Origin: Rhodothermales bacterium | GTDB lineage: Bacteria; Bacteroidota; Rhodothermia; Rhodothermales; JANQRZ01 | Length of the DNA: 64,000 bases | Assembly (NCBI GenBank): GCA_039944855.1 | Contig: JBDUXZ010000005.1 | Location: 62,001-126,000 of the forward strand | Direction of reading: 5' to 3' | In this document: positions 1 through 64,000 of the stretch, one piece after another | Numbering within the stretch: the first letter of the stretch is position 1 | Layout: each line of letters starts with the position of its first letter | Position numbers and translations under genes: made by a program | Notes under the pieces: model-generated | Seen by the model: only the letters and a program-made list of their open reading frames with translations | What the model was told of the DNA's origin: nothing | Database searches by the model: none

Positions 1-384
1 GCGCTCGGCGAGGCCGCGGCGTGCCCGGTCGTACCACGCCCGCAGTTCGTCGCCGTCAAAGGCGTTCCCGAGGGAGAGGAGCGGGACCGGGTGCTTGACC
101 TTGCGGAACGCGTCGAGTGCGACCCCGCCCACGCGGCGCGTCGGAGAGTCGGGGGCGGCGAGGTCGGGGAACCGCTCCTCGATCGTCTGAAGCGCGCGGA
201 AGAGCCGGTCGTACTCCGCGTCAGCGATGACGGGGGCGTCGAGGGCGTAGTAGCGGTGGCCGTGCGCGCGCAGAATCGCGGCGAGCCGCTCGGCCAGCGG
301 GCGGGCGTCGTGCTCTGCGATCTCGTCCAGCGCCGTCCCGTCGAGTCGGCGCTGCATCTCCTCCGTATCCGCGACCAGGTTCAT
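1..384 (-). CDS. ligA: NAD-dependent DNA ligase LigA, N-terminal part (runs off the left edge)
   Basis: The reverse strand reads open from an ATG at 384 to the window edge, giving 128 residues. The opening residues contain the hallmark of the Ia domain of NAD-dependent ligases: a helix ending HGHRYYALDAPVIADAEYDRL, in which the Tyr-Tyr and Asp-x-Glu-Tyr-Asp residues contact the nicotinamide mononucleotide half of NAD. This is followed by the APDSPTRRVGG segment typical of the start of the adenylation domain. The enzyme seals nicks during replication and repair and is essential in bacteria. The gene starts one base after the stop of the RodZ-like gene, so the two are probably co-transcribed. 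The catalytic lysine motif and the rest of the protein lie outside the window. Confidence 0.93.
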   Translation of the reverse strand, partial: MNLVADTEEMQRRLDGTALDEIAEHDARPLAERLAAILRAHGHRYYALDAPVIADAEYDRLFRALQTIEERFPDLAAPDSPTRRVGGVALDAFRKVKHPVPLLSLGNAFDGDELRAWYDRARRGLAER

Positions 385-385
385 G

Positions 386-1510
386 TCAACCCGCCGTGCC
401 GCCTGCCACGCGTGCGAGCGAATCGAGCACGGCTTGCCCGCGCGCGGCGTCGATGCGGAAGACCTGCCCGTCGGGCGGGGTCCACTCGATCCCTTGCAGT
501 TGGAGCCGCGCCCCATCATACTCTCCACCGCCAGATTCGTCGACGCTCAGCTCGCCCCAGACGGTGATCCGGTCCTGGGCGGTGAACGTCTGCTGGTTCC
601 CCGGCTCGATCCAGTACGGCGTGCGCGCGTCGTCGTCCACCTTGACGCGGAACTCCTCGAGTGGCTCGCCGCCGGCGACGACGGTGAGCGTGATCGGGGT
701 CTGGAACGGGGGAGCGGTCGAAGCGATCGGCTGCGGGGTCGGCGCCGCGGCCGTATCCACCGCCGCTACGGCCGATGTGTCCACCGCCGCCGGCGGGGCC
801 TCCACGACTTCCGGCTCCGGGCCGGTACCGCGGAACAGGAACCAGAGAATGCCACCGATCACCGCGAGCGCCACGACCGTCCCGCCGATGATGAGCCCCC
901 ACGATTTCTCGATCGGCTGCGACGCGGCGGTCGCCGACTGCACGCGGCGCTTCGGCATCGGCTCGCTGGGCTTGGCAGCGGGCTTCTTCTCGGCCTGGGG
1001 CTTAGGCGGCGACGAGAGGGCCGCCACGGCGGGCGCCGTTCCCCCGGCTGTCGGCGTGGGCTTCTTCGGGGGTGGCGCCGCTTTCCTGTCCGGCGGCGCC
1101 GGCTTTTTCTCGGCCGACGCAGGCGCCGGCTCGGACCGGGGCTCGGCGGGAGCGGGTCGCTCTGGCGCGGCCGGCTCCTCCTTCCCTCCGATGTGTCGGC
1201 GGCGGAGCTCGCCGTCGTACGCGCCCGTCTTCGCTTTCTCGTACGCGGCACTCACCTCCTGCGGCGAGAGACCGAGCGCCTGCGCATAGGACTTGAGGAG
1301 GTTGCGGAGGTAGACCTCGTTGTAATGCGGGTCGTTGACGAGTTCCCCGTCCTCGAACCGGCGGAGGATGTCGCCCGGCATGCGGGTCTCCCGCTGCACG
1401 TCGTCGAGGGAGACGTTGCGCGCCTCCCGAATGGCGCGGAGGTCGTGCGCGAGACGGGGTCCGGTCGAGCGAGGGCCGGGCGTGCCGGCGGCGGGGTCCT
1501 GGTCGGCCAT
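386..1510 (-). CDS. RodZ-like helix-turn-helix membrane protein
   Basis: A 374-residue protein with the order expected of RodZ. A cytoplasmic HTH domain spans about residues 20-87 (LRAIREARNVSLDDVQRET, then a second helix pair ending in LKSYAQALGL). A long Pro/Ala/Lys-rich linker covers about 105-200, one membrane span about 204-227, and a C-terminal beta-rich domain of the DUF4115 type about 270-374. RodZ links MreB to the cell-wall elongation machinery; Bacteroidota-type homologues are usually annotated simply as HTH domain proteins. A TACTTTG promoter element lies 31 bases before the ATG. The stop is one base from ligA. The family call is firm; a true RodZ role in this organism is inferred. 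Confidence 0.82.
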   Translation of the reverse strand: MADQDPAAGTPGPRSTGPRLAHDLRAIREARNVSLDDVQRETRMPGDILRRFEDGELVNDPHYNEVYLRNLLKSYAQALGLSPQEVSAAYEKAKTGAYDGELRRRHIGGKEEPAAPERPAPAEPRSEPAPASAEKKPAPPDRKAAPPPKKPTPTAGGTAPAVAALSSPPKPQAEKKPAAKPSEPMPKRRVQSATAASQPIEKSWGLIIGGTVVALAVIGGILWFLFRGTGPEPEVVEAPPAAVDTSAVAAVDTAAAPTPQPIASTAPPFQTPITLTVVAGGEPLEEFRVKVDDDARTPYWIEPGNQQTFTAQDRITVWGELSVDESGGGEYDGARLQLQGIEWTPPDGQVFRIDAARGQAVLDSLARVAGGTAG

Positions 1511-1540
1511 AACGGAAGCTTAGGGGGCAGATGGGAGCTT

Positions 1541-1547
1541 CAAAGTA
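1541..1547 (-). promoter_or_regulatory. Predicted -7 element of the RodZ-like gene
   Basis: TACTTTG on the reverse strand, 31 bases before the start at 1510. It matches the TAnnTTTG -7 box of Bacteroidota primary sigma factors. No TTG is seen at the ideal -33 distance; a GTTCG lies about there. Confidence 0.45.
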
Positions 1548-1591
1548 CGAACGGTAGCGCAACCCTGCGAACAGGAAAGGCCCCGAACGGA

Positions 1592-1624
1592 AGAAGCCCG
1601 GCCTCGTGTGGAGACCGGGCTTCT
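1592..1624 (-). terminator. Hairpin downstream of tRNA-Pro
   Basis: A 10-bp perfect stem (AGAAGCCCGG and CCGGGCTTCT) with a 13-base loop lies immediately 3' of the tRNA-Pro gene on the reverse strand. There is no long T run after it, so it may act as a weak terminator or a 3' processing guard for the tRNA. Confidence 0.5.
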
Positions 1625-1626
1625 AG

Positions 1627-1700
1627 TCGGGAAGACAGGATTCGAACCTGCGACCGCTCGACCCCCAGCCGAGTGCTCTACCGGACTGAGCTACTTCCCG
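1627..1700 (-). tRNA. tRNA-Pro (anticodon GGG)
   Basis: A 74-nt cloverleaf reads on the reverse strand. The acceptor stem pairs CGGGAAG with CTTCCCG, with discriminator A. The D arm is GCTC...GAGC. The anticodon stem CTCGG/TCGAG encloses the loop CTGGGGG, giving anticodon GGG. The T arm contains GGTTCGAATCC. The CCA end is not encoded. It sits alone between the RodZ-like and MerR-like genes. Confidence 0.95.
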
Positions 1701-1727
1701 AGGGGGGACGCCAATATAGCCCGTCGC

Positions 1728-2051
1728 TCAGAGCGAGTGCAATAGCTTCTCTAGGAATGCACGGAGCTCCTGGAGCGTCTCCCGCGAAGGAGTGCCCCCC
1801 TCGTCCCGCTCGCGTGCGAGGACCTGCCGCGCGCCCTCGATCGTGAACTTGTCGTCGCGCAGGAGGTGGCGGATCCGCATCACGGTGGCGATGTCGCGCT
1901 CGGTGTAGACGCGGTTGCCGGCCCGGTTTTTCTTCGGGTGGAGTTCCTCGAACTCCGTCTCCCAGTAGCGGAGGACGTGCGGTTCGAGCTCGGCGAGGGC
2001 GGCGACCTCGCTGATCGAGTGGTAGAGCTTGCGGATGCCTTCTTGCTTCAT
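1728..2051 (-). CDS. MerR-family transcriptional regulator
   Basis: A 107-residue protein with a complete MerR-type winged helix: YHSISEVAALAELEPHVLRYWE (residues 10-31) followed by LHPKKNRAGNRVYTERDI, where the arginine and tyrosine of the wing are kept. A helical segment to residue 107 can form the dimer coiled coil. There is no cysteine cluster or ligand domain, so it is not a metal sensor of the classical type; it belongs to the small MerR group common in Bacteroidota. A TACTTTA promoter element lies 25 bases upstream. The target genes are unknown. The divergent neighbour is an EamA transporter, and regulation of it is possible but unproven. Confidence 0.85.
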   Translation of the reverse strand: MKQEGIRKLYHSISEVAALAELEPHVLRYWETEFEELHPKKNRAGNRVYTERDIATVMRIRHLLRDDKFTIEGARQVLARERDEGGTPSRETLQELRAFLEKLLHSL

Positions 2052-2075
2052 AGGGGTGGGCGCGTGCTATTCACT

Positions 2076-2082
2076 TAAAGTA
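2076..2082 (-). promoter_or_regulatory. Predicted -7 element of the MerR-like gene
   Basis: TACTTTA on the reverse strand, 25 bases before the ATG at 2051, close to the TAnnTTTG consensus seen elsewhere in the window. Confidence 0.4.
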
Positions 2083-2145
2083 CGACGCGAACTAGAAACG
2101 CGCGACCGGCTCGCGCCGTAGTTCGCTGTCTTTGCCCCCCGCCGC

Positions 2146-3069
2146 ATGCCGTTCTCCCGTTCCCAGCGTTCCGACCTTGCCCTGCTGCTGGTCGTCTTCA
2201 TCTGGGGGATCAACTTCCCCATCATCAAGCTCGCGCTGGAGCCGATGCCACCGTACGTGGTGAACGCGTTCCGGTTCGCCGTCTCGGCCGTCGTGCTCGG
2301 CAGCATCCACGGCTGGCGGACGCGGCACGAGCCGGGCGGCTTCCTCGCCCCGATCCGCGAGCATGGCAGGACCGTCGTGGGCCTCGGGATGCTCGGGTAC
2401 GTCTGCTACCAGTGGTGCTTCATCGTCGGCATCGACGCGACGAGCGCGGGGAGCGGCGCGCTCATCATCTCGTCGTCGCCGGTGTGGACGGCCGTGATCG
2501 CACGCGCGATCGGGATGGAGCGCCTCCCCTTCGGCGCGTGGGGCGGGCTCGCGCTCTCGCTCGCCGGCACGGCGCTCGTTATCCTCGCCGGCCACGCCTC
2601 GCCGGACTTCGCGAATGACACGCTCTTCGGGAACGGGCTCATGCTGCTCGGCGCGATCCTCTGGGCCGCGTACACCGTGTTCAGTCGGCCCGTTCTCAAA
2701 GCCGGCGTTTCGGCGACGGGCCTGGCCTTCTTCGGCATCCTCGTCTCCCTCCCCGTCCTCTGGGGCCTCGGCCTGAGCGAGATCGGACTCGTGGATTGGG
2801 CCGCGGTGGACGGCACGGTGTGGCTCGCGCTGCTCTTCTCCGGCGGCCTCTCGACGGGCCTTGCGTACGCGCTCTGGAACACGGCCGTGCAGCGCGTCGG
2901 CCCCTCGCAGACGGCGATCTACAACAACCTCGTGCCGGTCGTGGCGCTCTCGAGTGGCGTCGTGCTCATCGGCGAGCCGGTGACGGTGTACCAGCTCCTC
3001 GGCGGCGCGCTCATCCTCGGCGGGCTGTTCCTGATGCGCCGCGCTCGCCGCCGCGTCGCCCTCGTCTGA
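2146..3069 (+). CDS. EamA/DMT-family transporter
   Basis: A 307-residue polytopic membrane protein with ten predicted spans arranged as two EamA repeats. The first begins ALLLVVFIWGINFPIIKLAL and the second GLMLLGAILWAAYTVFSRPV. The conserved GLSTGLAYALWNTAVQRVG and PVVALSSGVVLIGEP segments are typical of the drug/metabolite exporter superfamily (RhaT/YdcZ-like). These proteins export metabolites or amino acids from the cytoplasm, and the substrate cannot be read from sequence. The gene stands alone, divergent from the MerR-like gene with 94 bases between starts. Confidence 0.88.
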   Translation: MPFSRSQRSDLALLLVVFIWGINFPIIKLALEPMPPYVVNAFRFAVSAVVLGSIHGWRTRHEPGGFLAPIREHGRTVVGLGMLGYVCYQWCFIVGIDATSAGSGALIISSSPVWTAVIARAIGMERLPFGAWGGLALSLAGTALVILAGHASPDFANDTLFGNGLMLLGAILWAAYTVFSRPVLKAGVSATGLAFFGILVSLPVLWGLGLSEIGLVDWAAVDGTVWLALLFSGGLSTGLAYALWNTAVQRVGPSQTAIYNNLVPVVALSSGVVLIGEPVTVYQLLGGALILGGLFLMRRARRRVALV

Positions 3070-3111
3070 ACCGGTACCGGCCAAGGCGAAGCGGAGCGCT
3101 CGGCCTCACGA

Positions 3112-3137
3112 GGGCGACCACATGGGATCGCCCCTAC
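3112..3137. repeat. Short intergenic repeat, copy 1 (GGGCGACCACA type)
   Basis: This 26-base element, starting GGGCGACCACATGGGATCGC and ending CCCTAC, lies between the convergent EamA and SbcC genes. It closely matches the element at 52572-52595. Within it GGGCGA and TCGCCC can pair as a small hairpin. It appears to be a dispersed intergenic repeat. Confidence 0.55.
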
Positions 3138-3201
3138 GATCTCGGCGCGACGGCCTCGGTAATGTGAGCGGTTGTGCTCGCCTACTACGCTACCCCATAC
3201 C

Positions 3202-6200
3202 TCAGACCCCGATCACGTCGTAGCTCGAGCCCTCGACGGGGTGCTTCGTCACTTCGATGCGGACGGGGAACGCCTCCTTCAGCTCGTCGAGGTGCGTGAT
3301 GACGACGATTTTGTCGAAGTCCTCGCGGATGACTTGGATGGCCTCGACGATGCTCTCGATCCCCTGCTTGTCCTGCGTCCCGAAGCCCTCGTCCACGACG
3401 AGCGTGCGGATGCGGACGCCGCTGCGCTCGGCGAGCAGCTGCGCGAGGGCGATGCGGAGGGCAAAGTTGACCCGAAATGCCTCGCCGCCGGAGAAGGTCT
3501 CGTAGGGCCGCGGCACGCCGCCCTCGTCGGTGATCTTGATGTCGAGCGTCTCTTTCGTCCCGCCGGCCTTCTTCTCCTTGAGTGTTTCGAGGTGGACGCG
3601 GGTGCGGCCCTTCGAGAGCCGTTCGAGCAGGGCATTCGCGCGCTCTTCGATCTCGGGGAGCGTCTCTTCGATGATGAGTGCGGGGATTCCGTTCTTCCCG
3701 AAGGCATCGCGGAGGTGGCGGTAGAGCGTCTTCGCCTTTTTCGCCTCGCGGTGGTCGGCGCGGACCGACCGCAGCTGTTCGCGGTCGCGGGTGCACCGTT
3801 CGAGCCGCTCGACGAGGCCGCCGTAGCGGGCCTGCGCCTCGCTGAGCGAGGCGGCGATCGTGCTTCGCCGCTCGGCGTGCGTGCGCTGCCGCTCGGCGAG
3901 GCCAGCGCGCTGGGCGAGCTTCGCCTCAGCCGCATCAATCGCCGTGCGGAGCCCCGCGGATTCCTCGTCGCCCTGCTTGATTTCATCGGCGAGCGCGGTG
4001 CGGCGGGCGGTCCAATCGGTGAGGTTGCGCTCGGCGTTCGCGAGGCGCATGAACCGCTCCGGCGCCTCCTTCAACCCGTCGATCTCGCGGCGGACGGCCT
4101 CGTGCCGCGCGCCGTCGTACCCAACCGTGGCGAGCTGGCGCTGGAGCGTGTCGATCTGCGACTGGATCGGGGCGAACACGGTGCCGGCGCTGAGCCCTTG
4201 GCGGAGGTCGGCGGCCTCGCGCTCCTGCTGCTCGATCTGCCGGCCGAGCGTCTCCATCCGTCCGTGCAGCTCGTCGAGCGCCCGGAGCTGGTCTTCGAAG
4301 CGGGCGCGCTGCGCGGCCTCGGCCTGCACCTGCTCGAATCGCTCGGAGTCGAACGGGAGCTCGGCGAGGCGGTCGGAAAGCTCGGTGCGCTCGGCGCGGA
4401 GGTCGGGCCGGAAGGCGTCGGCGCGAAGCTGGCGGTCGAGGTCGTCGGCGCGGCGGCGCTGCTCGGCGACGGTGGCGTCGGCTTTCTCGGCGGTGGCGAG
4501 CTCGGCCTGCACGGCGGCGAACGCATCGGCGACGCCGTTCGCCTGCCCGATCTGCCCTGCGAGGTCGCGGTAGCGCGCGAGCAATTGCTCGCGGTGCTGC
4601 TGCTTCTCGTCGCGGCGCCGGTCGACGTCGGCAATCGCGGCGACGATGGCGGCGCGTTCGTCGGCGTAGGTCTGCTCGACGGTCCGCCGGTGCTCGGGCG
4701 TGAGCGCCGTGCCGCACGTCGGGCACGTCTCCGTTTCGAGTTCGCGGAGCCCGGCCACCTTCGCGTCGACGGCAGCGACCTCGCGCTGGAGCCGCTCGCG
4801 CTCGCGCTCGAATCCTTCGAGCTCGGCCTTCACCCCGCTCCCCTGCTCGCGGATGTCGCTCTGCTCGCCCTCCAGCGCCTTCACCGCGGCCACGCGCTCG
4901 CGCAGTCCTCCCGCCCGCTCGCGCAGTCGCGGCAGCGCCTCGGCGAGGGCCTGCGCCTCGCGCACCTGCTGCTGGACCTGGACGACTGTGGCTTGAAGGG
5001 CGCCGCGCTCGCTCGCGAGTTGCTTGTCGAGCGCCGTGAGGCGGGCCTCGATCCGGAGCCGTTCGTCGCGCCGGTCGCGCAACCCCTCGACCTCGCGCTG
5101 CGCCGCGAGCGCCTTGTCGAGCCCGCGTTGCGCGGCCGGGCGCTCCACGAGTCGCCGCTCGGCCTCGTCGCGCGCGCGCCGGTTCGATTGCAGTTCGGTC
5201 TCGACTTTTGTGAGGCGGGCTTCGGCCTGCATCCGCTGGCGCTGGAGCTCGATCCTCTTCTCGCCGAGCTGGGAGTCGAGCCCGCGCTGGAGGTCGGCTT
5301 TGTCGTCCCACGTCTGGCGCTCGGCGAGGAGCGTTTCGTAGCGAGCGTGATTGCGGCGGATAGCCTCGCTCTGGGCGATGAGCGCCTCGGCGTCGGCGAT
5401 GCGGGCGCGGAGCCCTTCGCGCTCGGTTTCGAGTTCACGCTTGCGGGCGTCGATCCGCTCGCACCGCGCCCGCTGCTGCCCGACCGACTGCGCGAGCGCG
5501 TCGAGCTCAGCGACGCGCTCCGTCAGGGTCTGCTCCTCGCGCTGCGCCTCGGCCCGCTCCTTTTCGAGGTCGGCGATGATCTTCTCCAGCTCGGCGCGCT
5601 CCGTCTTCCACTGGTCCTCGTGTTCGAGCGCGGCAACGAGCCGCTCGATCTCGCGCTCGGCGTCCTTCCCCCGCTCGTTCGCCGTCGTGAGCCGGGCGCG
5701 GGCGACGGCGGCGAGCCGCTCGTAGCGGTCGAGCCCGAGGATGCGGGCGAGGATCTCCTTCCGGTCGCCGGGCTTCTTCTTCGTGAACTCGTCGGAGCGT
5801 CCCTGGAGGAGGAAGGCCGAGTTGATGAACGTGTCGTAGTCGAGCCGGAGCGTCGTGTCGATCACCGCCTGAGTGTCGCTGATCGAGCCGGCGGTGAGCG
5901 GGCGGAACGTGGCGGCCTCGGCGTCCCACGTCTGGAATTCGAGCCCCGGTTTCGAGGTCTTCCCCGACGCCGTGCGGTAGAACGAGCGGACAACGCGGTA
6001 GCGCTCGCCTTCGAGGTCGAACACGAGTTCGACCTGCATCTCGCGCGTGCCGATGCGGAGGAGGTCCTCATCGGGCTTCCGGGCGTCGGAGGCCTTCCGC
6101 GCCTCGCCCCAGATGGCCCACGTGATCGCGTCGAGCAGGGCCGACTTGCCCTGCCCGTTCCCGCCGGAGAGGCAGGCCACGTGGAACTGCTCGAAGTCGA

Positions 6201-6261
6201 GCGCCTCGGCCGGCGACCCGTACGAGAGGAAGTTCTGGAGCTTGAGGGAGACGGGGATCAT
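3202..6261 (-). CDS. sbcC: SbcC/Rad50-type SMC-like exonuclease subunit
   Basis: A 1019-residue protein. The N-terminal ATPase half contains Walker A (SGGNGQGKSALLDAITWAIWG, about residues 32-52). About 370 residues of coiled coil lead to a zinc hook with Cys513 and Cys516 (ETCPTCGTAL). A second coil leads to the C-terminal half with the signature region (TFSGGEAFRVNFALRIALAQ) and Walker B (TLVVDEGFGTQD). The length matches SbcC (about 1050 residues). With the nuclease SbcD it opens DNA hairpins and protein-blocked ends. No sbcD is adjacent on either side, which is unusual since the pair is normally an operon. A TAGCTTG element 68 bases upstream overlaps the stop of cvpA. Confidence 0.93.
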   Translation of the reverse strand: MIPVSLKLQNFLSYGSPAEALDFEQFHVACLSGGNGQGKSALLDAITWAIWGEARKASDARKPDEDLLRIGTREMQVELVFDLEGERYRVVRSFYRTASGKTSKPGLEFQTWDAEAATFRPLTAGSISDTQAVIDTTLRLDYDTFINSAFLLQGRSDEFTKKKPGDRKEILARILGLDRYERLAAVARARLTTANERGKDAEREIERLVAALEHEDQWKTERAELEKIIADLEKERAEAQREEQTLTERVAELDALAQSVGQQRARCERIDARKRELETEREGLRARIADAEALIAQSEAIRRNHARYETLLAERQTWDDKADLQRGLDSQLGEKRIELQRQRMQAEARLTKVETELQSNRRARDEAERRLVERPAAQRGLDKALAAQREVEGLRDRRDERLRIEARLTALDKQLASERGALQATVVQVQQQVREAQALAEALPRLRERAGGLRERVAAVKALEGEQSDIREQGSGVKAELEGFERERERLQREVAAVDAKVAGLRELETETCPTCGTALTPEHRRTVEQTYADERAAIVAAIADVDRRRDEKQQHREQLLARYRDLAGQIGQANGVADAFAAVQAELATAEKADATVAEQRRRADDLDRQLRADAFRPDLRAERTELSDRLAELPFDSERFEQVQAEAAQRARFEDQLRALDELHGRMETLGRQIEQQEREAADLRQGLSAGTVFAPIQSQIDTLQRQLATVGYDGARHEAVRREIDGLKEAPERFMRLANAERNLTDWTARRTALADEIKQGDEESAGLRTAIDAAEAKLAQRAGLAERQRTHAERRSTIAASLSEAQARYGGLVERLERCTRDREQLRSVRADHREAKKAKTLYRHLRDAFGKNGIPALIIEETLPEIEERANALLERLSKGRTRVHLETLKEKKAGGTKETLDIKITDEGGVPRPYETFSGGEAFRVNFALRIALAQLLAERSGVRIRTLVVDEGFGTQDKQGIESIVEAIQVIREDFDKIVVITHLDELKEAFPVRIEVTKHPVEGSSYDVIGV

Positions 6262-6328
6262 AGTTCGCGTACAGCGTGAAGTCTATCTATCGGGCCTGTC
6301 AACGGCATGGCACGCCGGGCGCTCGGCG

Positions 6329-6335
6329 CAAGCTA
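6329..6335 (-). promoter_or_regulatory. Predicted -7 element of sbcC overlapping the cvpA stop codon
   Basis: TAGCTTG on the reverse strand. Its first three bases are the TAG stop of the upstream cvpA gene. It lies 68 bases before the sbcC ATG and would allow sbcC to be expressed separately from yqeY-cvpA. Confidence 0.35.
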
Positions 6336-6896
6336 TTGTTCGGCGCCGCCGCCCGCTGCGAAAGCGTCGGCGAGATGAGTCTGGAGCCCGGGGAGGACGA
6401 AGCGGAAGGCGTCCCACGTGAGCGGAGCGAGCGCCCGCACGGGCTCGTACAGCACCGACTTCTCGCGCGTCTCGGTCCCGAAGAGGAGCCCGCCCCGCCC
6501 TGGCACCACGAGGGGCCCGGTGAGCAGGAGCAGCACGCTGAGCCCCAGCGCCGCGCGGAGCCCGCCCACGCCCGCGCCCGCGACCCGGTCGAGCGCGCCG
6601 AGCCGGAGCGCGACCAGCGTTTTCTTGAGGAGCTGCGCCACGACCGCCGCCGCGCCGAGCACGGCCGCGAACGTGACGACGAAGCCAAGTAGCGGCGCGA
6701 GCCGGTCCGCGAGCCCGAGGCTCCCCACGACGAGGTCCCCGACGGGCCGCATCAGCAGCGCCCCAGCGAAGAGTGCCACCACGAGCCCGACCGTCCCGAC
6801 GAGTTGGCGGAGCGCGCCCGTCCGCAGCCCGCGCCAGACGCCGAGCCCGACGACGAGCCCGATCCCCACGTCGAGCCACGGTAGATCGCCCATCAC
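6333..6896 (-). CDS. cvpA: CvpA-family membrane protein
   Basis: A 187-residue inner-membrane protein with four predicted spans and the CvpA pattern: LPWLDVGIGLVVGLGVWRGL at the N-terminus, a GFVVTFAAVLGAAAVVAQLL span, then ALDRVAGAGVGGLRAALGLS with the conserved D-R-x-x-G-x-x-x-G. CvpA is needed for colicin V production and purine-related phenotypes in E. coli, but its molecular role is unclear. It follows yqeY with a 2-base gap. Two adjacent ATGs (6896 and 6893) are possible starts. Confidence 0.82.
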   Translation of the reverse strand: MMGDLPWLDVGIGLVVGLGVWRGLRTGALRQLVGTVGLVVALFAGALLMRPVGDLVVGSLGLADRLAPLLGFVVTFAAVLGAAAVVAQLLKKTLVALRLGALDRVAGAGVGGLRAALGLSVLLLLTGPLVVPGRGGLLFGTETREKSVLYEPVRALAPLTWDAFRFVLPGLQTHLADAFAAGGGAEQ

Positions 6897-6898
6897 GC

Positions 6899-7345
6899 TC
6901 AGGCTTTGAGCAGGTTCTGCACGACGACGCGGACCCGGTTGCCGTCCGCCTGCCCTTTGAGCTCACTCATCACCTCGCCCATCACGCGGCCCATGTCCTT
7001 CATCGACGTCGCGCCCGTGCGCGTGACGATGTCCTGTACGGTGCGGTGAATATCGGCGTCGGAGAGCTGCTTCGGGAGGTAGTGGGCGAGGATGGCGAGC
7101 TCGTCGCGCTCTTTCTGCGCGAGGTCGTCGCGGCCCGCGTCGTCGTACTGCTGCATGGCGTCGCGGCGCTGCTTGGCCTGCTTCTGCACGATCGCGGCGA
7201 GATCGTCATCGCTGACGGGCCCGGTGCCCTCCTTCTCCTTCTCGATGATGGCGGAGCGGATCGAGCGGATCGTGAGGAGCCGGGTCTGGTCCTTCGCCCG
7301 CATCGCGTCTTTGAGGTCGCGTTCGAGCTGTTCTTTCAAGTCCAT
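6899..7345 (-). CDS. GatB/YqeY domain protein
   Basis: A 148-residue protein matching YqeY across its length. It begins with the helical MDLKEQLERDLKDAMRAKD, then TIRSIRSAIIEKEKEG, then AILAHYLPKQLSDADIHRTV and GATSMKDMGRVMGEVMSELKGQADG. The last segment is the tail domain shared with the GatB subunit of Asp/Glu-tRNA amidotransferase. It lacks any catalytic domain and probably binds tRNA. It heads a yqeY-cvpA pair with a TAGTTTCG promoter element 33 bases upstream. Confidence 0.92.
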   Translation of the reverse strand: MDLKEQLERDLKDAMRAKDQTRLLTIRSIRSAIIEKEKEGTGPVSDDDLAAIVQKQAKQRRDAMQQYDDAGRDDLAQKERDELAILAHYLPKQLSDADIHRTVQDIVTRTGATSMKDMGRVMGEVMSELKGQADGNRVRVVVQNLLKA

Positions 7346-7377
7346 AATGGGGGCGGTTCGGAATAGGAACGTACCCC

Positions 7378-7385
7378 CGAAACTA
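7378..7385 (-). promoter_or_regulatory. Predicted -7 element of yqeY
   Basis: TAGTTTCG on the reverse strand, 33 bases before the ATG at 7345; a TAnnTTTG-type box. Confidence 0.4.
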
Positions 7386-7420
7386 CGCCCGATCCCGCGC
7401 CGCCGCGCGTTCCCCGCCCG

Positions 7421-8242
7421 TTATCGCAGCACGAGGCGGATGGCGAAGACGCCGATGCCGACCTGCATCGCTCCGAGCGCGATCGCGGAGTACGTGTCGT
7501 AGCGTTCGAAGTCGTTCCGCAGCGCGGGGTCGCCACCGGAGCGGGCGTAGGCGTCGTACTCGTCGTCGCCTTTGAACTTGTAGTAGACGGCGACGGCGCC
7601 CGCGCCGAGCGCGAGGCTGACGGCGGCGACGTCGATCCACGTGTTCGGCTTCCGCCTCTCTTGCAGCCCCACCTCGCCCGTCGTTTCCGCCGCGAAATCG
7701 AGGGGCCGGAGCACGAGGCTGTAGCGGTTGTCGGCGGCCTCGCCCGGCGTCTGCTCGGCCGTCGCGTAACCGGGCTTGCGGACGACGAGCACGCCGTCGA
7801 GCGGGCGCTCCACGGAGAGGTCGAGCGGCGTCTCGCCTAGAACCTGTGCTTCCTCCTCCCTTTCGAGGGTCACGGTCGCGCCGTAGGGGAAGCTCTCGAC
7901 GCGGTAGCGGTACGGCACGTCGAGTCGTACCGTCACCGTCTCCCCGGCACGGACCTCCACCGATGCCTCGGCGGTCCGCCGCTGCCACGCCTCGGGCGCG
8001 GCTTCGCGGAGCGTGAGGACGTGCGCGCCCGGCGCGAGCTCGAACAGGGCGGCCTCGGCCGGGCCGAGGGGCGTCTCCCCGGCGTAGATCATCCCGTCCG
8101 GCAGGTTCGTCTCGACGACGACGGTGCCGAGCGGCAGCGGCGCGACGGTCGCAGAGTCCGACTCGGCGACCGCTTCTTGCGCCGAAGCTGGCGCAGTCAC
8201 CGCGAAGGCGAAGAGGGTGAGGAACGGGAGGAGTCTGCGCAT
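7421..8242 (-). CDS. PEGA-domain exported protein
   Basis: A 273-residue protein with a clear signal peptide (MRRLLPFLTLFAFAVTAPASAQ, cleavage after Ala21-Gln22 region). The first repeat, GTVVVETNLPDGMIYAGETP followed by FELAPGAHVLTLRE, fits a PEGA beta domain. A second, more degenerate unit follows (FPYGATVTL, LGETPLDLSVERPLDGVLVVRKPGYA). Two hydrophobic segments near the C-terminus (WIDVAAVSLALGAGAVAVYY and YSAIALGAMQVGIGVFAIRL) suggest membrane anchoring. PEGA domains are usually surface or periplasmic adaptors. The reading frame stays open upstream, but the signal peptide fixes the start at 8242. It is the last gene of an envelope operon, 2 bases after the BamB-like gene. Confidence 0.75.
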   Translation of the reverse strand: MRRLLPFLTLFAFAVTAPASAQEAVAESDSATVAPLPLGTVVVETNLPDGMIYAGETPLGPAEAALFELAPGAHVLTLREAAPEAWQRRTAEASVEVRAGETVTVRLDVPYRYRVESFPYGATVTLEREEEAQVLGETPLDLSVERPLDGVLVVRKPGYATAEQTPGEAADNRYSLVLRPLDFAAETTGEVGLQERRKPNTWIDVAAVSLALGAGAVAVYYKFKGDDEYDAYARSGGDPALRNDFERYDTYSAIALGAMQVGIGVFAIRLVLR

Positions 8243-8244
8243 GG

Positions 8245-9480
8245 CTACTCGTTGCTTGCGGCGACCGGCGAGGCCGGCGCGAAGACGTGGACGTGGCGCG
8301 GCTCGGCGAGGACGATCAGCCGGTCGCCGTGCACGATCGGCGTCGACTTGACACGGCCGTCGAGTTCGTGCTGCCAGAGCACGTCGCCGGTAGCGCGGTC
8401 GAAGGCGTAGACGTGCTCGTCGAGCGATCCGGCGAAGACGACATCGCCGGCGAGGAGCGGGGCGGCGGCGAAGTTGCCGTCGGCGAGGAAGGTCCACACC
8501 GCGCGGCCCGTGGCGGGGTCAAACGCCCGCAGCCGCCCGTCGCTCGCGCCCACGACGACGAGCGCGTCGTCGACGGCCGGGGCGCTGAACCGCACCTCGT
8601 CGCTCTCGGCCTCGGCGCTCCAGCCCGGCTCGCCCGTCGCCGCGTCGAGCGTGACGAAGCGGCCCCGCGTCGTCGGGACGAATAGCCGGCCCCCGTGCAC
8701 GGCGGGCGACGCATAGACAGGGATGCCGAGCTCGCGCGTCCACCGAACGGCGCCGGTGGCGAGGTCGAGCGTCGTCACGCGACCCCGGTCGTCAGCGACA
8801 ATGACGGCGTCGTGCAGCGCGACGGGTGTGGCGAAAAAGCTCGCGAGCGAATCCGGCGTCGTCTGCCAGCGGGCGGTCCCGTCGGCCGGGTCGATGCCGC
8901 GGACGGTGCCGTCGCGCCCGGCGGCGACGAGCGTGTTGTTATCGAGCAGGAGGCCGGCGTCGTGCGGTCCGACGCGGAGCGACCACACCCGCCGTCCGTC
9001 CACGAAGTCGAGCGCGACGATCGTCCGCTTGCCCGCCGCGACGGGCGCGTAGAGCATCCGGTTCGTCACGACGGGCGCGCCCTCGATGGGCTCGCGGAGG
9101 TCCACGCTGCCGCGCTTCCGTCCGTCTTCGAGGCCGAGGACGCGAACCTCTCCCTTCCGCGTCACCACGATCACCACATCGTCGGCGACGACGGCGGCGG
9201 CCGGGCCGAACGCGCCGTCGGCATCGTAGTCCCAGACCTCGTCGAGCGGAAGCGCGAGCGTCTGCTCGGTCGCGTTCGCGCGGGCGTTCGAGCCGCCCTC
9301 CGTCGTCCAATCGCCGTCTTGCACGCGGAGGGGCGCGCTGAGTTGGAGCACGCTGCAGCCAGTTATAAGAGCGGAAGTGAGGAAGAAGGAAACGAGGAAA
9401 GAAAGGGGGCGACCCAACGCCGAGACGTGGCGAAACGCCGTCGCTCTTCCGCTCTTCCGCTCGTCCGCTCGTCCGCTCAT
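8245..9480 (-). CDS. BamB-like PQQ-type beta-propeller lipoprotein
   Basis: About 411 residues with repeated propeller blades of the PQQ/BamB kind, for example GAVRWTRELGIPVYASPAVH, GEPGWSAEAE, LRAFDPATGRAVWTF and YAFDRATGDVLWQHELDG. A lipobox LITGC places the lipidated cysteine at residue 42 if the ATG at 9480 is used. BamB scaffolds the outer-membrane assembly complex. Here the gene follows a protein with an Omp85-like barrel by 4 bases, supporting an outer-membrane assembly or secretion role by inference. The start is uncertain: the first 15 codons are made of 8-bp repeats, while a TTG at 9417 would give a normal-length signal peptide (GRPLSFLVSFFLTSALITGC). Confidence 0.75.
   Translation of the reverse strand: MSGRADERKSGRATAFRHVSALGRPLSFLVSFFLTSALITGCSVLQLSAPLRVQDGDWTTEGGSNARANATEQTLALPLDEVWDYDADGAFGPAAAVVADDVVIVVTRKGEVRVLGLEDGRKRGSVDLREPIEGAPVVTNRMLYAPVAAGKRTIVALDFVDGRRVWSLRVGPHDAGLLLDNNTLVAAGRDGTVRGIDPADGTARWQTTPDSLASFFATPVALHDAVIVADDRGRVTTLDLATGAVRWTRELGIPVYASPAVHGGRLFVPTTRGRFVTLDAATGEPGWSAEAESDEVRFSAPAVDDALVVVGASDGRLRAFDPATGRAVWTFLADGNFAAAPLLAGDVVFAGSLDEHVYAFDRATGDVLWQHELDGRVKSTPIVHGDRLIVLAEPRHVHVFAPASPVAASNE
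9444..9475. repeat. Four tandem 8-bp repeats at the start of the BamB-like gene
   Basis: Two copies of CTCTTCCG followed by two of CTCGTCCG, directly after the ATG at 9480 on the reverse strand. The unit length is not a multiple of three, so copy-number change would shift the frame of an ATG-started product. Only four copies are present. Confidence 0.85.
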
Positions 9481-9484
9481 CGCA

Positions 9485-12466
9485 TTAAAAGTTGTAGCCG
9501 AAGAAGAAGGACGAGAACCGGTCGCGCTCGGACCACTGGAGGCCGTCGAGGAAGCGGTAGCCGGTGTCGTAGCGGAGGATGAAGCCGCCAAAGAGGTTCA
9601 TCCGCAGGCCGACACCGACCGCGCCGAGGTCGCTCCCCGCGTAGAGTTGCGGCTGGCGCTGGTCGTAGTCATCGTTCCAGACGTGGGCGGCGTCGGCGAA
9701 GAGGGCGCCGCGGAGGTTCACGATGCCGAACGGCGCGAGGAGCGGGATGTACGCGCTCGGGCGTTCGAGAATCGGGAAGCGGAGCTCCTGCGAGGTGAAC
9801 CACATGTTGCGCCCGCGGACGCGGAAGAGCGGGAAGCCGCGGAGGTCCCAGCTCCCGCCGAGTAGCGACAGCCGCGCCTCCCGCCCGACGTTCGTCCGCA
9901 CGAGCCCCCATGAGGCGAAGGTCACGCCGGGCACGATGCGGAGGTAGTGGCGAGCGTCGGCGGTGAGGGTGTAGTAGCTCACGTTCGAGAAGCGGACGTC
10001 GGTGGTATAGGCCGCCGTCACGTTCGCCTTCCACCCGTCGATGGGGCCGTTGTAGTCGTAGAGCGCGTTGTCGTGCGTGACGCCGATCGCGTTCGAGAGG
10101 AGGAACGCCTCGCGGTCGATGTCGCTGATGAAGATCTCTTTCCGGTCGTAGTTGAACGAGGACTGGACGTCGACGCGCTGGAACTTCGAGATCGGGTAGC
10201 TCACGAGCCCGACCACGCCGACGAGCTGCTCGAAGAACACGGGGTAGACATCGGCGGCGTCGGGGTCGGTGAGGTCGTAGCGCTGGCCGCTGTAGCGGTA
10301 GACGCCGTAGCCGTAGTTGGCGCGGCGGCCGAGGTGGATCCGGGTGACGGAGGCGTTGAGCCCGTCGACGAACGAGCGGCCGGGGACGCGCGTGCTGTAG
10401 GCCGAGACGTAGATCTGGTCGTTGCCGAGGAGGTCAGAGAAGGCGAGCACGGCGCCGCCGCTCGTGCCCCACACCGGGTTCGTGGAGAGCGCGCCCTGCG
10501 CGGCGTCGAGCGTGTACGACTTGCGGTAGGGCTGGCGGCGTTCCTCGTCTTGCACCCGGAGGCGGCCGTACGCCCACGGCTCGGCGTCGGCGCGGTCCGC
10601 GAGCCCGACGACAGCGCGGCGGCGCGGCGCGAGGATGAGCGAGTCGGCGGGGGCGCGGCGGATCGTGAAGCGCGAGTCCTCGATCGTGGCAAAGAGGAGG
10701 TCGTCGTCGTCGGTCCACACGGGGTCGAAGGCGGCCCCCGTGAACGCGGTGAGCTGCGTCTCCTCCCGCGCCGTCTCGGGCAACGCGACCGGGTCGCCGG
10801 CATCCACGAGCGCGATCTCGGCCGGCTCGCCGGGCGGGCGGCGCATGTCGGCCACCCAGAGGTCCTGCCCGCTGAACTTCCCGTCCTCGCCGCGCCGCGA
10901 CGAGATGTAGACGAGCCGCTCGCCGTCGGGGCTCCACGCGGGCGAGAGGTCGACCTGCTCGCCGTACGTGACGTAGTCCACCGCGCCCGTAGCGAGCGTG
11001 AGCGAGAAGATGTTGTACGCCCCGTCCTCGCCGAAGTCGGTGCGGTCGGAGGAGAACGCGAGCCGCTCGCCGTCGGGGCTCCACGCGGGGTCGCGGTCGT
11101 CGTAGGCGTCGTTGGTCAGCTTGCGGAGGGCGTCGGTCGTAGTGTCGTAGGTGTAGAGGTCGGCGAAGCCGCTCATGTCGATCGACGTGAAGGCAAGGCG
11201 GGTGCCCGTGGGGTCCCACGACGGCGAGTAGACTGCGATGAGGTCGTCGAAGCGGTAGGTCGTCTCGAATGCGTCGCGGGCGAGGTCGTAGACGTGGATC
11301 ACGTCGGCCTCGCCGCTCTGCGTGACGAAGGCGAGCTTGCCGTCGGGGCTGACGTCCATCCGGCTCTCGAAGAAGTGGAATGCCTCGAACCGCCCGCTCC
11401 GCTCGCCCTCGACGAGCACGCGCGGCTCGTCGAGCGGCTCGCCCTCGGCGTCCACCTCGACGGCGAAGAGGTTCATGTACCCGTCGCGGTTGCCGACGAA
11501 GACGATCTCGCGGCGGCCGTCGGCGTGCTGGTAGAACGCGGGCTTGCCGCTGAAGCCGCGCGCGGTGACGGCCTCGGAGACGAGCGTCGGCGGCGTGGCC
11601 TCGTCGAGCTTGGGGAAGTACTGCTCCTGCACCCACGCCGTCCACTGATCCGAGAGGTCGCGGTAGTCCACGCGGAGCACCGTCTCCATCACCTTGCGGA
11701 AATCGGGGTCGCGCCAGAACTCTTCGAGGAGGCGGAGGAGCTTCTCCTCGCCGTAGGTCTCAGCGATGAAGCGGCAGGCGGCCTCGCCCTCCTTGTACAT
11801 GAGGTACGTGCCGTAGATGCGGTCGAGGTTTTCGAGCGGGACGAAGTAGTTGCTCGCGACGGCGTCGCGGAGGACCATCTCGTGCTGGAAGTCCGGCTCG
11901 CCGCTCCAGTATTCGGCCAGCCCCTCGGTGAACCACAGCGGCGGGACGCCGTCGAGCGGGCGGCGGTGGTCGCGCATCACCCGCGTGAGCTTGGAGTAGG
12001 TGAACACGTGGACGAGCTCGTGCCGGATCACGCGGCGGAAGCGGTGGATGTTGCCGTTCGCCGGGATCACGACGCGCCCTTTGAGGAACTCGAAGAACCC
12101 GCCGACGCCGTCGGGGATGAAGCCCGGCGTGATGTTCGTCTGCTTGAAGTGGAGGTTCGACGAGTAGAAGATGAGGGGGACGCGGTGGTTGAGGGAGAAG
12201 TCGAACTTGTTCTCCAGCTCGCCATAGGCCTCCTCGGCGAAGTGCGCGCCGTGCTCGGCGAGCGCCTGCATCTCGGGGTAGTAGTAGATGTCGAAGTGGT
12301 CCGTGCGGAGGACGTGCCAGTCGAACCCCTCGTACTGGATCTTATTGCGGCCGTAGTAGAAGTGGTACTGCGCGAGGGCGGGCGCCGTGGCGAGCCACGC
12401 GGCCGGGAGCAGCAGCGCGAGGGCGAGCGCGAGGCGGGAGAGCGCGTGTCGGAGGCGTCGGGGCAT
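9485..12466 (-). CDS. Metallopeptidase-like, TolB-propeller and outer-membrane barrel fusion protein
   Basis: A 993-residue exported protein in three parts. After a signal peptide (about residues 1-32) comes a peptidase-MA-like domain with the zinc motif HELVH (His149, Glu150, His153) and a downstream WFTEGLAEYW supplying a third ligand. Residues about 310-560 carry WD40-like/PD40 propeller units of the TolB kind (AWSPDGERLAFSSD, AWSPDGERLVYISS). The last 300 residues are aromatic-rich beta strands ending FFFGYNF, as in Omp85-type barrels. The whole architecture is known from Bacteroidota and related phyla as an uncharacterised 'PD40 domain' protein. It heads an operon with the BamB-like and PEGA genes. 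Zinc-dependent proteolysis and barrel insertion are inferred. Confidence 0.8.
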   Translation of the reverse strand: MPRRLRHALSRLALALALLLPAAWLATAPALAQYHFYYGRNKIQYEGFDWHVLRTDHFDIYYYPEMQALAEHGAHFAEEAYGELENKFDFSLNHRVPLIFYSSNLHFKQTNITPGFIPDGVGGFFEFLKGRVVIPANGNIHRFRRVIRHELVHVFTYSKLTRVMRDHRRPLDGVPPLWFTEGLAEYWSGEPDFQHEMVLRDAVASNYFVPLENLDRIYGTYLMYKEGEAACRFIAETYGEEKLLRLLEEFWRDPDFRKVMETVLRVDYRDLSDQWTAWVQEQYFPKLDEATPPTLVSEAVTARGFSGKPAFYQHADGRREIVFVGNRDGYMNLFAVEVDAEGEPLDEPRVLVEGERSGRFEAFHFFESRMDVSPDGKLAFVTQSGEADVIHVYDLARDAFETTYRFDDLIAVYSPSWDPTGTRLAFTSIDMSGFADLYTYDTTTDALRKLTNDAYDDRDPAWSPDGERLAFSSDRTDFGEDGAYNIFSLTLATGAVDYVTYGEQVDLSPAWSPDGERLVYISSRRGEDGKFSGQDLWVADMRRPPGEPAEIALVDAGDPVALPETAREETQLTAFTGAAFDPVWTDDDDLLFATIEDSRFTIRRAPADSLILAPRRRAVVGLADRADAEPWAYGRLRVQDEERRQPYRKSYTLDAAQGALSTNPVWGTSGGAVLAFSDLLGNDQIYVSAYSTRVPGRSFVDGLNASVTRIHLGRRANYGYGVYRYSGQRYDLTDPDAADVYPVFFEQLVGVVGLVSYPISKFQRVDVQSSFNYDRKEIFISDIDREAFLLSNAIGVTHDNALYDYNGPIDGWKANVTAAYTTDVRFSNVSYYTLTADARHYLRIVPGVTFASWGLVRTNVGREARLSLLGGSWDLRGFPLFRVRGRNMWFTSQELRFPILERPSAYIPLLAPFGIVNLRGALFADAAHVWNDDYDQRQPQLYAGSDLGAVGVGLRMNLFGGFILRYDTGYRFLDGLQWSERDRFSSFFFGYNF

Positions 12467-12595
12467 CGGATCGGGGGCGAGGGCACGCAGACGATAGGGC
12501 AGCCGACGGCTCGCGTCAAGGCCATTCGTTTCCGCCCTCTAGATGCCACGCCGCGCCGGGGCTACCGTTCCGGCGCGGGCCCCCTGTCGGCGCGT

Positions 12596-13627
12596 TCAGA
12601 GCCGCAGCGCGTCGAGCGGGCTCACGACGCCGAGCCCGCCCCGGTTGAGGACGTGGGTGTAGACCATCGTCGTGTTGACGCTGGCGTGGCCGAGCAGCTC
12701 CTGCACCGTGCGGATGTCGGCCCCTCGCGCGAGGAGGTGCGTGGCGAAGGAGTGCCGGAAGACGTGCGGCGAGACGGGCTTCGCGATCTCCGCTCGGCGT
12801 GCGGCCCGCCGTACGGCCCGTTGCACCGCGCTCGGCCCGAGGTGGTGGCGCAGCTCCCGCCCGCTTCTCGGGTCCACGGAGGGCTGCGCGGCCGGGAACA
12901 CGTAGCGCCAGCCCCATTCGGTCGCTGCGTTCGGATACTTCCGCTCCAGCGCACCGGGGAGCGAGACCGTCGCGGTGCCCTCGTCGAGTTCGGCCTCGTA
13001 GCGGAGTCGCTCACGGCCGAGGTGCCGCTCCACCGGCTCGTGCACTGCCTCGGGGAAGACCGTGATGCGGTCCTTCCCCCCCTTCCCGTCGCGGACGACG
13101 AGGTGGGCATAGCCGGAGTCGAGGTCTTTGACCCGGAGGCGGAGCGCCTCGGTGAGCCGAAGGCCGGAGCCGTAGAGGAGCATGGCGATGAGCCGGTGCG
13201 TCCCGCGCAGGTGAGTCAGCACGCGCTCCACCTCCTCCCGGGTGAGCACGACGGGGAGCCGGCGCGGACGTTTGGCCCGGACGAGCGCCCGGGGGCCGTC
13301 GGCGGCCTCGTCGCCGAGGGGGCCGAGCGGGGCACCGAGCACCGCGTCGTAGAGGAAGAGGAGCGCCGCAAGGGCCTGGTTCTGCGTCGAGGCGGCAACG
13401 TGACGGTCTACGGCGAGGTGTGTGAGAAAGGCGGTGACCTCGGGCTCGCGCATCGTCGCTGGATGGCGCGGGCGGCCGCGGCCGTCGCGGTGGTAGCGGC
13501 AGAAGCGGCGGACCCAGCCGGTATACGCCTGCTCCGTCCGGTAGCTGTAGTGTCGGAGCCGACAGGCGAGGCGGACGAGGTCGAGGAGCCGGGGCGCGGC
13601 GGCGTCGGGGAGCGGGGCGGAGTCCAT
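12596..13627 (-). CDS. intI: Integron integrase (IntI-type tyrosine recombinase)
   Basis: A 343-residue tyrosine recombinase with the full catalytic set: Arg157 ([13 protein letters not shown]), Lys in GKGGKDR (182-186), His288 and Arg291 ([12 protein letters not shown]), His314 (LLGHASV) and Tyr323 (MVYTHV). The N-terminal SAM-like domain ([17 protein letters not shown]) is close to IntI proteins. Between the lysine and His288 it carries the insertion found only in integron integrases ([19 protein letters not shown], about residues 228-246), which binds the extrahelical bases of folded attC sites. That separates it from XerC/XerD and phage integrases. The gene points away from the cassettes at 13876-14935, the standard integron layout. 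No damage is seen, so it is probably active. Confidence 0.93.
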
Positions 13628-13810
13628 AGCGTGCCGGAGCGTTATGGTTTTATGCGGCCCGGAGGCGTGATCCTCGCGGCAGACCCTTCAGCTCGGGACA
13701 CGAACGGCGGGCGCGGGGAGGCCCGTAGGGTGCTGGAAGCCAGATACTCCATAGACGCCGGGCCGCTCCCGTTTGTAACCCCGTTCGTATTATGCGGCCC
13801 GTGGGCGCTT
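13628..13810. other. attI-like region with duplicated core site
   Basis: The 180 bases next to the intI start hold two related core-like segments. At 13640-13667 the sequence is CGTTATGGTTTTATGCGGCC then CGGAGGCG. At 13782-13808 it is CGTTCGTATTATGCGGCCCG then TGGGCG. Both contain TTATGCGGCCCG, which also resembles the cassette boundary at 14292 (TTATGCGGC). Between them an imperfect inverted repeat pairs 13700-13707 (ACGAACGG) with 13781-13788 (CCGTTCGT). Either this is one attI with direct integrase-binding repeats, or a 140-base ORF-less cassette is inserted at attI. Neither core has the G of the GTTRRRY consensus directly before TTATGC. Confidence 0.5.
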
Positions 13811-13875
13811 TACATCACGCCCCGGGACCCTCTAATACTAGTTCTGCGGCCTTCGACCGAATCGGCCACGCGCTC

Positions 13876-14145
13876 ATGTCTCGCTTATTCGTAATCGATG
13901 ACGAGTTCCATGCCGAGCACCAGGGCGAGTACGCTTCGCTAGCGGAAGCTCGGTCCGAACTCGAACGCCGGGCTGCCGTGCCGTGGGACCAAGAACCGAA
14001 CCAGTGCCCGTGTACGAGTTGGCGGACGTGCGGTCGTCGTTATGTGATCGTTGAGTACGACGACTCCTCGCGTCCGTGGCGTCAGGTTCGACGGACTCCG
14101 TACCTCGAAGTGAGTGCCAAAGGCGTGAGCTGGCTCAATGAGTAA
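13876..14145 (+). CDS. Integron cassette protein of unknown function
   Basis: An 89-residue soluble protein starting MSRLFVIDDEFHAEHQGEYA. It has an acidic N-terminal half, a helix rich in Glu/Arg (SLAEARSELERRA), a Cys-x-Cys-x5-Cys motif (QCPCTSWRTCGRR, Cys44/46/52) and a C-terminal strand pattern YVIVEYDD...LEVSAKGVSWL. No signal peptide or membrane span is present. Short proteins with a similar 'CT-W-TC-R-Y-IIEYD' pattern are, from memory, annotated as hypothetical in other bacteria. It is the first ORF after attI and is followed by an attC-like foldback, so it is a gene cassette expressed in the normal direction. Its codons contain more A/T third positions than the neighbours, consistent with transfer. 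Confidence 0.75.
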   Translation: MSRLFVIDDEFHAEHQGEYASLAEARSELERRAAVPWDQEPNQCPCTSWRTCGRRYVIVEYDDSSRPWRQVRRTPYLEVSAKGVSWLNE

Positions 14146-14219
14146 ACCCGCGCCAGCACTATGCTCGTGGGCGGCAGAACCCGGCGTCGCAGGCCGACGC
14201 ACCGCGTCACGGTTTTGCC

Positions 14220-14297
14220 CGCTAACGGCGCCGAGCCTACCTTGCTTCCGTTCACGGTCGCGCCGCGGTGCGCGGCTGAACGCCCACACTGTTATGC
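14220..14297 (+). other. attC-like recombination site of the first cassette
   Basis: The site ends with GTTATGC (14291-14297), a core close to GTTRRRY. A strong foldback sits inside it: 14249-14254 (CGTTCA) pairs with 14277-14282 (TGAACG), and 14257-14263 (GTCGCGC) with 14270-14276 (GCGCGGC). The loop is 6 bases and two unpaired bases (14255-14256) bulge on one arm, like the extrahelical bases read by IntI. The left end is less sure: CGCTAAC at 14220-14226 fits RYYYAAC best, while GCCTACC at 14235-14241 gives better symmetry. Confidence 0.65.
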
Positions 14298-14353
14298 GGC
14301 GAAGGAGGCATTCAGCCGGTTCCTGGCTAGATGCTCCTACTCAACCTGCCGAG

Positions 14354-14935
14354 ATGAAGGACCCACGCTTCCAGCCGGACGGCCGATCCAACCGCGACCG
14401 CATGCTCGCCGGGGACCAGTACATCGCCGACGACCCCGACCTCAAGCGGGAGAGCGATCGGGCCTCCGTGCTGACGGCGCAGTACAACGCTACCGCCGGC
14501 GACGACCACGAGGGGCGCGGCCGACTCCTCCGCGAATTGCTCGGCTCCGTCGGTACCGACACGGTCATCCGCCCGCCCTTCCGCTGCGACTACGGCTACC
14601 GGACGCACATCGGGGCCCGCACGTTCGCTAACTGGGGGCTCGTCGCCCTCGACGTGGGCCGGATTACGATCGGCGACGATGTCCAGATCGGCCCGAACGT
14701 TCAACTCCTTACTGCGACGCACCCGCTGGAGGCGGGGCCGAGGCGGGCGAAGTGGGAGGGCTCGGAGCCGGTCGCCATCGGGGACAACGTGTGGCTTGGC
14801 GGCGGCGTTATCGTATGCCCCGGGGTCACCATCGGCGAGAACACGGTGGTAGGCGCGGGCGCGGTCGTCGTCCGTGACCTGCCGGCGAACGTCGTCGCAG
14901 TAGGTAGCCCGGCCCGGGTCATTCGGCACCTCTGA
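14354..14935 (+). CDS. Hexapeptide-repeat sugar O-acetyltransferase (cassette-borne)
   Basis: A 193-residue left-handed beta-helix acetyltransferase of the maltose/galactoside O-acetyltransferase group (Maa/LacA/NodL). The N-terminal mac domain (DRMLAGDQYIADDPDLKRE) is followed by CDYGYRTHIGARTFANWGLV and hexapeptide repeats (ITIGDDVQIGPNVQLL, GDNVWLGGGVIVCPGVTIG, ENTVVGAGAVVVRDLPANVV). The proposed catalytic His123 lies in TATHPLE. It would transfer acetyl from acetyl-CoA to a sugar or similar acceptor in the cytoplasm; the acceptor is unknown. It lies 62 bases after a cassette boundary and is followed by a second attC-like foldback, so it is the second cassette of the integron. Confidence 0.88.
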   Translation: MKDPRFQPDGRSNRDRMLAGDQYIADDPDLKRESDRASVLTAQYNATAGDDHEGRGRLLRELLGSVGTDTVIRPPFRCDYGYRTHIGARTFANWGLVALDVGRITIGDDVQIGPNVQLLTATHPLEAGPRRAKWEGSEPVAIGDNVWLGGGVIVCPGVTIGENTVVGAGAVVVRDLPANVVAVGSPARVIRHL

Positions 14936-14946
14936 CCGCGTTACCT

Positions 14947-15022
14947 GCCGCGTCAAGCCTATGAGGGGCGTCAGCGTCCTTGCTCGTCCGGATGTCGGCG
15001 CTGCTGCTTCGCGGTTGAGCGG
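14947..15022 (+). other. attC-like recombination site of the second cassette
   Basis: GTTGAGC at 15014-15020 fits GTTRRRY exactly and is followed by GGCCC, like the other boundaries. The outer arms CCGCGTCAA (14948-14956) and TTGAGCGG (15015-15022) are nearly complementary. The central foldback pairs 14968-14979 (GCGTCAGCGTCC) with 14990-15001 (GGATGTCGGCGC), 11 of 12 positions including wobbles, around a 10-base loop. The left core reads CGTCAAG instead of RYYYAAC, so the site may be degenerate. Confidence 0.55.
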
Positions 15023-15061
15023 CCCCTGCTCTGGTGAGAAGCTCACCAAGTCCGACCTCCC

Positions 15062-15124
15062 TGTCATCCCGAGTTTGCCGAGGGAACTCTGCTGAGCAGG
15101 CGTTTCGCCTCAAGAGATCCTTTG
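15062..15124. repeat. Degenerate copy of the TGTCATCC(T/C)GAG intergenic repeat
   Basis: Begins TGTCATCCCGAG and ends near GAGATCCTTTG, resembling the start and the GGAGATCCTTCG part of the repeat at 44479-44559. The inverted right arm is missing. It separates the last integron cassette from marC. Confidence 0.4.
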
Positions 15125-15133
15125 CCCTCCGCT

Positions 15134-15742
15134 TCACCCTCCCAATTCGAACGCCGTCTTGATCCCGGTGACGAGCATTTGCACAGCGATCATCACGAGG
15201 AGCATCCCCATCAGCCGCTCTAGCGCCGAGAGCCCCCGGTCTTTGAGCAGCCCGTAGAGGAACGGTGCGGCGAGGATGACCGCCGCCGACGCCCCCCACG
15301 CCAGCAGCAGCGCGAGCAGCCACTTCCCCATCGCGCTGGGGTCGCTGCGGACCATGAGGATGAGCGTCGCCAGTGCCGACGGCCCGGCGATGAGCGGGAT
15401 CGCGAGCGGGACGATGAACGGCTCGCCGCCGCCCTGATCCCCCATCACGCCTTCCTTCGTCGGGAAGATCATCCGCATGCCGATGATCATGAGCACGATG
15501 CCGCCCGCGATCGTGACGGACTCCTGCTCCAGTTCGAGGAGGTTCAACAAACCCTGCCCGAAGAAGAGGAACGCGAGCAGGATCGCGAGCGCGATGAGCA
15601 ACTCGCGGACGATGATGTAGCGCCGCCGCCGCCGCTCGATGTCCTTCAGCAGCGTGAGGAAGAGCGGCGTGTTGCCGAGCGGGTCCATCACGAAGAGGAG
15701 GACGATGGCTGCCGAGAGCACCGATACGCCTTGCTCGAACAT
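15134..15742 (-). CDS. MarC/YchE-family membrane protein
   Basis: A 202-residue protein with six predicted membrane spans and the MarC signature: VLLFVMDPLGNTPLFLTLLK near the start, then AGGIVLMIIGMRMIF, PFIVPLAIPLIAGPSALATL and LERLMGMLLVMIAVQMLVTG. The conserved DP-x-GN and P-L-x-x-GP motifs are intact. The family was named for proximity to the mar locus and is described as a putative transporter; no substrate is established. The start at 15742 is chosen because it places the first span at the N-terminus and the frame upstream is not protein-like. A TACTTTG promoter element lies at 15804-15810. Confidence 0.9.
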   Translation of the reverse strand: MFEQGVSVLSAAIVLLFVMDPLGNTPLFLTLLKDIERRRRRYIIVRELLIALAILLAFLFFGQGLLNLLELEQESVTIAGGIVLMIIGMRMIFPTKEGVMGDQGGGEPFIVPLAIPLIAGPSALATLILMVRSDPSAMGKWLLALLLAWGASAAVILAAPFLYGLLKDRGLSALERLMGMLLVMIAVQMLVTGIKTAFELGG

Positions 15743-15803
15743 GCGGGCGGGCGAAACGTGGAGGGACCGAGCGGCGGGCGGGGCCGCCGTCGAAGGGCGA
15801 AGG

Positions 15804-15810
15804 CAAAGTA
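15804..15810 (-). promoter_or_regulatory. Predicted -7 element of the marC-like gene
   Basis: TACTTTG on the reverse strand, 62 bases before the ATG at 15742; exact match to TAC-TTTG boxes seen at other genes in the window. Confidence 0.4.
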
Positions 15811-15880
15811 CCGCGCGGCGCCGACACGACGCGCATCCGTAGCTTCCGCTGCCTGCCCTCCCCTTTCCGCCGCCGCTCTG

Positions 15881-16627
15881 ATGCGCATCGCCCTCGGCAC
15901 GCTCTGCCTCCTCACGCTCGCGCTCGGGTCCTGCCGTCCCGAGATCGCGTCTCCGACCTCGGACAACGCACCGGTGATCGTGCCGCGTACCGCGTGGGGC
16001 GCCCAGCCGGACATCGCCGAGCGGATGACCCCGACGGGCGCGGTCCGCTTTGTGACGATCCACCACACGGCCACGCCGGATTCCATCGAGGAGGCGACGC
16101 ACCTGCGCAGCATCCAGCGCGGGCACCAGGAGGTCGATCACGCATGGGGCGACATCGCGTACCACTACCTCATCGGCCCGTCGGGCGCGATCTACGAGGG
16201 CCGCGCCGAGCGCTTCGCCCCGTCGAGCGGGACGGTGTACCTCACACCCGCGCAGTGGTCGGCCGCGCCGCAGAACGACCTCGGGCAGACGACGGCCGCG
16301 ATCCCGCTCGGCCCCGACGGGCAGGAGGTGACCCGCCCCGGCGCTTCGGCGGGCCACCTCCTGATCTCCGTCCTCGGCGACTACAGCGAGCGGCTGCCGA
16401 CGCCCGAGGCGCGGGACGCCATCGTCCGGCTCGCCGCGGCGAAGCTCTACGAGCACGGCCTCTCCACCGACGACGTCTACTTCCACCGCGAGGTCGCCGT
16501 CTTCACCGACTGCCCCGGCCAGCGCTTCTACGACTGGTTCCGGGGACCGACCCGCCAACGCGGCACCCGCGGCGAAGGCCTCCAGCGCATCGCCGCTGAA
16601 CTCGACCGGCTGCGCGCCGCTGACTGA
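15881..16627 (+). CDS. PGRP/N-acetylmuramoyl-L-alanine amidase lipoprotein
   Basis: A 248-residue lipoprotein: the signal segment ends LALGSC with Cys18 as lipid site. The body is an Amidase_2/PGRP domain: ITPRTAWG-like VPRTAWGAQPD, then VRFVTIHHTATP with zinc-ligand His61 or His62, WGDIAYHYLIGPSGAIYEGR, GHLLISVLGDY, and VYFHREVAVFTDCPGQRFYDW, which supplies the second His and the Cys ligand. It should cleave the lactyl-peptide bond of peptidoglycan in the periplasm while anchored to a membrane. It stands alone between two minus-strand genes and converges with the SIS isomerase with 4 bases between stops. Confidence 0.88.
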   Translation: MRIALGTLCLLTLALGSCRPEIASPTSDNAPVIVPRTAWGAQPDIAERMTPTGAVRFVTIHHTATPDSIEEATHLRSIQRGHQEVDHAWGDIAYHYLIGPSGAIYEGRAERFAPSSGTVYLTPAQWSAAPQNDLGQTTAAIPLGPDGQEVTRPGASAGHLLISVLGDYSERLPTPEARDAIVRLAAAKLYEHGLSTDDVYFHREVAVFTDCPGQRFYDWFRGPTRQRGTRGEGLQRIAAELDRLRAAD

Positions 16628-16631
16628 GCCC

Positions 16632-17675
16632 TCACGCCTCGGCGAGAGTCCGCTTGAGTTGCTGGATCGTCTCGACCGGCGTCGGGTCCACGCCGACGAG
16701 CATGGCGAGGTAGTACGACACGAAGTCGCCGTGCTGAATCATCGAGAGCATCCGCGCCAGCTTGCTCTCGCCGCGCGACGAGATCTCGGTCCAGCCCGCC
16801 GCATCGCCCGCGAGGAGGTCGCGCGTCACGTCCATCCGCCGCTGGATCTGCGGGTGGTCGGCGGCGTCGCGGAGGACGAGGACGTGGAGCCGGCCGCGGA
16901 GGTCGTCGGGGGCGGACTCCCACCCCATCACCTCGTTGTGGTTTAACTCGGCGAAGACGTTCCCGAAGGCGAGCTGCTTGGCGTTCTCGTGGATCTGGTT
17001 CATCCACCGCACGCCGACGGCCTGCATCAGCCCCGGCCCCGTGTACACGACGGGGATCGTGCCTTCGAGCGCGCGGGCGAGGTCGAGCGCCTCGTTCCCG
17101 TCGGTGTCGGCGTACTCGGCAGCGCCGGCGTCGACGACGTCGAGGGCTTCGGTGTACTCGGCGTCGGACACGTCGCAGAGGCCGAGCTTGTTCGCCATGC
17201 GGAGGAGCGCGCCGAGCGAGTAGCCGAGGGCGGCGCGGGGCTGGAGCCCGCCGGGGATGACGACGTGCGGGAGCCCATCGCGCTCGGCGCGGTCTTGTAA
17301 CTCGCCGCCGGACGTGATGACGTAGATATCCGCGCCGCGCTCCCTCGCTGCATCGAACGCCGAGAGCGTCTCTTCCGTCCCGCCCGAATAGCTCGACGCG
17401 ATCACGAGCGTCCCCTCGCCCACCGACGCCGGGAGCGTGTAGTCGCGGACGACGGAGATGGGGACGGGCGACGTGTCGCGGCAGTACGTCCGCACGAGGT
17501 CCCCGCCGATCGCAGAGCCGCCCATCCCCACGATCACGACCTGCCGGAGGTCGGCGGCGCGGTGGGCGGCGATGAAGTCAGCGGCGCGGGTCCAACCTTC
17601 GCGGACGTGGTCGGGAAAGGCGCGGACGGCACCGAACATGTCGGCAGGGTCGAGCCGGTCAATCAGGTCTTGCAT
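16632..17675 (-). CDS. Bifunctional phosphoglucose/phosphomannose isomerase (SIS domain)
   Basis: A 347-residue protein with two SIS subdomains. The first holds QVVIVGMGGSAIGGDLV and VIASSYSGGTEETLSAFDAARERGA, the sugar-phosphate-binding signature. The C-terminal region contains NHNEVMGWE and WTEISSRGESKLARMLSMIQHGDFVSYYLA, which match the archaeal/bacterial bifunctional PGI/PMI family (about 330 residues) rather than classical PGI. It interconverts glucose-6-P or mannose-6-P with fructose-6-P. The start at 17675 is chosen because the upstream frame runs through a palindromic repeat at 17704-17731. It lies downstream of ptsI on the same strand. Confidence 0.87.
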   Translation of the reverse strand: MQDLIDRLDPADMFGAVRAFPDHVREGWTRAADFIAAHRAADLRQVVIVGMGGSAIGGDLVRTYCRDTSPVPISVVRDYTLPASVGEGTLVIASSYSGGTEETLSAFDAARERGADIYVITSGGELQDRAERDGLPHVVIPGGLQPRAALGYSLGALLRMANKLGLCDVSDAEYTEALDVVDAGAAEYADTDGNEALDLARALEGTIPVVYTGPGLMQAVGVRWMNQIHENAKQLAFGNVFAELNHNEVMGWESAPDDLRGRLHVLVLRDAADHPQIQRRMDVTRDLLAGDAAGWTEISSRGESKLARMLSMIQHGDFVSYYLAMLVGVDPTPVETIQQLKRTLAEA

Positions 17676-17703
17676 AGCGTTGGCATCAGGATTCGAATTG
17701 GAG

Positions 17704-17731
17704 GTAGAGACGCAGCATGCTGCGTCTCTAC
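17704..17731. repeat. Perfect 28-bp palindrome in the intergenic space
   Basis: Each arm is 14 bases; the left arm reads GTAGAGACGCAGCA and the right is its exact complement. It lies between ptsI and the SIS isomerase. Palindromes of this GTAGAGACGC type are, to my recollection, dispersed in many bacterial genomes as small non-coding repeats. It could form a hairpin in the transcript between the two genes. Confidence 0.85.
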
Positions 17732-17768
17732 GGGGACGTGCGCGACGCCGCGCAATGTGCCTCACGCC

Positions 17769-19577
17769 TTACGAGTCGCCGTCGAAGAAGGCGGCGAGTT
17801 CGGGGACGTGCTCGCGCAGCCACGTGTTGAGGAGCGTGATGACGGACTGCGCGTCGGGTTGCTCCAGGGCGACCTCGGCGAGCGCGGTCATCTTCTTCTT
17901 GGAGCACGAGCGGATGGCGCGCTTCACGTCGAGCAGGAATGCCGGCGACACGCTCAGCTCCGTCAGCCCGAGCCCGATGAGGAGCGGGGCGACGCGGGGG
18001 TTACTCGCCATCTCGCCGCAGAGGCTCACCGAGATGCCGTGCCGCGCGCCCGCCTTCGCCGTCAGCTCGATGAGGCTGAGCACGGCCGGGTGCAGCTCGG
18101 CGTAGCGGTTGGCGACGAGGTCGTTGCCGCGATCCACGGCGAGCGTGAACTGCGTGAGGTCGTTCGAGCCGATCGAGAAGAAGTCCACCTCCGACGCGAA
18201 CCGGTCGAGCGTGAGCGCCACCGACGGCACCTCGACCATGATCCCCACGTCGACGTCTGCCTCGTACGCGAGCCCGTCGCGCTCGAGCGAGGCCACGGCG
18301 TCGTCCATCAGCGCGCGGAAGCGCTTGACCTCGTCGAGCGCCGACACCATCGGGAGGAGGATGCGGGCGGGGCCTTCGGCGGCGGCGCGGAGGATCGCGC
18401 GGAGCTGCGGGCGGAGGAGGTCGGGCTTGTCGAGGAGGATGCGGATGCCGCGCCAGCCGAGGAACGGGTTGTGCTCGCGGTGCGCCATCGGGAGCAGCTT
18501 GTCTCCGCCGAGGTCGATGAGGCGAAACGTCGTCGGGTGCGGGCGCGTGGCGCGGAGCGCGGACTGGTAGACGGCGAGCTGCTCCTCTTCGTCGATGGGC
18601 CGGCCCTTCGCGAGCAGCAGCATCTCGGTGCGGAAGAGGCCGATGCCTTCGGCGCCGTAGCGCTGGAGCAGCGGGAGCTCCTCTTCGAGCTCGACGTTCG
18701 CACGGAGCGCAATGCGGTGGCCGTCCTTCGTCTCGGCCGGGAGCGGGACGAGCTCCTGCCGCGCTTCGAGCCCACGCCGGTACACGGCGTCGCGCTCGCG
18801 ATAGGCCGCGAGCGTCTCCTCGGTCGGGTTGAGCGTGACGCGGCCGGAGAAGCCGTCGAGGATGATCGTCTCGCCGCCCTCGACGGTCTGCGAGAAGCCG
18901 TGGAGGCTGACGACGGCCGGCACGCCGAGGGCGCGGGCCATGATCGATACGTGGGACGTCGGCCCGCCGAAGTCGAGGGCGCAGCCGAGGATGTTGCGGC
19001 GGCTGAAGAGAAGGATGTCCGCCGCCGTGAGGTTCTCGGCCACGACGATCCGCTCGTGCTCGATGCGGGCGAAGGCCTTGCTCTGCTGGAGATTGCGGAG
19101 GAGCCGGTTCTGCACGTCCACGAGGTCATTCGCGCGCTCGCGGAGGTACTCGCTCTGGCTCCCCGCCATCCGCTGCCGGATGTGGTCGAAGACGGTCTGC
19201 GCGGCGAAATCGGCGCCGTAGTTCTCGTCGCGGATGAGCGCCGCCACGTCGTCGTGCAGCTCGGGGTCGCGGAGGATCAGCGTCTGCGCGTGGAAGATCT
19301 CTGCGCTGCTCTCGCCGAGTTTCTCGCGGGCGAACGTCGCGATCTTGTTCAACTCGCGCTCGGCGCGCTGCACGGCCCGCTCGAACCGAGCGAGCTCTTC
19401 CTCGGCCTCGTCCCCATCCACGCGCCGCTTCGACGCCCGGAACGACTCCCCGGCGAAGACCATCGCCGTCCCGATCGCGATGCCCGGCGCGACGCCGACG
19501 CCCTCGACCATGCGCTCGCCCGCGGCAGCGCGTTCGTCGGACAGTTCTGAGATGGAATGTGCAGGGTCTTCGGGCAC
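17769..19577 (-). CDS. ptsI: Phosphoenolpyruvate-protein phosphotransferase (PTS Enzyme I)
   Basis: A 602-residue Enzyme I of normal length. The N-terminal helical HPr-binding domain is followed by the swivelling phosphohistidine domain with His209 in LDFGGPTSHVSIMARALGVP. The PEP-binding barrel has GIGLFRTEMLLL, PFLGWRGIRI, GIMVEVPSVAL, FFSIGSNDLTQFTLAVDRGN and the active-site Cys520 in SLCGEMA. It takes phosphate from PEP and passes it to HPr, whose gene ends 43 bases upstream of this start. No Enzyme II component is nearby. The downstream gene is a sugar-phosphate isomerase. A regulatory rather than sugar-uptake role is possible but not shown. Confidence 0.95.
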   Translation of the reverse strand: MPEDPAHSISELSDERAAAGERMVEGVGVAPGIAIGTAMVFAGESFRASKRRVDGDEAEEELARFERAVQRAERELNKIATFAREKLGESSAEIFHAQTLILRDPELHDDVAALIRDENYGADFAAQTVFDHIRQRMAGSQSEYLRERANDLVDVQNRLLRNLQQSKAFARIEHERIVVAENLTAADILLFSRRNILGCALDFGGPTSHVSIMARALGVPAVVSLHGFSQTVEGGETIILDGFSGRVTLNPTEETLAAYRERDAVYRRGLEARQELVPLPAETKDGHRIALRANVELEEELPLLQRYGAEGIGLFRTEMLLLAKGRPIDEEEQLAVYQSALRATRPHPTTFRLIDLGGDKLLPMAHREHNPFLGWRGIRILLDKPDLLRPQLRAILRAAAEGPARILLPMVSALDEVKRFRALMDDAVASLERDGLAYEADVDVGIMVEVPSVALTLDRFASEVDFFSIGSNDLTQFTLAVDRGNDLVANRYAELHPAVLSLIELTAKAGARHGISVSLCGEMASNPRVAPLLIGLGLTELSVSPAFLLDVKRAIRSCSKKKMTALAEVALEQPDAQSVITLLNTWLREHVPELAAFFDGDS

Positions 19578-19620
19578 GAGTGGATACGGGTTGCGGGGAG
19601 TGGAGCGGGCGGGCGGCGGA

Positions 19621-19890
19621 TCAGATCGGCTCGCCGAAGCCGTTGTTGAACAGCTCGGTCATCGCTTCGACGGCGGCGGCCTCGTCGTCCCCATCGAAGA
19701 TGAGCGTGAGGACGGCGCCCTGCTCGGCCGCGAGCGTCATCACGCCGATGATGCTCTTGCCGTTGATCTCGTACCCGTCGGTGCGGATGTAGAACTCGGA
19801 TTTGAACTTCGATGCGGTCCGCACGACCATCGAGGCCGGGCGGGTGTGGATGCCCGCTTTGTTGCGGACGGTGACGTCACGTTCGATCAT
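19621..19890 (-). CDS. ptsH: HPr phosphocarrier protein
   Basis: An 89-residue HPr. The start at 19890 puts the active histidine at position 15 (NKAGIHTRPASMVV) exactly as in the family, and the regulatory serine at position 46 (NGKSIIGVMTLAAEQGAVL). Presence of Ser46 with the IIGVM surround is the pattern recognised by HPr kinase/phosphorylase in other bacteria; that kinase is not in this window. HPr receives phosphate from Enzyme I (next gene, same strand). Confidence 0.95.
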   Translation of the reverse strand: MIERDVTVRNKAGIHTRPASMVVRTASKFKSEFYIRTDGYEINGKSIIGVMTLAAEQGAVLTLIFDGDDEAAAVEAMTELFNNGFGEPI

Positions 19891-19935
19891 AGCAGGCCAC
19901 ACGGGCCGGGCAAAAAGTCGAGATAAGAAGAGGGA

Positions 19936-20946
19936 TCACCGCACGCGCCGGGCCATGCGACCTGCGATCCAGAGCAGCCCGTCGCGGCCGGACCCTGCCG
20001 GGAGCGCACGCACGGCCCGCTCGCCGATGTCGTAATGTCGGAGCACTTCGGTGCGGGCCTCATCGAGCACACCGAGCGCGTCCATCCGGCGCCGCGCCTC
20101 GGCGATGTCGGCTTCGGGCAACCCACCATCGGTGACGATGCGGCGGAACCACGCGCGCTCATCGCCTCCGGCGCGTTCGAGGGCGCGGAGGAGCAGGAAG
20201 GTCTTCTTCCCCTCCATCAAATCGCCGCCGATCGTCTTGCCCCACTGCTCGTCGTCGGCCGTCAAGTCCAGCAAGTCGTCCTGAATCTGGAAGGCCCGGC
20301 CGAAAGCGTGGCCGGCTTCGGCGAGCTTCGCGCGCTCCTCCGCGTCTGCCCCGCCGATCAGCCCGCCGAGTTCGAGCACGGCTTCGAGGAGCGCCCCCGT
20401 CTTCCGGTCGATCATGTCGAGGTAGCGCGGGACCGTCACCTCGCCCTCGGTCTCGAACTGCTCGTCGAGCGCCTGCCCCTCGCAGAGCCGCGCCACCATG
20501 CGGTGGAAGACGCGGATGAGGTCGGCGAGCCGGTCGGTCTCGGTCTGCGCGAGGAGGTCGTACGCCATCCCCATCATGAGGTCGCCGGCGAGGATCGCCG
20601 TGCTCTCGTCCCAGAGGATGTGAACGGAGGGGCGGCCGCGCCGCTCCTCGGCGTGGTCCATGATGTCGTCGTGGACGAGCGTGAAGTTGTGGAACACCTC
20701 GACGGCGAGGGCGGCGGGGAGCGCCCGCTCGGTGGGCACGTCGAAGACCTCGGCGGCGAGGAGGAGGAGCGCGGGCCGGAGCCGCTTCCCGCCGCCGTCG
20801 AGCACGTAGCGCACAGGCTCGTACAGCCGCGCGGGCTCAGCGGGCAGCGCGAGGGCGGCGAGCCCGCGGTTCACCGTGTCGGTGAGCCGGCCGATGTGCT
20901 CCGACGCGTCGGGAGCGGCGAGCGTGGTGGAGGAAGAGGAGGACAC
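19936..20946 (-). CDS. Polyprenyl diphosphate synthase
   Basis: A 336-residue trans-isoprenyl diphosphate synthase. It carries GGKRLRPALLLLAAEVF, the first Asp-rich motif DDIMD (residues 93-97, followed by HAEERRGRPSVH), and the second motif QDDLLDLTAD. It condenses isopentenyl diphosphate with allylic primers for quinone, carotenoid or bactoprenol precursors. The residues before the first motif (FHNFTLVH) include aromatic and small side chains that could allow a C15-C20 product, but chain length cannot be fixed by reading. It lies between ptsH and adk on the same strand. Confidence 0.9.
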   Translation of the reverse strand: MSSSSSTTLAAPDASEHIGRLTDTVNRGLAALALPAEPARLYEPVRYVLDGGGKRLRPALLLLAAEVFDVPTERALPAALAVEVFHNFTLVHDDIMDHAEERRGRPSVHILWDESTAILAGDLMMGMAYDLLAQTETDRLADLIRVFHRMVARLCEGQALDEQFETEGEVTVPRYLDMIDRKTGALLEAVLELGGLIGGADAEERAKLAEAGHAFGRAFQIQDDLLDLTADDEQWGKTIGGDLMEGKKTFLLLRALERAGGDERAWFRRIVTDGGLPEADIAEARRRMDALGVLDEARTEVLRHYDIGERAVRALPAGSGRDGLLWIAGRMARRVR

Positions 20947-20991
20947 GGAGCGGCGCGGGTGAGGGAATGCAGGCAGGGAGATCGGGAGAGG

Positions 20992-21639
20992 CTACACGCC
21001 GCGCACTTCGGCTTCGCCGAGGGCGTGTTCGACGCGCTGCTGCACCTCGTCGATCTCGCCGATGCCGTCGATCTCGAAGAACGGGACGCGGCCGCGGAAG
21101 ACCTGCTCGACGGGCCGCGTCTCGTCCTCGTAGACGCCGAGCCGCGTGCGGATGGCGTCGGGCTGGTCGTCGGAGCGGTGCAGGAGGCGGTCGGCGGGAA
21201 TGTGCGGCGGGGGCGGGTTGAAGTCGAGGTGGTAGATCTCGCCGGTCTCGCGGTCGGTGCGGCGGCGCGAGAGGCGCTGCACGATGCGCTCGGGATCGAC
21301 CTTCAGACTCAACACGGCGTCGAGCGGTGCGTCATGCGCGTCGAGGAAGCGGAGGAGCCACTCGGCCTGCTCGACGGTGCGCGGGAAGCCGTCGAGGATG
21401 AACCCGTCGTGGCCGAGCGCATCGAGGGCGCCCTCCACCATGCGGTTCACGACGGCGTCGGGCACGAGCTTGCCCGCGTCGAGGTAGCGCTTCGCTTCGA
21501 GGCCGACGGGCGTCTCCTCGCGGAGCGCGGTGCGGAAGAGGTCGCCGGTGGAGATCTGCCGGAGGGTGAACCGCTCGGTCAGCCGCCGGGCCTGGGTGCC
21601 CTTACCGGCTCCCGGCGGCCCGAACAGAACAAGGCGCAT
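20992..21639 (-). CDS. adk: Adenylate kinase
   Basis: A 215-residue adenylate kinase of the long type. It has the P-loop GPPGAGKGTQARRL (residues 7-20), the AMP-binding segment STGDLFRTALREE, GFILDGFPRTVEQAEWL, and a LID that opens RRRTDRETGEIYHLDFNPPP. The LID has no four-cysteine zinc site. It catalyses 2 ADP to ATP + AMP. The ATG at 21639 is chosen because the P-loop then falls at its usual position; the open frame upstream is non-coding in character. It is 45 bases upstream of the polyprenyl synthase. Confidence 0.96.
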   Translation of the reverse strand: MRLVLFGPPGAGKGTQARRLTERFTLRQISTGDLFRTALREETPVGLEAKRYLDAGKLVPDAVVNRMVEGALDALGHDGFILDGFPRTVEQAEWLLRFLDAHDAPLDAVLSLKVDPERIVQRLSRRRTDRETGEIYHLDFNPPPPHIPADRLLHRSDDQPDAIRTRLGVYEDETRPVEQVFRGRVPFFEIDGIGEIDEVQQRVEHALGEAEVRGV

Positions 21640-21753
21640 GGGACGTGGAAGTTGATCGTCGAGGTAGAGGCCGACCTTCGGCCGGCGTGGGCCGGTGAAG
21701 ATAGCCCTCCGCAGCCCGGCACTCAACCCGAATCCCGAGCCCGTGCGCCGCGA

Positions 21754-22194
21754 TCACATCCGCACGGACCGGCGCGCGTCCGGGTCGATGCTCTCGGGGG
21801 ACGTCCCGCTGTCGAGGTGGAAGATGTGCTCCAGGAAATACCCCTCGTTGATGGGCTCGGGGAGGGCACGGAGGCTGAGCGAGAGCCCGAGGAAGAGCGC
21901 CACGGCCATCGCGATCACCGGCACCGCGCCCACCCACCGACGCCGCGTGAGGGCGACGAAGCGCATCAGGCTCAGCACCGTCACCGGGATGAACGCCAGC
22001 GCGAGCAGCACCGTCCCCCCCATCGACCGCACGAGCAGCGCGCCGCCCGCCACGGTCGCGAGGAAGAAGAACGCGCCGCGCCACGCCTCACGGCGCGGGG
22101 TCGCGGCCGTGAACTGCCCCGTGCGCGCCTCCCACATCAACACGCCGCCGGCGACGATGAGGACGAGGAGGAAGACGAGCGCGACGGCAGGCAT
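21754..22194 (-). CDS. Small membrane protein of unknown function
   Basis: A 146-residue protein with four predicted membrane spans (VALVFLLVLIVAGGVLMW; GAFFFLATVAGGALLV; TVLLALAFIPVTVLSLMRFV; AVPVIAMAVALFLGLSLSL) and a short polar tail (ALPEPINEGYFLEHIFHLDS). No family is recognised. It sits between the YqjD-like gene (32 bases upstream) and adk, on the same strand. The tail could be exposed to either side. Confidence 0.6.
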   Translation of the reverse strand: MPAVALVFLLVLIVAGGVLMWEARTGQFTAATPRREAWRGAFFFLATVAGGALLVRSMGGTVLLALAFIPVTVLSLMRFVALTRRRWVGAVPVIAMAVALFLGLSLSLRALPEPINEGYFLEHIFHLDSGTSPESIDPDARRSVRM

Positions 22195-22226
22195 GGTGGA
22201 GGCGAAAGGGGTGGAATAGTTAAGGC

Positions 22227-22814
22227 TCAGTACGTAGCGACGGCCGGCGGATGGTCGTGTGCCGCTTCGGAGGCGTGCTTCATGGCGTCGACGATCTCGT
22301 CCTCACCCGTCAACTGCTGCGCCATCCGGTCCATCGCCAGCTTAACGCCGAAGCCCAGTGCCGTATTGATCAGCACGCTAAATATAGAGCTTGCCCGCTC
22401 TTTCACCGGCTCTTCCGGCGCTTCCATCACGACGACCGGAGCGCGCCGCTGTAGCGCTTGGCGGAGCGCCGCCTCGCTGTTCTGACCGCGCCGAACGCGC
22501 GAACCGGCGTCGTCCATAAGGTCGTTGAGGTACGCCCCCATCAGCAGGTCGTAGTCGCTCGGCTCCTCCGGCGCTTCGCGGCCGAGCAACCCGGTCACGA
22601 GCCCCGCCACCACGCCGACGCCGACGGCGACGCCCGCTGCCACGAGCGGCTTTTCGCGTACGTAATCCAGCACCGGCCGACCACCGACGTTTACATCGGC
22701 CACAGTCATCTCGCTCTTAATCCCGGAGAGGTGATAGTCGAGCAGGGTCTTACGCGTGTCTAACTCGGCCCGGAGTTCGTGCTGGGTGAGCGTTTTCTTC
22801 TTCAGGTCGTCCAT
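22227..22814 (-). CDS. Glycine-zipper membrane protein, YqjD/DUF3618-like
   Basis: A 195-residue protein with a charged N-terminal helix (TLTQHELRAELDTRKTLLDY), a segment VLDYVREKPLVAAGVAVGVG followed by VVAGLVTGLLG (glycine-zipper membrane helix), and a second amphipathic stretch (SIFSVLINTALGFGVKLAMD). This order resembles YqjD/ElaB (DUF883) and DUF3618 proteins, which associate with the inner membrane and in E. coli bind stationary-phase ribosomes. It follows a YqjE-like gene by 13 bases, repeating the yqjD-yqjE pairing in reverse order. Family membership is inferred from shape and context. Confidence 0.6.
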   Translation of the reverse strand: MDDLKKKTLTQHELRAELDTRKTLLDYHLSGIKSEMTVADVNVGGRPVLDYVREKPLVAAGVAVGVGVVAGLVTGLLGREAPEEPSDYDLLMGAYLNDLMDDAGSRVRRGQNSEAALRQALQRRAPVVVMEAPEEPVKERASSIFSVLINTALGFGVKLAMDRMAQQLTGEDEIVDAMKHASEAAHDHPPAVATY

Positions 22815-22827
22815 GTGGAGCAGAGAG

Positions 22828-23400
22828 TCAGGGTGTGGAAGGCGCTGCGTGGCGGTCCGTAACGGGGGCGGGCTCGTCGCCGCTGAAGAGGGGGAGCTTC
22901 TTCTGCATTCGCTTCGCTCGGCGGAGTGCCACGAGCGTACCGATCACGAAGAGGAGCATGAGGGTGAAGAACCCGAGCGTGAGCGACCACAGTTCGGCTT
23001 CGTCGCCGAGCAAGAGTCCCCACAACGCGCTGAATAGGAAGCCGGCCACAAACAGGGCGACGACGGCCGAGACGAGGGCGAGGACGGCGACGGCCCCGTA
23101 GGCCTTCCCCATCTCCGCCGCCTGATCCTTGACGGTCTGGATTTCGTCTTTCACCTCGCGCTTCAGGAGGGCGATCCGCAGCTCGAACCAGTCGGTGAGG
23201 CTGTTCGCCGCGCCTTTCACGTGGTCCGTGACGCGGCCCACTTTCCCCTTGTGAACCGGGAGCAGGTGCTCGTCGTCGAGCACGGGTGGCGGCGCGCCGG
23301 CACGGACGGGAACGGGCGGGGGCGGGGAGATCGGGGGCGGAGCGTCGGGGAGATCGGGGGCGGGAGGGGCCGTGACCGGACGAGGATCAGGAGTTGCCAT
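22828..23400 (-). CDS. Phage-holin-family (YqjE/DUF1469-like) membrane protein
   Basis: A 190-residue protein: a Pro-rich N-terminal 50 residues, an amphipathic helix (LTDWFELRIALLKREVKDEI) and two closely spaced membrane spans (GAVAVLALVSAVVALFVAGF and LTLGFFTLMLLFVIGTLVAL). This is the layout of the 'phage holin family' DUF1469/YqjE proteins, which are chromosomal and not evidence of a prophage. It begins the minus-strand run that continues through adk, polyprenyl synthase, ptsH and ptsI. Function is probably in envelope stress or membrane organisation, by analogy only. Confidence 0.75.
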   Translation of the reverse strand: MATPDPRPVTAPPAPDLPDAPPPISPPPPVPVRAGAPPPVLDDEHLLPVHKGKVGRVTDHVKGAANSLTDWFELRIALLKREVKDEIQTVKDQAAEMGKAYGAVAVLALVSAVVALFVAGFLFSALWGLLLGDEAELWSLTLGFFTLMLLFVIGTLVALRRAKRMQKKLPLFSGDEPAPVTDRHAAPSTP

Positions 23401-23524
23401 GAAGGGACGTGCGGAGGGGTGAGGCAGCGCGAGAAGATGAGTACGTTCGGGGCGCGATCAGGGGCACCACAGAGAAGGTACTCTCCATGACGGGGATATG
23501 TTTTCCGTGTTTCCGTGCTGCCCG

Positions 23525-23532
23525 TAGCTTTA
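23525..23532 (+). promoter_or_regulatory. Predicted -7 element of the Nfu N-terminal-like gene
   Basis: TAGCTTTA, 24 bases before the ATG at 23556; fits the TAnnTTTG-type box. Confidence 0.45.
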
Positions 23533-23555
23533 CCCGCTCACCCACCCCGCCAACG

Positions 23556-23828
23556 ATGCCGCCGTTTACCGTTCAGCCCACGCCGAACCCTAACAGCCTC
23601 AAGTTCACCACCTCAGGCCGCCCCTTCATCGAGCAGGGTATGGGCGCGTTCGCGAGCGCCGCCGAGGCCGAGGGCGACCCGATCGGCGCTCCGCTCTTCG
23701 CCGTGCCGGGCGTGATGAACGTGCTCGTCCTCCCCCCCTTCGTCACCGTCACCAAAAGGCCGGACGCTGATTGGAACGCTGTGCTGCCCGCCGTCGAACG
23801 CATTCTGACCGCCCACCTCGAAGGCTGA
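23556..23828 (+). CDS. Nfu N-terminal domain protein (scaffold-associated)
   Basis: A 90-residue protein that is only the Nfu_N domain: it opens FTVQPTPNPNSLKFTTSGRP and continues GAPLFAVPGVMNVLVLPPFVTVTKRPDADW to the end. The CxxC NifU-like domain that carries the Fe-S cluster in full Nfu proteins is absent, so it cannot itself hold a cluster by that motif. Stand-alone Nfu_N proteins are common in Bacteroidota. A start further upstream would add a Cys-rich tail unlike the family, so the ATG at 23556 is chosen. It converges with the LuxC-like gene with 2 bases between stops. Confidence 0.85.
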   Translation: MPPFTVQPTPNPNSLKFTTSGRPFIEQGMGAFASAAEAEGDPIGAPLFAVPGVMNVLVLPPFVTVTKRPDADWNAVLPAVERILTAHLEG

Positions 23829-23830
23829 CG

Positions 23831-24880
23831 CTACACCGCTGCCAGAAACGCGAGCAGCCCGTCGTCGAACAGCCGGGGGCGGTGCGCGTCGCCGGGCTCC
23901 ACGAACGGCACGTCGATATCGAGTGCGGCACCGAGCGCGGCACTCACCTCGGGCCTCGCCACGACGAAATCGACGGTGTCGCGGTGCGTCTGGAGCCAGT
24001 CCGCAACGTCGCTGAGCGAGGCGTACTCCGACCAACGGACGTGCGCGGCGGCCTGCGGTTCAGGTTCGCCTTTGCTGAGGAGAAAGCCCGGCCCCGTCGC
24101 GTGCGGCTGCTTCGCCGCGACGAGAAACGCCGTCGCCATGCGGAGTGTGCCGTCGGTGTCGGGATGCGGCGGGTACAGCTCGCGGAAGCCCGCGAGCGTG
24201 TCGAGGAGGCCGTCGGGGTCGAGCCCGGCGGGAGCCCACACGACCGATGGTGCGCGGGGACCGAGGCCCTCGTGCAGCAGCAGGTCCTCGGCCAGCCCGC
24301 TCCGAGTCTCGGCATCCTCCCCACCGTCGATCACGGCGATGGCGAATCCGCTCCGCTTTAGCCATCGGCGTTCGGACGGGATGTCTGCCGCGTCCACTCG
24401 CTTGGTGAGGCCGTCCAGCGCATCCTCGTCGCCGGATGCGACGACCGCATCGGCACCGGAGAACAAGACGGCGAGATCGGCGAACCGTACAGCCTCGTCC
24501 TCCGCCTCCGATAATTCCATTACCGCATCGAGAAACGCGGGCAGCAGCGCCGGAGACTCAGGAGCTGGACACACGATGACGCGGTGCCCGACGAGCAGGG
24601 CCGCGAGCGTATCGGTCAACCCGTCGAGCGGCGCATCGCCCGAGCAGACGACGCCCACGGTGCGCGGCTCCGAAGCCGCGTGCTGGGCGACACGTTCGCG
24701 GAGCGCGGTCGGCCTGAGCTGATGCGTGAGGTGGTTCAGCGCGAAGGCCAGCCCTTCTTCGGTAAAACGGTTGGGCGCTTCGAGTGTCGCTCGAACCGCC
24801 GCCTCGCGCGCCGGATACTCCGGGTCGCGCCACGCCGCCGCCGCGTCCGATATCGCTCGAATCCAATCGCTCACGGTCAT
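23831..24880 (-). CDS. LuxC-like acyl-CoA reductase
   Basis: A 349-residue protein resembling the short Bacteroidota acyl-CoA reductases of the LuxC family. Recognisable parts are RFTEEGLAFALNHLTHQLRP, VGVVCSGDAPLDGLTDTLAALLVGHRVIVCPAPESPALLPAFLDAV (cofactor-binding half of an aldehyde-dehydrogenase fold), HEGLGPRAPSVVWAPAGLD and the C-terminal VPFVEPGDAHRPRLFDDGLL. It would reduce fatty acyl-CoA to aldehyde using NAD(P)H. In this family a catalytic Cys is expected in the region occupied here by GLGPRAPSVVW, where none is seen, so activity is uncertain. The ATG overlaps the stop of the RNase D gene by 4 bases (ATGA), showing translational coupling. Confidence 0.72.
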   Translation of the reverse strand: MTVSDWIRAISDAAAAWRDPEYPAREAAVRATLEAPNRFTEEGLAFALNHLTHQLRPTALRERVAQHAASEPRTVGVVCSGDAPLDGLTDTLAALLVGHRVIVCPAPESPALLPAFLDAVMELSEAEDEAVRFADLAVLFSGADAVVASGDEDALDGLTKRVDAADIPSERRWLKRSGFAIAVIDGGEDAETRSGLAEDLLLHEGLGPRAPSVVWAPAGLDPDGLLDTLAGFRELYPPHPDTDGTLRMATAFLVAAKQPHATGPGFLLSKGEPEPQAAAHVRWSEYASLSDVADWLQTHRDTVDFVVARPEVSAALGAALDIDVPFVEPGDAHRPRLFDDGLLAFLAAV

Positions 24881-26139
24881 GACGGCGTCTGTTCGGAGTT
24901 GGGGACGAGGCGAGGCAAATCGGTCTCGGGATCGACGGAGACCGAGCCTTCGCCCCGCAGGAGGTCGAGGACGGCCTCGCCGACGAACTCGCGCCGCCAC
25001 CCGCGCAACACCGGGTGCTCGGCGGGGTCCGCGCCCGGTCCGGCGGCGACGAGGCGTTCGACGGACGCCCGATTCCCAATGAGGCCGGGGTCGATCTCGT
25101 GGCTGAGGCTGCGCCCTTTGATGAGGGCCTGCGCGAGGTCGAATCGGGCGATCTCGGTGTCGTCCTTTCGACGGCGGCGGGTCGGCTTCGGCCGATCCGA
25201 CTTCGGCACGTCGAGCCCGCGCTTGACGGCCTCGACGATGGCGTCGCCGTAGTTCCGCACGGCGTTGTCGCTCACGCCCTGCACGTCGCGCAGGGCGCCG
25301 TCGTTCGTCGGCTTGCGTTGGGCGAGGGTGACGAGGACATCGTCTTTCACGATGTGGCCGCGCGGGCGGTCGCGGTGGCGGGCCTCCTGCTCGCGCCACG
25401 CCGTCAGCTCGCGGAGCACAGCGTAGTCGAGCGGCGAGAAGCCCCGCTTGCCGCGCCCCTTCACGCTCCGGTAGCGCTCGAACGGGTCGTCTTCGGTGTA
25501 AAGCGAGAGGTCGTCGTACTGCGCCATCTCCTCCTCCACCCACGCCCGGCGGTCGAGCGCGTCGATCCGCGCCCACAACACGTCGAACGCGTCGGGGAGA
25601 TAGCGGACATCATCGCGGGCGTACTCAAGTTGCGCCTCGCGGAGCGGGCGCCGCAGCCAATCGGAGCGCGACTCCCCTTTTGGAAGGTGGACGTCGACCG
25701 TCGCGCCGATGAGCGCTTGCAGCGAGGTCGTCGCCGTGAGCCCGACGAAGCCGCCGGCGAGGCGGGTATCGAAGATCGAACGCGGAGCGCCCCCCGTCGC
25801 GCGATAGAGGATCATCAAGTCCTGCTGCGCATCGTGGAGAATCTTGACCACGTCGGGGTCCGCGATCAGCGCGCCGAGCGCGCTCAGATCGTCGATCGCG
25901 ACGGTGTCGATGAGGTAGACCTCGTCGCGTGAGAGGCCGAGTTGGACGAGGCCGAGGCCGGCGTAGTACGTCCGCTCCCAGACGAACTCGGTGTCGAGGG
26001 CGACGCGGCGGGCCTGGCGGGCGCGGTCGATAAGGTTTTCGAGTTGCTGCGGGGTATCAATCACGGGGTGCACCCATTTTGCAATAACGGTTCCGGCAGC
26101 GCCCGCACATCGGACACTGCCGGAAGGACGGCGCGGCAC
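24877..26139 (-). CDS. rnd: Ribonuclease D
   Basis: A protein of 398-420 residues with the DEDDy exonuclease core: VALDTEFVWERTYYAGLGLVQ (Asp and Glu of motif I), KILHDAQQDLMILYRATGG (motif II Asp), and LEYARDDVRYLPDAFDVLW (motif III Tyr and Asp). An HRDC domain follows (LTAWREQEARHRDRPRGHIV... LAQRKPTNDGALRDVQGVS). It trims the 3' ends of tRNA and other stable RNAs. The coordinates use the longest ATG start; the first 22 residues are unlike the family, and a GTG at 26073 is the more likely real start. It is followed by the LuxC-like gene with a 4-base overlap. Confidence 0.9.
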   Translation of the reverse strand: MPRRPSGSVRCAGAAGTVIAKWVHPVIDTPQQLENLIDRARQARRVALDTEFVWERTYYAGLGLVQLGLSRDEVYLIDTVAIDDLSALGALIADPDVVKILHDAQQDLMILYRATGGAPRSIFDTRLAGGFVGLTATTSLQALIGATVDVHLPKGESRSDWLRRPLREAQLEYARDDVRYLPDAFDVLWARIDALDRRAWVEEEMAQYDDLSLYTEDDPFERYRSVKGRGKRGFSPLDYAVLRELTAWREQEARHRDRPRGHIVKDDVLVTLAQRKPTNDGALRDVQGVSDNAVRNYGDAIVEAVKRGLDVPKSDRPKPTRRRRKDDTEIARFDLAQALIKGRSLSHEIDPGLIGNRASVERLVAAGPGADPAEHPVLRGWRREFVGEAVLDLLRGEGSVSVDPETDLPRLVPNSEQTPS

Positions 26140-26180
26140 CGAGCGCTCGGCTTCTGCGCCGGTGCCACTCGCGCGAAGCG

Positions 26181-26804
26181 CTAGTAGAACTTAATCGTGC
26201 AGCCGAACGCCTTCGTCTTCTGCACCGTGATCGCGGTGCCGGCGATGAGCTGGTTCATCGCATCGCGGAAGTACTCCTCCTCCACCTGCGACGCATCGGA
26301 CGGGCTGTCGTCGACGGTGCCTTCGTAGACGAGCCGGCGATCGGTGTTGAAGAGGAACACCTGCGGCGTGCGTGAGGCGCCGAACGCCTCCGCCGCGTCC
26401 GAACCTTCGTCCACGACGTAGGCGAACGGGTACCCCTTCGCGCTCGCGTGCTGCTGGATCGCCGCCGTGCCCTCCTCGGGGTACGCGTTCGGATCGTTCG
26501 AGTTAACGACGACGAAGCCGATGCCGGCCGCCTGATACTCCTCGGCGAGTGCGAGCACGCGGTCCTCGTACTTCGCCACCCACGGGCACGTGTTGCTCCA
26601 AAAGAGCACGGCGAGGCCCCGATCCCCCATTGCCTGCCCGAACGAGGTCGGCGACCCGGTGACGTTCTGCATCGAGCGGTCGGCGGTCGGGAGGGCGGCG
26701 CCGATCTCGAGGGCGTTGCGGTCCTGCGCGGCGGCGGGCTGGGCGAGCCACAGCACGGCTAGCATCAGAGGCGCCGCATATCGGATCGTACGGGGTAGAG
26801 TCAT
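26181..26804 (-). CDS. Exported thioredoxin-fold (redoxin/AhpC-TSA type) protein
   Basis: A 207-residue protein with a signal peptide (PLMLAVLWLAQPAAAQ) and a redoxin domain: ALPTADRSMQNVTGSPTSFG, LAVLFWSNTCPWVAKYEDRV, GIGFVVVNSNDPNAYPEEG, GASRTPQVFLFNTDRRLVYEG. The active-site region has one cysteine (Cys73, TCPWVAKY) in place of a CxxC. A second cysteine, Cys202, is in the C-terminal KAFGCTIKF, as in a well-known subfamily of periplasmic redoxins. The partner and substrate are unknown. It lies 29 bases after the TlpA-like gene and upstream of RNase D on the same strand. Confidence 0.85.
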   Translation of the reverse strand: MTLPRTIRYAAPLMLAVLWLAQPAAAQDRNALEIGAALPTADRSMQNVTGSPTSFGQAMGDRGLAVLFWSNTCPWVAKYEDRVLALAEEYQAAGIGFVVVNSNDPNAYPEEGTAAIQQHASAKGYPFAYVVDEGSDAAEAFGASRTPQVFLFNTDRRLVYEGTVDDSPSDASQVEEEYFRDAMNQLIAGTAITVQKTKAFGCTIKFY

Positions 26805-26833
26805 CGCGATAGGGGTTGGTGGAGGGAGCGGTG

Positions 26834-27346
26834 CTAGCTGGCCTGCCGTGCTTCGCTGACGCGGCGGAGGAGTTGGTCGTAGGTGACCTTCCCCTCCCAG
26901 AACGCGAGCCGGTTGCCGTCGCGGTCGTAGATGGCCGTCGCGGGAATCGCCCCGGACCAGCCGGGGTTGATCACGTTGATGAACGGACCTTCCTTCCCGT
27001 TTTTAACAAACGTCGTGCCGCCCACCCCGTTCTCGCGCAGGAATTGGGCGGCGAACGGGAGATCCTCCTCGAAGTCCACCGTCACGAAGCGGACCTGCAC
27101 GTCGTCGGGGTCGGTCTCGCGGCTGAAGCGGACGAACTCGGGGAACTCCTCGCGGCACGGCATACACCACGAAGCCCAGAAATTGACGACGACGAGGTCG
27201 GCGTCCGCGTCCCGTATCTCGTCGATCAGTTCCTCGGCTGTGACGGGCTGGATCACGAGTTCGCCGGGGCCGCGCTCGCTACAGGCCGCGAGCGACAGCG
27301 TCACGGCGAGTATCAATGAGGCGTAGAGGAGGCGAGGTTCTGGCAT
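26834..27346 (-). CDS. TlpA-like thiol-disulfide oxidoreductase lipoprotein
   Basis: A 170-residue lipoprotein (lipobox LAAC, Cys22) with a thioredoxin fold. The active site is WCMPC (Cys61, Cys64) within VVNFWASWCMPCREEFPEFV, followed by VQVRFVTVDFEED and the cis-proline region GAIPATAIYDRDGNRLAFWEG. It would reduce disulfides in exported proteins, for example in cytochrome maturation. It is the first gene of a run with the second redoxin protein, suggesting the two act in one periplasmic redox pathway. Confidence 0.88.
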   Translation of the reverse strand: MPEPRLLYASLILAVTLSLAACSERGPGELVIQPVTAEELIDEIRDADADLVVVNFWASWCMPCREEFPEFVRFSRETDPDDVQVRFVTVDFEEDLPFAAQFLRENGVGGTTFVKNGKEGPFINVINPGWSGAIPATAIYDRDGNRLAFWEGKVTYDQLLRRVSEARQAS

Positions 27347-27398
27347 GGTCGACGGTAGTACGTGCGGGGCAGTGTCGGGTTCGTGATTCGAGGTCGGG

Positions 27399-29000
27399 TC
27401 AGCGCATCGGCTCGAGGACGAGCACGTCTTCCGCGTTCGTCAAGCGGCGGATCGGGTAGTCGTCGCCCGGCTCAACCGGCACGAGCCCCCAATTCACCAA
27501 CCCGTCGTCGGAGCGGGGTTCGAGGAGGGTGAAGGCCATCCGCCCGAGCGGCTGATCGATCGGGACGACGAGCGTGCCCGCTGCCATCGGTTGCGTAACC
27601 TCTCCGTAACGACCGAACGCCTCGCGTTCGTGCCGAGCCTGAAACGGTCGCTCGGCGACGTGGACGCTGTCGATGCGAAAGACCTCCTGCCCGATGGGGA
27701 TACTCTGCAACCCCGCACCCGCAGCGTAATAGCGGATGCCGTGCGCGTCGAGCCGGTTAACCACGTCGGCGAGCGAATCGGGGACGAGATACGCGAGCGG
27801 CGCCGTCTCGAAGTCCGAGCCGGCGAACCGGCCGTACACTGTCATCTCCGTCGGCGTCACCGCCTCGGTTCGGCGAAACATCGGCTCGCCGGTGTGCGGG
27901 TTCGGCTCCTCGACGACCTCGCCGAGTAGGATCGTCTCGGGCTCGGGCGAGGCCTGCCAGCCCCCCGCCGCCCGGAGCGCGAGCCGCTGTCCGACGACGG
28001 ACTCGGCATCCGCTTGCTGAACCGTCCGGCGGATCTCCCCCGCGTGGTCGTGCGCCCAGTCCAGCGTCTCCGTCACAAACCCGAGTGTAGCGCGGACGCG
28101 GTCCTCGAACGTGGCGTAGCTGTACGCCTCGCTGAGGATGCCGACGCGGTTCCGCAGCCCGGCGTAGTTCGTACCGAAGCGCGGACGCGGGTCGAACGTG
28201 GCCCATCCGCGCGGCTGGCCCCACTCGGGCTTGTCGTTGCCGTAGTACGTGAGGCACCCGCCGTACCGCTCTTTATATGCCTCCGTTACGGCCGGCAGCC
28301 ACGCGCCGCGCAGGAGCGCGTCCACGGCGGCGGGCGTGTTGGGGTGGAGCGGCGGCGCGTACGTGAGGTCGTAGGCGTGGACCGTCCCGTTCGTCGTGTG
28401 CAGGTCGATGACGACGTGCGGGTCGTACGTGTCCATGAGCGCGACGAGGGCGCGAGACTCCGGCGCGTCGAGCTTGACGAAGTCCCGGTTGAGGTCGAGG
28501 TCTTGCGCGTTCGACCGCTGCCCCATGCCGTCGACCGGGCCGTGCTGGTAGGGGCGATTGCCGGGGTCGACGCGCTCGTTGCCGTCAGCGTTGTAGATCG
28601 GGGCGACGAGGAGGACGAGCGAGTCGGCCCATGCAGCGTACTTGCCGGCCGCGAGTTCGCGCAGGAGTATGAGCGCGGCCTCTTTACCCGCGACTTCGCC
28701 CGCGTGGATGTTGGCGAAGACGAGCACCCGCAGCTTCCCGGCCGCGCGCACGGCCTCGGCCGAAGCGCCGTCCGCGCCCCACACCATGAGCGGGAGGGGA
28801 CGGCCTTCGACCGTCGTCCCGAACGTCGTGCCGTGGAACCCTGGCATCGTACCGATCGCTTCGACGAAGGCCATCACGTCGGCATACGTCGAAGTCGCGC
28901 GGAAGTCGGTCTGCTCGGCGCGGGTGCGGAGCGTGTCGGCGGGCTGGGCCGCGAGCGGCGAGACGCCGAATAGGAGAGCGAAGAGGACGGCGCGAGGCAT
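27399..29000 (-). CDS. M14-family zinc carboxypeptidase (exported)
   Basis: A 533-residue exported protein with a short signal peptide (AVLFALLFGVSPLAAQ). The peptidase M14 domain holds the zinc ligands His and Glu in VFANIHAGEVAGKE and the third ligand in VVIDLHTTNG. RSNAQDLDLNRDFVKLDAPE is the substrate-carboxylate region, and the catalytic glutamate is probably in GILSEAYSYATFEDR. The C-terminal 180 residues are beta-rich and form an accessory domain. It should hydrolyse peptides or peptide-like amides outside the cytoplasm. A TAGCTTG promoter element lies 28 bases before the ATG at 29000; the ORF continues upstream without protein character. Confidence 0.88.
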   Translation of the reverse strand: MPRAVLFALLFGVSPLAAQPADTLRTRAEQTDFRATSTYADVMAFVEAIGTMPGFHGTTFGTTVEGRPLPLMVWGADGASAEAVRAAGKLRVLVFANIHAGEVAGKEAALILLRELAAGKYAAWADSLVLLVAPIYNADGNERVDPGNRPYQHGPVDGMGQRSNAQDLDLNRDFVKLDAPESRALVALMDTYDPHVVIDLHTTNGTVHAYDLTYAPPLHPNTPAAVDALLRGAWLPAVTEAYKERYGGCLTYYGNDKPEWGQPRGWATFDPRPRFGTNYAGLRNRVGILSEAYSYATFEDRVRATLGFVTETLDWAHDHAGEIRRTVQQADAESVVGQRLALRAAGGWQASPEPETILLGEVVEEPNPHTGEPMFRRTEAVTPTEMTVYGRFAGSDFETAPLAYLVPDSLADVVNRLDAHGIRYYAAGAGLQSIPIGQEVFRIDSVHVAERPFQARHEREAFGRYGEVTQPMAAGTLVVPIDQPLGRMAFTLLEPRSDDGLVNWGLVPVEPGDDYPIRRLTNAEDVLVLEPMR

Positions 29001-29027
29001 CGGCGGGAGAAAGGCGGGATCGGCGGA

Positions 29028-29034
29028 CAAGCTA
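29028..29034 (-). promoter_or_regulatory. Predicted -7 element of the M14 peptidase gene
   Basis: TAGCTTG on the reverse strand, 28 bases before the start at 29000. Confidence 0.4.
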
Positions 29035-29124
29035 CGCCGCTTGTGGGAGATCATGCGATCCGCAAGAACCCACCCCTCCCCTCGCCGTACCACTCGCCCT
29101 TTCGCTTTACCCGGCCCGCTTCTC

Positions 29125-30195
29125 ATGCCCTTCATTGCCGCCACCGCGACCGGATTCCCGGCGCACTACTACTCGCAGGACGTCATCAGCGGGGACCTTC
29201 AGATGCTGTGGTCGGAGTACGGCATCAACACCGGTCGCGTCGCGAAGCTGCACGAGAACACGACCGTCGGCGGGCGCTACATCGCCGTGCCGAAGGAGGA
29301 GTATTACGAGCTGCGCGGGTGGGAGGAGCCGAACGAGATCTACGCCCGCGTGGCCGTCGAGCTGGGACAGGAGGTGCTGGAGAAGGTGTTCGCCGAGGCC
29401 GGGCTCGACGCCTCCGATGTCGGCCTCTTCATTTTCGCCTCCACGACGGGCATCGCGATCCCGACGATCGACGCGCGGCTGATGAACCGGCTGCCGTTCG
29501 CGCCCGACACGAAGCGGCTCCCGCTCTTCGGGCTCGGCTGCGTCGCCGGCACCGCCGGCACCGCGCGCCTCGCCGACTACCTCGCCGGGCATCCGACCGA
29601 GGCCGCCGTGCTCCTCACCGAGGAGTTCTGCTCGCTGACGATCCAAAAGCACGACATCTCGATCGCCAACCTCATCGCGTGCGGCCTCTTCGGCGACGCG
29701 GCCGGGGCCGTGCTGATGGTCGGCGACGAGCACCCGCTCGCGCAGCAGGCCGGCCACACGATGCCCGAGATCGTCGCTACCCGCTCCGTCTTCTTCCCCG
29801 ACTCCGAGCACTTCATGGGCTGGGACATCAAAGAGACCGGGATGCAGATCGTCCTCTCGGCCGACGTGCCCGAGGCCTCGCGGACCGACCTCAGCGCCCG
29901 CATCGAGGCGTTCCTCGACGAGCACGGGATCGGCGTCGCCGACATCGGCCGGTGGGTCTGCCACCCCGGCGGGCCGAAGGTGATCGAGGCGCTCGAAGAA
30001 GGGCTCGGGCTCAACGGGACGACGCTCCAGCGGAGCCGCGACGTCCTCCGCGAGGTCGGCAACGTCTCGTCCGTCTCCGTCCTCCTCATCCTCGACGCCG
30101 TGCTGCGCGACGACCCGCCGCCGCCCGGCACGTATGGGCTGATGCTCGCGATGGGCCCCGGTTTCGTCGCCGAACTCGTGCTGCTCCGGTGGTGA
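29125..30195 (+). CDS. Type III polyketide synthase
   Basis: A 356-residue chalcone/stilbene-synthase-type enzyme with the full catalytic triad: Cys139 (FGLGCVAGTAG), His280 (VCHPGGPKVIEAL) and Asn313 (GNVSSVSVL). The N-terminal thiolase half includes FIFASTTGIAIPTIDARLMN, the C-terminal half ends TYGLMLAMGPGFVAELVLLRW. It condenses an acyl-CoA starter with malonyl-CoA units to alkylpyrones, resorcinols or related products. The next gene, overlapping or 5 bases away, is an ICMT-family methyltransferase, an arrangement known from Bacillus bpsA-bpsB, where the product is an alkylpyrone methyl ether. The ATG at 29125 matches the family N-terminus. Confidence 0.93.
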   Translation: MPFIAATATGFPAHYYSQDVISGDLQMLWSEYGINTGRVAKLHENTTVGGRYIAVPKEEYYELRGWEEPNEIYARVAVELGQEVLEKVFAEAGLDASDVGLFIFASTTGIAIPTIDARLMNRLPFAPDTKRLPLFGLGCVAGTAGTARLADYLAGHPTEAAVLLTEEFCSLTIQKHDISIANLIACGLFGDAAGAVLMVGDEHPLAQQAGHTMPEIVATRSVFFPDSEHFMGWDIKETGMQIVLSADVPEASRTDLSARIEAFLDEHGIGVADIGRWVCHPGGPKVIEALEEGLGLNGTTLQRSRDVLREVGNVSSVSVLLILDAVLRDDPPPPGTYGLMLAMGPGFVAELVLLRW

Positions 30196-30200
30196 CCGCG

Positions 30201-30764
30201 ATGACGACGCAGTTCCTCTTCCTCGGCATCGTCCTCGCCGTCGCCGCGCAACGCATGCTCGAACTCCGGCTGAGCGCGCGCAACGCGGCGGCGATCCGGG
30301 CAAAGGGCGGCTACGAAGTCGGTGCCGGGCACATGGGCGCGATGCGGCTCCTCCACACGGCGTGGTTCGTCGCGATGCTCGCCGAGGTCTTCCTGCTCGA
30401 CCGGCCATTCGTCCCGTGGCTCGCCGTGCTCGCGTTCGCCGGGCTTCTCGCCGGGCAGTTGCTTCGCTACGCGGCGATCCGTACGCTCGGGCCGCGCTGG
30501 ACGGCGTCGATCATGATCCTCCCCGGCGCCCCGCCCGTCGCGAGCGGGCTCTACCGCCGCATCCGGCACCCGAACTACGTCGGCGTGATCCTCGAGATTG
30601 CGTTCGTTCCCTTCCTCCATACGGCGTGGCTGACGGCGCTCGCCTTCACCGTGCTCAACGGGCTCCTGCTCCGCGTGCGGATTAGGACGGAGGAAGCCGC
30701 GCTCCGCGAGGCCAACGACTACGACGCCGCGCTCGGCGAGCGGCCCCGCTTTATCCCCAGCTAA
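30201..30764 (+). CDS. Isoprenylcysteine carboxyl methyltransferase-family protein (alkylpyrone methyltransferase-like)
   Basis: A 187-residue membrane protein with four to five spans and the ICMT/PEMT core: LRYAAIRTLGPRWTASIMIL, then GLYRRIRHPNYVGVILEIAF, the S-adenosylmethionine-binding R-H-P-x-Y motif, and the C-terminal RIRTEEAALREANDYDAALG, which has the conserved E-E and Y. A GTG at 30192 overlaps the stop of the polyketide synthase (GTGA) and could be an alternative start. Coupling to the type III synthase suggests it methylates the polyketide product, as BpsB does; that is inference from context. Its stop overlaps the convergent NSS transporter stop by 2 to 3 bases. Confidence 0.85.
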   Translation: MTTQFLFLGIVLAVAAQRMLELRLSARNAAAIRAKGGYEVGAGHMGAMRLLHTAWFVAMLAEVFLLDRPFVPWLAVLAFAGLLAGQLLRYAAIRTLGPRWTASIMILPGAPPVASGLYRRIRHPNYVGVILEIAFVPFLHTAWLTALAFTVLNGLLLRVRIRTEEAALREANDYDAALGERPRFIPS

Positions 30765-32257
30765 ACCCGGTCCCGCAGTGTGCGCCGCACCATCCACGTG
30801 TTGAGCGCGAAGAAAAGCCCGAGCGCGAGGCCCCACTGTACGAGGCACGTCATCACGCTGTACGGCTCGAAGGGATCGTACCACGCTTCCGTGAAGTCCG
30901 CCGTCGTCGCGAGGCTGAGCCACCACACGAGGAGGACGACGGCTTCGAGCGGGATGAGGTAGCGGATCATCAGGTCCCACGTCGGGTGCAGCCGCCAATC
31001 CGACGGCGTCGCGAGGTCGTGACGGAGGCGGGACGCGCCGTAGCGGATGACGGCGAAGGCAACGAACGCGCCGGAGATCATCAGCGCCACGCCCCACACG
31101 AAGTCCTGGTTGGCGAAGAACGTGAGGTTCAGCGCGCTCGGCACGCCGAGCACGAAGCCGACGCCTGCGACGGTCGCCACGGCGCGAGGGCGCGGGAGCC
31201 CGAAGTCGACGAGCGCCCGCGAGGCGAGCTCGATCATCGAGATCAGCGACGAAAGCGCGGCGAACGAGAGCGCGAGGAAGAACAGCACCGCGAGCACTTT
31301 GCCGAACGCCATCTGCGCGAAGAGCTGCGGCATCCAGATGAACGTCAGGCCCGTCGAGGCCGGCCCGCTCGTCCGCATCACCTCCAGCATCTCCGGCCGC
31401 GACATCTCCGTGCCGAGGATGGCGAAGACGGTCCCGAAGATCATCGTCGCAGAAAGCAGCGAGACGGTGTTGTTGCCGATCCCGGTGAGGAAGGCGTTGC
31501 GGACGACGCCGTGCTCCTTCCGCATGTAGGCCGCGTACGTGAGGATCAGGCCCCAGCCCGCGCCCGTGTCCCACGCGTTCTGCGTCAGCGCCTCCAGCCA
31601 GAGCCTCGGCTCGCGGAGTTGGCTCCACTCGGGCGTGAAGAGGTACGCGAGCCCGGCCCCGGCCCCCGGCAGTGTCATCGCCCGCACGACGGCGATCACG
31701 ACGATCACGAGCAGCGTCGGGACGAGCACGCGGTTGGCCCGCTCGATGGAGCGCACACCCTGCCAGCACGCGACGGCCCCGAGCCCCATCGCCGCGGCGT
31801 GGAAGAACAGCGGCCATCCGCTCGATTGGAACGCGTCCCACGTCCCGAGCGCCGATTCTGTCGTCAGCGGCAGCCCGGCGAAGAGCGATTCCGTCGTGTA
31901 GTAAAAACACCACCCGGCCACGACGGCGTAGTAAAACATGATCGCCGTCGCCACGAATCCGACGAACGCGCCCATCCACGCGAAGCGCTCCCCGGCCAGC
32001 CTCGTGAAGGTCCCAACGACGCCGCGCCGCCCGCGCTGCCCAAGCGCGTACTCGGCGATGATGAGGGGGATGCTCCACACGAGGAGGAACACGAGCCACG
32101 CGAAGAGGAACGCGCCCGCGCCGTCGTCCCCGCCGTTCTGCGCCGCGATTCGGGGAAACCGCCAGATATTCCCCGTCCCGACCGCGATGCCGAGCACGCT
32201 CAACAGCAGCGTCCAGCGGGAGGAGAAGCGTTGCTCGGAGGCGTGGGGCATGGGCAT
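30761..32257 (-). CDS. Sodium-dependent transporter of the NSS/SNF family
   Basis: A 498-residue protein with about 12 membrane spans and the NSS signature at span 1: RWTLLLSVLGIAVGTGNIWRFPRIA, where the unwound GIAVGTGNIWRFP segment binds sodium and substrate. Further family segments are IPLIIAEYALGQRGRRG, WGLILTYAAYMRKEHGV, FLTGIGNNTVSLLSATMIFG and LSFAALSSLISMIE. Bacterial members carry amino acids or similar solutes with sodium (LeuT-like). The substrate is not predictable. The gene is followed convergently by the methyltransferase; tandem repeats lie upstream at 32266-32322. Confidence 0.92.
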   Translation of the reverse strand: MPMPHASEQRFSSRWTLLLSVLGIAVGTGNIWRFPRIAAQNGGDDGAGAFLFAWLVFLLVWSIPLIIAEYALGQRGRRGVVGTFTRLAGERFAWMGAFVGFVATAIMFYYAVVAGWCFYYTTESLFAGLPLTTESALGTWDAFQSSGWPLFFHAAAMGLGAVACWQGVRSIERANRVLVPTLLVIVVIAVVRAMTLPGAGAGLAYLFTPEWSQLREPRLWLEALTQNAWDTGAGWGLILTYAAYMRKEHGVVRNAFLTGIGNNTVSLLSATMIFGTVFAILGTEMSRPEMLEVMRTSGPASTGLTFIWMPQLFAQMAFGKVLAVLFFLALSFAALSSLISMIELASRALVDFGLPRPRAVATVAGVGFVLGVPSALNLTFFANQDFVWGVALMISGAFVAFAVIRYGASRLRHDLATPSDWRLHPTWDLMIRYLIPLEAVVLLVWWLSLATTADFTEAWYDPFEPYSVMTCLVQWGLALGLFFALNTWMVRRTLRDRV

Positions 32258-32265
32258 ACAGTTGT

Positions 32266-32322
32266 CGGGTGTCGAGCGTCCGGGGTCGAGCGTCGAGGGT
32301 CGAGCGTCGAGGTTCGGGCGTC
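32266..32322. repeat. Tandem 14-15 bp repeats (GTCGAGCGTC type)
   Basis: Four imperfect units built on GTCGAGCGTCGAGG lie between the NSS transporter start and the ParA gene stop. A partly complementary CTCGACTCCCGACTC segment follows at about 32343-32372, so the region can fold. It is non-coding. Confidence 0.7.
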
Positions 32323-32371
32323 GCTAGCCGGGTGCGATGGCCCCCTCGACTCCCGACTCTGGACCCCCGAC

Positions 32372-33205
32372 TCAGAGCCGGTTTAGCGTGACCCACTGAT
32401 CATTGGGGAGCGGGCCCGCCGCGTGGTCGTCGGGCCGTGCCTCCTCGGCTCGGGGGAAGAGGTAGCCGTTCAGCTCGTCGGCGGCGTTCGCGTAATCACG
32501 GGCGCCGCGGGAGGTGATGTCGCGGTCGAAGACGGTCTCGCCGCCGCGGGCGCTCTCGGCGAGCGAGGCGCTCGTACGGATCTCGCTCGTGAGCACGCGC
32601 GCGCCGTACCCCTCGCGGATGTACTGGGAATAGGAGGCGTGGTCGCGCTTGCGAGCGTCCACCTGCGTCAGCAGGAAGAGCGGTTCGATCAGGGTCGGGT
32701 TCAGCTTCTCCTGCACGAGCCGCGCCGTCGCGTACGTCTGCTCGGCGCCGACGACGGGCTGGTACTCCGGCGTCACCGGGATCAGCACGGCGTCGGAGGC
32801 GACGAGAGCGTTCAGGCTGAACACCGTCATCGCCGCCGCCGTGTCGAGCAGGATGAGGTCGTAGTCGTGGCCTTGCTCCAGCGCCTCTTTGATCCACAGC
32901 ACGTCAGTCGGTCGGCCGAGCTTCCGCGCCGCCTTCGTCATGTTGTACGACGCCGGGAGGAGGTCGAACCCGTGGAGCGCCACCATGTCGAGCGTGCGGA
33001 GGTCGCTCTCGTGGTCGAAAAGGGCGAGGGAAGACTGCGCTTCCTCCGGCTCGTCGACCCCGAGCAGCTTGGTCAGGAAGCCCTGCGGGTCGAGGTCGAT
33101 GGCGAGCACGCGGCGCCCGCTGAGCCCGAACGCGGCGGCCGTGTGGATGGCCGTCGTAGTCTTGCCCGTCCCTCCTTTGTGGTTGCAGATGCTGAGAACG
33201 GGCAT
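32372..33205 (-). CDS. ParA-family ATPase
   Basis: A 277-residue ParA/Soj-like ATPase. It opens with the deviant Walker A NHKGGTGKTTTAIHTAAAFG (both signature lysines present), followed by VLAIDLDPQGFLTKLLGV, DLILLDTAAAMTVFSLNALV (Walker B) and VLIPVTPEYQPVVGAEQTYA. The usual partner ParB and parS sites are not adjacent, so this is an orphan ParA that may position another cargo rather than partition the chromosome. A promoter with TTG, 20-base spacer and TAAGTTTG lies 122 bases upstream of the start, giving a long leader. Confidence 0.88.
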   Translation of the reverse strand: MPVLSICNHKGGTGKTTTAIHTAAAFGLSGRRVLAIDLDPQGFLTKLLGVDEPEEAQSSLALFDHESDLRTLDMVALHGFDLLPASYNMTKAARKLGRPTDVLWIKEALEQGHDYDLILLDTAAAMTVFSLNALVASDAVLIPVTPEYQPVVGAEQTYATARLVQEKLNPTLIEPLFLLTQVDARKRDHASYSQYIREGYGARVLTSEIRTSASLAESARGGETVFDRDITSRGARDYANAADELNGYLFPRAEEARPDDHAAGPLPNDQWVTLNRL

Positions 33206-33326
33206 ACGTGGGCCTGGGGTGGATGAGTGAATCGGGTGCGGCAGCCGGCACGACCCCGCAGATGGAGCGGAGCGCGGGGTGGTGCCTGTGTTCCTCCGCT
33301 ATCTTCGGAGTCCGAGTGAGCCGGCC

Positions 33327-33357
33327 CAAACTTAGACGCCGATCGCCGATAGATCAA
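33327..33357 (-). promoter_or_regulatory. Predicted Bacteroidota-type promoter of the parA-like gene
   Basis: On the reverse strand TTG (33355-33357), exactly 20 bases, then TAAGTTTG (33327-33334). Both elements fit the -33 TTG / -7 TAnnTTTG consensus, making this one of the two best promoters in the window. Confidence 0.6.
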
Positions 33358-33464
33358 CAGCGCTTTAGTCGCCGCGCCTCGTGACCGATACCCCCGACGA
33401 TTGACTCGGCCAGCCTCTTCTCCGGGGCTCCGGCGTTCTCCTCCCCTCCGCCTGCGCACACGCC

Positions 33465-35132
33465 GTGACTGCACTCACTCCGCGCCGCCCCATCGACGAC
33501 TTCAACAGCCCGTTTTGGATCCTCGGGTCGGGGCTCCTGCTGGGATTCAGCTTCCCGCCGTTCCCGACGTACATGCTGGCGTACGTCGCGCTCGTGCCGC
33601 TCCTCATTCGCTGGAGCCGGCTCCCGCTCGGGTGGATGCTCCTGCGCGAGGCGTACTCGACGTTCCTCGTGATGACGGCGATCGCGGGGCACTGGGTGCT
33701 GTTCCACGAGAACGCGCTGACGGCACTGACCTCGGGACTCGGCCTCCTACTCATCCCCGTGCCGTTCACGCTTCCCGTCGTCGCCGCGGCCGTCGTCAAG
33801 CGGCGGTTCGGGTTCAAAGTCAGCTTTGTCGTGCTCGTCTCGTCCTGGCTCGCCGTGGAATACGGCCTCTCCCACGGCCCCGGCGCGATGCCGTGGCTGC
33901 TCCTCGGCAATACGCAGGCGAACGCGCCTCTCTTCAACCAGTTCGCCGACATCGCCGGCGTGGGCGGGCTGTCGCTGTGGATCTGGCTCGTGAACGGGGC
34001 GATTTTCTGGACATTCGAGGCCCGACCGTTCCCCGCGCGCGTCGCGATGGCGGTGTGCGGGATCGCGCTGTTCGTGGCACCCATCGTGTACGGGCAGTGG
34101 CGCCTGCCGCAGCTTGAAGTGGCGAGCGAGACCACAGAAGTCGCGTACGTGCAGCCGGCCGTCACGCCGCAGGAGTGGGCGAACGTACAGAGCGGCGTCC
34201 GCGTCGACCTGCTGGCCTCGCTGTCGTCGGAGCTGCTGCGCGATATCCCGGCGGACAGCGCGCGTCCGAGCCTCATCGTGTGGCCGGAGACGGCGCTCCC
34301 CGTCTACCCCGACGCGCGCCGGCAGCGCGACCTCTACGCCCGCCTCGGCCGCTGGACCGACCTCCACGGCGTGTCCCTCCTCACCGGCGCCATCACGCGC
34401 TATGACTCCGCCCCGGCCCTCACCGTCGAAGCCGTCGTGGCTGAGAAGTACGCCGAAGTCACGCCATACTACAATAGCGCCCTCTTCTTCGACGCCTCAG
34501 CCCGGCCGCAGCAGTACGATAAAATCTATATGATCCCATTCGCCGAGCGCGTCCCGCTCGTCGAGTGGCGGCCGGCGCTCGCGGCGCTCGGCGTGGCGTC
34601 GGGCGGCGTCGGTGGCTACGGCCTCGGCCGCCGGGGGCAGCTCCTCGAGCGCGGCGGCTCGCGCTTCGGCACCCTGATCTGTTACGAATCCCTCTTCGGC
34701 GACCACGTCCGCGAGCTCGTCGGGCAGGGCGCCGAGTTCCTCGTCGTGCTCGCGCAGGACGGGTGGTGGGGGCAGTCGGCCGGCTACCAGCAGCACTTCG
34801 CACTCACGCGGCTCCGCGCGGTGGAGACGCGGCGGGCCGTGCTGATGAGTACGGTCACCGGCCGCTCCGGCCTCATCCATTCCGACGGCAGCGCCCCTGA
34901 GACGACGGGCTGGATGGAGCGAACCGTGGAGCAGGTCGCCGTTCCCATCCTCCACGAGCCGACGTACTACACGCTCCACGGCGACTGGATTGGGCGGGGC
35001 GCGCTGGGCCTCTCGCTCCTCCTCGCCCTCGCGTGGGGCTTCGTCGTCCTCTTCTTCCCGAGGTGGCGGAATTCCGAGGCGCAGCGAGCACGGATCCAGC
35101 GGGGCGCGACCCTCGTCAAGATCCGGCAGTGA
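33465..35132 (+). CDS. lnt: Apolipoprotein N-acyltransferase
   Basis: A 555-residue inner-membrane protein with an N-terminal set of spans (ILGSGLLLGFSFPPFPTYML is the family opening) and a periplasmic nitrilase-fold domain. The catalytic triad is visible: Glu275 (IVWPETALPVY), Lys353 (QYDKIYMIPFAERVP) and Cys406 (GTLICYESLFGDHVREL). It adds the third acyl chain to lipoproteins, completing their maturation after Lgt and Lsp. Several lipoproteins are encoded in this window. A C-terminal span anchors the domain. It diverges from the parA-like gene. Confidence 0.95.
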   Translation: MTALTPRRPIDDFNSPFWILGSGLLLGFSFPPFPTYMLAYVALVPLLIRWSRLPLGWMLLREAYSTFLVMTAIAGHWVLFHENALTALTSGLGLLLIPVPFTLPVVAAAVVKRRFGFKVSFVVLVSSWLAVEYGLSHGPGAMPWLLLGNTQANAPLFNQFADIAGVGGLSLWIWLVNGAIFWTFEARPFPARVAMAVCGIALFVAPIVYGQWRLPQLEVASETTEVAYVQPAVTPQEWANVQSGVRVDLLASLSSELLRDIPADSARPSLIVWPETALPVYPDARRQRDLYARLGRWTDLHGVSLLTGAITRYDSAPALTVEAVVAEKYAEVTPYYNSALFFDASARPQQYDKIYMIPFAERVPLVEWRPALAALGVASGGVGGYGLGRRGQLLERGGSRFGTLICYESLFGDHVRELVGQGAEFLVVLAQDGWWGQSAGYQQHFALTRLRAVETRRAVLMSTVTGRSGLIHSDGSAPETTGWMERTVEQVAVPILHEPTYYTLHGDWIGRGALGLSLLLALAWGFVVLFFPRWRNSEAQRARIQRGATLVKIRQ

Positions 35133-35199
35133 GAAACAGGCAGTGAGAAGCGCGCGCTGATTCGTCGGGCAACTGACGTGGGTCGAGTGTATGGGTCGG

Positions 35200-35207
35200 T
35201 ATCTTCG
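35200..35207 (+). promoter_or_regulatory. Predicted -7 element of maf
   Basis: TATCTTCG, 20 bases before the ATG at 35228; a looser match to TAnnTTTG. Confidence 0.35.
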
Positions 35208-35227
35208 GCTCTTTCCCCCGGCCCGCT

Positions 35228-35842
35228 ATGCTCGACCTCCGCGTCCCGCTCGTCCTCGCTTCTCAGTCGCCCCGCCGCCGCCAGCTCCTCGAGCGGCTCG
35301 GCGTCCGGTTCACCGTGCACCCGAGCGACGCCGACGAGACGGTTCCACCCGGCATGCCGCCCGTCGAGACCGTCCACCGGCTCGCCCGAGACAAGGCCGA
35401 GACCGTAGCCGCCGCGTTTCCCACCGCGCTCACGCTCGGGGCCGACACCATCGTCGTGCTCGACGGCGACGTCCTCGGCAAGCCGACCGACGACGCGCAC
35501 GCGGCCGAGATGCTCGCCCGGCTCAGTGGGCGCTCGCACACCGTGTTCACCGGCATCGCGCTCGTCGACCCGCCACGGGGGCGCAGCGTCACGGCACACG
35601 AGGCCACCGAGGTCACGTTCGCCCCGCTCAGCCCGGAGGAGATCGAGGCGTACGTCCGCACCGGATCGCCGCGTGATAAGGCCGGCTCGTACGGCATCCA
35701 GGACGACGCCGGCGCCCTCTTCGTCGAAGGCGTACGAGGTGATTATTACAACGTGGTCGGCCTCCCGCTCCACCGGCTCTACCAGACCCTCCGCACACAT
35801 TTCGCCGATCTCCTCGCCCCCCTCGGCGCTCCGAACGACTGA
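35228..35842 (+). CDS. maf: Maf-family nucleotide pyrophosphatase
   Basis: A 204-residue Maf/YhdE-type protein: LVLASQSPRRRQLLERLG at the N-terminus (phosphate-binding Ser-x-x-R-R), DETVPPGM, RLARDKAETVA, LTLGADTIVVLDGDVLGKPTD, GRSHTVFTGIALV and AYVRTGSPRDKAGSYGIQDD. These are house-cleaning enzymes that hydrolyse non-canonical or m7G/UTP/dTTP-type nucleotides. It is followed by the GATase gene with a 5-base gap. Confidence 0.95.
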   Translation: MLDLRVPLVLASQSPRRRQLLERLGVRFTVHPSDADETVPPGMPPVETVHRLARDKAETVAAAFPTALTLGADTIVVLDGDVLGKPTDDAHAAEMLARLSGRSHTVFTGIALVDPPRGRSVTAHEATEVTFAPLSPEEIEAYVRTGSPRDKAGSYGIQDDAGALFVEGVRGDYYNVVGLPLHRLYQTLRTHFADLLAPLGAPND

Positions 35843-35847
35843 CCTGT

Positions 35848-36591
35848 ATGGCCCCCACCTACGACCAACTCCGCGTCAGGCTCATTCAAATCCGCGAGCG
35901 CCCCGCCGTGATTCGCGAGGAACAGGACACGTTCATCGAACGGTGCGGCCTCCGCCCCGATCAACTCGTCGTGACGAACGCACTCACCGACGCGCTGCAC
36001 GCCGGGCTACTCGACGACGTGGACGCCGTGATGATCGGTGGGGCCGGGGCCTACTCGGTCACGCATACCTACGCGTGGACTGACGACCTGATCGGCCTCG
36101 TCACGACGTGCTACGACCGCCACGTCCCGCTCTTCGGCTCGTGCTGGGGCCACCAATTCATCGCCCGCGCGTTCGGCGGCACCGTCGTTCAGGACATCGA
36201 GCGATCCGAGATGGGCACGCACGACGTCGAGCTCACAGATGAGGGCCGGGCCGATCCGCTCTTCGGCGACTTCCCGCCCCGTTTCCCCGCGCAGATGGGG
36301 CACCAGGACCGGGTGAGCGTGCTACCCGCCGACGCGGTCGAACTCGCGCGGACGGCGCGAGCGCCCTACCAGGCCTTCCGCATCGCGGACCGCCCGATCT
36401 ACGGCACCCAGTTCCACAGCGAACTCGACGCCGAGCGCGAGCGGCAGCGGCTCGTCGCCTACCGCTCGTTCTACATCGAGGCCCAGGACGAAGCGGCCTT
36501 CGAAGAGACGATCGCCACGTTGCGCGACACGCCGGACGTCGACCGCCTGCTCGCGGCGTTCCTCGAACGCTTCGCCGTCGCGCCCGGCTAA
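35848..36591 (+). CDS. Class I glutamine amidotransferase-like protein
   Basis: A 247-residue GATase1-fold protein with the nucleophile Cys99 in PLFGSCWGHQFIARAFGG and the catalytic His in YGTQFHSELDAERER. The glutamate that completes the triad is plausible two residues after the His. It resembles the GMP-synthase-like stand-alone GATases, which hydrolyse gamma-glutamyl compounds or supply ammonia to a separate partner. No synthase domain or partner gene is adjacent. It follows maf and its stop overlaps the convergent response regulator by 4 bases. Confidence 0.85.
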   Translation: MAPTYDQLRVRLIQIRERPAVIREEQDTFIERCGLRPDQLVVTNALTDALHAGLLDDVDAVMIGGAGAYSVTHTYAWTDDLIGLVTTCYDRHVPLFGSCWGHQFIARAFGGTVVQDIERSEMGTHDVELTDEGRADPLFGDFPPRFPAQMGHQDRVSVLPADAVELARTARAPYQAFRIADRPIYGTQFHSELDAERERQRLVAYRSFYIEAQDEAAFEETIATLRDTPDVDRLLAAFLERFAVAPG

Positions 36592-37007
36592 GCCTGAACG
36601 CCGACGGCTTTGTACAGGGCCGCCATCAACTCCGCTTTGACGAACGGCTTGCTGACGTAGTCAACGAAGCCCGCGTTGAGGAAGCGCTCACGGTCGCCGG
36701 GCAGGGCGTACGCCGTGCATGCGAGGGCCGGGAGGTCGCGGTGTTGTGGCATCGTGCGGAGGAGTTGCAGCACGTCTACACCGGTCCGCTTCTCACCGAG
36801 GTTGATATCGAGCAGGGCGATATCGAACGATAGGCTCTGCGCCGCGGCCAGCGCCTCGTCGACCCCGCCCACGAGCGTGGCGTCGAAGTCGCGGCGAAGC
36901 AGGTGGCGCAGGAGGAGGCGGGACTCGGCGTTGTCTTCCAGCACCAGCACGCGGAGCGCGTCGGAAGGCTCCGAGGGTAGGGAAGACGTGGAGGACGGTT
37001 GATCCAT
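36588..37007 (-). CDS. Single-domain response regulator
   Basis: A receiver-only protein of 139 residues from the ATG at 37007; an ATG at 37025 would add six. The receiver has the acidic pair in RVLVLEDNAESRLLLRHLL, the phospho-acceptor Asp in IALLDINLGEKRTG, the conserved Thr/Ala region ALACTAYALPGDRERFLNAG and the Lys in DYVSKPFVKAELM. There is no output domain, so it probably works by protein contact, in the manner of hybrid-kinase receivers. No kinase gene is adjacent. It converges with the GATase gene. Confidence 0.9.
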   Translation of the reverse strand: MDQPSSTSSLPSEPSDALRVLVLEDNAESRLLLRHLLRRDFDATLVGGVDEALAAAQSLSFDIALLDINLGEKRTGVDVLQLLRTMPQHRDLPALACTAYALPGDRERFLNAGFVDYVSKPFVKAELMAALYKAVGVQA

Positions 37008-37329
37008 GTGGCTCGGTATGGTCATGTAACAACAGAGCAGGCTCAATCCTGCGGCACCGGTTCACTCCTGTATATCGGCAGCACCCGCCGGTTGTTAAGG
37101 AGCGACGTTGCTTCCGCTCGCTTCGAGATGGAGTATAGGATCGGTGGTATCCCTGAGCGTGGTTCGGCCCCGCAAGGCCGGCTTCCCGACTGCTTCGTGC
37201 GTGGTGCGGGCGATGAGGTCCATTGGTGCACCGTCAATGCGCCTGACGGCTCTTTCCAAACTCCGCGTTGCGTTCGTACCCTGCGCGGGTGCACTAGTGT
37301 TTTCCCCCACCCACCACCGGCACGCCCTC

Positions 37330-37731
37330 ATGACCAGCCCTCCCCCCTTCCCCCACGCAGCCCCCCCACCGATCACCCCCCCCCTCGCTACATCGTCGGA
37401 CCCCACGCACGCCCGCCTCGTAAGCGCCCTCGTCCACCTGCTCTTCGGGCTCGGCTTCCGAAGCATCCGCACCGACGCCGGCGCCTCGCGGCATCCGACC
37501 GCTCCCCACCGTCCCGACGTCACCGCCCATTCGGGGCAGGACACGCTCTCGCTTTTTGCGGTCGAAACCACGTCGTCGCTCGACAGCGAGCGGGCGACGC
37601 AGCGTCTTTGTGCGCTTGCAAAGGAGGCCGAGGCCAACGAGATATGGCTGGCCGTCCCCCCCGAGGCCCGGGCCGACGCCATCCGCCGCTTGCAGGAGTT
37701 GAAGGTCACCGGCCGCGTCATCGGCGTATAA
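37330..37731 (+). CDS. Small conserved protein with a PD-(D/E)XK-like pattern
   Basis: A 133-residue soluble protein. After a Pro-rich leader comes HARLVSALVHLLFGLGFRSI, then HRPDVTAH, a strand TLSLFAVETTSSLDSERATQ and AEANEIWLAVPPEARADAIR. The spacing of RPD...VET with a helix before and a strand after is reminiscent of PD-(D/E)XK nuclease-fold proteins of the small DNA-binding kind, but the usual lysine after the glutamate is replaced by Thr, so catalysis is doubtful. The TPR lipoprotein starts 3 bases after its stop. A TAGTGTTTTC segment just upstream may be its promoter. Function is not known. Confidence 0.55.
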   Translation: MTSPPPFPHAAPPPITPPLATSSDPTHARLVSALVHLLFGLGFRSIRTDAGASRHPTAPHRPDVTAHSGQDTLSLFAVETTSSLDSERATQRLCALAKEAEANEIWLAVPPEARADAIRRLQELKVTGRVIGV

Positions 37732-37733
37732 CG

Positions 37734-38435
37734 ATGCCATATTCGTCAGCGTCGCCACTGCCCGTCACCCGCTGCCTGTTCGTGGCGCTTCTCGTCCTCC
37801 TCAGCGCCTGCGGTCCCGACCGGACTGTGGCGACCGAGTCGGCGGCGGACGCGCTCGCACGAGGAGACTCCGCGTTCCAGCAGCTCCAGTTCGCGCAGGC
37901 AGCCCGAGACTACTCCACCGCGATCCAACTCGACTCGACCCTTGCGCAGGCCTTCCTCATGCGCGGACAGGTCCGCTGGATGGGACAGCAATACGAATCG
38001 GCCGTTGACGATTTGAACCGAGCGCTCGACCTGGACTCGAGCCTGGCGTGGGGCTACTTCTTCCGGGGCTCCAGCTACCTCTCGCTCGACAGCTTGACCC
38101 GAGCGCTCGATGACCTGCAAATCGCCGCCGCCGCCGCCGAGTTACCCGACGAAGACCGTGCTCGGGCTCACCGCCTGCGCGCCATCGTCCACATGTCGAC
38201 CGACCGCTACGGCGAGGGCGTCGACGCCATCAGCGAGGCGATCGAACTCCAGCCGGACCTCGCCTACTACGTCTTCGAGCGCGGCCTCCTCAACGCCGCA
38301 GCCGAGCGTCCGGAAGCCGCGGCGGCGGACCTCGAACGGTTCCTCGCGATGGACACCACCGCGAATGAGAACACGGCGTTCGCCCGCGCGAAGCTCGATT
38401 CGCTTCGGGCGGCCCGGCCGGATATCCAGCCGTAA
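37734..38435 (+). CDS. TPR-repeat lipoprotein
   Basis: A 233-residue lipoprotein with lipobox LLSAC and at least five tetratricopeptide-type helix pairs, for example ALARGDSAFQQLQFAQAARD, QLDSTLAQAFLMRGQVRWMG, AVDDLNRALDLDSSLAWGYF and GVDAISEAIELQPDLAYYVF. TPR proteins act as scaffolds for protein complexes; here the site is the periplasm or outer membrane. It follows the PD-(D/E)XK-like gene by 3 bases and precedes a tRNA gene on the other strand. Confidence 0.85.
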   Translation: MPYSSASPLPVTRCLFVALLVLLSACGPDRTVATESAADALARGDSAFQQLQFAQAARDYSTAIQLDSTLAQAFLMRGQVRWMGQQYESAVDDLNRALDLDSSLAWGYFFRGSSYLSLDSLTRALDDLQIAAAAAELPDEDRARAHRLRAIVHMSTDRYGEGVDAISEAIELQPDLAYYVFERGLLNAAAERPEAAAADLERFLAMDTTANENTAFARAKLDSLRAARPDIQP

Positions 38436-38457
38436 CCCTCTCGGAACGAGGCTTCCG

Positions 38458-38531
<74 letters not shown>

Positions 38532-38613
38532 GGTCGACTCGAAAGATAGGGTTCAGTGTCGTCGGGATGACATGCAGTTCGTGAGAGGATGCACGCCGTA
38601 TCGCGCGGCGCCC

Positions 38614-38621
38614 TACCTTGC
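38614..38621 (+). promoter_or_regulatory. Predicted -7 element of the UMF1 transporter gene
   Basis: TACCTTGC, 24 bases before the ATG at 38646. Confidence 0.4.
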
Positions 38622-38645
38622 GCGCGCACCCGCCTGCCGCCTCTT

Positions 38646-39953
38646 ATGTCCCCTGCCCCCGCCCGCTACGACCGCCGCGCCGTCTGGAGTTGGGCGCTCT
38701 ACGACTTCGCCAATAGCGCGTTCACGACGCTCGTCGTCACGTTCGTCTACGCGACCTACTTCACGCAGGCGATCGCGGCCGACGAGATCTCCGGCACGGC
38801 CCTGTGGACGCGCGGCGTGACGATTACGGCCGTCGCCGTCGCTGTCCTCTCCCCGTTCCTCGGCGCGATGGCCGACCGGGGCGGGCTCCGCAAGCGCTAC
38901 CTCCTCGTCGCCACCGCGATTTGCGTGGGCGCGACGACGATGACGTTCTTCGCCGAGCCGGGCGAAGTCGTGCAGGCACTCGTGTGGGTCGTCATCGCTA
39001 ACATCGCCTACGAGATCGGGCTCGTCTTCTACAACGCATTCCTCCCCGACCTCGCGCCGCCCGACCGCATCGGCCGGATCTCGGGCGCGGCGTGGGGATT
39101 GGGGTACGCGGGCGGCCTCGTCGCGCTGGCCGTCGGGCTGTTTGGCTTCGTGCTCCCGGAGGTCGCTCCGTTCGGGCTTGACAAGGCGACGGGCGAACAC
39201 ATCCGCGCGACGAACCTCCTCGTCGCCGCGTGGTTCGCCGTATTCGCGATCCCAGCGTTCCTGTTCATCCGGGAGATCCGCCCGGAGAAAAGGCAGACTT
39301 CGCTCAGCCTGTTCACCTCCACGGCCCGCGAGATCGGGGGGACGTTCCGGTCGCTGGGGCAGTACCGACAGATCGTCCGCCTCCTCGTCGCGCGGCTGTT
39401 TTACAACGACGGCCTCGTGACCATCTTCTCGCTCGGCGGGATCTACGCCGCCGGCACCTTCGGCTTCACAACGGAGGAGATCATCTACTTCGGGATGGCG
39501 CTGAACCTGGCGGCCGGTCTCGGCGCGTTCCTCTTCGGCTTCGTGGACGACAAGGTGGGCGGGAAGAAGACGATCTACGTGTCGCTCGTACTCCTCTGCG
39601 TCGCGACGCTCGTGGCGGTCTTCGGGCAGACAAAGGCGATGATTTGGGCGGCCGGCCTCCTCGTCGGCCTCGCCGCCGGGCCGAACCAGTCGGCGAGCCG
39701 GTCGCTCCTCGGCCGCTTTGTCCCCGACGACAAGGAGACGGAGTTCTACGGGTTCTTCGCGTTCTCGGGCAAGCTGACGGCGTTCATGGGCCCGCTCCTC
39801 TTCGGCATCCTGACGACCGCGTTCGCGACGCAGCGGGCGGGCGTGGCCGTCGTGCTCGTGTTCTTTTTCCTCGGCGCACTCGTCCTCACGTCTGTGGACG
39901 AGCGCGAGGGGATCGCCCTCGCCGGTCGCCCGCCGGGACGCACAGGGCCGTAG
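38646..39953 (+). CDS. UMF1-family MFS transporter
   Basis: A 435-residue 12-span major facilitator of the UMF1 (Vps22-like/Atg22) family. The diagnostic N-terminus VWSWALYDFANSAFTTLVVT is present, followed by SPFLGAMADRGGLRKRYLL, NIAYEIGLVFYNAFLPDLAP, ISGAAWGLGYAGGLVAL, and LVGLAAGPNQSASRSLLGRFVP, all typical. Members are thought to export amino acids or related solutes. The start at 38646 is set by the family N-terminus. Its TAG stop forms part of the TAGCTTTC promoter element of the following nif3-like gene. Confidence 0.92.
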   Translation: MSPAPARYDRRAVWSWALYDFANSAFTTLVVTFVYATYFTQAIAADEISGTALWTRGVTITAVAVAVLSPFLGAMADRGGLRKRYLLVATAICVGATTMTFFAEPGEVVQALVWVVIANIAYEIGLVFYNAFLPDLAPPDRIGRISGAAWGLGYAGGLVALAVGLFGFVLPEVAPFGLDKATGEHIRATNLLVAAWFAVFAIPAFLFIREIRPEKRQTSLSLFTSTAREIGGTFRSLGQYRQIVRLLVARLFYNDGLVTIFSLGGIYAAGTFGFTTEEIIYFGMALNLAAGLGAFLFGFVDDKVGGKKTIYVSLVLLCVATLVAVFGQTKAMIWAAGLLVGLAAGPNQSASRSLLGRFVPDDKETEFYGFFAFSGKLTAFMGPLLFGILTTAFATQRAGVAVVLVFFFLGALVLTSVDEREGIALAGRPPGRTGP

Positions 39954-39958
39954 CTTTC
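39951..39958 (+). promoter_or_regulatory. Predicted -7 element of the Nif3-like gene overlapping a stop codon
   Basis: TAGCTTTC, 30 bases before the ATG at 39988; its TAG is the stop codon of the UMF1 transporter gene. Confidence 0.4.
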
Positions 39959-39987
39959 GGCCCTCCCGAAACCACCGGCTCGCCGCT

Positions 39988-41109
39988 ATGCCTTCCGTCC
40001 GAGACCTCGCCGTCGCCCTCGAATCGTGGGCGCCCCCCGGCTCCAAGCTGTCGTACGACGCCGTCGGCCTGCAAGTCGGCGACCCGACCCGGAGCGTCGC
40101 CTCCGTGCTCGTCGCGCTCGACCTCACGCCCGCCGTCGTGGGCGAAGCCGAGGCGATGGGTGCGGATCTCATCGTGACGCACCACCCGCTCCTCTTCAAG
40201 CCGCTGAAGCGGCTCGTCCCGACGGACTTCGTGAGTGGGCTCGCGTATCGGCTCGCGCAGTCGGGGATCGCGTACTACGCCATCCACACGAACCTCGACG
40301 CCGCGCCCGGCGGCGTGTCCTTCGCCCTCGCTGAGCACCTCGGGCTAGAAGAGGTTCGCTTCCTCGATGGGATGCGGGAGTCGCTCGCCAAGCTCGTCAC
40401 CTTCGTCCCCGCCTCCCATGCCGACGCCGTCCGCGCCGCGCTCGCCAAGGCCGGAGCCGGGCAGATCGGCGACTACTCGGCCTGCGCGTTCACAACCGAG
40501 GGCACCGGCCACTTCCGCCCGGGCGATTCCACCGATCCCTTCGTTGGCACGCCAGGCAAACTGGAATCCGCTGATGAAGTCCGGCTCGAAGTCGAAGTGG
40601 CGCGGTGGGACGTGGCGCGCGTCGTGCGGGCGCTGCGGCAGGCGCACCCGTACGAGGAGGTCGCGTACGACATCTACCACACCGAACGCCCCTCGACGCG
40701 GGCCGGTCTCGGCGCGGTTGGGACGCTCGCGGAGCCGGAGCCGCTGCACGATTTCTTGCGCCGCGTGGCGGAACGACTCGACGCTGGGTCCTTGCGCTAC
40801 GTCGGCAACGATGACGCGCTCGTCGAGACCGTCGCGGTATGCGGCGGGTCGGGCTCGTCGCTCATTTCGCACGCCCTCGCCGCCGGCGCCGACGCCTTCA
40901 TCACTGCCGACGTGACGTACCACACCTTCTTCGAGCCCCTCGCCCCCGACGGCGCGCCTCGCCTCGCCCTCATCGACGCCGGGCACTACGAGACGGAATG
41001 GGTCACGGAGCGCCTGTTGGCCGATTGGCTCGCCGCTCGCTTCGACGGCCTCACCGTCCGCGCCACGACGCAGCGGACGAGCCCGATGCAGACCTTCGTA
41101 GCGCCGTAA
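39988..41109 (+). CDS. Nif3-like dinuclear metal-centre hexameric protein
   Basis: A 373-residue Nif3/YbgI-family protein: YDAVGLQVGDPTRSV, the metal-ligand segments ADLIVTHHPLLFKPL and YYAIHTNLDAAPGGVSFALA, and the C-terminal metal region GADAFITADVTYHTFF and LALIDAGHYETEW. The family-specific insert (about residues 130-235, a PII-like domain with AHPYEEVAYDIY) is present, as in the longer Gram-positive and Bacteroidota versions. Often annotated GTP cyclohydrolase I type 2 by mistake. The true reaction is unsettled. The next gene is the coiled-coil zf-RING_7-type protein, its usual neighbour in many genomes. Confidence 0.93.
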   Translation: MPSVRDLAVALESWAPPGSKLSYDAVGLQVGDPTRSVASVLVALDLTPAVVGEAEAMGADLIVTHHPLLFKPLKRLVPTDFVSGLAYRLAQSGIAYYAIHTNLDAAPGGVSFALAEHLGLEEVRFLDGMRESLAKLVTFVPASHADAVRAALAKAGAGQIGDYSACAFTTEGTGHFRPGDSTDPFVGTPGKLESADEVRLEVEVARWDVARVVRALRQAHPYEEVAYDIYHTERPSTRAGLGAVGTLAEPEPLHDFLRRVAERLDAGSLRYVGNDDALVETVAVCGGSGSSLISHALAAGADAFITADVTYHTFFEPLAPDGAPRLALIDAGHYETEWVTERLLADWLAARFDGLTVRATTQRTSPMQTFVAP

Positions 41110-41240
41110 CTCGGGGCCGGAACGCGCTGGCACCGAGCGCCCGCCTCAACGCCAAATTCTATGTTGGGGGTCGAACTTCCGGCCTCCCGCTGTCGTTTAC
41201 GTGTTTGGCGCAAAAGCAACCACCATTTTACCGAGGGAAC

Positions 41241-42005
41241 ATGCCGACGACGGACACCACGAGCAGCAGCATCACGGACCAACTCCGCGCGCTCATCCGC
41301 CTGCAGCACATCGACAGCCGGATCGACCAGGTCGAGAAGCTGCGCGGGGACTTGCCGGAAGAAATCCGGGACCTGGAGGACGAGAAGGCCGGCCTCCAGA
41401 CGCGGATCGAGAAGGCGAACGACGAGGAGAAGCAGGCCGAAGTGCAGCGCCGCAAGCTCCAGATGGACATCACCGAGAGCGAGGGCCTCATCAAGAAGTA
41501 TGAGGAGCAGCAGCTCAACGTGCGAAACAACCGCGAGTACGACGCGCTCACGAAAGAGATCGAAGCGCAGCGCCAGCGGATCAACCAAGCCCTCGCCGAC
41601 ATCGAGGCACACACCGAGCGCGACGCTTCGAATGTGACGATCGTCGAGCAGGCGAACGAGCGGCTCGCCGAACTCGAGGATCTGCTGAAGGAGAAGCGCG
41701 GCGAGCTCGACCAGGTGGTCGAGGAGACCGAGAAGGAGCAGGAGTCGTATGTGACACTCCGCGAAGAGGCGACCGAGGCCATCGAGCCGCGCTACCTCAA
41801 GGCCTACGAACGCCTGCGCAACCGCCTCCGCGACGGCCGCGCCGTGGTCCCGATCGAGCGCGGCGCCGCCGGCTCGTTCATGGTCCCGCCGCAGCGGCAG
41901 GTCGAGGTCCGGCAGCGCAACCGGATCGTGGTCTGCGAGCACACCGGCCGCGTGATCGTCGACGACGAGCTCTACAGCGAGACCGTCGAGTCGATGGACG
42001 TGTAG
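41241..42005 (+). CDS. Coiled-coil zf-RING_7-family protein lacking its zinc ligands
   Basis: A 254-residue protein. Residues about 15-185 are a long antiparallel coiled coil (RLQHIDSRIDQVEKLRGDLP, RNNREYDALTKEIEAQRQRI, the latter being the family signature). The C-terminal domain follows with RGAAGSFMVPPQRQVEVRQR and IVVCEHTGRVIVDDELY. In the family this domain has two CxxC knuckles (CxGCF and CxxCGRIL). Here the first pair is Ala and Ser and the second pair keeps only one Cys (VCEH), so a four-cysteine zinc site cannot form. The gene follows the Nif3-like gene. The promoter may be TACGTGTTTGG at about 41199-41209. Function is unknown, with a possible role in nucleic-acid binding. Confidence 0.85.
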   Translation: MPTTDTTSSSITDQLRALIRLQHIDSRIDQVEKLRGDLPEEIRDLEDEKAGLQTRIEKANDEEKQAEVQRRKLQMDITESEGLIKKYEEQQLNVRNNREYDALTKEIEAQRQRINQALADIEAHTERDASNVTIVEQANERLAELEDLLKEKRGELDQVVEETEKEQESYVTLREEATEAIEPRYLKAYERLRNRLRDGRAVVPIERGAAGSFMVPPQRQVEVRQRNRIVVCEHTGRVIVDDELYSETVESMDV

Positions 42006-42034
42006 CCACCGACGTGTAGGATTTCGGGAAATCG

Positions 42035-42076
42035 CGGGGCCGGGGGTCGTTCACTCGAACCCTCGGCCCCGTTTTT
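42035..42076 (+). terminator. Rho-independent terminator of the coiled-coil protein gene
   Basis: The stem CGGGGCCG (42035-42042) pairs with CGGCCCCG (42064-42071), extended inward by five more pairs, followed by TTTTT (42072-42076). It lies just before the RNase P RNA. Confidence 0.8.
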
Positions 42077-42090
42077 CGTACCCTCCGCTA

Positions 42091-42531
42091 GCGTGCCGGT
42101 CGGACCGCCGCCTCCGGAGCTTCGGCGCCGGGGGAGGAAAGTCCGAACACCGCAGGGTACCGTGCTTCCTAACAGGAAGGCGTCCCGCTCGGATCGTTTC
42201 GATCCGCCGGGGCGACAGCACGTGCAACAGAGAACAGACCAGCCGATGGGTCGGGTAACCGATCACAGGTGATGGGTGAAACGGTGGGGTAAGAGCCCAC
42301 CGGCGTCCCCGGCGACGGGGGCGGCCAGGCAAACCTCACGGGGTGCAAGGCTAAACAGCGCTCCCTCCGACGGCCGTCCGCGGCGGTCGGGGGACGGGTG
42401 ACCCGCCCGATAGCGCGGGTAGGCCGCTCGAGGCCGTCGGTGACGGCGGTCCCAGATAAATGGCGGTCGCCTCGACGCGGTGTACGGCCACCGCTCGGGT
42501 GCACAGAATTCGGCTTACAGACCGACACGCG
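42091..42531 (+). ncRNA. rnpB: RNase P RNA, bacterial class A
   Basis: About 441 nt. All universal elements are visible in order: GAGGAAAGTCCGAACACC (CR I, 42135-42152), the CR II/III region ACAGAGAACAGACC, GAAACGGTGGGGTAAGAGCC with GGTAA-like loop, AGATAAATGG (near 42452-42462) and the 3' CACAGAATTCGGCTTACAG (CR V). The ends pair as P1: GCGTGCCGGT at 42091 with ACCGACACGC ending at 42530. As the ribozyme it removes 5' leaders from pre-tRNAs. Reading direction is plus, toward secG, with a strong hairpin immediately after. Confidence 0.95.
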
Positions 42532-42542
42532 CCGTACATACA

Positions 42543-42579
42543 CGAAGCCCCGTCCCGATACGTTCGGGACGGGGCTTCG
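42543..42579. terminator. Strong bidirectional hairpin between rnpB and secG
   Basis: A perfect 16-bp stem: 42543-42558 (CGAAGCCCCGTCCCGA) pairs with 42564-42579, loop of 5 bases. It can stop rnpB transcription from the left and secG transcription from the right. There is no long T run on either side (CTATTTG on the right). Confidence 0.75.
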
Positions 42580-42603
42580 CTATTTGATCGGCGTCGGTTC
42601 CGG

Positions 42604-42981
42604 CTACTCCTGCTCGATGGGCGGGGCAGGCGCGGGCGTAGCGGGGGCCGGCGTTGCCGGTCCCTCGTTGATCGTGCCGGGGCCGGGCGGAAGCGGGTTC
42701 TCGATCGGCGCGTCGGCGCCGCTGTCTTGGATGATGCTACGCTGCGCTTCGGTCGGATCGGTGAAGAAGTTGGCGAGGATGCAGAGGACGATGAACGCCG
42801 TGCCGAGCGTCCACGTCGCTTTCTCCAGGAAGTCCGGGGCCTGCCGCGCGCCGAGGATCTGCGTCGTCTGGCCGCCCGAGGCGATGCCAGCGAGCCCGCC
42901 CCCCTTGCCGCTCTGAAGGAGGACCACGACCGCCATCATAAGGGCGATCAGCGTGATGACGATGATGAGGAAGATGTACAT
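42604..42981 (-). CDS. secG: Protein translocase subunit SecG
   Basis: A 125-residue SecG with two membrane spans. The first is MYIFLIIVITLIALMMAVVV followed by LLQSGKGGGLAGI, the invariant QxGKGGGL turn. The second is WTLGTAFIVLCILANFF, and a Pro/Ala-rich tail follows. It joins SecYE in the inner membrane. The start at 42981 is the family N-terminus. A very good promoter (TTG-N20-TAGTTTG) lies 52 to 81 bases upstream. Confidence 0.95.
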   Translation of the reverse strand: MYIFLIIVITLIALMMAVVVLLQSGKGGGLAGIASGGQTTQILGARQAPDFLEKATWTLGTAFIVLCILANFFTDPTEAQRSIIQDSGADAPIENPLPPGPGTINEGPATPAPATPAPAPPIEQE

Positions 42982-43032
42982 GGTGTCAGGATGCGGGCTT
43001 CGGGAACGGCCGGGTGGGTAGAAAGCAGCACG

Positions 43033-43062
43033 CAAACTACCTCTTTAGGGTTCGGGGCGCAA
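43033..43062 (-). promoter_or_regulatory. Predicted Bacteroidota-type promoter of secG
   Basis: Reverse strand TTG (43060-43062), a 20-base spacer and TAGTTTG (43033-43039): the -33/-7 pattern with ideal spacing, shared with the parA-like gene. Confidence 0.6.
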
Positions 43063-43101
43063 CGACCCCGCCCGACCTCCGGCCCAAGCCCGTGTGAAAT
43101 C

Positions 43102-43650
43102 TCATCCCTGTCGCTCGTCCACGACGGCCCCGGCCCGCAGGAGCGCGAGCGCGCTCTTGGCGTCGAGGATCTCGCCGCGCCGTGCCATCGCCACGGCCTC
43201 GGCGAGCGGGAGCCGGAAGGGCTCGACGAACTCGTCGTGCTCGGTCTCGGCCGAGGCTTCGGACAGGTCTTCGGCGAGGAAGAGGTAAATCACCTCGTCG
43301 CTGTAGCCGATGCAGGGATAGGTCTTTCCGAGCGGAGTGAGTGTCTCAGCGGTATAGCCCGCCTCCTCCTCCAACTCGCGGACCGCGACCTCGGCGGGGT
43401 CCTCGCCCTGCTTGTCGATCTTACCGGCGGGCACTTCGATGAACTCGCGGCCCGGCGCGTATCGGAACTGCCGCAGCAGGATCGTCGTGCCGTCGGCGAA
43501 GAGCGGGACGACGGCCGAAGCGCCGGGGTGCTGCACCCACTCGCGCACGGACTCCTCGCCGTCGGGCAGCGTGACGGTGTCGCGGTACGCCTTCAGCAAC
43601 ACGCCGTCGACGAGCAGTTCGCGGTCTTTCATCGTTTCAGTCAGGTCCAT
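43102..43650 (-). CDS. NUDIX hydrolase, ADP-ribose pyrophosphatase-like
   Basis: A 182-residue NUDIX protein with the box GKIDKQGEDPAEVAVRELEE (then EAGY), which has one extra residue before the first Glu compared with the standard GX5EX7REUXEEXGU. Other ADP-ribose pyrophosphatase features are VVPLFADGTTILLRQFRYAPG, FIEVPAGKID and YSDEVIYLFLAEDL. It should split ADP-ribose or related nucleotide sugars. Two Met (43650 and 43632) are possible starts. Neighbours are secG (upstream in coordinates) and rsmE, all on the minus strand. Confidence 0.92.
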   Translation of the reverse strand: MDLTETMKDRELLVDGVLLKAYRDTVTLPDGEESVREWVQHPGASAVVPLFADGTTILLRQFRYAPGREFIEVPAGKIDKQGEDPAEVAVRELEEEAGYTAETLTPLGKTYPCIGYSDEVIYLFLAEDLSEASAETEHDEFVEPFRLPLAEAVAMARRGEILDAKSALALLRAGAVVDERQG

Positions 43651-43738
43651 CGGGGGAGGTTTGGGGTTGGAGGTAGGGAGTTGGAGGTGTCAAGCGAACT
43701 CAAGCAGCACCGCTAAAATGAGGCTCACGCATCACGTT

Positions 43739-44461
43739 TCACGCATCACGGCGAAGCATCACGGCGGCGGCAGCGACAATCGCGGCGGTTTCGGCGCGGA
43801 GGCGGCGGCGTCCGAGCGAGACGACGGTCCACCCCGCCGCCTGCGCCGCTTCGACTTCGGCCTCGCTGAACCCGCCTTCGGGACCGACGAGCACGGTGAC
43901 CGCGTCCCCGATGCCGAGCCGGTCGAGCACACGCGGGAGGAGCGCGTCGGGATCAGCGGCTTCGTGACAGAGAAGGCGCAGCCCTTCGGTCCGGTCGGCG
44001 AGCAGATCATCGAGCGTCTGCGGCTCGGTGAGGGCGGGGAGCCGGCTCCGGCCGCTCTGCTTCATCGCGGCGATGAGGATGTTCTCGGTTCGCGTCGCCT
44101 TGAGACTCATCCGCTCCGTCCGCTCCGTCACAAGCGGCACGATCTCGGCCACGCCCAGTTCGACGGCTTTCTCAGCGAAGGTCTCGAACCGGCTCGCGTT
44201 TTTGAGCGTCCCGAGCGCGACCGTCAGCCGGTACGGCGGCTCGCCGACCTCACGCTCGGTCGATACAATCTCGCCCGCCGCGCCGCGCTTATCGGTCTCG
44301 GTGAGTCGGACGCGGTGCCTCCCTCCCACCCCGTCCACGACCACGATCTCGTCGCCCGGCCCGTGCCGGAGCACGCGGACGGCGTGCCGCGCCTCGTCGT
44401 CGGGCAGCACGACGCGGCCGTTCGTGATGTGGGAAGGCGGGGCGTAAAACGTGGTCGTCAC
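43739..44461 (-). CDS. rsmE: 16S rRNA m3U1498 methyltransferase RsmE
   Basis: A 240-residue SPOUT methyltransferase: TTTFYAPPSHITNGRVVLPD with HAVRVLRHGPGDEIVVVDG (PUA-like N-terminal domain), ALGTLKNASRFETFAEKAVELGV, IAAMKQSGRSRLP, and the knotted SAM site VTVLVGPEGGFSEAEVEAAQ with SLGRRRLRAETAAIVAAAAV. It methylates U1498 of 16S rRNA. The start is taken as GTG at 44461. The further upstream ATG at 44500 would lie inside an intergenic repeat, so the extra 13 residues are unlikely to be real. Confidence 0.94.
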   Translation of the reverse strand: MTTTFYAPPSHITNGRVVLPDDEARHAVRVLRHGPGDEIVVVDGVGGRHRVRLTETDKRGAAGEIVSTEREVGEPPYRLTVALGTLKNASRFETFAEKAVELGVAEIVPLVTERTERMSLKATRTENILIAAMKQSGRSRLPALTEPQTLDDLLADRTEGLRLLCHEAADPDALLPRVLDRLGIGDAVTVLVGPEGGFSEAEVEAAQAAGWTVVSLGRRRLRAETAAIVAAAAVMLRRDA

Positions 44462-44478
44462 TAAGCCGGTCTTTTCCG

Positions 44479-44559
44479 TGTCATCCTGAGCGCAGCGCAA
44501 GATCTGTACGGGCGCATCGCCGGAGATCCTTCGACTCGCTCCGCTCGCTCAGGATGACA
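44479..44559. repeat. Inverted-repeat intergenic element (TGTCATCCTGAGCG type)
   Basis: TGTCATCCTGAGCG (44479-44492) is the exact complement of CGCTCAGGATGACA (44546-44559). The middle holds GGAGATCCTTCG. Elements with these ends occur, to my recollection, as dispersed repeats in several phyla. It lies between rsmE and the Omp85 gene; a half-copy is at 15062-15124. Confidence 0.75.
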
Positions 44560-44586
44560 AGGTGAGAGATGAAGTAGCCGCGGAAG

Positions 44587-46323
44587 CTACAATCCGACGG
44601 AGAGGCCGACGTGGATTTTGCCGCGCGTCGGGCCGTCGTCGGGATTGAGAGCGTAGCTGACGGCGACGAGCCCGAGCGGGGTGCGGTACTGGATGCCGAG
44701 CCCGTACCCCGGCCGCACAGAGCGGTCCGATGCGACGCCGGGCGTCGCGGGCCGCTCGACGTAGCCGATGTCGGTGAAGAGAAACGCATACGAGGTCCGG
44801 TCGATCTGATAGCGGTACTCGACGACCGCGCGGCCGACGATGTTGCCCCGGAACCGTTCCTCGTCGTAGCCGCGCAGCGAAGTCGCCCCGCCGAAGCGGA
44901 AAAGATCGCTCTCGTCATACACGTCGCCGAGCAGGATCGCGGCATCGCCGCCGATGACGAGCACCTGCCGCCGCAGCGTCGGGAGGAACAGGCGGCCTTC
45001 GGCGAGGAGCCGCTGCTGGCTGATGTTGACGGGCGCGGCGACGGCAGCCGTGTCCTGGGCGAGGTCGCGGCGCTTGACGCCCTGCTCCAGTGTCGTCTGC
45101 ACGAACAGCCCGCGTCGGGGGTTGAGCCGCTCGTCGACCCGGCGGTAGCGGACGCCGACGCCCGCGAACCACGCATCGGCCTCGGGAATCCGTTGCCGAC
45201 CCTCGACGAGGACGATGCCCGCGATCCCGGCCTGCACGTATTCCCGGCTCGCCGTGACAAGCGCTTCGAGTCCCGGCGCGAAGCGGTAGCCCGCCTCCAG
45301 CCCGTAGCGCTGCTGCTGGTACGTCGAGTCCTGCTGGTAGCCCGAGAACTGCGCTTCGAGCCGGAGCGGCAGGCCGAGCACGAACGGGTCGGCGAGCGCC
45401 ACGTCGAGCGACGATACGAGGCCGGGGTTGCGGACGAGCGCGAGCGCGAGCGCCCGCCCGTGCCCGAACAGGTTGCGCAGCACGAGCGACCCGTTGCCCA
45501 CGACGGAGCCGCTGTCGCCCGGCCCGCTCGGCGGGAGGTAGCCGAAGACGAGGTCGAACGTGCCCGGCGCGGCCTCGCGGGCGGGGACGCGGACGACCGC
45601 CGTGCCGTCGTCGCGGAGCGCGAGCTCCGGCTGCCCGACTTCATCGAACAGTCCCGTCTCTTCGAGATCCTGCCGGATCCGCTCGGGCGCGAACGTGGCG
45701 AGCGGCGCGCCCGGCCGAAGCCCGACGGTACGCGAGGCAAAGCCCGGCGCCGTCCGCCCGCCCGGCACGAGTTCGAGCCCGCCGAACGCGAGCGTCTCGC
45801 CCTCCGCCACCCGAATCGTGAGGTGCAGACGCGGCGCGCCGTCCCGTTCGTCGAGCGTCACGTCCGCGAGCGTCGCCTCAGCGAGTGGGTAGCCTGCGCG
45901 CTCGTAGTCGGCGACGAGGGCGTCGAGGTCGCGGCCGAGCGCGTCGGGGTCGAGGGGGCGTCCGGGCCGCGTCGTCATCCGGTCCCGCACGCGCTCGGCA
46001 TCGAACACCGTCACCCCGTCGATCTCCACCGACCCGATTTCGACCTCCGGGCCTCGGCGGACGAACAGCGTCGCCGCCCGTTCACCGACGCGGGCCGAGT
46101 CGACGGTGGCGAAGTAGTAGCCCTCGCGCTGAAATTCGTGCAGCACCTCCGTCGCGGCCGTATCGAGGCTGTCTGCCGGCAGCGCGCGGCCGAGCGGCCA
46201 CGCGGCGTCACGCCCGTCGATGACGAGGTGCCAACGTGTCGCCGTCGAGTCCGCCGGTTGCGCGGCGGCGGACGCGGCCAACAGCAGGCCGAGGGTAGCC
46301 AGAATGGGATGGAAGCAAATCAT
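44587..46323 (-). CDS. BamA/TamA-family outer membrane protein
   Basis: A 578-residue exported protein. A signal peptide (HPILATLGLLLAASAAAQ) is followed by POTRA-like periplasmic repeats (for example IGSVEIDGVTVFDAERVRDR and TRPGRPLDPDALGRDLDALV) and a 16-strand-type barrel domain over the last 300 residues. The Omp85 signature is FRFGGATSLRGYDEERFRGN, and the terminal strand ends HVGLSVGL. It is shorter than true BamA (about 800 residues) and closer to TamA or patatin-associated barrels. It probably inserts or exports outer-membrane proteins. It diverges from the SIMPL gene. Confidence 0.85.
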   Translation of the reverse strand: MICFHPILATLGLLLAASAAAQPADSTATRWHLVIDGRDAAWPLGRALPADSLDTAATEVLHEFQREGYYFATVDSARVGERAATLFVRRGPEVEIGSVEIDGVTVFDAERVRDRMTTRPGRPLDPDALGRDLDALVADYERAGYPLAEATLADVTLDERDGAPRLHLTIRVAEGETLAFGGLELVPGGRTAPGFASRTVGLRPGAPLATFAPERIRQDLEETGLFDEVGQPELALRDDGTAVVRVPAREAAPGTFDLVFGYLPPSGPGDSGSVVGNGSLVLRNLFGHGRALALALVRNPGLVSSLDVALADPFVLGLPLRLEAQFSGYQQDSTYQQQRYGLEAGYRFAPGLEALVTASREYVQAGIAGIVLVEGRQRIPEADAWFAGVGVRYRRVDERLNPRRGLFVQTTLEQGVKRRDLAQDTAAVAAPVNISQQRLLAEGRLFLPTLRRQVLVIGGDAAILLGDVYDESDLFRFGGATSLRGYDEERFRGNIVGRAVVEYRYQIDRTSYAFLFTDIGYVERPATPGVASDRSVRPGYGLGIQYRTPLGLVAVSYALNPDDGPTRGKIHVGLSVGL

Positions 46324-46333
46324 GCGCGCAGCC

Positions 46334-46341
46334 TACCTTTG
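46334..46341 (+). promoter_or_regulatory. Predicted -7 element of the SIMPL gene
   Basis: TACCTTTG, an exact TAnnTTTG match, 39 bases before the ATG at 46381. It also sits in the divergent space with the Omp85 gene. Confidence 0.55.
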
Positions 46342-46380
46342 AGCCCGTTCCGTGTTCTCCATCTCCGAGTCCTGTTCTTC

Positions 46381-47103
46381 ATGCGCTGCTCCCTCCTGCT
46401 CGTATTTGCGTTCGTTCTGCTCTCCAGTCCAGCGACGGCGCAGGACGCCACCCGAACGATCAGCGTCTACGGTGCCGGTTACGTTGAGGGTGACGCCGAC
46501 CGAGCCACGGTGACGATCGCGCTCGAAGGCTCGGGCTCGTCGCTGCGCGAGGCCGTCGCCGACGCGCAGGGGAAGGTAGTGGAGATCACCGAGCCCTTGC
46601 GGCGCGTCGGGCTGCCCGAGACGGCGTTCACCACCTCGCGCTTCACCGGGTACGGCGGAGGCCGGCCGTTCCTCTTCGCTAAACGCGAATACAAGACGAG
46701 CATTGCGCTCACCGTCACCGTCGACAATCTCGACCTGCTCGAAGCCGTCGTGCTCGTGCTCAGCGAAAGCCCGGTGGAGCGCATCGCCGACCTGAGCTTC
46801 GCCCTCCGCGATCTCGACGCGCTCCGCCGCTCGTCCCGCGAACAGGCCCTCTCGGATGCCGAGACGAAGGCGGCGGCGATGGCCGCGCAGCTCGGCCTCG
46901 CACTCGGCCCCGTGCTCGGCGTCGAGGAGCAGCCGACGATTCGTCAGAACCCGAATGCGAACTACTACGTCGATGGGGTGCGCATCACCGAGGAGGTCTT
47001 TATGACGCGCGAGCGTCCTGTCGTCCCCGAGGTGCAGATCTTCGCGCAGCGCTTCGCCGTGCAGGCGGGCGTGCGAGTGACCTACGCGCTCGCCGGGGAG
47101 TGA
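46381..47103 (+). CDS. SIMPL-domain (DUF541) exported protein
   Basis: A 240-residue exported protein: signal peptide LLLVFAFVLLSSPATAQ, then the SIMPL domain (TISVYGAGYVEGDADRATVT, GLPETAFTTSRFTGYGG, YKTSIALTVTVDNLDLLEAV, SSREQALSDAETKAAAMAAQ, TYALAGE end). Family members (e.g. YggE) are linked to oxidative stress defence and form oligomeric barrels or rings in the periplasm; the mechanism is unsettled. Translation ends 58 bases before the next small gene. Confidence 0.9.
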   Translation: MRCSLLLVFAFVLLSSPATAQDATRTISVYGAGYVEGDADRATVTIALEGSGSSLREAVADAQGKVVEITEPLRRVGLPETAFTTSRFTGYGGGRPFLFAKREYKTSIALTVTVDNLDLLEAVVLVLSESPVERIADLSFALRDLDALRRSSREQALSDAETKAAAMAAQLGLALGPVLGVEEQPTIRQNPNANYYVDGVRITEEVFMTRERPVVPEVQIFAQRFAVQAGVRVTYALAGE

Positions 47104-47161
47104 CCCGCACGGGATCGCCCGGCGACTTCGGCCGTACCTTCCGCCGTCCAATCCACCACCC

Positions 47162-47497
47162 GTGCCCGTGCGTTTCATCGTTCCCCTCTTCGCCCTCCTG
47201 CTCGTGCTGAGCGCCGCTGCCGCTCCCCCGCCGCCGTCTTCGGGCGAACCCGCTTCGGCCGACACGCTCCGCCTCACGGTTCGCTCCGGCGACCCGCTCG
47301 TGGCGGCGCTGCCGGGCGAGTCGGCGTGGACGTTCCGCTCCCTCCGCGCGCCGGCGCTGAGCTGGCTCGTCGGCCGCTCGTTCTATTGGAAGACGCTGCC
47401 CGGCGAGCGCGGGCGCGAGTTCGTCCTCATCGAGCGACGCTACCAGAGCGTGCCGCAGGACACCCTCGTGCTCGTGATCGACGTCGGCACGCCATGA
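47162..47497 (+). CDS. Small exported protein of unknown function
   Basis: A 111-residue protein starting with GTG at 47162. The signal peptide FIVPLFALLLVLSAAAA is followed by a beta-rich domain (DTLRLTVRSGDPLVAALPGE, AWTFRSLRAPALSWLVGRSF, REFVLIERRYQSVPQDTLVL). No family is recognised. Its TGA overlaps the ATG of mutY (ATGA), so the two are translationally coupled. Coupling a periplasmic protein to a DNA glycosylase has no obvious functional logic. A TACCTTCC box lies about 25 bases upstream. Confidence 0.7.
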   Translation: MPVRFIVPLFALLLVLSAAAAPPPPSSGEPASADTLRLTVRSGDPLVAALPGESAWTFRSLRAPALSWLVGRSFYWKTLPGERGREFVLIERRYQSVPQDTLVLVIDVGTP

Positions 47498-48615
47498 GCG
47501 ACGGCTACCGCGACCGGGTCGAGGTCGGGCACCGGGCGGCGTTTCACGGAGCGCTCGCGAACTGGTTCGAGCGCGTGCGCCGGCCGATGCCGTGGCGCGA
47601 GACGCGCGATCCCTACCGGATCTGGATTTCGGAGATCATGCTCCAGCAGACGCGCGTGGAGCAGGCGTGGCCGTACTACGAGCGGTTCACCGAGGCCTTC
47701 CCCACCGTCGATGCCCTCGCTGCCGCGGACCTCGACGACGTGCTGCGGCTGTGGGAAGGGCTCGGGTATTACAGCCGGGCACGGAACCTCCACCGCGCCG
47801 CCCGCCTCATCGTGGACGAGTTTGACGGCGTCGTGCCGGATAAGGAAGCGGATATTCGGCGACTCCCCGGCGTCGGGCCGTACACCGCCGCCGCCGTCCT
47901 CTCGATCGCCTACGGCCGCCCGCTCGCCGTGCTCGACGGGAACGTGATGCGCGTGCTCACCCGCGTCTTTGCCATTGCTGACGACGTAACCTCCAGCCGC
48001 ACCCGCCGCCACCTCCAAGCCCTCGCCGACGATCTCCTCGACCCAGCGCAGCCCGCCCGTTTCAACGAGGCGATGATGGAGCTCGGCGCGACGGTTTGCA
48101 CCCCAGCGAACCCTACCTGCCCATCGTGCCCGCTGCGCGACGTGTGCGCCGCCTTCGCCGAGGGCGAACCGGAGCACTACCCGGTAGCGAAAAAGAAGAA
48201 GCCGGTCCCCCACTACGACATCGCCGTCGGCCTCGTCTTCGACGCGGACGGCCGCCTGCTCGTCGCGAAGCGACCGGAAGACGCCATGCTCGGCGGGCTA
48301 TGGGAGTTTCCCGGCGGGAAGGTCGAGCCCGGCGAGTCGATGCCGGAGGCGTGCCGGCGTGAACTGCGTGAGGAGCTGGGCGTCGAGGTCGAGGTCGGCG
48401 AACCGGTGGCGCGGGTCGATCACGCGTATTCCCACTTCAAGATCACGCTCCACGCCTTCCGCTGCCGGATCACATCGGGCGAGCCCGTGCACCACGCGGC
48501 GCAACCCCTGCGGTGGGTCGCCGTCGAAGACCTCGGCGACTTCGCGTTCCCCCGCGCGAACCGGCGCGTGATCGAGCGGTTAATCGAACACGCACACAAC
48601 CCGACGCTATTTTAG
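47494..48615 (+). CDS. mutY: A/G-specific adenine DNA glycosylase MutY
   Basis: A 373-residue MutY. The catalytic domain has MPWRETRDPYRIWISEIMLQ with Glu47, the helix-hairpin-helix LPGVGPYTAAAVLSIAYGRP and the catalytic Asp in VLDGNVMRVL. The [4Fe-4S] cluster is bound by Cys202, Cys209, Cys212 and Cys218 (CTPANPTCPSCPLRDVC). The C-terminal NUDIX-like domain (LWEFPGGKVEPGESMPEACR, then RELREELGVEV) recognises 8-oxoG. It removes A mispaired with 8-oxoG. Confidence 0.97.
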   Translation: MSDGYRDRVEVGHRAAFHGALANWFERVRRPMPWRETRDPYRIWISEIMLQQTRVEQAWPYYERFTEAFPTVDALAAADLDDVLRLWEGLGYYSRARNLHRAARLIVDEFDGVVPDKEADIRRLPGVGPYTAAAVLSIAYGRPLAVLDGNVMRVLTRVFAIADDVTSSRTRRHLQALADDLLDPAQPARFNEAMMELGATVCTPANPTCPSCPLRDVCAAFAEGEPEHYPVAKKKKPVPHYDIAVGLVFDADGRLLVAKRPEDAMLGGLWEFPGGKVEPGESMPEACRRELREELGVEVEVGEPVARVDHAYSHFKITLHAFRCRITSGEPVHHAAQPLRWVAVEDLGDFAFPRANRRVIERLIEHAHNPTLF

Positions 48616-48719
48616 GTTTGGAGTCGTGGGGTCAAAGTCTGGGCGAAGTGTGGGACGCCCCCTCCCCGTCCTCGGACCTCTAACCCCGGACCTCTCACCG
48701 CGAGTACAACGAGCCTCCT

Positions 48720-49292
48720 ATGGACTTCGGCGATCTCATCATCCTTCTCATCCTGCTCGCGCCGCTGCTGAAGCGGTTGTTCGGGAAGGAGCAGAAGCCC
48801 CCGGCCCGTCCGCAAGGCACACTCCTGGACGAGCACCCGGCCCTCGTATCGCGGCCCGAGCAGGACCCGCTCGCCGAGGCCCTTCGGCAGATCCGCGAGG
48901 CGCTGAACGAGCCTGAGGCGACATCAAGCACGGCGAGTCCCCCGCCGAAGCCGCTCCCCGCCCGCCCGAAGCCGCTCGCCCCGAAGCCGAAGCGGGAGCC
49001 GGAGTTCCGCGCCCTCGGGTCGTTCGATCACGACGAGCACGGATTCGGAAAGAGCAACCCCATCTCCGAAGAGCTCTTCGAGCGTGGCCGCACACCGGCC
49101 CCGGCAACGAAACGCATCAAGCAGAAAGCGCTCGGTAAAGTCGACCTCAGCACACCGATCGAAGTGACGAAGGGCGGCTCCGCGAGCGGCGCGAGCTTCG
49201 CCCGGATGCTCACCGACGACGCGCGGCTGCGGGAGGCGTTCGTGATGAAAGAAATCCTCGACCCGCCCCGCAGCATGCACCGGGGACGCTAA
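48720..49292 (+). CDS. Conserved protein of unknown function with one N-terminal membrane segment
   Basis: A 190-residue protein: an N-terminal membrane anchor (DLIILLILLAPLLKRLFGK), a Pro/Lys-rich linker to about residue 100, and a conserved C-terminal stretch (LREAFVMKEILDPPRSMH) that ends many Bacteroidota proteins of this kind. The middle keeps FGKSNPISEELFERG. No catalytic motif is seen. It follows mutY by about 100 bases in the same direction. Confidence 0.6.
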   Translation: MDFGDLIILLILLAPLLKRLFGKEQKPPARPQGTLLDEHPALVSRPEQDPLAEALRQIREALNEPEATSSTASPPPKPLPARPKPLAPKPKREPEFRALGSFDHDEHGFGKSNPISEELFERGRTPAPATKRIKQKALGKVDLSTPIEVTKGGSASGASFARMLTDDARLREAFVMKEILDPPRSMHRGR

Positions 49293-49309
49293 CCGCTGAC
49301 CTCCGACGG

Positions 49310-49801
49310 TCAGTAGCCGGGTTCGGAGATCGTCGCATCGGGGCCGCCCTTTTTGAAGATGGCCGCCCCAATCGCACCGCCGATCGCGCCGAAAATGGCG
49401 AAGATCACTGCTCCGATCAGCGTGTTGGTGATCAACGTCGTCGCGGTGCGAGCATCTTCCTGCTGCGCCTCGATCTCGCGGAGTTGCTCCTCCGTCATCA
49501 TCCCGCTAAAGAAATCCATCATCAGGTCTTCGACCGCTCCGCCTTCTAGACCCAGCCCAAGAAGCAGCAAGGTGAGCAGCGTCGATAGTACTGCTCCGAG
49601 GGCGCCGGCAGCGGCTCCAATTCCGGCCCCGGTTCCCCCCGTGATCGTGAGCGTATGAGTGTCCGTGTAGTGCCACACTGCCACGACGGCCCCGATGATG
49701 ACACCGAGACAGCAGAGCATGTTGAGGAGACCGAGATAGGACGTAGAGAGAACCCCTACGGTGAGCGCACCGATCATGATGGAGGTCCACTTGCTGCTCA
49801 T
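49310..49801 (-). CDS. Gly-rich membrane protein of unknown function
   Basis: A 163-residue protein with four predicted membrane segments. These include LLNMLCCLGVIIGAVVAVWH, two Gly-zipper-like stretches (GGTGAGIGAAAGALGAVLST and VIFAIFGAIGGAIGAAIF) and a soluble, Glu/Gln-rich loop (MMTEEQLREIEAQQEDARTA). No family is recognised; resembles DUF4199-type small membrane proteins only loosely. Confidence 0.5.
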   Translation of the reverse strand: MSSKWTSIMIGALTVGVLSTSYLGLLNMLCCLGVIIGAVVAVWHYTDTHTLTITGGTGAGIGAAAGALGAVLSTLLTLLLLGLGLEGGAVEDLMMDFFSGMMTEEQLREIEAQQEDARTATTLITNTLIGAVIFAIFGAIGGAIGAAIFKKGGPDATISEPGY

Positions 49802-49858
49802 AGCCGGAGGGGGTGCGAGGAGAGGGTGTTGACCTCCGCAACATAAACGTCGGCCCCG

Positions 49859-50362
49859 CTACGGACCAACCCCACGCGCCGCGTCCGATATCCCCGCTGG
49901 CGCAGTCGTCCGAGCCGAGACCGACCGGGCGAAGACGAACCCCGCGGCGACCCCGAACCACACCCCCGTGACGACGCGGACGGCGACCGTGTTCGTCCAC
50001 AATCCGAGCACGTCGCCGGTCCAGTCGATGGCAGCCGGCAGCGTCGCTGCCAGCAGCAGCCAGCGGTCGTACCGTGCCCACGCATTCGCCCGGTCGCGCA
50101 GCGCGGGGAGGGCGAGCACGCCGAGCGCGAGGCCGAGGTAGATCCCCGTGCAGCGGTGGCAGACGGCGAAGGGCACGCCGCCCACCGCGAACGACCGTTC
50201 CGCGAGTTGATGGCAGAGCGGCGCGAACCCCGCCCGAAGCACGGCCGCTGCCGAGCCGACGAACGGTGGGAGCACAGCGCCGACGAGCAGCGTGAGCGTC
50301 GCCGCGAGCGCGAGCGCCCATGCGGCGGCGCTCCATTTCGTATCGCTTAACGCACTCTTCAT
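49859..50362 (-). CDS. DUF2085 membrane protein
   Basis: A 167-residue protein with the DUF2085 signature FAPLCHQLAERSF...VPFAVCHRCTGIYLGLALGV, where the CHQ and CxRCTG cysteines and histidines may bind a metal, and four membrane spans. The ATG at 50362 is chosen because one at 50416 would fall inside the CIRCE element. The gene diverges from groES. Function is unknown. Confidence 0.83.
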   Translation of the reverse strand: MKSALSDTKWSAAAWALALAATLTLLVGAVLPPFVGSAAAVLRAGFAPLCHQLAERSFAVGGVPFAVCHRCTGIYLGLALGVLALPALRDRANAWARYDRWLLLAATLPAAIDWTGDVLGLWTNTVAVRVVTGVWFGVAAGFVFARSVSARTTAPAGISDAARGVGP

Positions 50363-50402
50363 TCTGCGCTCGAATCCTCCTGATGGACGCTCGGTATCAG
50401 CA

Positions 50403-50429
50403 CTGGCACTCGGCACCGTCGAGTGCTAA
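50403..50429 (+). promoter_or_regulatory. CIRCE element (HrcA operator) of groES-groEL
   Basis: Left arm CTGGCACTC (50403-50411), 9-base spacer, right arm GAGTGCTAA (50421-50429). The canonical CIRCE is TTAGCACTC-N9-GAGTGCTAA, so the right arm is perfect and the left has two or three changes. TAAAATTTTG (50427-50436) overlaps it as a plausible -7 element, so bound HrcA would block the promoter. hrcA itself is outside the window. Confidence 0.9.
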
Positions 50430-50480
50430 AATTTTGCAATCCCCTGTTCGTCCCCCATCCATTTCAAGCCCCAACACACC

Positions 50481-50774
50481 ATGGCCATCAGCATCACGCC
50501 GCTCGCCGACCGCGTCGTCGTCCAGCCGCAAGCAGCCGAAGAGAAGACCGCCGGCGGTCTCATCATCCCCGATACTGCGAAGGAGAAGCCGCAGAAAGGC
50601 ACCGTCCTCGCCGTCGGTCCCGGCAAAGTCGAGAACGGCACCAAGATCGACATGACGGTCAAGGAGGGCGACACCGTCCTCTACGGCAAGTACGCCGGCA
50701 CCGAGATCAACGTCGACGGCGACGACGTTATGATCATGCGCGAGAGCGACATCCTCGGCGTCGTCAAAGGATAA
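50481..50774 (+). CDS. groES: Co-chaperonin GroES
   Basis: A 97-residue Gro[22 protein letters not shown], the mobile loop [48 protein letters not shown] and the terminal [10 protein letters not shown]. It caps the GroEL folding chamber. It leads the operon; groEL begins 58 bases after. Regulation is by the CIRCE element at 50403-50429. Confidence 0.97.
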
Positions 50775-50817
50775 GCCGAAGGCGCTGCCCGCTCCACCCA
50801 CGCACCCTAGCACCTGA

Positions 50818-52476
<1,659 letters not shown>

Positions 52477-52505
52477 GCCCGCGCCAACGCGCAGCACGAC
52501 CTACG

Positions 52506-52539
52506 GGGCGGCTTCCTTCGCGGAGGCCGCCCTTTTTTT
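52506..52539 (+). terminator. Rho-independent terminator of groES-groEL
   Basis: An 11-bp stem (52506-52516 GGGCGGCTTCC with 52522-52532 GGAGGCCGCCC, one wobble) with loop TTCGC, followed by seven T (52533-52539). It lies 30 bases after the groEL stop. Confidence 0.92.
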
Positions 52540-52571
52540 GGGGACCAGGCGTGGTGCCATTCCCGGCCAGG

Positions 52572-52595
52572 TCGACCACACGGGGTCGCCCCTAC
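52572..52595. repeat. Short intergenic repeat, copy 2 (CGACCACA type)
   Basis: TCGACCACACGGGGTCGCCC followed by CTAC; close match to 3112-3137. Located between groEL and the heme A synthase gene. Confidence 0.55.
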
Positions 52596-52704
52596 CGGCT
52601 GTCGACTCTGAGCGACGGATCGGCAATTTTGTGTGACACCGGATGCGAGGCGGAACCGAGACCGCGCGCTGGGTTACCTCCCCTGCCACCCACCGACCCG
52701 CCCG

Positions 52705-53637
52705 ATGGACGACCGCCACCGCTATTTCAGCCGCTACGCCTGGGGCGTGCTCGCTTATAATATCCTCGTCATCCTGTGGGGCGGGTTCGTCCGCGCCACC
52801 GGCTCCGGCGCTGGATGCGGCGACCACTGGCCGCTGTGCAACGGCGACGTCATCCCACGCGAGGCCGCGACGGCGACGATCATCGAGTTCGCCCACCGGA
52901 TCACGAGCGGGATCGCGCTCCTCAGCGTCGTGGTGCTGATCGTGTGGGCTTACCGGCTGTACCCGCGCGGGCACCGGGTCCGGCTTGTGGCGGCGTTCAG
53001 CATGGGGCTGATGGTGCTCGAAGCGCTCATCGGCGCGGGCCTCGTGCTGTTGCAGTACGTCGCGTACAACGTGTCGGTGGCGCGGGGCTACTGGATGGCA
53101 GCGCACCTCTTCAACACGTTCCTGCTCCTCGCTGCGATCACGCTGACGGCGTGGACGGCCTCGGGCGGCAGCCTGCCCCGGTTCCGGCGGAGCGGCCCGC
53201 TCGGCATTGCGCTCGGCGTGACGCTCGGCAGCGTGCTCGTCCTCGGCGTCAGCGGGGCCGTCACCGCGCTCGGCGACACGCTCACGCTCGGCGGCGGCAT
53301 CGATCCGGCGTCGGACCCGATCGTGGCGGCACTCGTCGGGTTGCGGATCTATCACCCGCTCCTCGCGCTCCTCGTCGGCGTCGGGGTGGCAGTCGTGGCC
53401 GTGATGGGGCGGCGCAGCGCGCACCCGCTTGCCCGCGTATTCGGGTTCGGCGTGCTCGGGCTCTACCTCGTCAACCTCTCGATCGGGCTCGTCAACGTGT
53501 GGCTGCGGGCGCCGGTAGAGGTGCAGATCCTCCACCTCCTCGTGACGGACCTGATCTGGATCGGGCTCGTGCTCTTCGCGGCGGCGGCGCTGGGTGAGCC
53601 GGAGCGCGAGCCCGAGCGGCGGCTGCATTCGGCGTAG
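52705..53637 (+). CDS. ctaA: Heme A synthase (COX15/CtaA)
   Basis: A 310-residue protein with eight predicted spans and the heme-ligand motifs: EFAHRITSG (His64), MAAHLFNTFLLL, YHPLLALLVGVG and LHLLVTDLIWIG. The first external loop carries the paired cysteines Cys38 and Cys45 (GSGAGCGDHWPLCNGD), as in B. subtilis CtaA. It hydroxylates heme O to heme A for cytochrome oxidase. The upstream enzyme, heme O synthase, is encoded 3.5 kb away at 57112-58080, and no cytochrome oxidase subunit gene is in the window. Confidence 0.92.
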   Translation: MDDRHRYFSRYAWGVLAYNILVILWGGFVRATGSGAGCGDHWPLCNGDVIPREAATATIIEFAHRITSGIALLSVVVLIVWAYRLYPRGHRVRLVAAFSMGLMVLEALIGAGLVLLQYVAYNVSVARGYWMAAHLFNTFLLLAAITLTAWTASGGSLPRFRRSGPLGIALGVTLGSVLVLGVSGAVTALGDTLTLGGGIDPASDPIVAALVGLRIYHPLLALLVGVGVAVVAVMGRRSAHPLARVFGFGVLGLYLVNLSIGLVNVWLRAPVEVQILHLLVTDLIWIGLVLFAAAALGEPEREPERRLHSA

Positions 53638-53759
53638 AATCTTACGCCCGGCGTTCTTAGCTTGGCCGATCCGCTCGCGTGTGGCGCGACGGGTGCAACC
53701 TCGTCCCGTTCTCTCCGAATAGCGGACACCGTCCCGTTCCCACGCTACCCGAACGTCCC

Positions 53760-55487
53760 ATGCCGAGCTTTCGCCTCCGCCCGCTGTCGCTCCTGCTTCT
53801 CGTCCTCGTCCTCGTCCAGCCTGCAGCGGCGCAGACGAAGGCCCAGCGGATGGATACCCTGCTGACGCGGTACCACGAGTTCGGTCAGCTCAACGGGAGC
53901 GTGCTCGCGGCGCAGGGCGGCGAGATCGTTTTCGCCAAGGGCTACGGCGACGCGAACATGGAGTGGGATATCCCGAACACGCCGGACACCCGCTTCCGCA
54001 TCGGCTCGGTGACGAAGCAGTTCACGGCCGCGCTCATCCTCCAACTCGTCGAGGAAGGCCGGATCGACCTCGAAGCGCACATCTCCGACCACATCACGGA
54101 CTATCCGGCCGAGTCCGGCAACAAGGTCACGATCCACCACCTCCTCACGCACACGTCCGGCATCCCGAGCTACACCAGCCTGCCCGACTTCTTCGCGTCG
54201 ATCAGTCGCACGCCGTACGAGCCGCTCGACTTCCTCTCGGTGTTCTCCGAACTGGACCTGGAGTTCGAGCCCGGCACGAGTTGGAACTACAGCAACTCGG
54301 GCTACTTCCTGCTCGGCGTGATCATCGAGGTCGTGACCGGCCGGTCCTACGACGAGGTATTGCAAGCACGCATCCTCGATCCGTTCGGACTCGCGAACAC
54401 TGGCTACGACCACTTCGGCGAGATCATCGAGCGCCGCGCAGCCGGGTACGTCCGGGTCGGGAGCGCCTACGAGAACGCGCCCTACCTCGACTCCAGCCTG
54501 CCCTACGCGGCGGGGATGATGTACTCGACGGTGGGCGACCTGCTGACGTGGAACCGCGCACTCCACAGCGGCGCCGTCTTCGCGAAGCCCGAGACGCTAA
54601 CGAAGATGACGACGCCGTACGCCTCGGACTACGGCTACGGCGTGGGCATCCAGGCCGCCACGGTGGGCGACCTCTCCGTCCCCACGATCCGCCACAGCGG
54701 CGGGATCAACGGCTTCTCATCCCAGCTCTGGTACATGCCCGACGGGGACTACACGATCGCCGTGCTCGACAACACCAACGGCGACTCCGGCCGCATCGCC
54801 GACGTCGTCGCCCGCATCCTCTACGATCAGCCCGCCTCGGGTCCGAAATGGCCAATCTCGACGGTGCTCTCGGCCGTGATCGACGCCGAGGGGATCGACG
54901 CGGCCGAGGCGCGCTACCGGGACCTCAAAGCGAACGCGCCCGACGACTACGATTTCCAGGAGGGAGAACTCAACCGGCTCGGCTACGACTACCTCCGCCG
55001 CGACGAGGTGGAGACGGCCATCCGCATCTTCCAGCTCAACATCGAGGCCTATCCCGAAGCGTCGAACCCCTACGACAGCCTCGGCGAGGCCTACGCGAAA
55101 GCGGGCGAGAACGACCTCGCTATCGAGAACTACCGGAAGGCCCTTGCCCTCAACCCCGGCATGCTCAGCGCCCGCGAAGCGCTCGAGCGGCTCGGCGTCG
55201 AGGTCGAGCGCGAGGTCGTCCGCGTGCCCAACGAGGTGCTTGAGCGCTACGTCGGCCGGTACGAGATACAGCCGACGTTCGCCATCGAGGTGACGAAGAA
55301 CGGCAGCCAACTCTACGCGCAGGCGACGGGGCAGGGCCGGTTCGAGATCTTCCCGTCGGCCGAGGACGAGTTCTACCTCACCGTCGTCGATGCGCAGATC
55401 ACGTTCAACCGGAACGCCGACGGCGAGGTGGAGAGCCTGACGCTGCACCAGAACGGCCAGCACATGCCCGCCCCGAAGGTCGAGTAG
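53760..55487 (+). CDS. Exported class C beta-lactamase-fold serine hydrolase with TPR and C-terminal beta domain
   Basis: A 575-residue protein. After a signal peptide (LSLLLLVLVLVQPAAAQ) it has the serine hydrolase fold with Ser83 and Lys86 (IGSVTKQFTAAL), Tyr177 and Asn179 (WNYSNSGYFLLG) and His312 (RHSGGINGFSS), the third box. This is followed by a TPR section (about residues 390-480, NPYDSLGEAYAKAGENDLAI) and a C-terminal strand-rich domain (about 490-575, like DUF3471). Such proteins are usually D-aminopeptidases, esterases or peptidoglycan hydrolases, and the beta-lactamase label refers to fold only. The substrate is not predictable. A TAGCTTGG box lies at 53658-53665. Confidence 0.88.
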   Translation: MPSFRLRPLSLLLLVLVLVQPAAAQTKAQRMDTLLTRYHEFGQLNGSVLAAQGGEIVFAKGYGDANMEWDIPNTPDTRFRIGSVTKQFTAALILQLVEEGRIDLEAHISDHITDYPAESGNKVTIHHLLTHTSGIPSYTSLPDFFASISRTPYEPLDFLSVFSELDLEFEPGTSWNYSNSGYFLLGVIIEVVTGRSYDEVLQARILDPFGLANTGYDHFGEIIERRAAGYVRVGSAYENAPYLDSSLPYAAGMMYSTVGDLLTWNRALHSGAVFAKPETLTKMTTPYASDYGYGVGIQAATVGDLSVPTIRHSGGINGFSSQLWYMPDGDYTIAVLDNTNGDSGRIADVVARILYDQPASGPKWPISTVLSAVIDAEGIDAAEARYRDLKANAPDDYDFQEGELNRLGYDYLRRDEVETAIRIFQLNIEAYPEASNPYDSLGEAYAKAGENDLAIENYRKALALNPGMLSAREALERLGVEVEREVVRVPNEVLERYVGRYEIQPTFAIEVTKNGSQLYAQATGQGRFEIFPSAEDEFYLTVVDAQITFNRNADGEVESLTLHQNGQHMPAPKVE

Positions 55488-55531
55488 CTACCGGGCGGCA
55501 CCGGCCCGGCTTCGAGGCTTGCCGCGCCGCG

Positions 55532-56902
55532 TCAGACAGCCTGCTGGAGTTCCCCTTTGAACCGCTCGGCGAGGGCTTCGGCCTCCTCGCGCGTCCGCGC
55601 CTCGGTGTAGATCCGCACGATGGGCTCGGTGTTCGACGTGCGGAGGTGGACCCAGCCCTCGTCGAAGTCGATCTTCACGCCGTCGACGGTCGAGATCCGC
55701 TCGTCGGCGTACTTCTCCGCGAGCGCGCCGAGGAGGGCGCCGGCGTCGAGCCCGTCGAGCGGGAGCTTGTTTTTGGAGATGTGGTACGTCGGGTAGCCCG
55801 CGCCGATCTCCGAGAGCGACTGCCCCGTCTCGGCCAGGAATTGGAGGACGAGCGCGGACCCGGCGAGCGCGTCGCGGCCGTAGTGGAGCCCCGCGAGGAT
55901 CACGCCGCCGTTGCCCTCGCCGCCGAGCACGGCGTCGTTCGCCCGCATCGCCTCGACGACGTTCACTTCGCCGACGGCCGAGCGGTGCACGGGCTGGTCG
56001 AACCGCGCCATCACGTCCTCGATCAGCCGCGACGACGAGAGGTTCGTGGCGAACGGGCCGGGCTGCTTCCGCATCAGGAAATCGGCGGCGACGACCTGCG
56101 TCCGCTCCTCGCCGAAGAACGTCCCGCCGTCGGCGATGAGCGCGAGCCGGTCGGCGTCGGGGTCCACGACGAGCCCGAGGTCGGCGCCGCGCTCGGCGAC
56201 GAGCCGCGTGGTGTCTTCGAGGTGTTCCGGCAGCGGTTCGGCCGCGTGCGCGAAGCGGCCCGTCGGCTCGCCGTTGACGACGTGGATATTCTCCGGCCTC
56301 ACGCCGAGCGCTTCGAGGAGGGCCGGCAGCGCGATCCCGCCGACCGAGTTGATCCCGTCGACGACGATGCGGAAGTCGCGCGCCGCGATCGCCTCGGGGT
56401 CGATGTACGGGAGGGCGAGGATCTGTTCGATGTGGTACGGCAGGAAGTCCGCCTCGCGGTACGCGCCGATCTGGTCGTAAGCGACGGTGAAGTCGTCGCC
56501 GCTCTCGGCACGGTCGATCACAGCCTGGCCGTCGGCGGCGGAGAGGAATTCGCCGCGCTCGTTGAGGAGCTTCAGCGCGTTCCACTCGGCGGGATTGTGG
56601 GAGGCGGAGAGGATGATGCCGCCGTCGGCCTCCTCCTTCAGCACGCCCATCTCGACTGTCGGCGTGGTGGAGAGCCCCGCGTCGATGACGTGGCAGCCGA
56701 CGCTCTGCAGCGTGGCGGCGACGATCCGGCTGCACACCTCGCCCGTCACGCGCCCATCGCGCCCGACGACGACCGTGGGCTGCCGGCGGGTCCGGTCGCG
56801 CAGCCAAGCTCCGTAGGCCGAGGCGTAGTTGACGAGCGTGGACGGGCTGAGGCCGTCGCCGAAGACGCCACGAATGCCGGAGATGGAAACGATGAGGGGC
56901 AT
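55532..56902 (-). CDS. glmM: Phosphoglucosamine mutase (GlmM-type phosphohexomutase)
   Basis: A 456-residue alpha-D-phosphohexomutase: N-terminal SISGIRGVFG, catalytic serine Ser101 in GIILSASHNPAEWNALK, metal loop LGLVVDPDADRLALIADG, sugar-binding GEGNGGVILAGLHYGRD (GlmM-type GEGSGH-like) and the phosphate-binding RTSNTEPIVRIYTEA. It converts glucosamine-6-P to glucosamine-1-P for UDP-GlcNAc, or could act as phosphomannomutase; the GlmM assignment is by length and the G-E-G-N-G-G loop and is not certain. A TAGTTTC promoter element lies 42 bases upstream. Confidence 0.82.
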   Translation of the reverse strand: MPLIVSISGIRGVFGDGLSPSTLVNYASAYGAWLRDRTRRQPTVVVGRDGRVTGEVCSRIVAATLQSVGCHVIDAGLSTTPTVEMGVLKEEADGGIILSASHNPAEWNALKLLNERGEFLSAADGQAVIDRAESGDDFTVAYDQIGAYREADFLPYHIEQILALPYIDPEAIAARDFRIVVDGINSVGGIALPALLEALGVRPENIHVVNGEPTGRFAHAAEPLPEHLEDTTRLVAERGADLGLVVDPDADRLALIADGGTFFGEERTQVVAADFLMRKQPGPFATNLSSSRLIEDVMARFDQPVHRSAVGEVNVVEAMRANDAVLGGEGNGGVILAGLHYGRDALAGSALVLQFLAETGQSLSEIGAGYPTYHISKNKLPLDGLDAGALLGALAEKYADERISTVDGVKIDFDEGWVHLRTSNTEPIVRIYTEARTREEAEALAERFKGELQQAV

Positions 56903-56943
56903 GGGAGAGACCGACTGGAGAGAGGGAGCGGAGGAGCGGCCGG

Positions 56944-56950
56944 GAAACTA
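56944..56950 (-). promoter_or_regulatory. Predicted -7 element of glmM
   Basis: TAGTTTC on the reverse strand, 42 bases before the ATG at 56902, with a TTG about 17 bases further upstream. Confidence 0.4.
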
Positions 56951-57111
56951 CGGGCGATCCCCGCGCGCAACGCCTCTTAACGCCTGTTTAATGCGCCCGA
57001 TCCTCCTCATTAATTAACGGAACGGCCCCTCGCTCCTGTGGTTGATTACGCTCCGGCCAGGTCGGCGCCCCGTGCGCTGCTGCGGCCCGCCTCCCCGACC
57101 CTCGCGAGCGC

Positions 57112-58080
57112 ATGAGCACAGACGCCCACAGCCTGCCCCGCTCGCGCGGGGTCCTCTCCGCCCCCGTCCGTCGGATGCCCCCGCCCCCCTCGACCGGTTC
57201 CGTCACGCTCCGCGCCGCGCCCACGCGCGCTGCCGACCTCCGGGAGTTGCTCAAGCCCGGCATCAGCCTCTTCGTCGTCACGACGGCGGCGGCGGGCTAC
57301 CTCCTCGGCACGACGGCCGGCATCGACCTCGTCCGGCTCGTGGCGCTCCTCGCTGGGACGGCGCTGACGGCGGGCGGCAGCGGCGCGCTCAACCACTGGT
57401 GGGAGCGCGAGCACGACGCGAAGATGGAGCGGACGCAGGAGCGACCGCTCCCCACCGGCCGCGTCACCCCCGGCTTCGTGCTCGGCTACGGCCTTGCTAC
57501 GATCGCGCTCGGCCTCGCCCTGCTCCTCGCCTTCGTCAACCCCCTGACGACGGGGCTCGCTGTGGCTACGGCGTTCAGCTACCTCCTCATCTATACCCCG
57601 CTCAAGCGGCGCACGAAGTACAACACCCTCGTCGGTGCGGTGCCCGGCGCGCTCCCCGCCCTCGGCGGCTTCGCGGCGGCGACGGGGTCGCTCGGCGCGA
57701 CGGGCTGGGCCATCTTCGCGATCCTCTTCCTCTGGCAACTCCCCCACTTCTTCTCCCTCGCGTGGATGTACCGCGAGGACTACGCGCGCGGGGGCTTCGT
57801 GATGCTGCCCGTCGTCGAGCCTGACGGGCGCTCGACAGCGCTGCTTGCGCTCGGGGCGACGCTCGCGCTCCTCGTGGCCGGCGTCGTCCCGGCGGCGCTC
57901 GGCGCGGCGGGCTGGCTGTACCTCGTCGGGATGGGCGCGCTCGGCACGTGGTTCACGCTCCCCGCCTTCTCGTTCTACAACGAGCCCTCGCCCGAGCGGG
58001 CCCGCCGCCTCCTCCTCGCCTCGATCGTCTACGTCCCGACCTTCGTCACCCTCGTCATCGCCGACCACTTCCTGCTCTGA
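57112..58080 (+). CDS. ctaB: Heme O synthase (protoheme IX farnesyltransferase)
   Basis: A 322-residue UbiA-superfamily protein with about eight spans. The first Asp-rich motif is NHWWEREHDAKMERTQERPL (N-x-x-x-D and the downstream R-T-x-x-R-P-L typical of CyoE/CtaB), and WMYREDYARGGFVMLPVVEP follows. It adds a farnesyl group to heme B, giving the substrate of the heme A synthase at 52705-53637. The longer N-terminal tail (first 45 residues) is Pro-rich and variable. The first ATG is used; the true start could be slightly later. Confidence 0.95.
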   Translation: MSTDAHSLPRSRGVLSAPVRRMPPPPSTGSVTLRAAPTRAADLRELLKPGISLFVVTTAAAGYLLGTTAGIDLVRLVALLAGTALTAGGSGALNHWWEREHDAKMERTQERPLPTGRVTPGFVLGYGLATIALGLALLLAFVNPLTTGLAVATAFSYLLIYTPLKRRTKYNTLVGAVPGALPALGGFAAATGSLGATGWAIFAILFLWQLPHFFSLAWMYREDYARGGFVMLPVVEPDGRSTALLALGATLALLVAGVVPAALGAAGWLYLVGMGALGTWFTLPAFSFYNEPSPERARRLLLASIVYVPTFVTLVIADHFLL

Positions 58081-58082
58081 CG

Positions 58083-58679
58083 CTAAAAGTCCCGCTCGTG
58101 CAGCAGCGTGTAGGTGAACGTATTCCCGAAGGCCGCCGCGCCTTTCTCGCATACGCTCAGGAAGTAGTTGAACTGGAGCGGGTCGCACAGCACCTGGCAC
58201 CCGGCCGACCACCGGTCCACGTTCACGCTTTCGTTGAAGCGCGAGGCGCGGTGGATGTTGAGTTTGAACATGCCCGTGTCCTCCCGCCCCGACGCGTAGT
58301 CGATCACCCCGTCGCGGTTGTAATCGCGGATGACGGTGAGGGGGCTGTTCTGTTCGAGCGCTTTGTACCCCTTGTGCGTGCCGATACGGTACGCGCTCCG
58401 ATACTGCCCCTCCTTCAGCACCGCGGTCCCGAACGTGTTCATCGGGTTGCCGAGCCAGTAGACGCCGGGGTCCGTCGTCGCCGGGAAGGCCATGTAGATC
58501 CAGCGACCGTGCGAGCGGTAGAACACCGTCACCCAGTCGTCGAAGCGGTGCGGGACCATCGACCGGGTGCGGATGCCGACGAGGTTGAGGTCGAAGCCAC
58601 CGGGGTGCGCGTAGATTCGGTGGTTCTTCTCGCTCATCACGCGGAGCACGTCGTCGAGTTCGGGGCGGAAGTCAGCCAT
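58083..58679 (-). CDS. L,D-transpeptidase-like protein with a possible Ca-binding loop
   Basis: A 198-residue protein without a signal peptide. The C-terminal motif LNIHRASRFNESVNVDRWSAGCQVL has a His143 and Cys161 arranged as in YkuD-type L,D-transpeptidases (H...S-x-G-C). It also contains DYNRDGVIDYASGRED, an EF-hand/dockerin-like calcium loop. Similar proteins, from memory, occur in phages and Bacteroidota as hypothetical proteins. The absence of a signal sequence makes a cell-wall role uncertain. The start at 58679 is chosen because the upstream frame has no protein character. It diverges from the ABC transporter. Confidence 0.65.
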   Translation of the reverse strand: MADFRPELDDVLRVMSEKNHRIYAHPGGFDLNLVGIRTRSMVPHRFDDWVTVFYRSHGRWIYMAFPATTDPGVYWLGNPMNTFGTAVLKEGQYRSAYRIGTHKGYKALEQNSPLTVIRDYNRDGVIDYASGREDTGMFKLNIHRASRFNESVNVDRWSAGCQVLCDPLQFNYFLSVCEKGAAAFGNTFTYTLLHERDF

Positions 58680-58743
58680 GGGGTCGCGGGGAATTCGTGG
58701 AACGGGAGTACCGGAGACGAAGCGCCTCACCTTGCTAAGAATA

Positions 58744-59766
58744 ATGAAGTCTCGCCCACCGACAAGTCCTTTGGTTACAGAATCATCTCCTCCCGCCCTC
58801 GCCGTCCGCGACCTCGCCCACACCTACGGCGAGCACCGCGCCCTGGCCGGCCTCACGTTTGAGGTTGGATCCGGCGAGCTGTTCGGCCTCCTCGGCCCCA
58901 ACGGCGGCGGGAAGACGACGCTGTTCCGCATCGTGACGACGCTCATGCCGCCCTCGGCCGGGTCCGCCGCCGTGCTCGGCCACGACACCGCCGCCGAGCC
59001 TGAAGCCGTCCGCCGCAGCCTCGGCGTCGTCTTCCAGCAGCCCGCGCTCGACGCCGAGCTGACGGTCCGTGAGAACCTCCGCTTCCACGGTGTCCTCGTC
59101 GGCCTCGGCGGAAGCGTGCTCGACGCCCGCATCGGCGCGCTCCTCGACGTCTTCGGCCTCACCGACCGCGCGGGCGACCGCGTGAAGACCCTCTCCGGCG
59201 GTCTAACGCGCCGCGCCGATCTCGCCCGCGGCCTCCTTCACCGCCCCGCCCTCCTCCTCCTCGACGAGCCGACGACGGGCCTCGACCCGACGGCCCGCCG
59301 CGACCTCTGGGCCGCGCTCGCCCGCCTCCGCCGCGACGAAGGCACGACGATCGTCGTCGCCACGCACCTCATGGAAGAGGCCGCCCGCTGCGACCGCGTC
59401 GCGATTCTCGACCGGGGCCGCCTCGTCGCCCTCGGCGAGCCGGACACGCTGACGGCCGAACTCGGCGACGAGACGCTCTGGCTGGAATCGAAAGACGCCG
59501 ACGCCCTCGCCAATGCCCTCGGCGATCGGTTCGGGCTCGTCTCGCGGATCGTCGGCGCTGCGGTGATGGTCGAGGCCGACGACGCGCCCGCCGTGCTCGC
59601 CCGCGTCTACGCCGCGTTCCCGACACAGATCGACTCCGCCACCGTCCGCCGTCCCACGCTCGACGATGTGTTCGCCGCGCGGACCGGGCGAGGGTTTGAG
59701 GCCGAGGCTTCAGCGTCCGGCGCGGAGCAGGCCCCCGACTTCGAACCCCAACCCTCGACCACATGA
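58744..59766 (+). CDS. ABC exporter ATP-binding subunit
   Basis: A 340-residue ATPase: Walker A GPNGGGKTTLFRIV (residues 51-64), Q-loop VVFQQPALDAELTVRENL, signature LSGGLTRRADLARGL (LSGGL in place of LSGGQ), Walker B LLLLDEPTTGLDP and switch TTIVVATHLMEEAARCDRVA. The C-terminal extension (about residues 225-340) is typical of ABC-2 exporters such as the DrrA/Nod group. It pairs with the permease, which starts on ATGA overlapping its stop. The substrate is unknown. Confidence 0.93.
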   Translation: MKSRPPTSPLVTESSPPALAVRDLAHTYGEHRALAGLTFEVGSGELFGLLGPNGGGKTTLFRIVTTLMPPSAGSAAVLGHDTAAEPEAVRRSLGVVFQQPALDAELTVRENLRFHGVLVGLGGSVLDARIGALLDVFGLTDRAGDRVKTLSGGLTRRADLARGLLHRPALLLLDEPTTGLDPTARRDLWAALARLRRDEGTTIVVATHLMEEAARCDRVAILDRGRLVALGEPDTLTAELGDETLWLESKDADALANALGDRFGLVSRIVGAAVMVEADDAPAVLARVYAAFPTQIDSATVRRPTLDDVFAARTGRGFEAEASASGAEQAPDFEPQPSTT

Positions 59767-60545
59767 TCGCCGTCATCCACGCGCTCTGGCACCGCGAGAT
59801 CACCAAGTTCCTCCGCGACCGCAGCCGCCTCATCGGCGCGCTCGTGCAGCCGCTCGGGTTCTGGGTCCTCCTCGGGCTCGGGTTCTACGGGTCATTTCAG
59901 ATGCCCGGCGCGGGCGAGGTGGGCTACCTCGAATACCTCTACCCCGGCATCATCGCGCTCATCCTCCTCTTCACCGCGATTTTCTCGACGATCTCCGTCG
60001 TGCAGGAGCGGCAGGAGGGGTTCCTGCAAGCCGCGCTCGTCGCCCCTGTCCCGCGCACGACGATCGTGCTCGGACTCGTCTCTGGCGGGACGACGCTCGC
60101 CGTCGCCGAGGCCGTGCTGTTCCTCCTCCTCGCGCCGCTCGTCGGGCTGACGCCGGGGCTCGCGGGGCTGCTCGTCATCGTCGCCGCCGTCGTGCTGATG
60201 GCGCTCGCGTTCACCGCGCTCGGCTTCACGATCGCGTGGCGGCTGGACACGACGCGGGGCTTCCACGCCGTGATGAACCTGTTCCTCCTCCCGATGTGGT
60301 TCCTCTCGGGCGCGTTCTTCCCGGTCGAGGGCGTGCCCGCCGTGCTGCGCTGGGTGATGTACGCGAACCCTGCGTTCTACGGCGTCGCCGCGATCCGACA
60401 GGGGTTGTATCTCCCCGCTGAGGCACCTGGCGTCGGCCTCCCGCTTACGGTGACGCTCGGCGTGAGCTTCGCCTTCGCGGTCCTGGTCCTCGCCCTCGCC
60501 GTGTGGACGGTGCGACGCCCCTTATTTCAGGGATCGGCGCGTTGA
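59763..60545 (+). CDS. ABC-2 type exporter permease
   Basis: A 260-residue membrane protein with six spans. It carries the ABC-2 permease pattern: ALWHREITKFLRDRSRLIGA, YLYPGIIALILLFTAIFSTI, SVVQERQEGFLQAALVAPVP, and MNLFLLPMWFLSGAFFPVEG followed by LRWVMYANPAFYGVAAIRQG. The latter matches drug and polysaccharide exporters (DrrB-like). Start ATG overlaps the ATPase stop by 4 bases, so the two form one unit. Confidence 0.92.
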   Translation: MIAVIHALWHREITKFLRDRSRLIGALVQPLGFWVLLGLGFYGSFQMPGAGEVGYLEYLYPGIIALILLFTAIFSTISVVQERQEGFLQAALVAPVPRTTIVLGLVSGGTTLAVAEAVLFLLLAPLVGLTPGLAGLLVIVAAVVLMALAFTALGFTIAWRLDTTRGFHAVMNLFLLPMWFLSGAFFPVEGVPAVLRWVMYANPAFYGVAAIRQGLYLPAEAPGVGLPLTVTLGVSFAFAVLVLALAVWTVRRPLFQGSAR

Positions 60546-60564
60546 CGATCCTCGGTCGATGCGT

Positions 60565-60572
60565 TAGCTTCG
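60565..60572 (+). promoter_or_regulatory. Predicted -7 element of the lipoprotein gene at 60587
   Basis: TAGCTTCG, only 15 bases before the first ATG at 60587 and 27 bases before the second at 60599. This favours the second start. Confidence 0.35.
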
Positions 60573-60586
60573 CGCCCTTTCGCCCG

Positions 60587-61210
60587 ATGCCTCTGCCGAT
60601 GCGCCCTGCTCCGCTCCTGCTGCTCGCCCTCGTAGTCGCCCTCGTTGCGGGCGGCTGCGACAGCGCTTCCGAGACCTCCGTCCTCCGCGCCCCCGGTGGC
60701 CTCACCCCGACTGCCGGCGCCATCGAGATCCGCGACGAGAACAATACGTTCCTCGGCGTGCTCGGTCCGGGGCCGGGCCGCAGCGGGCTGATCGGCACGA
60801 GGCGCCCCCCGTTGGGCGATACCGGCGGCGGTGAAGGCGGAGCCCTCCCGCTCGACTTCTCGGTCGGCCCCGCCTATCCGAACCCCTTCTGGCGCACCGT
60901 CATTTTCTCGGTCGATCTGCCGCGAGCGGATCACGTGTCGGTGTTCGTCGTCGCCGCTAATCCACCGGGAGCGACGGAACCGCTGGCCACTTCCGAGCAG
61001 GGGGCGTGGGTGTATCGCCCCGGCGGCCTCCCCATCGTCGTCCTCTCGGACGGACCCCGCACGGCAGGTCGGCATGAGGTTTTGTGGACTCCGGCCGAGA
61101 CGACCGGTCGCGCGATTCCTTTCGGCTACTATCGCATCTACGTCCAAACGCCCTACGCTATCGCCTGGCAGGATGTGCTCTACACCCCCGACTCCCCTTA
61201 CGACAACTGA
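60587..61210 (+). CDS. Lipoprotein with a FlgD-like/YPNPF C-terminal segment
   Basis: A 207-residue lipoprotein (lipobox LVAGGC after MRPAPLLLLALVVALVAGG) with an N-terminal disordered part and a beta domain that starts GPAYPNPFWRTVIFSVDLPR. The YPNPF pattern and following strands resemble the C-terminal sorting or FlgD-Ig-like domains widespread in Bacteroidota secreted proteins, but here the domain is not at the extreme C-terminus. A second ATG at 60599 starts at the signal peptide. The function is unknown. It is followed after 6 bases by an outer-membrane protein gene. Confidence 0.65.
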   Translation: MPLPMRPAPLLLLALVVALVAGGCDSASETSVLRAPGGLTPTAGAIEIRDENNTFLGVLGPGPGRSGLIGTRRPPLGDTGGGEGGALPLDFSVGPAYPNPFWRTVIFSVDLPRADHVSVFVVAANPPGATEPLATSEQGAWVYRPGGLPIVVLSDGPRTAGRHEVLWTPAETTGRAIPFGYYRIYVQTPYAIAWQDVLYTPDSPYDN

Positions 61211-61216
61211 CTCCCG

Positions 61217-61729
61217 ATGACGCGCTCGCTCCCTCTCCTCGTCCTCCTGCTCCTCCTCGCCCCGCTCGCCCTCGCGCAGACCGAACCCGCGCCGGGCACC
61301 GGCCTCAGCGCCTCGGTGCAAGCCGGGCAGTTCGACCTCCTCATTCCGATGTGGACGGGGCCGAGCACGGCGATCATCCCGAGCATCGGGCTCGCCTTCG
61401 GGCAGGATGTCGGGCTCGACCTCCGCGCTGGGCTCGCGGCCCGGTTCTACCGCCGCGTGGCCGAGGTCTCGCCGTACGTCGCGCTCCGGGGCGGCGTCCT
61501 CTTCTTCTCCCCCTCCCAGCCCGAGGACGGCCCCGACCTCGACTCGACGGTCGACTTTCTCGTCGGCGGCGCGTTCGGGGCCGAGGCGTTCCTGGCGCCG
61601 AAATTCAGCCTCGGCGTTGAGGGCCAACTCAACCTCACGCTGTCGGGCGAGGAGTCGGCGCGGTTCGGGAATCCGGGCAATATCAACGTCAACACGGGCG
61701 CGGCCGTGCTGGCGACGGTCTACTTCTGA
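61217..61729 (+). CDS. Small outer-membrane beta-barrel protein
   Basis: A 170-residue exported protein: signal peptide LPLLVLLLLLAPLALAQ, then alternating beta strands (LSASVQAGQFDLLIP, DVGLDLRAGLAARFYRRVAE, YVALRGGVLFF, FSLGVEGQLNLTLSG) and an aromatic terminal residue (VLATVYF), as in small eight-strand barrels. No specific family is recognised. It shares an operon with the preceding lipoprotein. Confidence 0.65.
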   Translation: MTRSLPLLVLLLLLAPLALAQTEPAPGTGLSASVQAGQFDLLIPMWTGPSTAIIPSIGLAFGQDVGLDLRAGLAARFYRRVAEVSPYVALRGGVLFFSPSQPEDGPDLDSTVDFLVGGAFGAEAFLAPKFSLGVEGQLNLTLSGEESARFGNPGNINVNTGAAVLATVYF

Positions 61730-61784
61730 ACCCGCGGCGGGTCTGGGGTGTAAAGGGAAGGCTCCTCTCCCTTTCCCCTCTGCC

Positions 61785-62828
61785 ATGCCCGCCGACCCCA
61801 ACCGGACGCTCCGTCGGCTCGTCGCCGTCCTCGTCGTCATCTTCGTCGTCGCCGCGCTGAAGGCCACGAAGCCGGTGACGATGCCGCTCGCCTTCGCACT
61901 CTTCACCGTCATCCTGTTCTGGCCGCTCTACAAGCGGCTCGACAAGCACGTCCCGACGGGCGTCGCCCTCGTCGCCACGCTCCTCGCCGTCTTCGCCGTG
62001 CTCGGCGCGTTCGTCGGCGCAATCTGGTTCACGGTCGACGAAGTGCTCGAAGGGATTGGGCGCTACGAGCAGGAATTCGCCTCGCTCCGGGCCTCGGTCG
62101 CGTCGTTCTTCGGCGCGATCGACGGTGGCTCGGGCGAGAGCGCGAGCCTGTCTTCGGACCGGATCGTCGGCTTCGCCGAGCGCCTCGCGTCGAACGTGTG
62201 GAGCGTGCTCGGCTACCTCGTCCTCGTCATCGCCCTCTTCACCCTCGCCATCGTCGAGGTCGACCGCTGGAAGCAGAAGCTCCGCCGTCGCTTCGACGAC
62301 CCGTTCTCTGCGGACGCCATCGGGACGGCCGCGAAGATCGCCGCGCAGGTCCAGCGCTTCCTCCTCGTCCAATCGTTCACGGCCCTCTTGACGGGCGTAT
62401 TGACCGGCCTGCTGTGCTGGGCGATGGGCATCGACTTCGCCCTCCTGTGGGGGCTCCTCGCGTTTGTGCTCAACTTTATCCCCACGCTCGGCTCGCTCGT
62501 GGCCGTCGTCCCGCCGGTGCTCTTCGCCCTCCTGCAATACGGGATCGGGTGGCAGGCGCCCGCGCTCCTCGCCGGGCTCGGACTCATCGAGATCGTCCTC
62601 GGCGCGTACGTGGACCCGAAGCTGCAGGGCCGCTACCTCGAACTCTCCGCGCTCGTCGTGCTCGTCGCCATCACGTTCTGGGGCTGGCTGTGGGGCATCC
62701 CCGGCGCGTTCATCGCCGTGCCCATTACGGCGGCGGCCGTCCTCGTGTTCAAACACATCCCGCAGACCGAGTGGGTGGCGCGCCTGCTGACGCGGGCCGA
62801 GGAGGACGAACACTCGCTTACGACGTGA
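61785..62828 (+). CDS. AI-2E family transporter (YdiK/PerM-like)
   Basis: A 347-residue protein with eight spans and the family pattern: KPVTMPLAFALFTVILFWPLY, a central cytoplasmic/periplasmic region, and the conserved LTGLLCWAMGIDFALLWGLL, AFVLNFIPTLGSLVAVVPPV, YVDPKLQGRYLELSALVVLV and WGWLWGIPGAFIAVPITAAA. The family has been tied to AI-2 export, sodium/proton antiport and other substrates, so the name does not fix the role. It follows the small barrel gene by 55 bases. Confidence 0.9.
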   Translation: MPADPNRTLRRLVAVLVVIFVVAALKATKPVTMPLAFALFTVILFWPLYKRLDKHVPTGVALVATLLAVFAVLGAFVGAIWFTVDEVLEGIGRYEQEFASLRASVASFFGAIDGGSGESASLSSDRIVGFAERLASNVWSVLGYLVLVIALFTLAIVEVDRWKQKLRRRFDDPFSADAIGTAAKIAAQVQRFLLVQSFTALLTGVLTGLLCWAMGIDFALLWGLLAFVLNFIPTLGSLVAVVPPVLFALLQYGIGWQAPALLAGLGLIEIVLGAYVDPKLQGRYLELSALVVLVAITFWGWLWGIPGAFIAVPITAAAVLVFKHIPQTEWVARLLTRAEEDEHSLTT

Positions 62829-62838
62829 GGACGCCCTT

Positions 62839-63264
62839 TTGATCGAATCACTGGCGGAGGCGGGGCCGCTCGGGCTCTTCCTCGTCTCCTTCCTCGCGGC
62901 GACGCTCGTGCCTTTCTCGTCGGAGGTCGCGCTCGTGGCGGGGCTCGCGGCGGGCGTGCCGCCGGCCGAAGCCGTGACGGCGTGCTCCCTCGGCAACTGC
63001 CTCGCCTGCACGGTGAACTACGGGCTGGGCTGGTTCTTCCGCGAGAAGACCGAAGCGCGCATGACGGCGTCGCGCGGCGGGCGGAAGGCGCTGGGATGGA
63101 TGGACCGCTACGGCTGGGCGAGCCTGCTCCTCTCGTGGGCCCCCGTCGTCGGCGACCCGCTGACGGTCGTGGCGGGGATCGCGCGGGTGTCGTTCGGGCT
63201 CTTCGCCCTCGTCGTGTTCTCGCTCCGCGTCGGCCGCTACCTCCTCATTGCGGGTCTGTTCTGA
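62839..63264 (+). CDS. YqaA-family (SNARE-associated/DedA-like) membrane protein
   Basis: A 141-residue membrane protein, started here with TTG at 62839. It has the DedA/YqaA features FLAATLVPFSSEVALVAGLA, GNCLACTVNYGLGWFFREK and RYGWASLLLSWAPVVGDPLTVVAGIARV. Members of the larger superfamily flip or move phospholipids. It follows the AI-2E gene by 10 bases in the same direction. Confidence 0.85.
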   Translation: MIESLAEAGPLGLFLVSFLAATLVPFSSEVALVAGLAAGVPPAEAVTACSLGNCLACTVNYGLGWFFREKTEARMTASRGGRKALGWMDRYGWASLLLSWAPVVGDPLTVVAGIARVSFGLFALVVFSLRVGRYLLIAGLF

Positions 63265-63362
63265 TGCGGCTCCGCCGGGGGAAATTCACGCCCGTTTGCC
63301 TATCCTCGCAGAACCGCGCACGGCCTCGGCGGATAGTACGTGGCTGACCAACCGCTCCCGTT

Positions 63363-64000
63363 TTGGAACTCTCCCCCTCCGCCCGCCGCGCCGACCTCAA
63401 GGCGATGGACCGCGCCGAGCTCGAAGCGTTCGCCGCCTCGCTCGGGCAGCCGGCGTTCCGCGGGCGGCAGCTCTTCAAGTGGCTCTACGGCAAAGGCGCC
63501 GCCGACTTCACGTCGATGACGGACCTCCCGCAGGCGTTCCGCGACCGGCTCGAAGCCGTCGCCGCGATCTCCGGGCTCGACGAGGTGCAGCGGCAGACGG
63601 CGACGGATCAGACCGTGAAGTCCCTCTTTCGTCTCCCCTCCGGCCGCGAAGTCGAGAGCGTGCTGATCCCCGACTTCGACGCCGAGGGAAAGCCGAAGCG
63701 GCTGACGGTCTGCGTCTCCAGCCAGGTCGGCTGCGCGATGGGGTGCCACTTCTGCGCGACGGGGCTGATGGGCTTCCACCAGAACCTCACGGCGGGCGAG
63801 ATCTTCGACCAGGTCCGCCGGATGAACGAGGTCGCCGAGGAGCGCTTCGGGCGCGGCATCACGAACGTGGTCTACATGGGGATGGGCGAGCCGCTGCAGA
63901 ACTACGCCGCCGTGCTCAAGAGCGCCGCCCTCCTCTCCGACCCCGACGGGCTCGGCCTGAGCCCGAAGCGCGTCACCGTCTCCACCGTCGGCCTCGCCCG
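63363..64000 (+). CDS. rlmN: 23S rRNA (adenine-2503-C2)-methyltransferase RlmN, N-terminal part (cut by the window edge)
   Basis: The frame is open from about 63363 to the window end, 212 residues. An in-frame TGA at 63345-63347 limits the start to TTG at 63363 or ATG at 63405. The N-terminal region LEAFAASLGQPAFRGRQLFKWLYGKG is the RlmN accessory domain. The radical-SAM motif CAMGCHFC (C-x3-C-x2-C) is within QVGCAMGCHFCATG, and GITNVVYMGMGEPLQNYAAV follows. It methylates A2503 of 23S rRNA and A37 of some tRNAs. The C-terminal Cys is outside the window. Confidence 0.93.
   Translation, partial: MELSPSARRADLKAMDRAELEAFAASLGQPAFRGRQLFKWLYGKGAADFTSMTDLPQAFRDRLEAVAAISGLDEVQRQTATDQTVKSLFRLPSGREVESVLIPDFDAEGKPKRLTVCVSSQVGCAMGCHFCATGLMGFHQNLTAGEIFDQVRRMNEVAEERFGRGITNVVYMGMGEPLQNYAAVLKSAALLSDPDGLGLSPKRVTVSTVGLA

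Follow-up and report, generated by a model that had tools for sequence, protein, structure and literature searches.

A conserved three-gene envelope operon of Rhodothermales encodes a peptidase-propeller-Omp85 barrel protein, a BamB-like lipoprotein and a PEGA protein

Introduction

Members of the Omp85 superfamily build outer membranes, and several branches of the superfamily are functionally unexplained. A locus in the genome of a Rhodothermales bacterium, found within the analysed window (a stretch of DNA of 64,000 nucleotides), raises the question of what an Omp85 barrel does when a peptidase domain and a propeller precede it in the same chain and two further envelope proteins are encoded directly behind it. 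We examined the anatomy of these proteins, the inheritance of their genes across relatives, and their likeness to known envelope systems.

Anatomy of the three proteins

The genes lie on the minus strand in the order P1 (12466..9485), P2 (9480..8245) and P3 (8242..7421):

9485..12466, minus strand: P1, a peptidase / TolB-like propeller / Omp85 barrel protein of 993 residues
8245..9480, minus strand: P2, a BamB-like PQQ-type propeller lipoprotein of 411 residues, with lipobox LITGC at Cys42
7421..8242, minus strand: P3, a PEGA / helical-hairpin protein of 273 residues

The stop codon of P1 (9487..9485) is separated by 4 bases from the start of P2 at 9480, and that of P2 (8247..8245) by 2 bases from the start of P3 at 8242. 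An upstream gene for a XerC-like integrase was considered as part of the system and rejected, as it turned up in none of the 40 order loci of relatives.

P1 is composed of the following parts:

12371..12466, minus strand: signal peptide, residues 1-32, with a cut before the invariant Gln33 predicted from the sequence
11606..12316, minus strand: gluzincin-type Peptidase_MA_2 domain, residues 51-287, the best conserved domain of P1
12089..12157, minus strand: loop into a probable edge strand, residues 104-126, NLHFKQTNITPGFIPDGVGGFFE
12008..12022, minus strand: zinc motif HELVH, residues 149-153, with H149, E150 and H153 invariant
11924..11926, minus strand: Glu181 (in WFTEGLAEY), invariant
10529..11575, minus strand: TolB-like beta-propeller, residues 298-646 (Z 27 to TolB)
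9488..10516, minus strand: 16-stranded Omp85 barrel, residues 651-993, ending in Phe
9809..9880, minus strand: loop 6 with LRGF, residues 863-886, between strands 11 and 12

The N-terminal domain belongs to the gluzincin type: its profile match lies above the cut-off (Pfam PF13485, 3.7e-12, 46.9 bits against 32.4), and both the HExxH motif and the downstream glutamate are present. These residues are invariant in the 38 order sequences and in 31 sequences at 36-80% identity to P1. By gluzincin precedent, Glu181 is the probable third zinc ligand, and P1 would be expected to bind zinc and to be proteolytically active. The peptidase is more conserved (0.71) than the barrel (0.63) or the propeller (0.52), and conservation reaches 0.87 in the loop and strand at residues 104-126, which equals that of the active site and has low pLDDT in part. 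Neither M48 (PF01435) nor TPR matched P1 at E <= 1. A BepA-like histidine switch was also considered; the single extra order-invariant histidine near the site, H195, is not kept outside the order, and the candidate was dropped.

The central part of P1 carries PD40/TolB-like repeats (1.3e-23). The TolB model TIGR02800 matches with 7.6e-30, at 104 bits and thus below its cut-off of 343, and P1 has no TolB_N domain, placing it outside TolB proper. The C-terminal part matches Omp85 (PF01103) above the cut-off (2.3e-9), and the AlphaFold model (pTM 0.76) places 16 barrel strands at residues 651-991, which align with BamA of D. radiodurans at Z 23.4 over 301 residues. The barrel is strongly conserved, including the LRGF of loop 6 and the last strand; the (V/L)RG(F/Y) motif of Omp85 loop 6 is present, and its RG is kept in nearly all relatives. 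No Pfam match to POTRA or to patatin was found in P1, and the model fills the residues up to 646 with peptidase and propeller.

The join between these parts bears on secretion or autotransport, a type V-like reading by which the barrel would export either the peptidase-propeller part or a partner onto the cell surface. Precedents exist in TpsB and the autotransporters of the wider Omp85/type V world, and such a role was earlier proposed for the patatin-Omp85 proteins (PMC4104836). In the model, however, the propeller runs straight into barrel strand 1, without a linker of sufficient length to span the pore, and the PlpD precedent has been overturned, its enzyme being periplasmic (PMC11116518). 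We consider this reading very improbable.

P2 matches the PQQ_2/BamB profiles with 2.1e-51 (Pfam PQQ_2, 175 bits), and its lipobox Cys42 is invariant in 29 sequences. The BamB model TIGR03300 scores 181.7 bits, below the equivalog cut-off of 285.2. Since P2 is the only protein of this genome that this model matches, it could serve BamA as well. P3 matches PEGA (PF08308; 3.8e-9, 36.8 bits against a cut-off of 20.8) and comprises two parts:

7712..8128, minus strand: two beta-sandwich (PEGA-like) domains, residues 39-177, dispensable in some relatives
7427..7642, minus strand: helical hairpin, residues 201-272

The outer halves of the hairpin are hydrophobic, and its tip is polar and conserved. 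Across relatives the hairpin is constant and the PEGA part is sometimes lost. The hairpin probably anchors P3 in the inner membrane.

Overall, this anatomy agreed well with an earlier note on this DNA. Its coordinates and its spacing of 4 and 2 bases match exactly; profiles and the AlphaFold model both bear out a peptidase, a propeller and an Omp85-type barrel in one chain; and the BamB-like propeller lipoprotein and the PEGA protein were recovered by the matches above, the former also by its lipobox with invariant Cys42. The barrel that it had placed at residues 690-993 is likewise predicted, with 16 strands, and starts earlier, near residue 651.

Conservation and joint loss of the operon

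Far from being rarely adjacent in relatives, a doubt that the earlier note had raised, P1, P2 and P3 lie side by side in all 38 informative Rhodothermales loci, in 32 of 40 distant loci and in 51 of the 63 named loci, which take in Ignavibacteria, Kryptonia, Calditrichota, KSB1 and Neomarinimicrobiota. This adjacency is far beyond chance. Among 99 genomes of the order, all 75 that bear P1 also have P2 and P3. Genes for a SIS isomerase, an EI-like protein, a polyprenyl synthase and an Idi-2-like protein lie upstream in roughly half of the distant loci.

Losses within the order take all three genes together. The triplet is absent from an intact YqeY-CvpA locus in genomes G046, G014, G040 and G060, is reduced to a scar in G057, and has been lost from family f13. 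Three further candidates for loss were set aside: YqeY is also missing in G071 and G089, which makes assembly gaps the probable cause, and a contig end explains the absence of P1 and P2 in G091. Since an entire family and individual genomes have lost the triplet, some outer membranes can do without it.

Such a pattern could reflect a conserved neighbourhood kept by co-regulation or old synteny alone, with no shared complex, and other housekeeping genes do stay near in roughly half of the distant loci. Against this, the remaining neighbours vary by lineage, whereas P1, P2 and P3 keep together, their ends overlapping, and disappear as a set; we therefore regard the explanation as extremely improbable. 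In several groups of bacteria the set behaves as a single unit, in retention as in loss, and so it probably represents a genuine envelope machine. The earlier note had called it self-contained and outside the standard Bam complex. Joint loss supports the first part; the second holds as a gene arrangement only, a POTRA-bearing BamA being encoded at a separate locus of the genome. Beyond the Rhodothermales-Ignavibacteria side, many of the genomes sampled from the wider phylum yielded no triplet, which may explain why it went unnoticed.

The losses also speak to whether the operon substitutes for Tol-Pal, with the P1 propeller as the link from the outer membrane to a Pal-like lipoprotein and P3 extending that link to the inner membrane. 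TolB is the closest relative of the propeller in sequence and fold, the P3 hairpin is probably in the inner membrane, and TolB_N is missing from this whole genome, the order as a whole yielding no more than 10 weak hits, which are spread over 7 of 99 genomes and lie in frames 656-1140 aa long. Yet family f13, which is without the triplet, is still without TolB_N; the same propeller type occurs in two paralogues; and a tether needs no peptidase. A Tol-Pal substitute is thus improbable. TolB was also considered as a co-occurring factor and rejected, TolB_N being almost absent from the order whether or not the triplet is present. LptD was considered as a co-occurring client; its profile PF04453 matched in no genome of the order but missed the control Bacteroides too, so that its absence carries no weight.

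Proposed function

We infer that P1, P2 and P3 form a complex with a periplasmic topology and a client-handling function, and we give roughly even chances to this reading, in which the complex handles outer-membrane clients and exerts proteolytic quality control, apart from the BamA locus. The operon would encode a single envelope complex. P1 would be held in the outer membrane by its POTRA-less Omp85 barrel, with the TolB-like propeller and the N-terminal zinc peptidase replacing POTRA on the periplasmic side, and P2 would be anchored alongside as its BamB-like partner. P3, through its inner-membrane hairpin and its periplasmic PEGA domains, would link the complex across the envelope. Most probably, the propellers would keep unfolded outer-membrane or surface clients close to the barrel; the edge strand of the peptidase would bind them by strand addition, and stalled clients would be cut. 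The scaffold role of BamA/BamB and the protease role of BepA would thereby be largely merged in one chain. The lack of POTRA in P1 counts against such client handling, POTRA being the part of BamA that binds BamB and clients.

Membership in Omp85 is itself no proof of assembly activity, as PlpD illustrates (PMC11116518). In a PlpD-like arrangement, the barrel would be mainly an anchor or a dimer platform and P1 a periplasmic protease devoted to a particular target, such as a lipoprotein or a protein associated with peptidoglycan, with P2 and P3 as regulators or tethers. The fused enzyme of PlpD stays periplasmic, in an Omp85 protein without a demonstrated assembly role (PMC11116518), and among the domains of P1 the peptidase is conserved best. 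In addition, a minority of lineages lack P2 and P3 beside P1 (both are absent in 7 of the 63 named loci), so P1 is able to function without these partners. Enzyme-barrel fusions are also common here, since the genome encodes a pair of patatin-Omp85 fusions and, besides P1, two paralogues of the peptidase-propeller-Omp85 type. The strong conservation of the barrel, including loop 6 and the last strand, speaks against a mere anchor, as does a partner from the BamB-like family, known from outer-membrane protein assembly. We judge the anchored enzyme unlikely, though it is the main rival.

A broader form of the client-handling proposal, rather doubtful at present, would make the triplet an ancient second machine for outer-membrane clients, belonging to the FCB group on its Rhodothermota-Ignavibacteriota-Calditrichota side, in which a trans-envelope complex inserts barrel clients or performs their triage and also carries out proteolysis on site.

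Comparison with known systems

Our literature search recovered papers on WD40-Omp85, PlpD, BepA and the BAM complex of F. johnsoniae, and turned up no account of the peptidase module, of the operon or of the P3 hairpin; the F. johnsoniae BAM paper mentions no peptidase, propeller or BamB. With BAM, the operon shares the barrel fold and loop 6 of BamA (Z up to 23.4) and, in P2, matches to BamB structures and models. It differs in that P1 has no POTRA, P2 falls under the BamB cut-off, and the genome has its POTRA-bearing BamA elsewhere. P1 resembles TolB in propeller fold and sequence (Z 27; TIGR02800 7.6e-30), and departs from it in scoring under the TolB cut-off, in lacking TolB_N and in having a barrel and a peptidase. 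PF00149 is a profile that we take to represent the metallophosphatase family. The separate "Metallo" Omp85 subfamily, defined by this profile (PMC4104836), is for that reason not the counterpart of P1.

In E. coli, the edge strand of the zinc peptidase BepA handles LptD on the BAM complex, for both assembly and degradation (PMC8423444). Like P1, BepA is a zinc peptidase of the HExxH kind whose edge strand lies beside the active site, and it works with barrel machinery (PMC8423444); it combines M48 with TPR, whereas P1 has Peptidase_MA_2, no TPR and a barrel in the same chain. PlpD shares with P1 an enzyme domain N-terminal to an Omp85 barrel (PMC11116518), but the enzyme is a patatin lipase with POTRA rather than a zinc peptidase with a propeller, and no such operon partners have been described for it.

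The closest known proteins are those of the WD40-Omp85 subfamily, which have an N-terminal TolB-like propeller and an Omp85 barrel without POTRA, a definition that covers P1, and which Heinz and Lithgow likened in 2014 to a BamA-BamB fusion (PMC4104836). They were described without a protease, an operon or partners such as P2 and P3, and the word "peptidase" is absent from the main text (PMC4104836). The barrel-plus-propeller kind is thus already known and unstudied. The branch described here has a well-defined anatomy, catalytic residues that never vary, two constant partners, and lineages that lost it naturally and can serve for comparison. It allows one to test whether a barrel machine may bring along a protease of its own, and whether the fusions in the Omp85 superfamily act in assembly or are enzymes on an anchor.

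Gene organization and genomic neighborhood

Three genes on the minus strand form a compact operon, with gaps of 4 bases between P1 and P2 and 2 bases between P2 and P3:

12466..9485, minus strand, P1 (993 aa), peptidase / TolB-like propeller / Omp85 barrel protein
9480..8245, minus strand, P2 (411 aa), BamB-like propeller lipoprotein
8242..7421, minus strand, P3 (273 aa), PEGA / helical-hairpin protein

These coordinates, together with the domain matches, bear out an earlier note that described a three-gene operon of this spacing and domain content. The window comes from a 4.6 Mb draft genome that has its close relatives in Rhodothermales, the nearest named one being isolate IP29b_bin.81 (P1 identity 78-80%).

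Downstream of the triplet lies a YqeY-CvpA-SbcC block (3202-7345), which is retained in much of the order and also persists where the triplet is missing from the site. Directly upstream of P1 is a tyrosine recombinase (XerC-like) gene (12596-13627), not found in the 40 order loci of relatives and possibly a mobile insertion. The window also encodes an SIS-type phosphoglucose/phosphomannose isomerase-like protein (16632-17765, minus strand). Since 51 of 94 non-Rhodothermales loci have a homologue of this gene immediately before P1 on its upstream side, the window holds a loosened version of an old neighborhood.

Architecture of P1 and its companions

P1 matches the Pfam families Peptidase_MA_2, PD40 (repeats), and Omp85, each above cut-off. 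Its AlphaFold model, built with 38 orthologues (mean pLDDT 82, pTM 0.76), opens with a signal helix. Residues 51-287 form the peptidase domain, which is largely helical, residues 298-646 a beta-propeller, and residues 651-991 a barrel of exactly 16 strands. The Omp85-type barrel previously proposed for residues 690-993 was thus recovered, with a start about 40 residues earlier. The loop that joins strands 11 and 12, equivalent in position to BamA loop 6, contains an LRGF motif, and no POTRA domain was found in P1. In structure comparison, 246 residues aligned with TolB at Z 27 and 301 residues with BamA at Z 23.

Residues H149, E150, H153, and E181 are invariant within the order and remain so across a broader set of sequences sharing 36-80% identity with P1. 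Across 116 sequences, conservation was highest in the peptidase (0.71), followed by the barrel (0.63) and the propeller (0.52); the stretch 104-126, which leads into a probable substrate-binding edge strand, reached 0.87, like the active site. We infer that P1 is a working protease. In two Rubricoccaceae-like genomes (L076:1798-5211, L077:5998-8922), P1 carries an extra insertion near the propeller end, at about residue 545-565. The orthologues at loci L025 and L034, from two draft genomes, have one in-frame stop each (TAA, TGA), reflecting either recent decay or sequencing error.

P2 is a lipobox-bearing PQQ-type propeller related to BamB. It matches the BamB model TIGR03300 at 1.6e-53, yet below the model cut-off, and is the only BamB-model match in the genome; its orthologue profile retrieves BamB structures (about 1e-40) as well as other and designed PQQ-type propellers. 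The model of P3 combines two beta-sandwiches with a helical hairpin in which each of the two helices is 34 residues long. Because several relatives lack one or both sandwiches but retain the hairpin, the hairpin and its conserved polar tip represent the constant part. Two hydrophobic hairpin halves and a signal peptide point to a putative inner-membrane position for P3. The genome contains no second full-length match to P2 or P3.

Related proteins in the same genome

BamA, with POTRA domains, is encoded at another locus, beside genes resembling uppS and rseP, and no TolB_N domain was found in the genome. Two more proteins of 1161 and 1055 aa share the peptidase-propeller-Omp85 architecture of P1 and retain HExxH:

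G000:C33:79560-82874 (L219:3561-7043), paralogue 1, peptidase-propeller-Omp85
G000:C33:34529-35311 (L220:1205-4369), paralogue 2, peptidase-propeller-Omp85

No P2- or P3-like neighbors were seen in the stretches retrieved around them. Such paralogues occur in most order genomes, those that lost the triplet included. With these two proteins and two patatin-Omp85 (PlpD-like) proteins (G000:C17:51536, L221; G000:C29:91539, L223), the genome has a family of enzyme-barrel fusions of which P1 is one member.

The triplet is retained and lost as a unit

Among 40 order loci, P1, P2, and P3 were consecutive on one strand in all 38 with a long enough contig, their ends usually overlapping or near-touching. 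In 40 distant loci of the same class or phylum, P2 came next in 36 and all three genes were recognized in 32; one further locus has a shortened P3, spotted by eye. Named genomes with enough downstream sequence (63, among them members of Rhodothermales, Ignavibacteria, Kryptonia, Calditrichota, KSB1, and Neomarinimicrobiota) had all three genes in 51 cases, P1-P2 in five, and neither P2 nor P3 in seven. A quick tree, whose outgroup was very distant, kept the Rhodothermales P1 sequences together (98) and likewise those of Calditrichota (100), consistent with mainly vertical descent. A triplet in a genome labeled Ectothiorhodospiraceae (L186) groups with Ignavibacteria/Bacteroidota; this is probably a mislabeled or contaminated bin.

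P1 is present in 75 of 99 order genomes, all 75 of which also encode P2 and P3. The 24 genomes without P1 contain no full-length P2, and only two contain a P3 piece. One of these is a contig end; the other genome, G057, retains 25 P1 codons beside the latter half of P3, a short way upstream of the YqeY-CvpA genes usual at this site. Unless an assembly fault, this is a joint-deletion scar. G046 and three family f13 genomes have an intact YqeY-CvpA block that lacks the triplet. This suggests about three separate losses of the set. The triplet is a real, old, and coherent three-gene unit, a new combination of known parts.

Proposed function and relation to known systems

We take PF00149 to be a metallophosphatase family. 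The 'Metallo' Omp85 group of Heinz and Lithgow is defined by PF00149 (PMC4104836) and therefore differs from the P1 type. P1 fits the definition of their WD40-Omp85 subfamily, which has a TolB-like propeller, lacks POTRA domains, and is of unknown function, with no mention of a peptidase (PMC4104836). A 2024 study of PlpD, a patatin-Omp85 protein, still listed two Omp85 subfamilies, WD40-like and metalloprotease, as poorly characterized (PMC11116518). No description of the operon was found in the literature searched, which excluded preprints and most subscription papers.

The earlier note saw in the triplet an outer-membrane assembly, secretion, or quality-control machine; its description of the parts stands, and its functional reading is plausible as a hypothesis. 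The reading we favor, at an even chance, is a client-handling machine. P1 would sit in the outer membrane, its propeller and its peptidase both on the periplasmic side; P2 would join from that face of the membrane, and P3 would connect the complex to the inner membrane. The propellers would hold clients, and the peptidase would dispose of failing ones. Omp85 membership is insufficient to choose between this and an anchored protease resembling PlpD, whose enzyme stays in the periplasm and which differs from the assembly factors (PMC11116518); we regard such a protease as about half as likely. In E. coli the parts are separate: BamB on BamA, and the zinc peptidase BepA. The edge strand of BepA touches LptD at the BAM complex, in assembly and degradation alike (PMC8423444). 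The proposed P1-P2-P3 complex would bring such parts together.

Follow-up and report, generated by a model that had tools for sequence, protein, structure and literature searches.

A type III polyketide synthase and an ICMT-family methyltransferase are paired in one family of Rhodothermales and predicted to make a methylated phenolic lipid

Main finding

We analyzed a stretch of 64,000 nucleotides (the window) from the genome of a Rhodothermales bacterium (GenBank assembly GCA_039944855.1, contig JBDUXZ010000005.1, positions 62,001 to 126,000). It contains an intact type III polyketide synthase (PKS) gene with its catalytic triad, followed by the gene of a membrane methyltransferase, and the pairing of the two is stable and co-diverging among relatives. 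We read them as an operon of two genes whose enzymes would make and methylate a phenolic lipid, similar to SrsA-SrsB but without SrsC, and predict a long-chain alkylresorcinol and its methyl ether as products; we put the probability of this reading at roughly 60%. Pairs of this kind are common and known from Streptomyces and Bacillus. Unusual is only that the family to which the window belongs carries a different PKS than most of its relatives.

Organization of the locus

The positions of the two genes and of their neighbors are given in Table 1. For the methyltransferase gene there are alternative starts: the GTG overlaps with the stop codon of the PKS gene (30193-30195), while the in-frame ATG leaves a gap of 5 bases. 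A first-pass annotation of this DNA had described the pair with the same gap or overlap, and all of its coordinates were correct. Since the flanking genes are oppositely oriented, the M14 peptidase gene divergent and the transporter gene convergent, the unit consists of two genes.

Table 1. Features of the PKS-ICMT locus (positions within the window)
Feature	Position	Strand	Remarks
Type III polyketide synthase	29125..30195	+	ATG 29125, TGA 30195; 356 aa; SrsA/PKS11/CylI branch
ICMT-family integral-membrane methyltransferase, SrsB/BpsB-like	30192 (GTG) or 30201 (ATG)..30764	+	stop codon ends at 30764
Intergenic region between divergent genes, presumed to hold the promoter of the pair	29001..29124	.	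read from sequence; bounds take the signal-peptide-like ATG 29000 as assumed start of the M14 peptidase gene
M14 zinc carboxypeptidase gene, divergent	27399..29000	-	outside the unit
Sodium:neurotransmitter-symporter-family (SNF) transporter gene, convergent	30761..32257	-	outside the unit

No sigma-70-like promoter was matched in 28900-30900, and promoter and terminator scans of the locus returned nothing useful. The GC content is even across the locus and does not indicate a foreign island. The source assembly comprises 4.6 Mb in 41 contigs, with the window on contig 5, and the PKS of the window is the only CHS-family match in the whole genome. Among the best 80 of 377 PKS relatives the nearest genome record is L002, a MAG of Rhodothermales with a 79% identical PKS; L002 and L115 denote the same place. 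Two other genomes of the window's family were examined and both retain PKS and ICMT. L115 has an ORF similar to the M14 carboxypeptidase at the corresponding position, and both L114 and L115 have one similar to the SNF transporter. In L114 (genome G146, window's family) a ParE-type toxin gene (PF05016, 62.6 bits; 1628-1930, + strand) is located between the PKS gene, which ends at 1263, and the ICMT gene, which starts at about 1937; the roughly 365 bases in front of the ParE gene could fit an antitoxin gene.

Identity of the two proteins

Both PKS domains exceed the Pfam cut-off of 27 bits (Chal_sti_synt_N 58.7 bits, Chal_sti_synt_C 80.8 bits). The catalytic triad Cys139-His280-Asn313 is in register in all 169 rows of an alignment of 165 PKS sequences and four PDB fragments, from which duplicates (L001, L112, L002), hits below 250 bits and fragments shorter than 300 aa had been left out. 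When solved structures were searched with the PKS, the top match was PKS11 of Mycobacterium tuberculosis (E 1.4e-84), followed by the cyanobacterial alkylresorcinol synthase CylI (E 1.6e-74; third row, second distinct protein). This bears out the earlier description of a triad-complete type III PKS. A KAS III/FabH identity, which would have spoken against it, was rejected on model scores: the NCBIfam KAS III models score far below their cut-offs (FabH 35.8 bits, cut-off 292.1).

The second protein had been called an ICMT-family enzyme, and PF04140 supports this with 91.1 bits against a cut-off of 24. A simple hydropathy scan revealed four to five hydrophobic stretches. Across 16 paired ICMT sequences H126, P127, N128, Y129, E135 and E167 are among the invariant residues. 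The AlphaFold2 model built from this 16-row alignment reached a mean pLDDT of 89 and a pTM of 0.81. Using this model, Foldseek returned the archaeal Ma-ICMT as best match (TM 0.67), followed by a eukaryotic ICMT; both top matches (4a2n and 5v7p) have a probability of 1.00, yet E-values of only 8.4e-3 and 3.0e-2. Sequence comparison concurs with the fold match (E 5.4e-6). Away from the pair, on contig 22 of the same genome, we noticed a second, weak ICMT-family gene (L113, 31.3 bits).

Coupling of PKS and ICMT across relatives

We considered two genes as paired when the ICMT gene starts between -60 and +150 bases from the PKS stop codon on the same strand. In 64 of the best 80 of 377 relatives, ranked by similarity to the PKS of the window, an ICMT gene follows directly downstream, a rate that holds for near relatives and not for type III PKSs in general. 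Within these 80 the pairing was found in 42/43 Actinomycetota, 8/8 Acidobacteriota, 6/6 Pseudomonadota, 4/5 Myxococcota, 2/2 Gemmatimonadota, 1/1 Rhodothermota and 1/2 unassigned loci, and in none of the 13 Planctomycetota. Planctomycetota loci with a PKS of the same branch and no adjoining ICMT gene are L016, L017, L019, L022, L027, L030 and L036, as well as L051, L063, L068, L070, L075 and L078.

Tree distances of PKS and ICMT are correlated (Mantel r 0.79 for 67 pairs, three of them from the window's family, one of which, L115, is the same place as L002). None of 999 permutations gave a value as high, the highest being 0.11. Judged from these genomes, chance adjacency is ruled out as an account of the coupling, although the reaction itself is not thereby demonstrated.

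Of the 64 relatives with the pair among the best 80 of 377, 26 have a gene for a FAD enzyme following it, and 24 of these 26 are Actinomycetota. Adjoining the pair of the window, of L115 or of L114, no SrsC-like FAD hydroxylase was found.

Phylogenetic position of the PKS

From a set of 172 rows, 73 and 44 were taken for careful tree building. One branch of the 73-row tree (99/99) unites the window's family with PKS11, CylI and the Streptomyces sequences. The Bps-like enzyme of Lysinibacillus, that of Azospirillum and 25 class-resident PKSs fall outside it. The 44-row tree, from which the longest rows had been removed, shows the same split (99/98), and the quick tree of all 172 rows shows the same grouping (support 99). 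Joining the window's family with the Lysinibacillus enzyme was rejected by an AU test on the 44-row tree (p 0.026), where each careful tree contains one Bps-like row (the 73-row tree also Azospirillum) and Bacillus subtilis BpsA is not included. CylI is the nearest branch to the window's family in two trees (99/96 in the 73-row tree, 97 in a quick tree of the phylum), a grouping that is unsure because the CylI branch is long.

SrsA, PKS10, PKS11 and CylI have been described as one alkylresorcinol clade, with the makers of aliphatic pyrones in a separate clade (PMC8086630). PKS11 has also been published as a methyl-branched alkylpyrone synthase, according to the title of the crystal structure paper cited in PMC5916927, and membership of the branch therefore does not fix the ring type. 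A Trp has been reported as essential for resorcinol formation in ArsB, and PKS10 and PKS11 are listed as alkylresorcinol formers with that Trp (PMC5916927). Trp233 of the window's PKS occupies this position. We tried it as a marker for resorcinol versus pyrone formation and rejected it, as the Trp is also present in the Lysinibacillus and Azospirillum enzymes and is replaced by Leu in CylI. A search with the Azospirillum protein for a solved ArsB or ArsC sequence found none among the matches listed.

Comparison with known systems

The closest likeness is to srsABC of Streptomyces griseus, which encodes an alkylresorcinol synthase, an ICMT-family O-methyltransferase and a hydroxylase, and in which the PKS gene is, as in the window, directly followed by the ICMT gene. 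The three genes make and modify alkylresorcinols (PMC6669644), and SrsB is described as acting in decarboxylative methylation in the title of a reference cited in PMC5916927. The layout of srsABC is seen in Streptomyces locus L040, with PKS, ICMT and FAD enzyme in a row, and the Streptomyces PKSs fall into the window's branch. The ICMTs of the window and of Streptomyces share 44% identity; an SrsC-like FAD enzyme, in contrast, is not located beside the window's pair.

The bpsA-bpsB genes of Bacillus (alkylpyrone synthase and methyltransferase) have the same layout with an ICMT partner, which we found in Lysinibacillus locus L174 (ICMT 36% identical), but their PKS belongs to a different branch. 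CylI, which acts in cylindrocyclophane formation, is part of a larger hybrid type I/type III cluster (PMC8086630), unlike the PKS of the window. In hidABC of cyanobacteria and in a planctomycetal methyltransferase-oxidoreductase-PKS operon a type III PKS for alkylresorcinols is likewise accompanied by a methyltransferase; the partners described in the relevant passages of PMC10896814 and PMC8086630 are a methyltransferase and an oxidoreductase, and an ICMT is not named there. These operons resemble the one resident in the class of the window's relatives, not the window's pair. On best reading of the sequences the pair is probably most like SrsA-SrsB, with the ring type as a prediction.

Type III PKSs in the class and the phylum

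A CHS-family match (PF02797) was present in 147 of 195 genomes of the class and in two copies only in G105, which shows one predicted type III PKS per genome to be the rule. Kin of the window's ICMT (E 1e-12 or better) were found in 3/195 class genomes, and these three belong to the window's family. In 88 loci from other genomes of the class (L082-L111, L116-L173), some of which are cut by contig ends or have a flank of only 1.5 kb, no ICMT gene adjoining the PKS gene was detected. The class-resident PKSs form a clade of their own (100/100 in the 73-row tree) that does not include the window's family. BLAST clusters of the 58 class loci with longer flanks contain a class I methyltransferase family in 25 and a FAD_binding_3 enzyme in 25. 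At the locus that was checked in detail (L167:3182-6106), type III PKS, class I methyltransferase and FAD_binding_3 enzyme are encoded in one direction. In content the class-resident unit resembles hierridin-type operons. Family f11 of the same order (L126, L139, L141, L148, L149, L150, L154) has a strongly diverged type III PKS with intact triad, scoring about 294-309 bits versus roughly 400-475 for most others; two sampled rows gave a branch length of 2.7.

At the level of the phylum, the PKS of the window has matches at E 1e-40 in 67 of 395 genomes, two of them from the window's family. We assembled a quick tree with 28 loci from the 67 matching genomes (the best 30 matches without the two of the window's family). 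We had considered whether such pairs might be missing from the entire phylum; this turned out to be wrong, as in 24 of these 28 loci an ICMT gene adjoins the PKS gene. The PKSs are of a different branch: none of the 28 fell into the window's branch and 19 grouped with the Bps-like Lysinibacillus enzyme (support 95). Thus the window's family has neither the usual PKS of the class nor the usual PKS-ICMT pair of the phylum.

Predicted product

We infer the chemistry of the PKS from its relatives, of which the characterized ones are distant from the window. The enzyme would load a long-chain fatty acyl thioester and extend it with units of malonyl-CoA, possibly methylmalonyl-CoA, to a tetraketide; aldol condensation would then close the tetraketide to give an alkylresorcylic acid or an alkylresorcinol. 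The ICMT-family enzyme would sit in the membrane, into which the lipid partitions, and methylate a ring oxygen using S-adenosylmethionine in the manner of SrsB, giving an alkylresorcinol methyl ether. As no SrsC-like hydroxylase adjoins the pair, the two genes by themselves are not expected to yield a quinone. The first-pass annotation had suggested a pyrone or resorcinol lipid, which is sensible as a prediction, for a methylated product, given a true type III PKS and its coupling to an ICMT.

It had also equated the pair with BpsA/BpsB. The two-gene layout of type III PKS and ICMT agrees with this, whereas the PKS itself lies outside the Bps-like enzymes: the phylogeny that had been proposed as a check places it in the srs/PKS11/CylI branch, apart from the enzyme of Lysinibacillus L174 and from further Bps-like enzymes of the phylum. 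A Bps-like pair would mainly form triketide alkylpyrones by lactonization, which the ICMT would convert into pyrone methyl ethers. Two genes without a hydroxylase are just the bpsAB arrangement, as in the tandem of L174. Trp233 is common to the window's PKS and the Bps-like enzyme, PKS11 has been described as a pyrone synthase, and overexpression of bpsAB yielded triketide pyrones along with small amounts of tetraketide alkylresorcinols (PMC5686519). Against these points stands the separation of the PKS in both careful trees, in the AU test and in the phylum quick tree, and we regard pyrones as the main product as unlikely, if a serious alternative to the alkylresorcinol. Far more improbable is that the second enzyme is a protein-prenylcysteine or other methyltransferase located beside the PKS by chance. 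Its nearest solved folds are indeed ICMTs and the nearest NCBIfam model is the protein-S-isoprenylcysteine O-methyltransferase equivalog, but the score of 46.4 bits is far below the cut-off of 160, and chance does not fit with an adjacency kept in 64 of the best 80 of 377 relatives from six named phyla and with the co-divergence of the two proteins. A plain protein-prenylcysteine methyltransferase was rejected on the model score and the conserved adjacency.

Origin of the pair

AU tests rejected trees in which the window's family is constrained to group with the class-resident PKSs (p 0.018 in the 73-row tree, 0.049 in the smaller tree with fewer long rows). The simplest account, which has moderate support from the sequences, is that the pair was acquired from outside the class and the resident type III PKS gene was lost. 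More specifically, we tentatively propose, at somewhat less than even odds, that one Rhodothermales family swapped the ancestral operon of PKS, soluble methyltransferase and FAD enzyme for a foreign Srs-like PKS-ICMT pair. The pair could instead be ancient, the ancestor of the class having had both PKS types and this one having been lost outside the window's family. Such a history would agree with the similar flanking genes in the family's genomes, with the uniform GC over the locus and with nearest outside relatives spread over many phyla, no donor being singled out, and ancient paralogy is compatible with the AU rejection. It requires repeated losses, however, as ICMT kin were found in three of the 195 class genomes, all from one family; the class-resident PKSs group in a single clade that excludes the window's family (100/100), and just one of 147 genomes (G105) has two PF02797 matches. 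We consider an ancient pair unlikely.

Significance

In the papers searched for type III PKSs together with Rhodothermales, Salinibacter, Rhodothermota or Bacteroidota we found no product described; a type III PKS is mentioned for a Rhodothermaceae strain (PMC4943939). Our analysis would add this lineage, for which these searches gave no product, to those with an Srs-like pair for phenolic lipids, and its prediction, an alkylresorcinol methyl ether and no quinone, can be tested. If the proposed exchange is true, two routes to methylated phenolic lipids would be interchangeable within one class, which implies a conserved role in the membrane there. That one family carries a different type III PKS offers a clear-cut natural comparison for studying the role of such lipids in these membranes.
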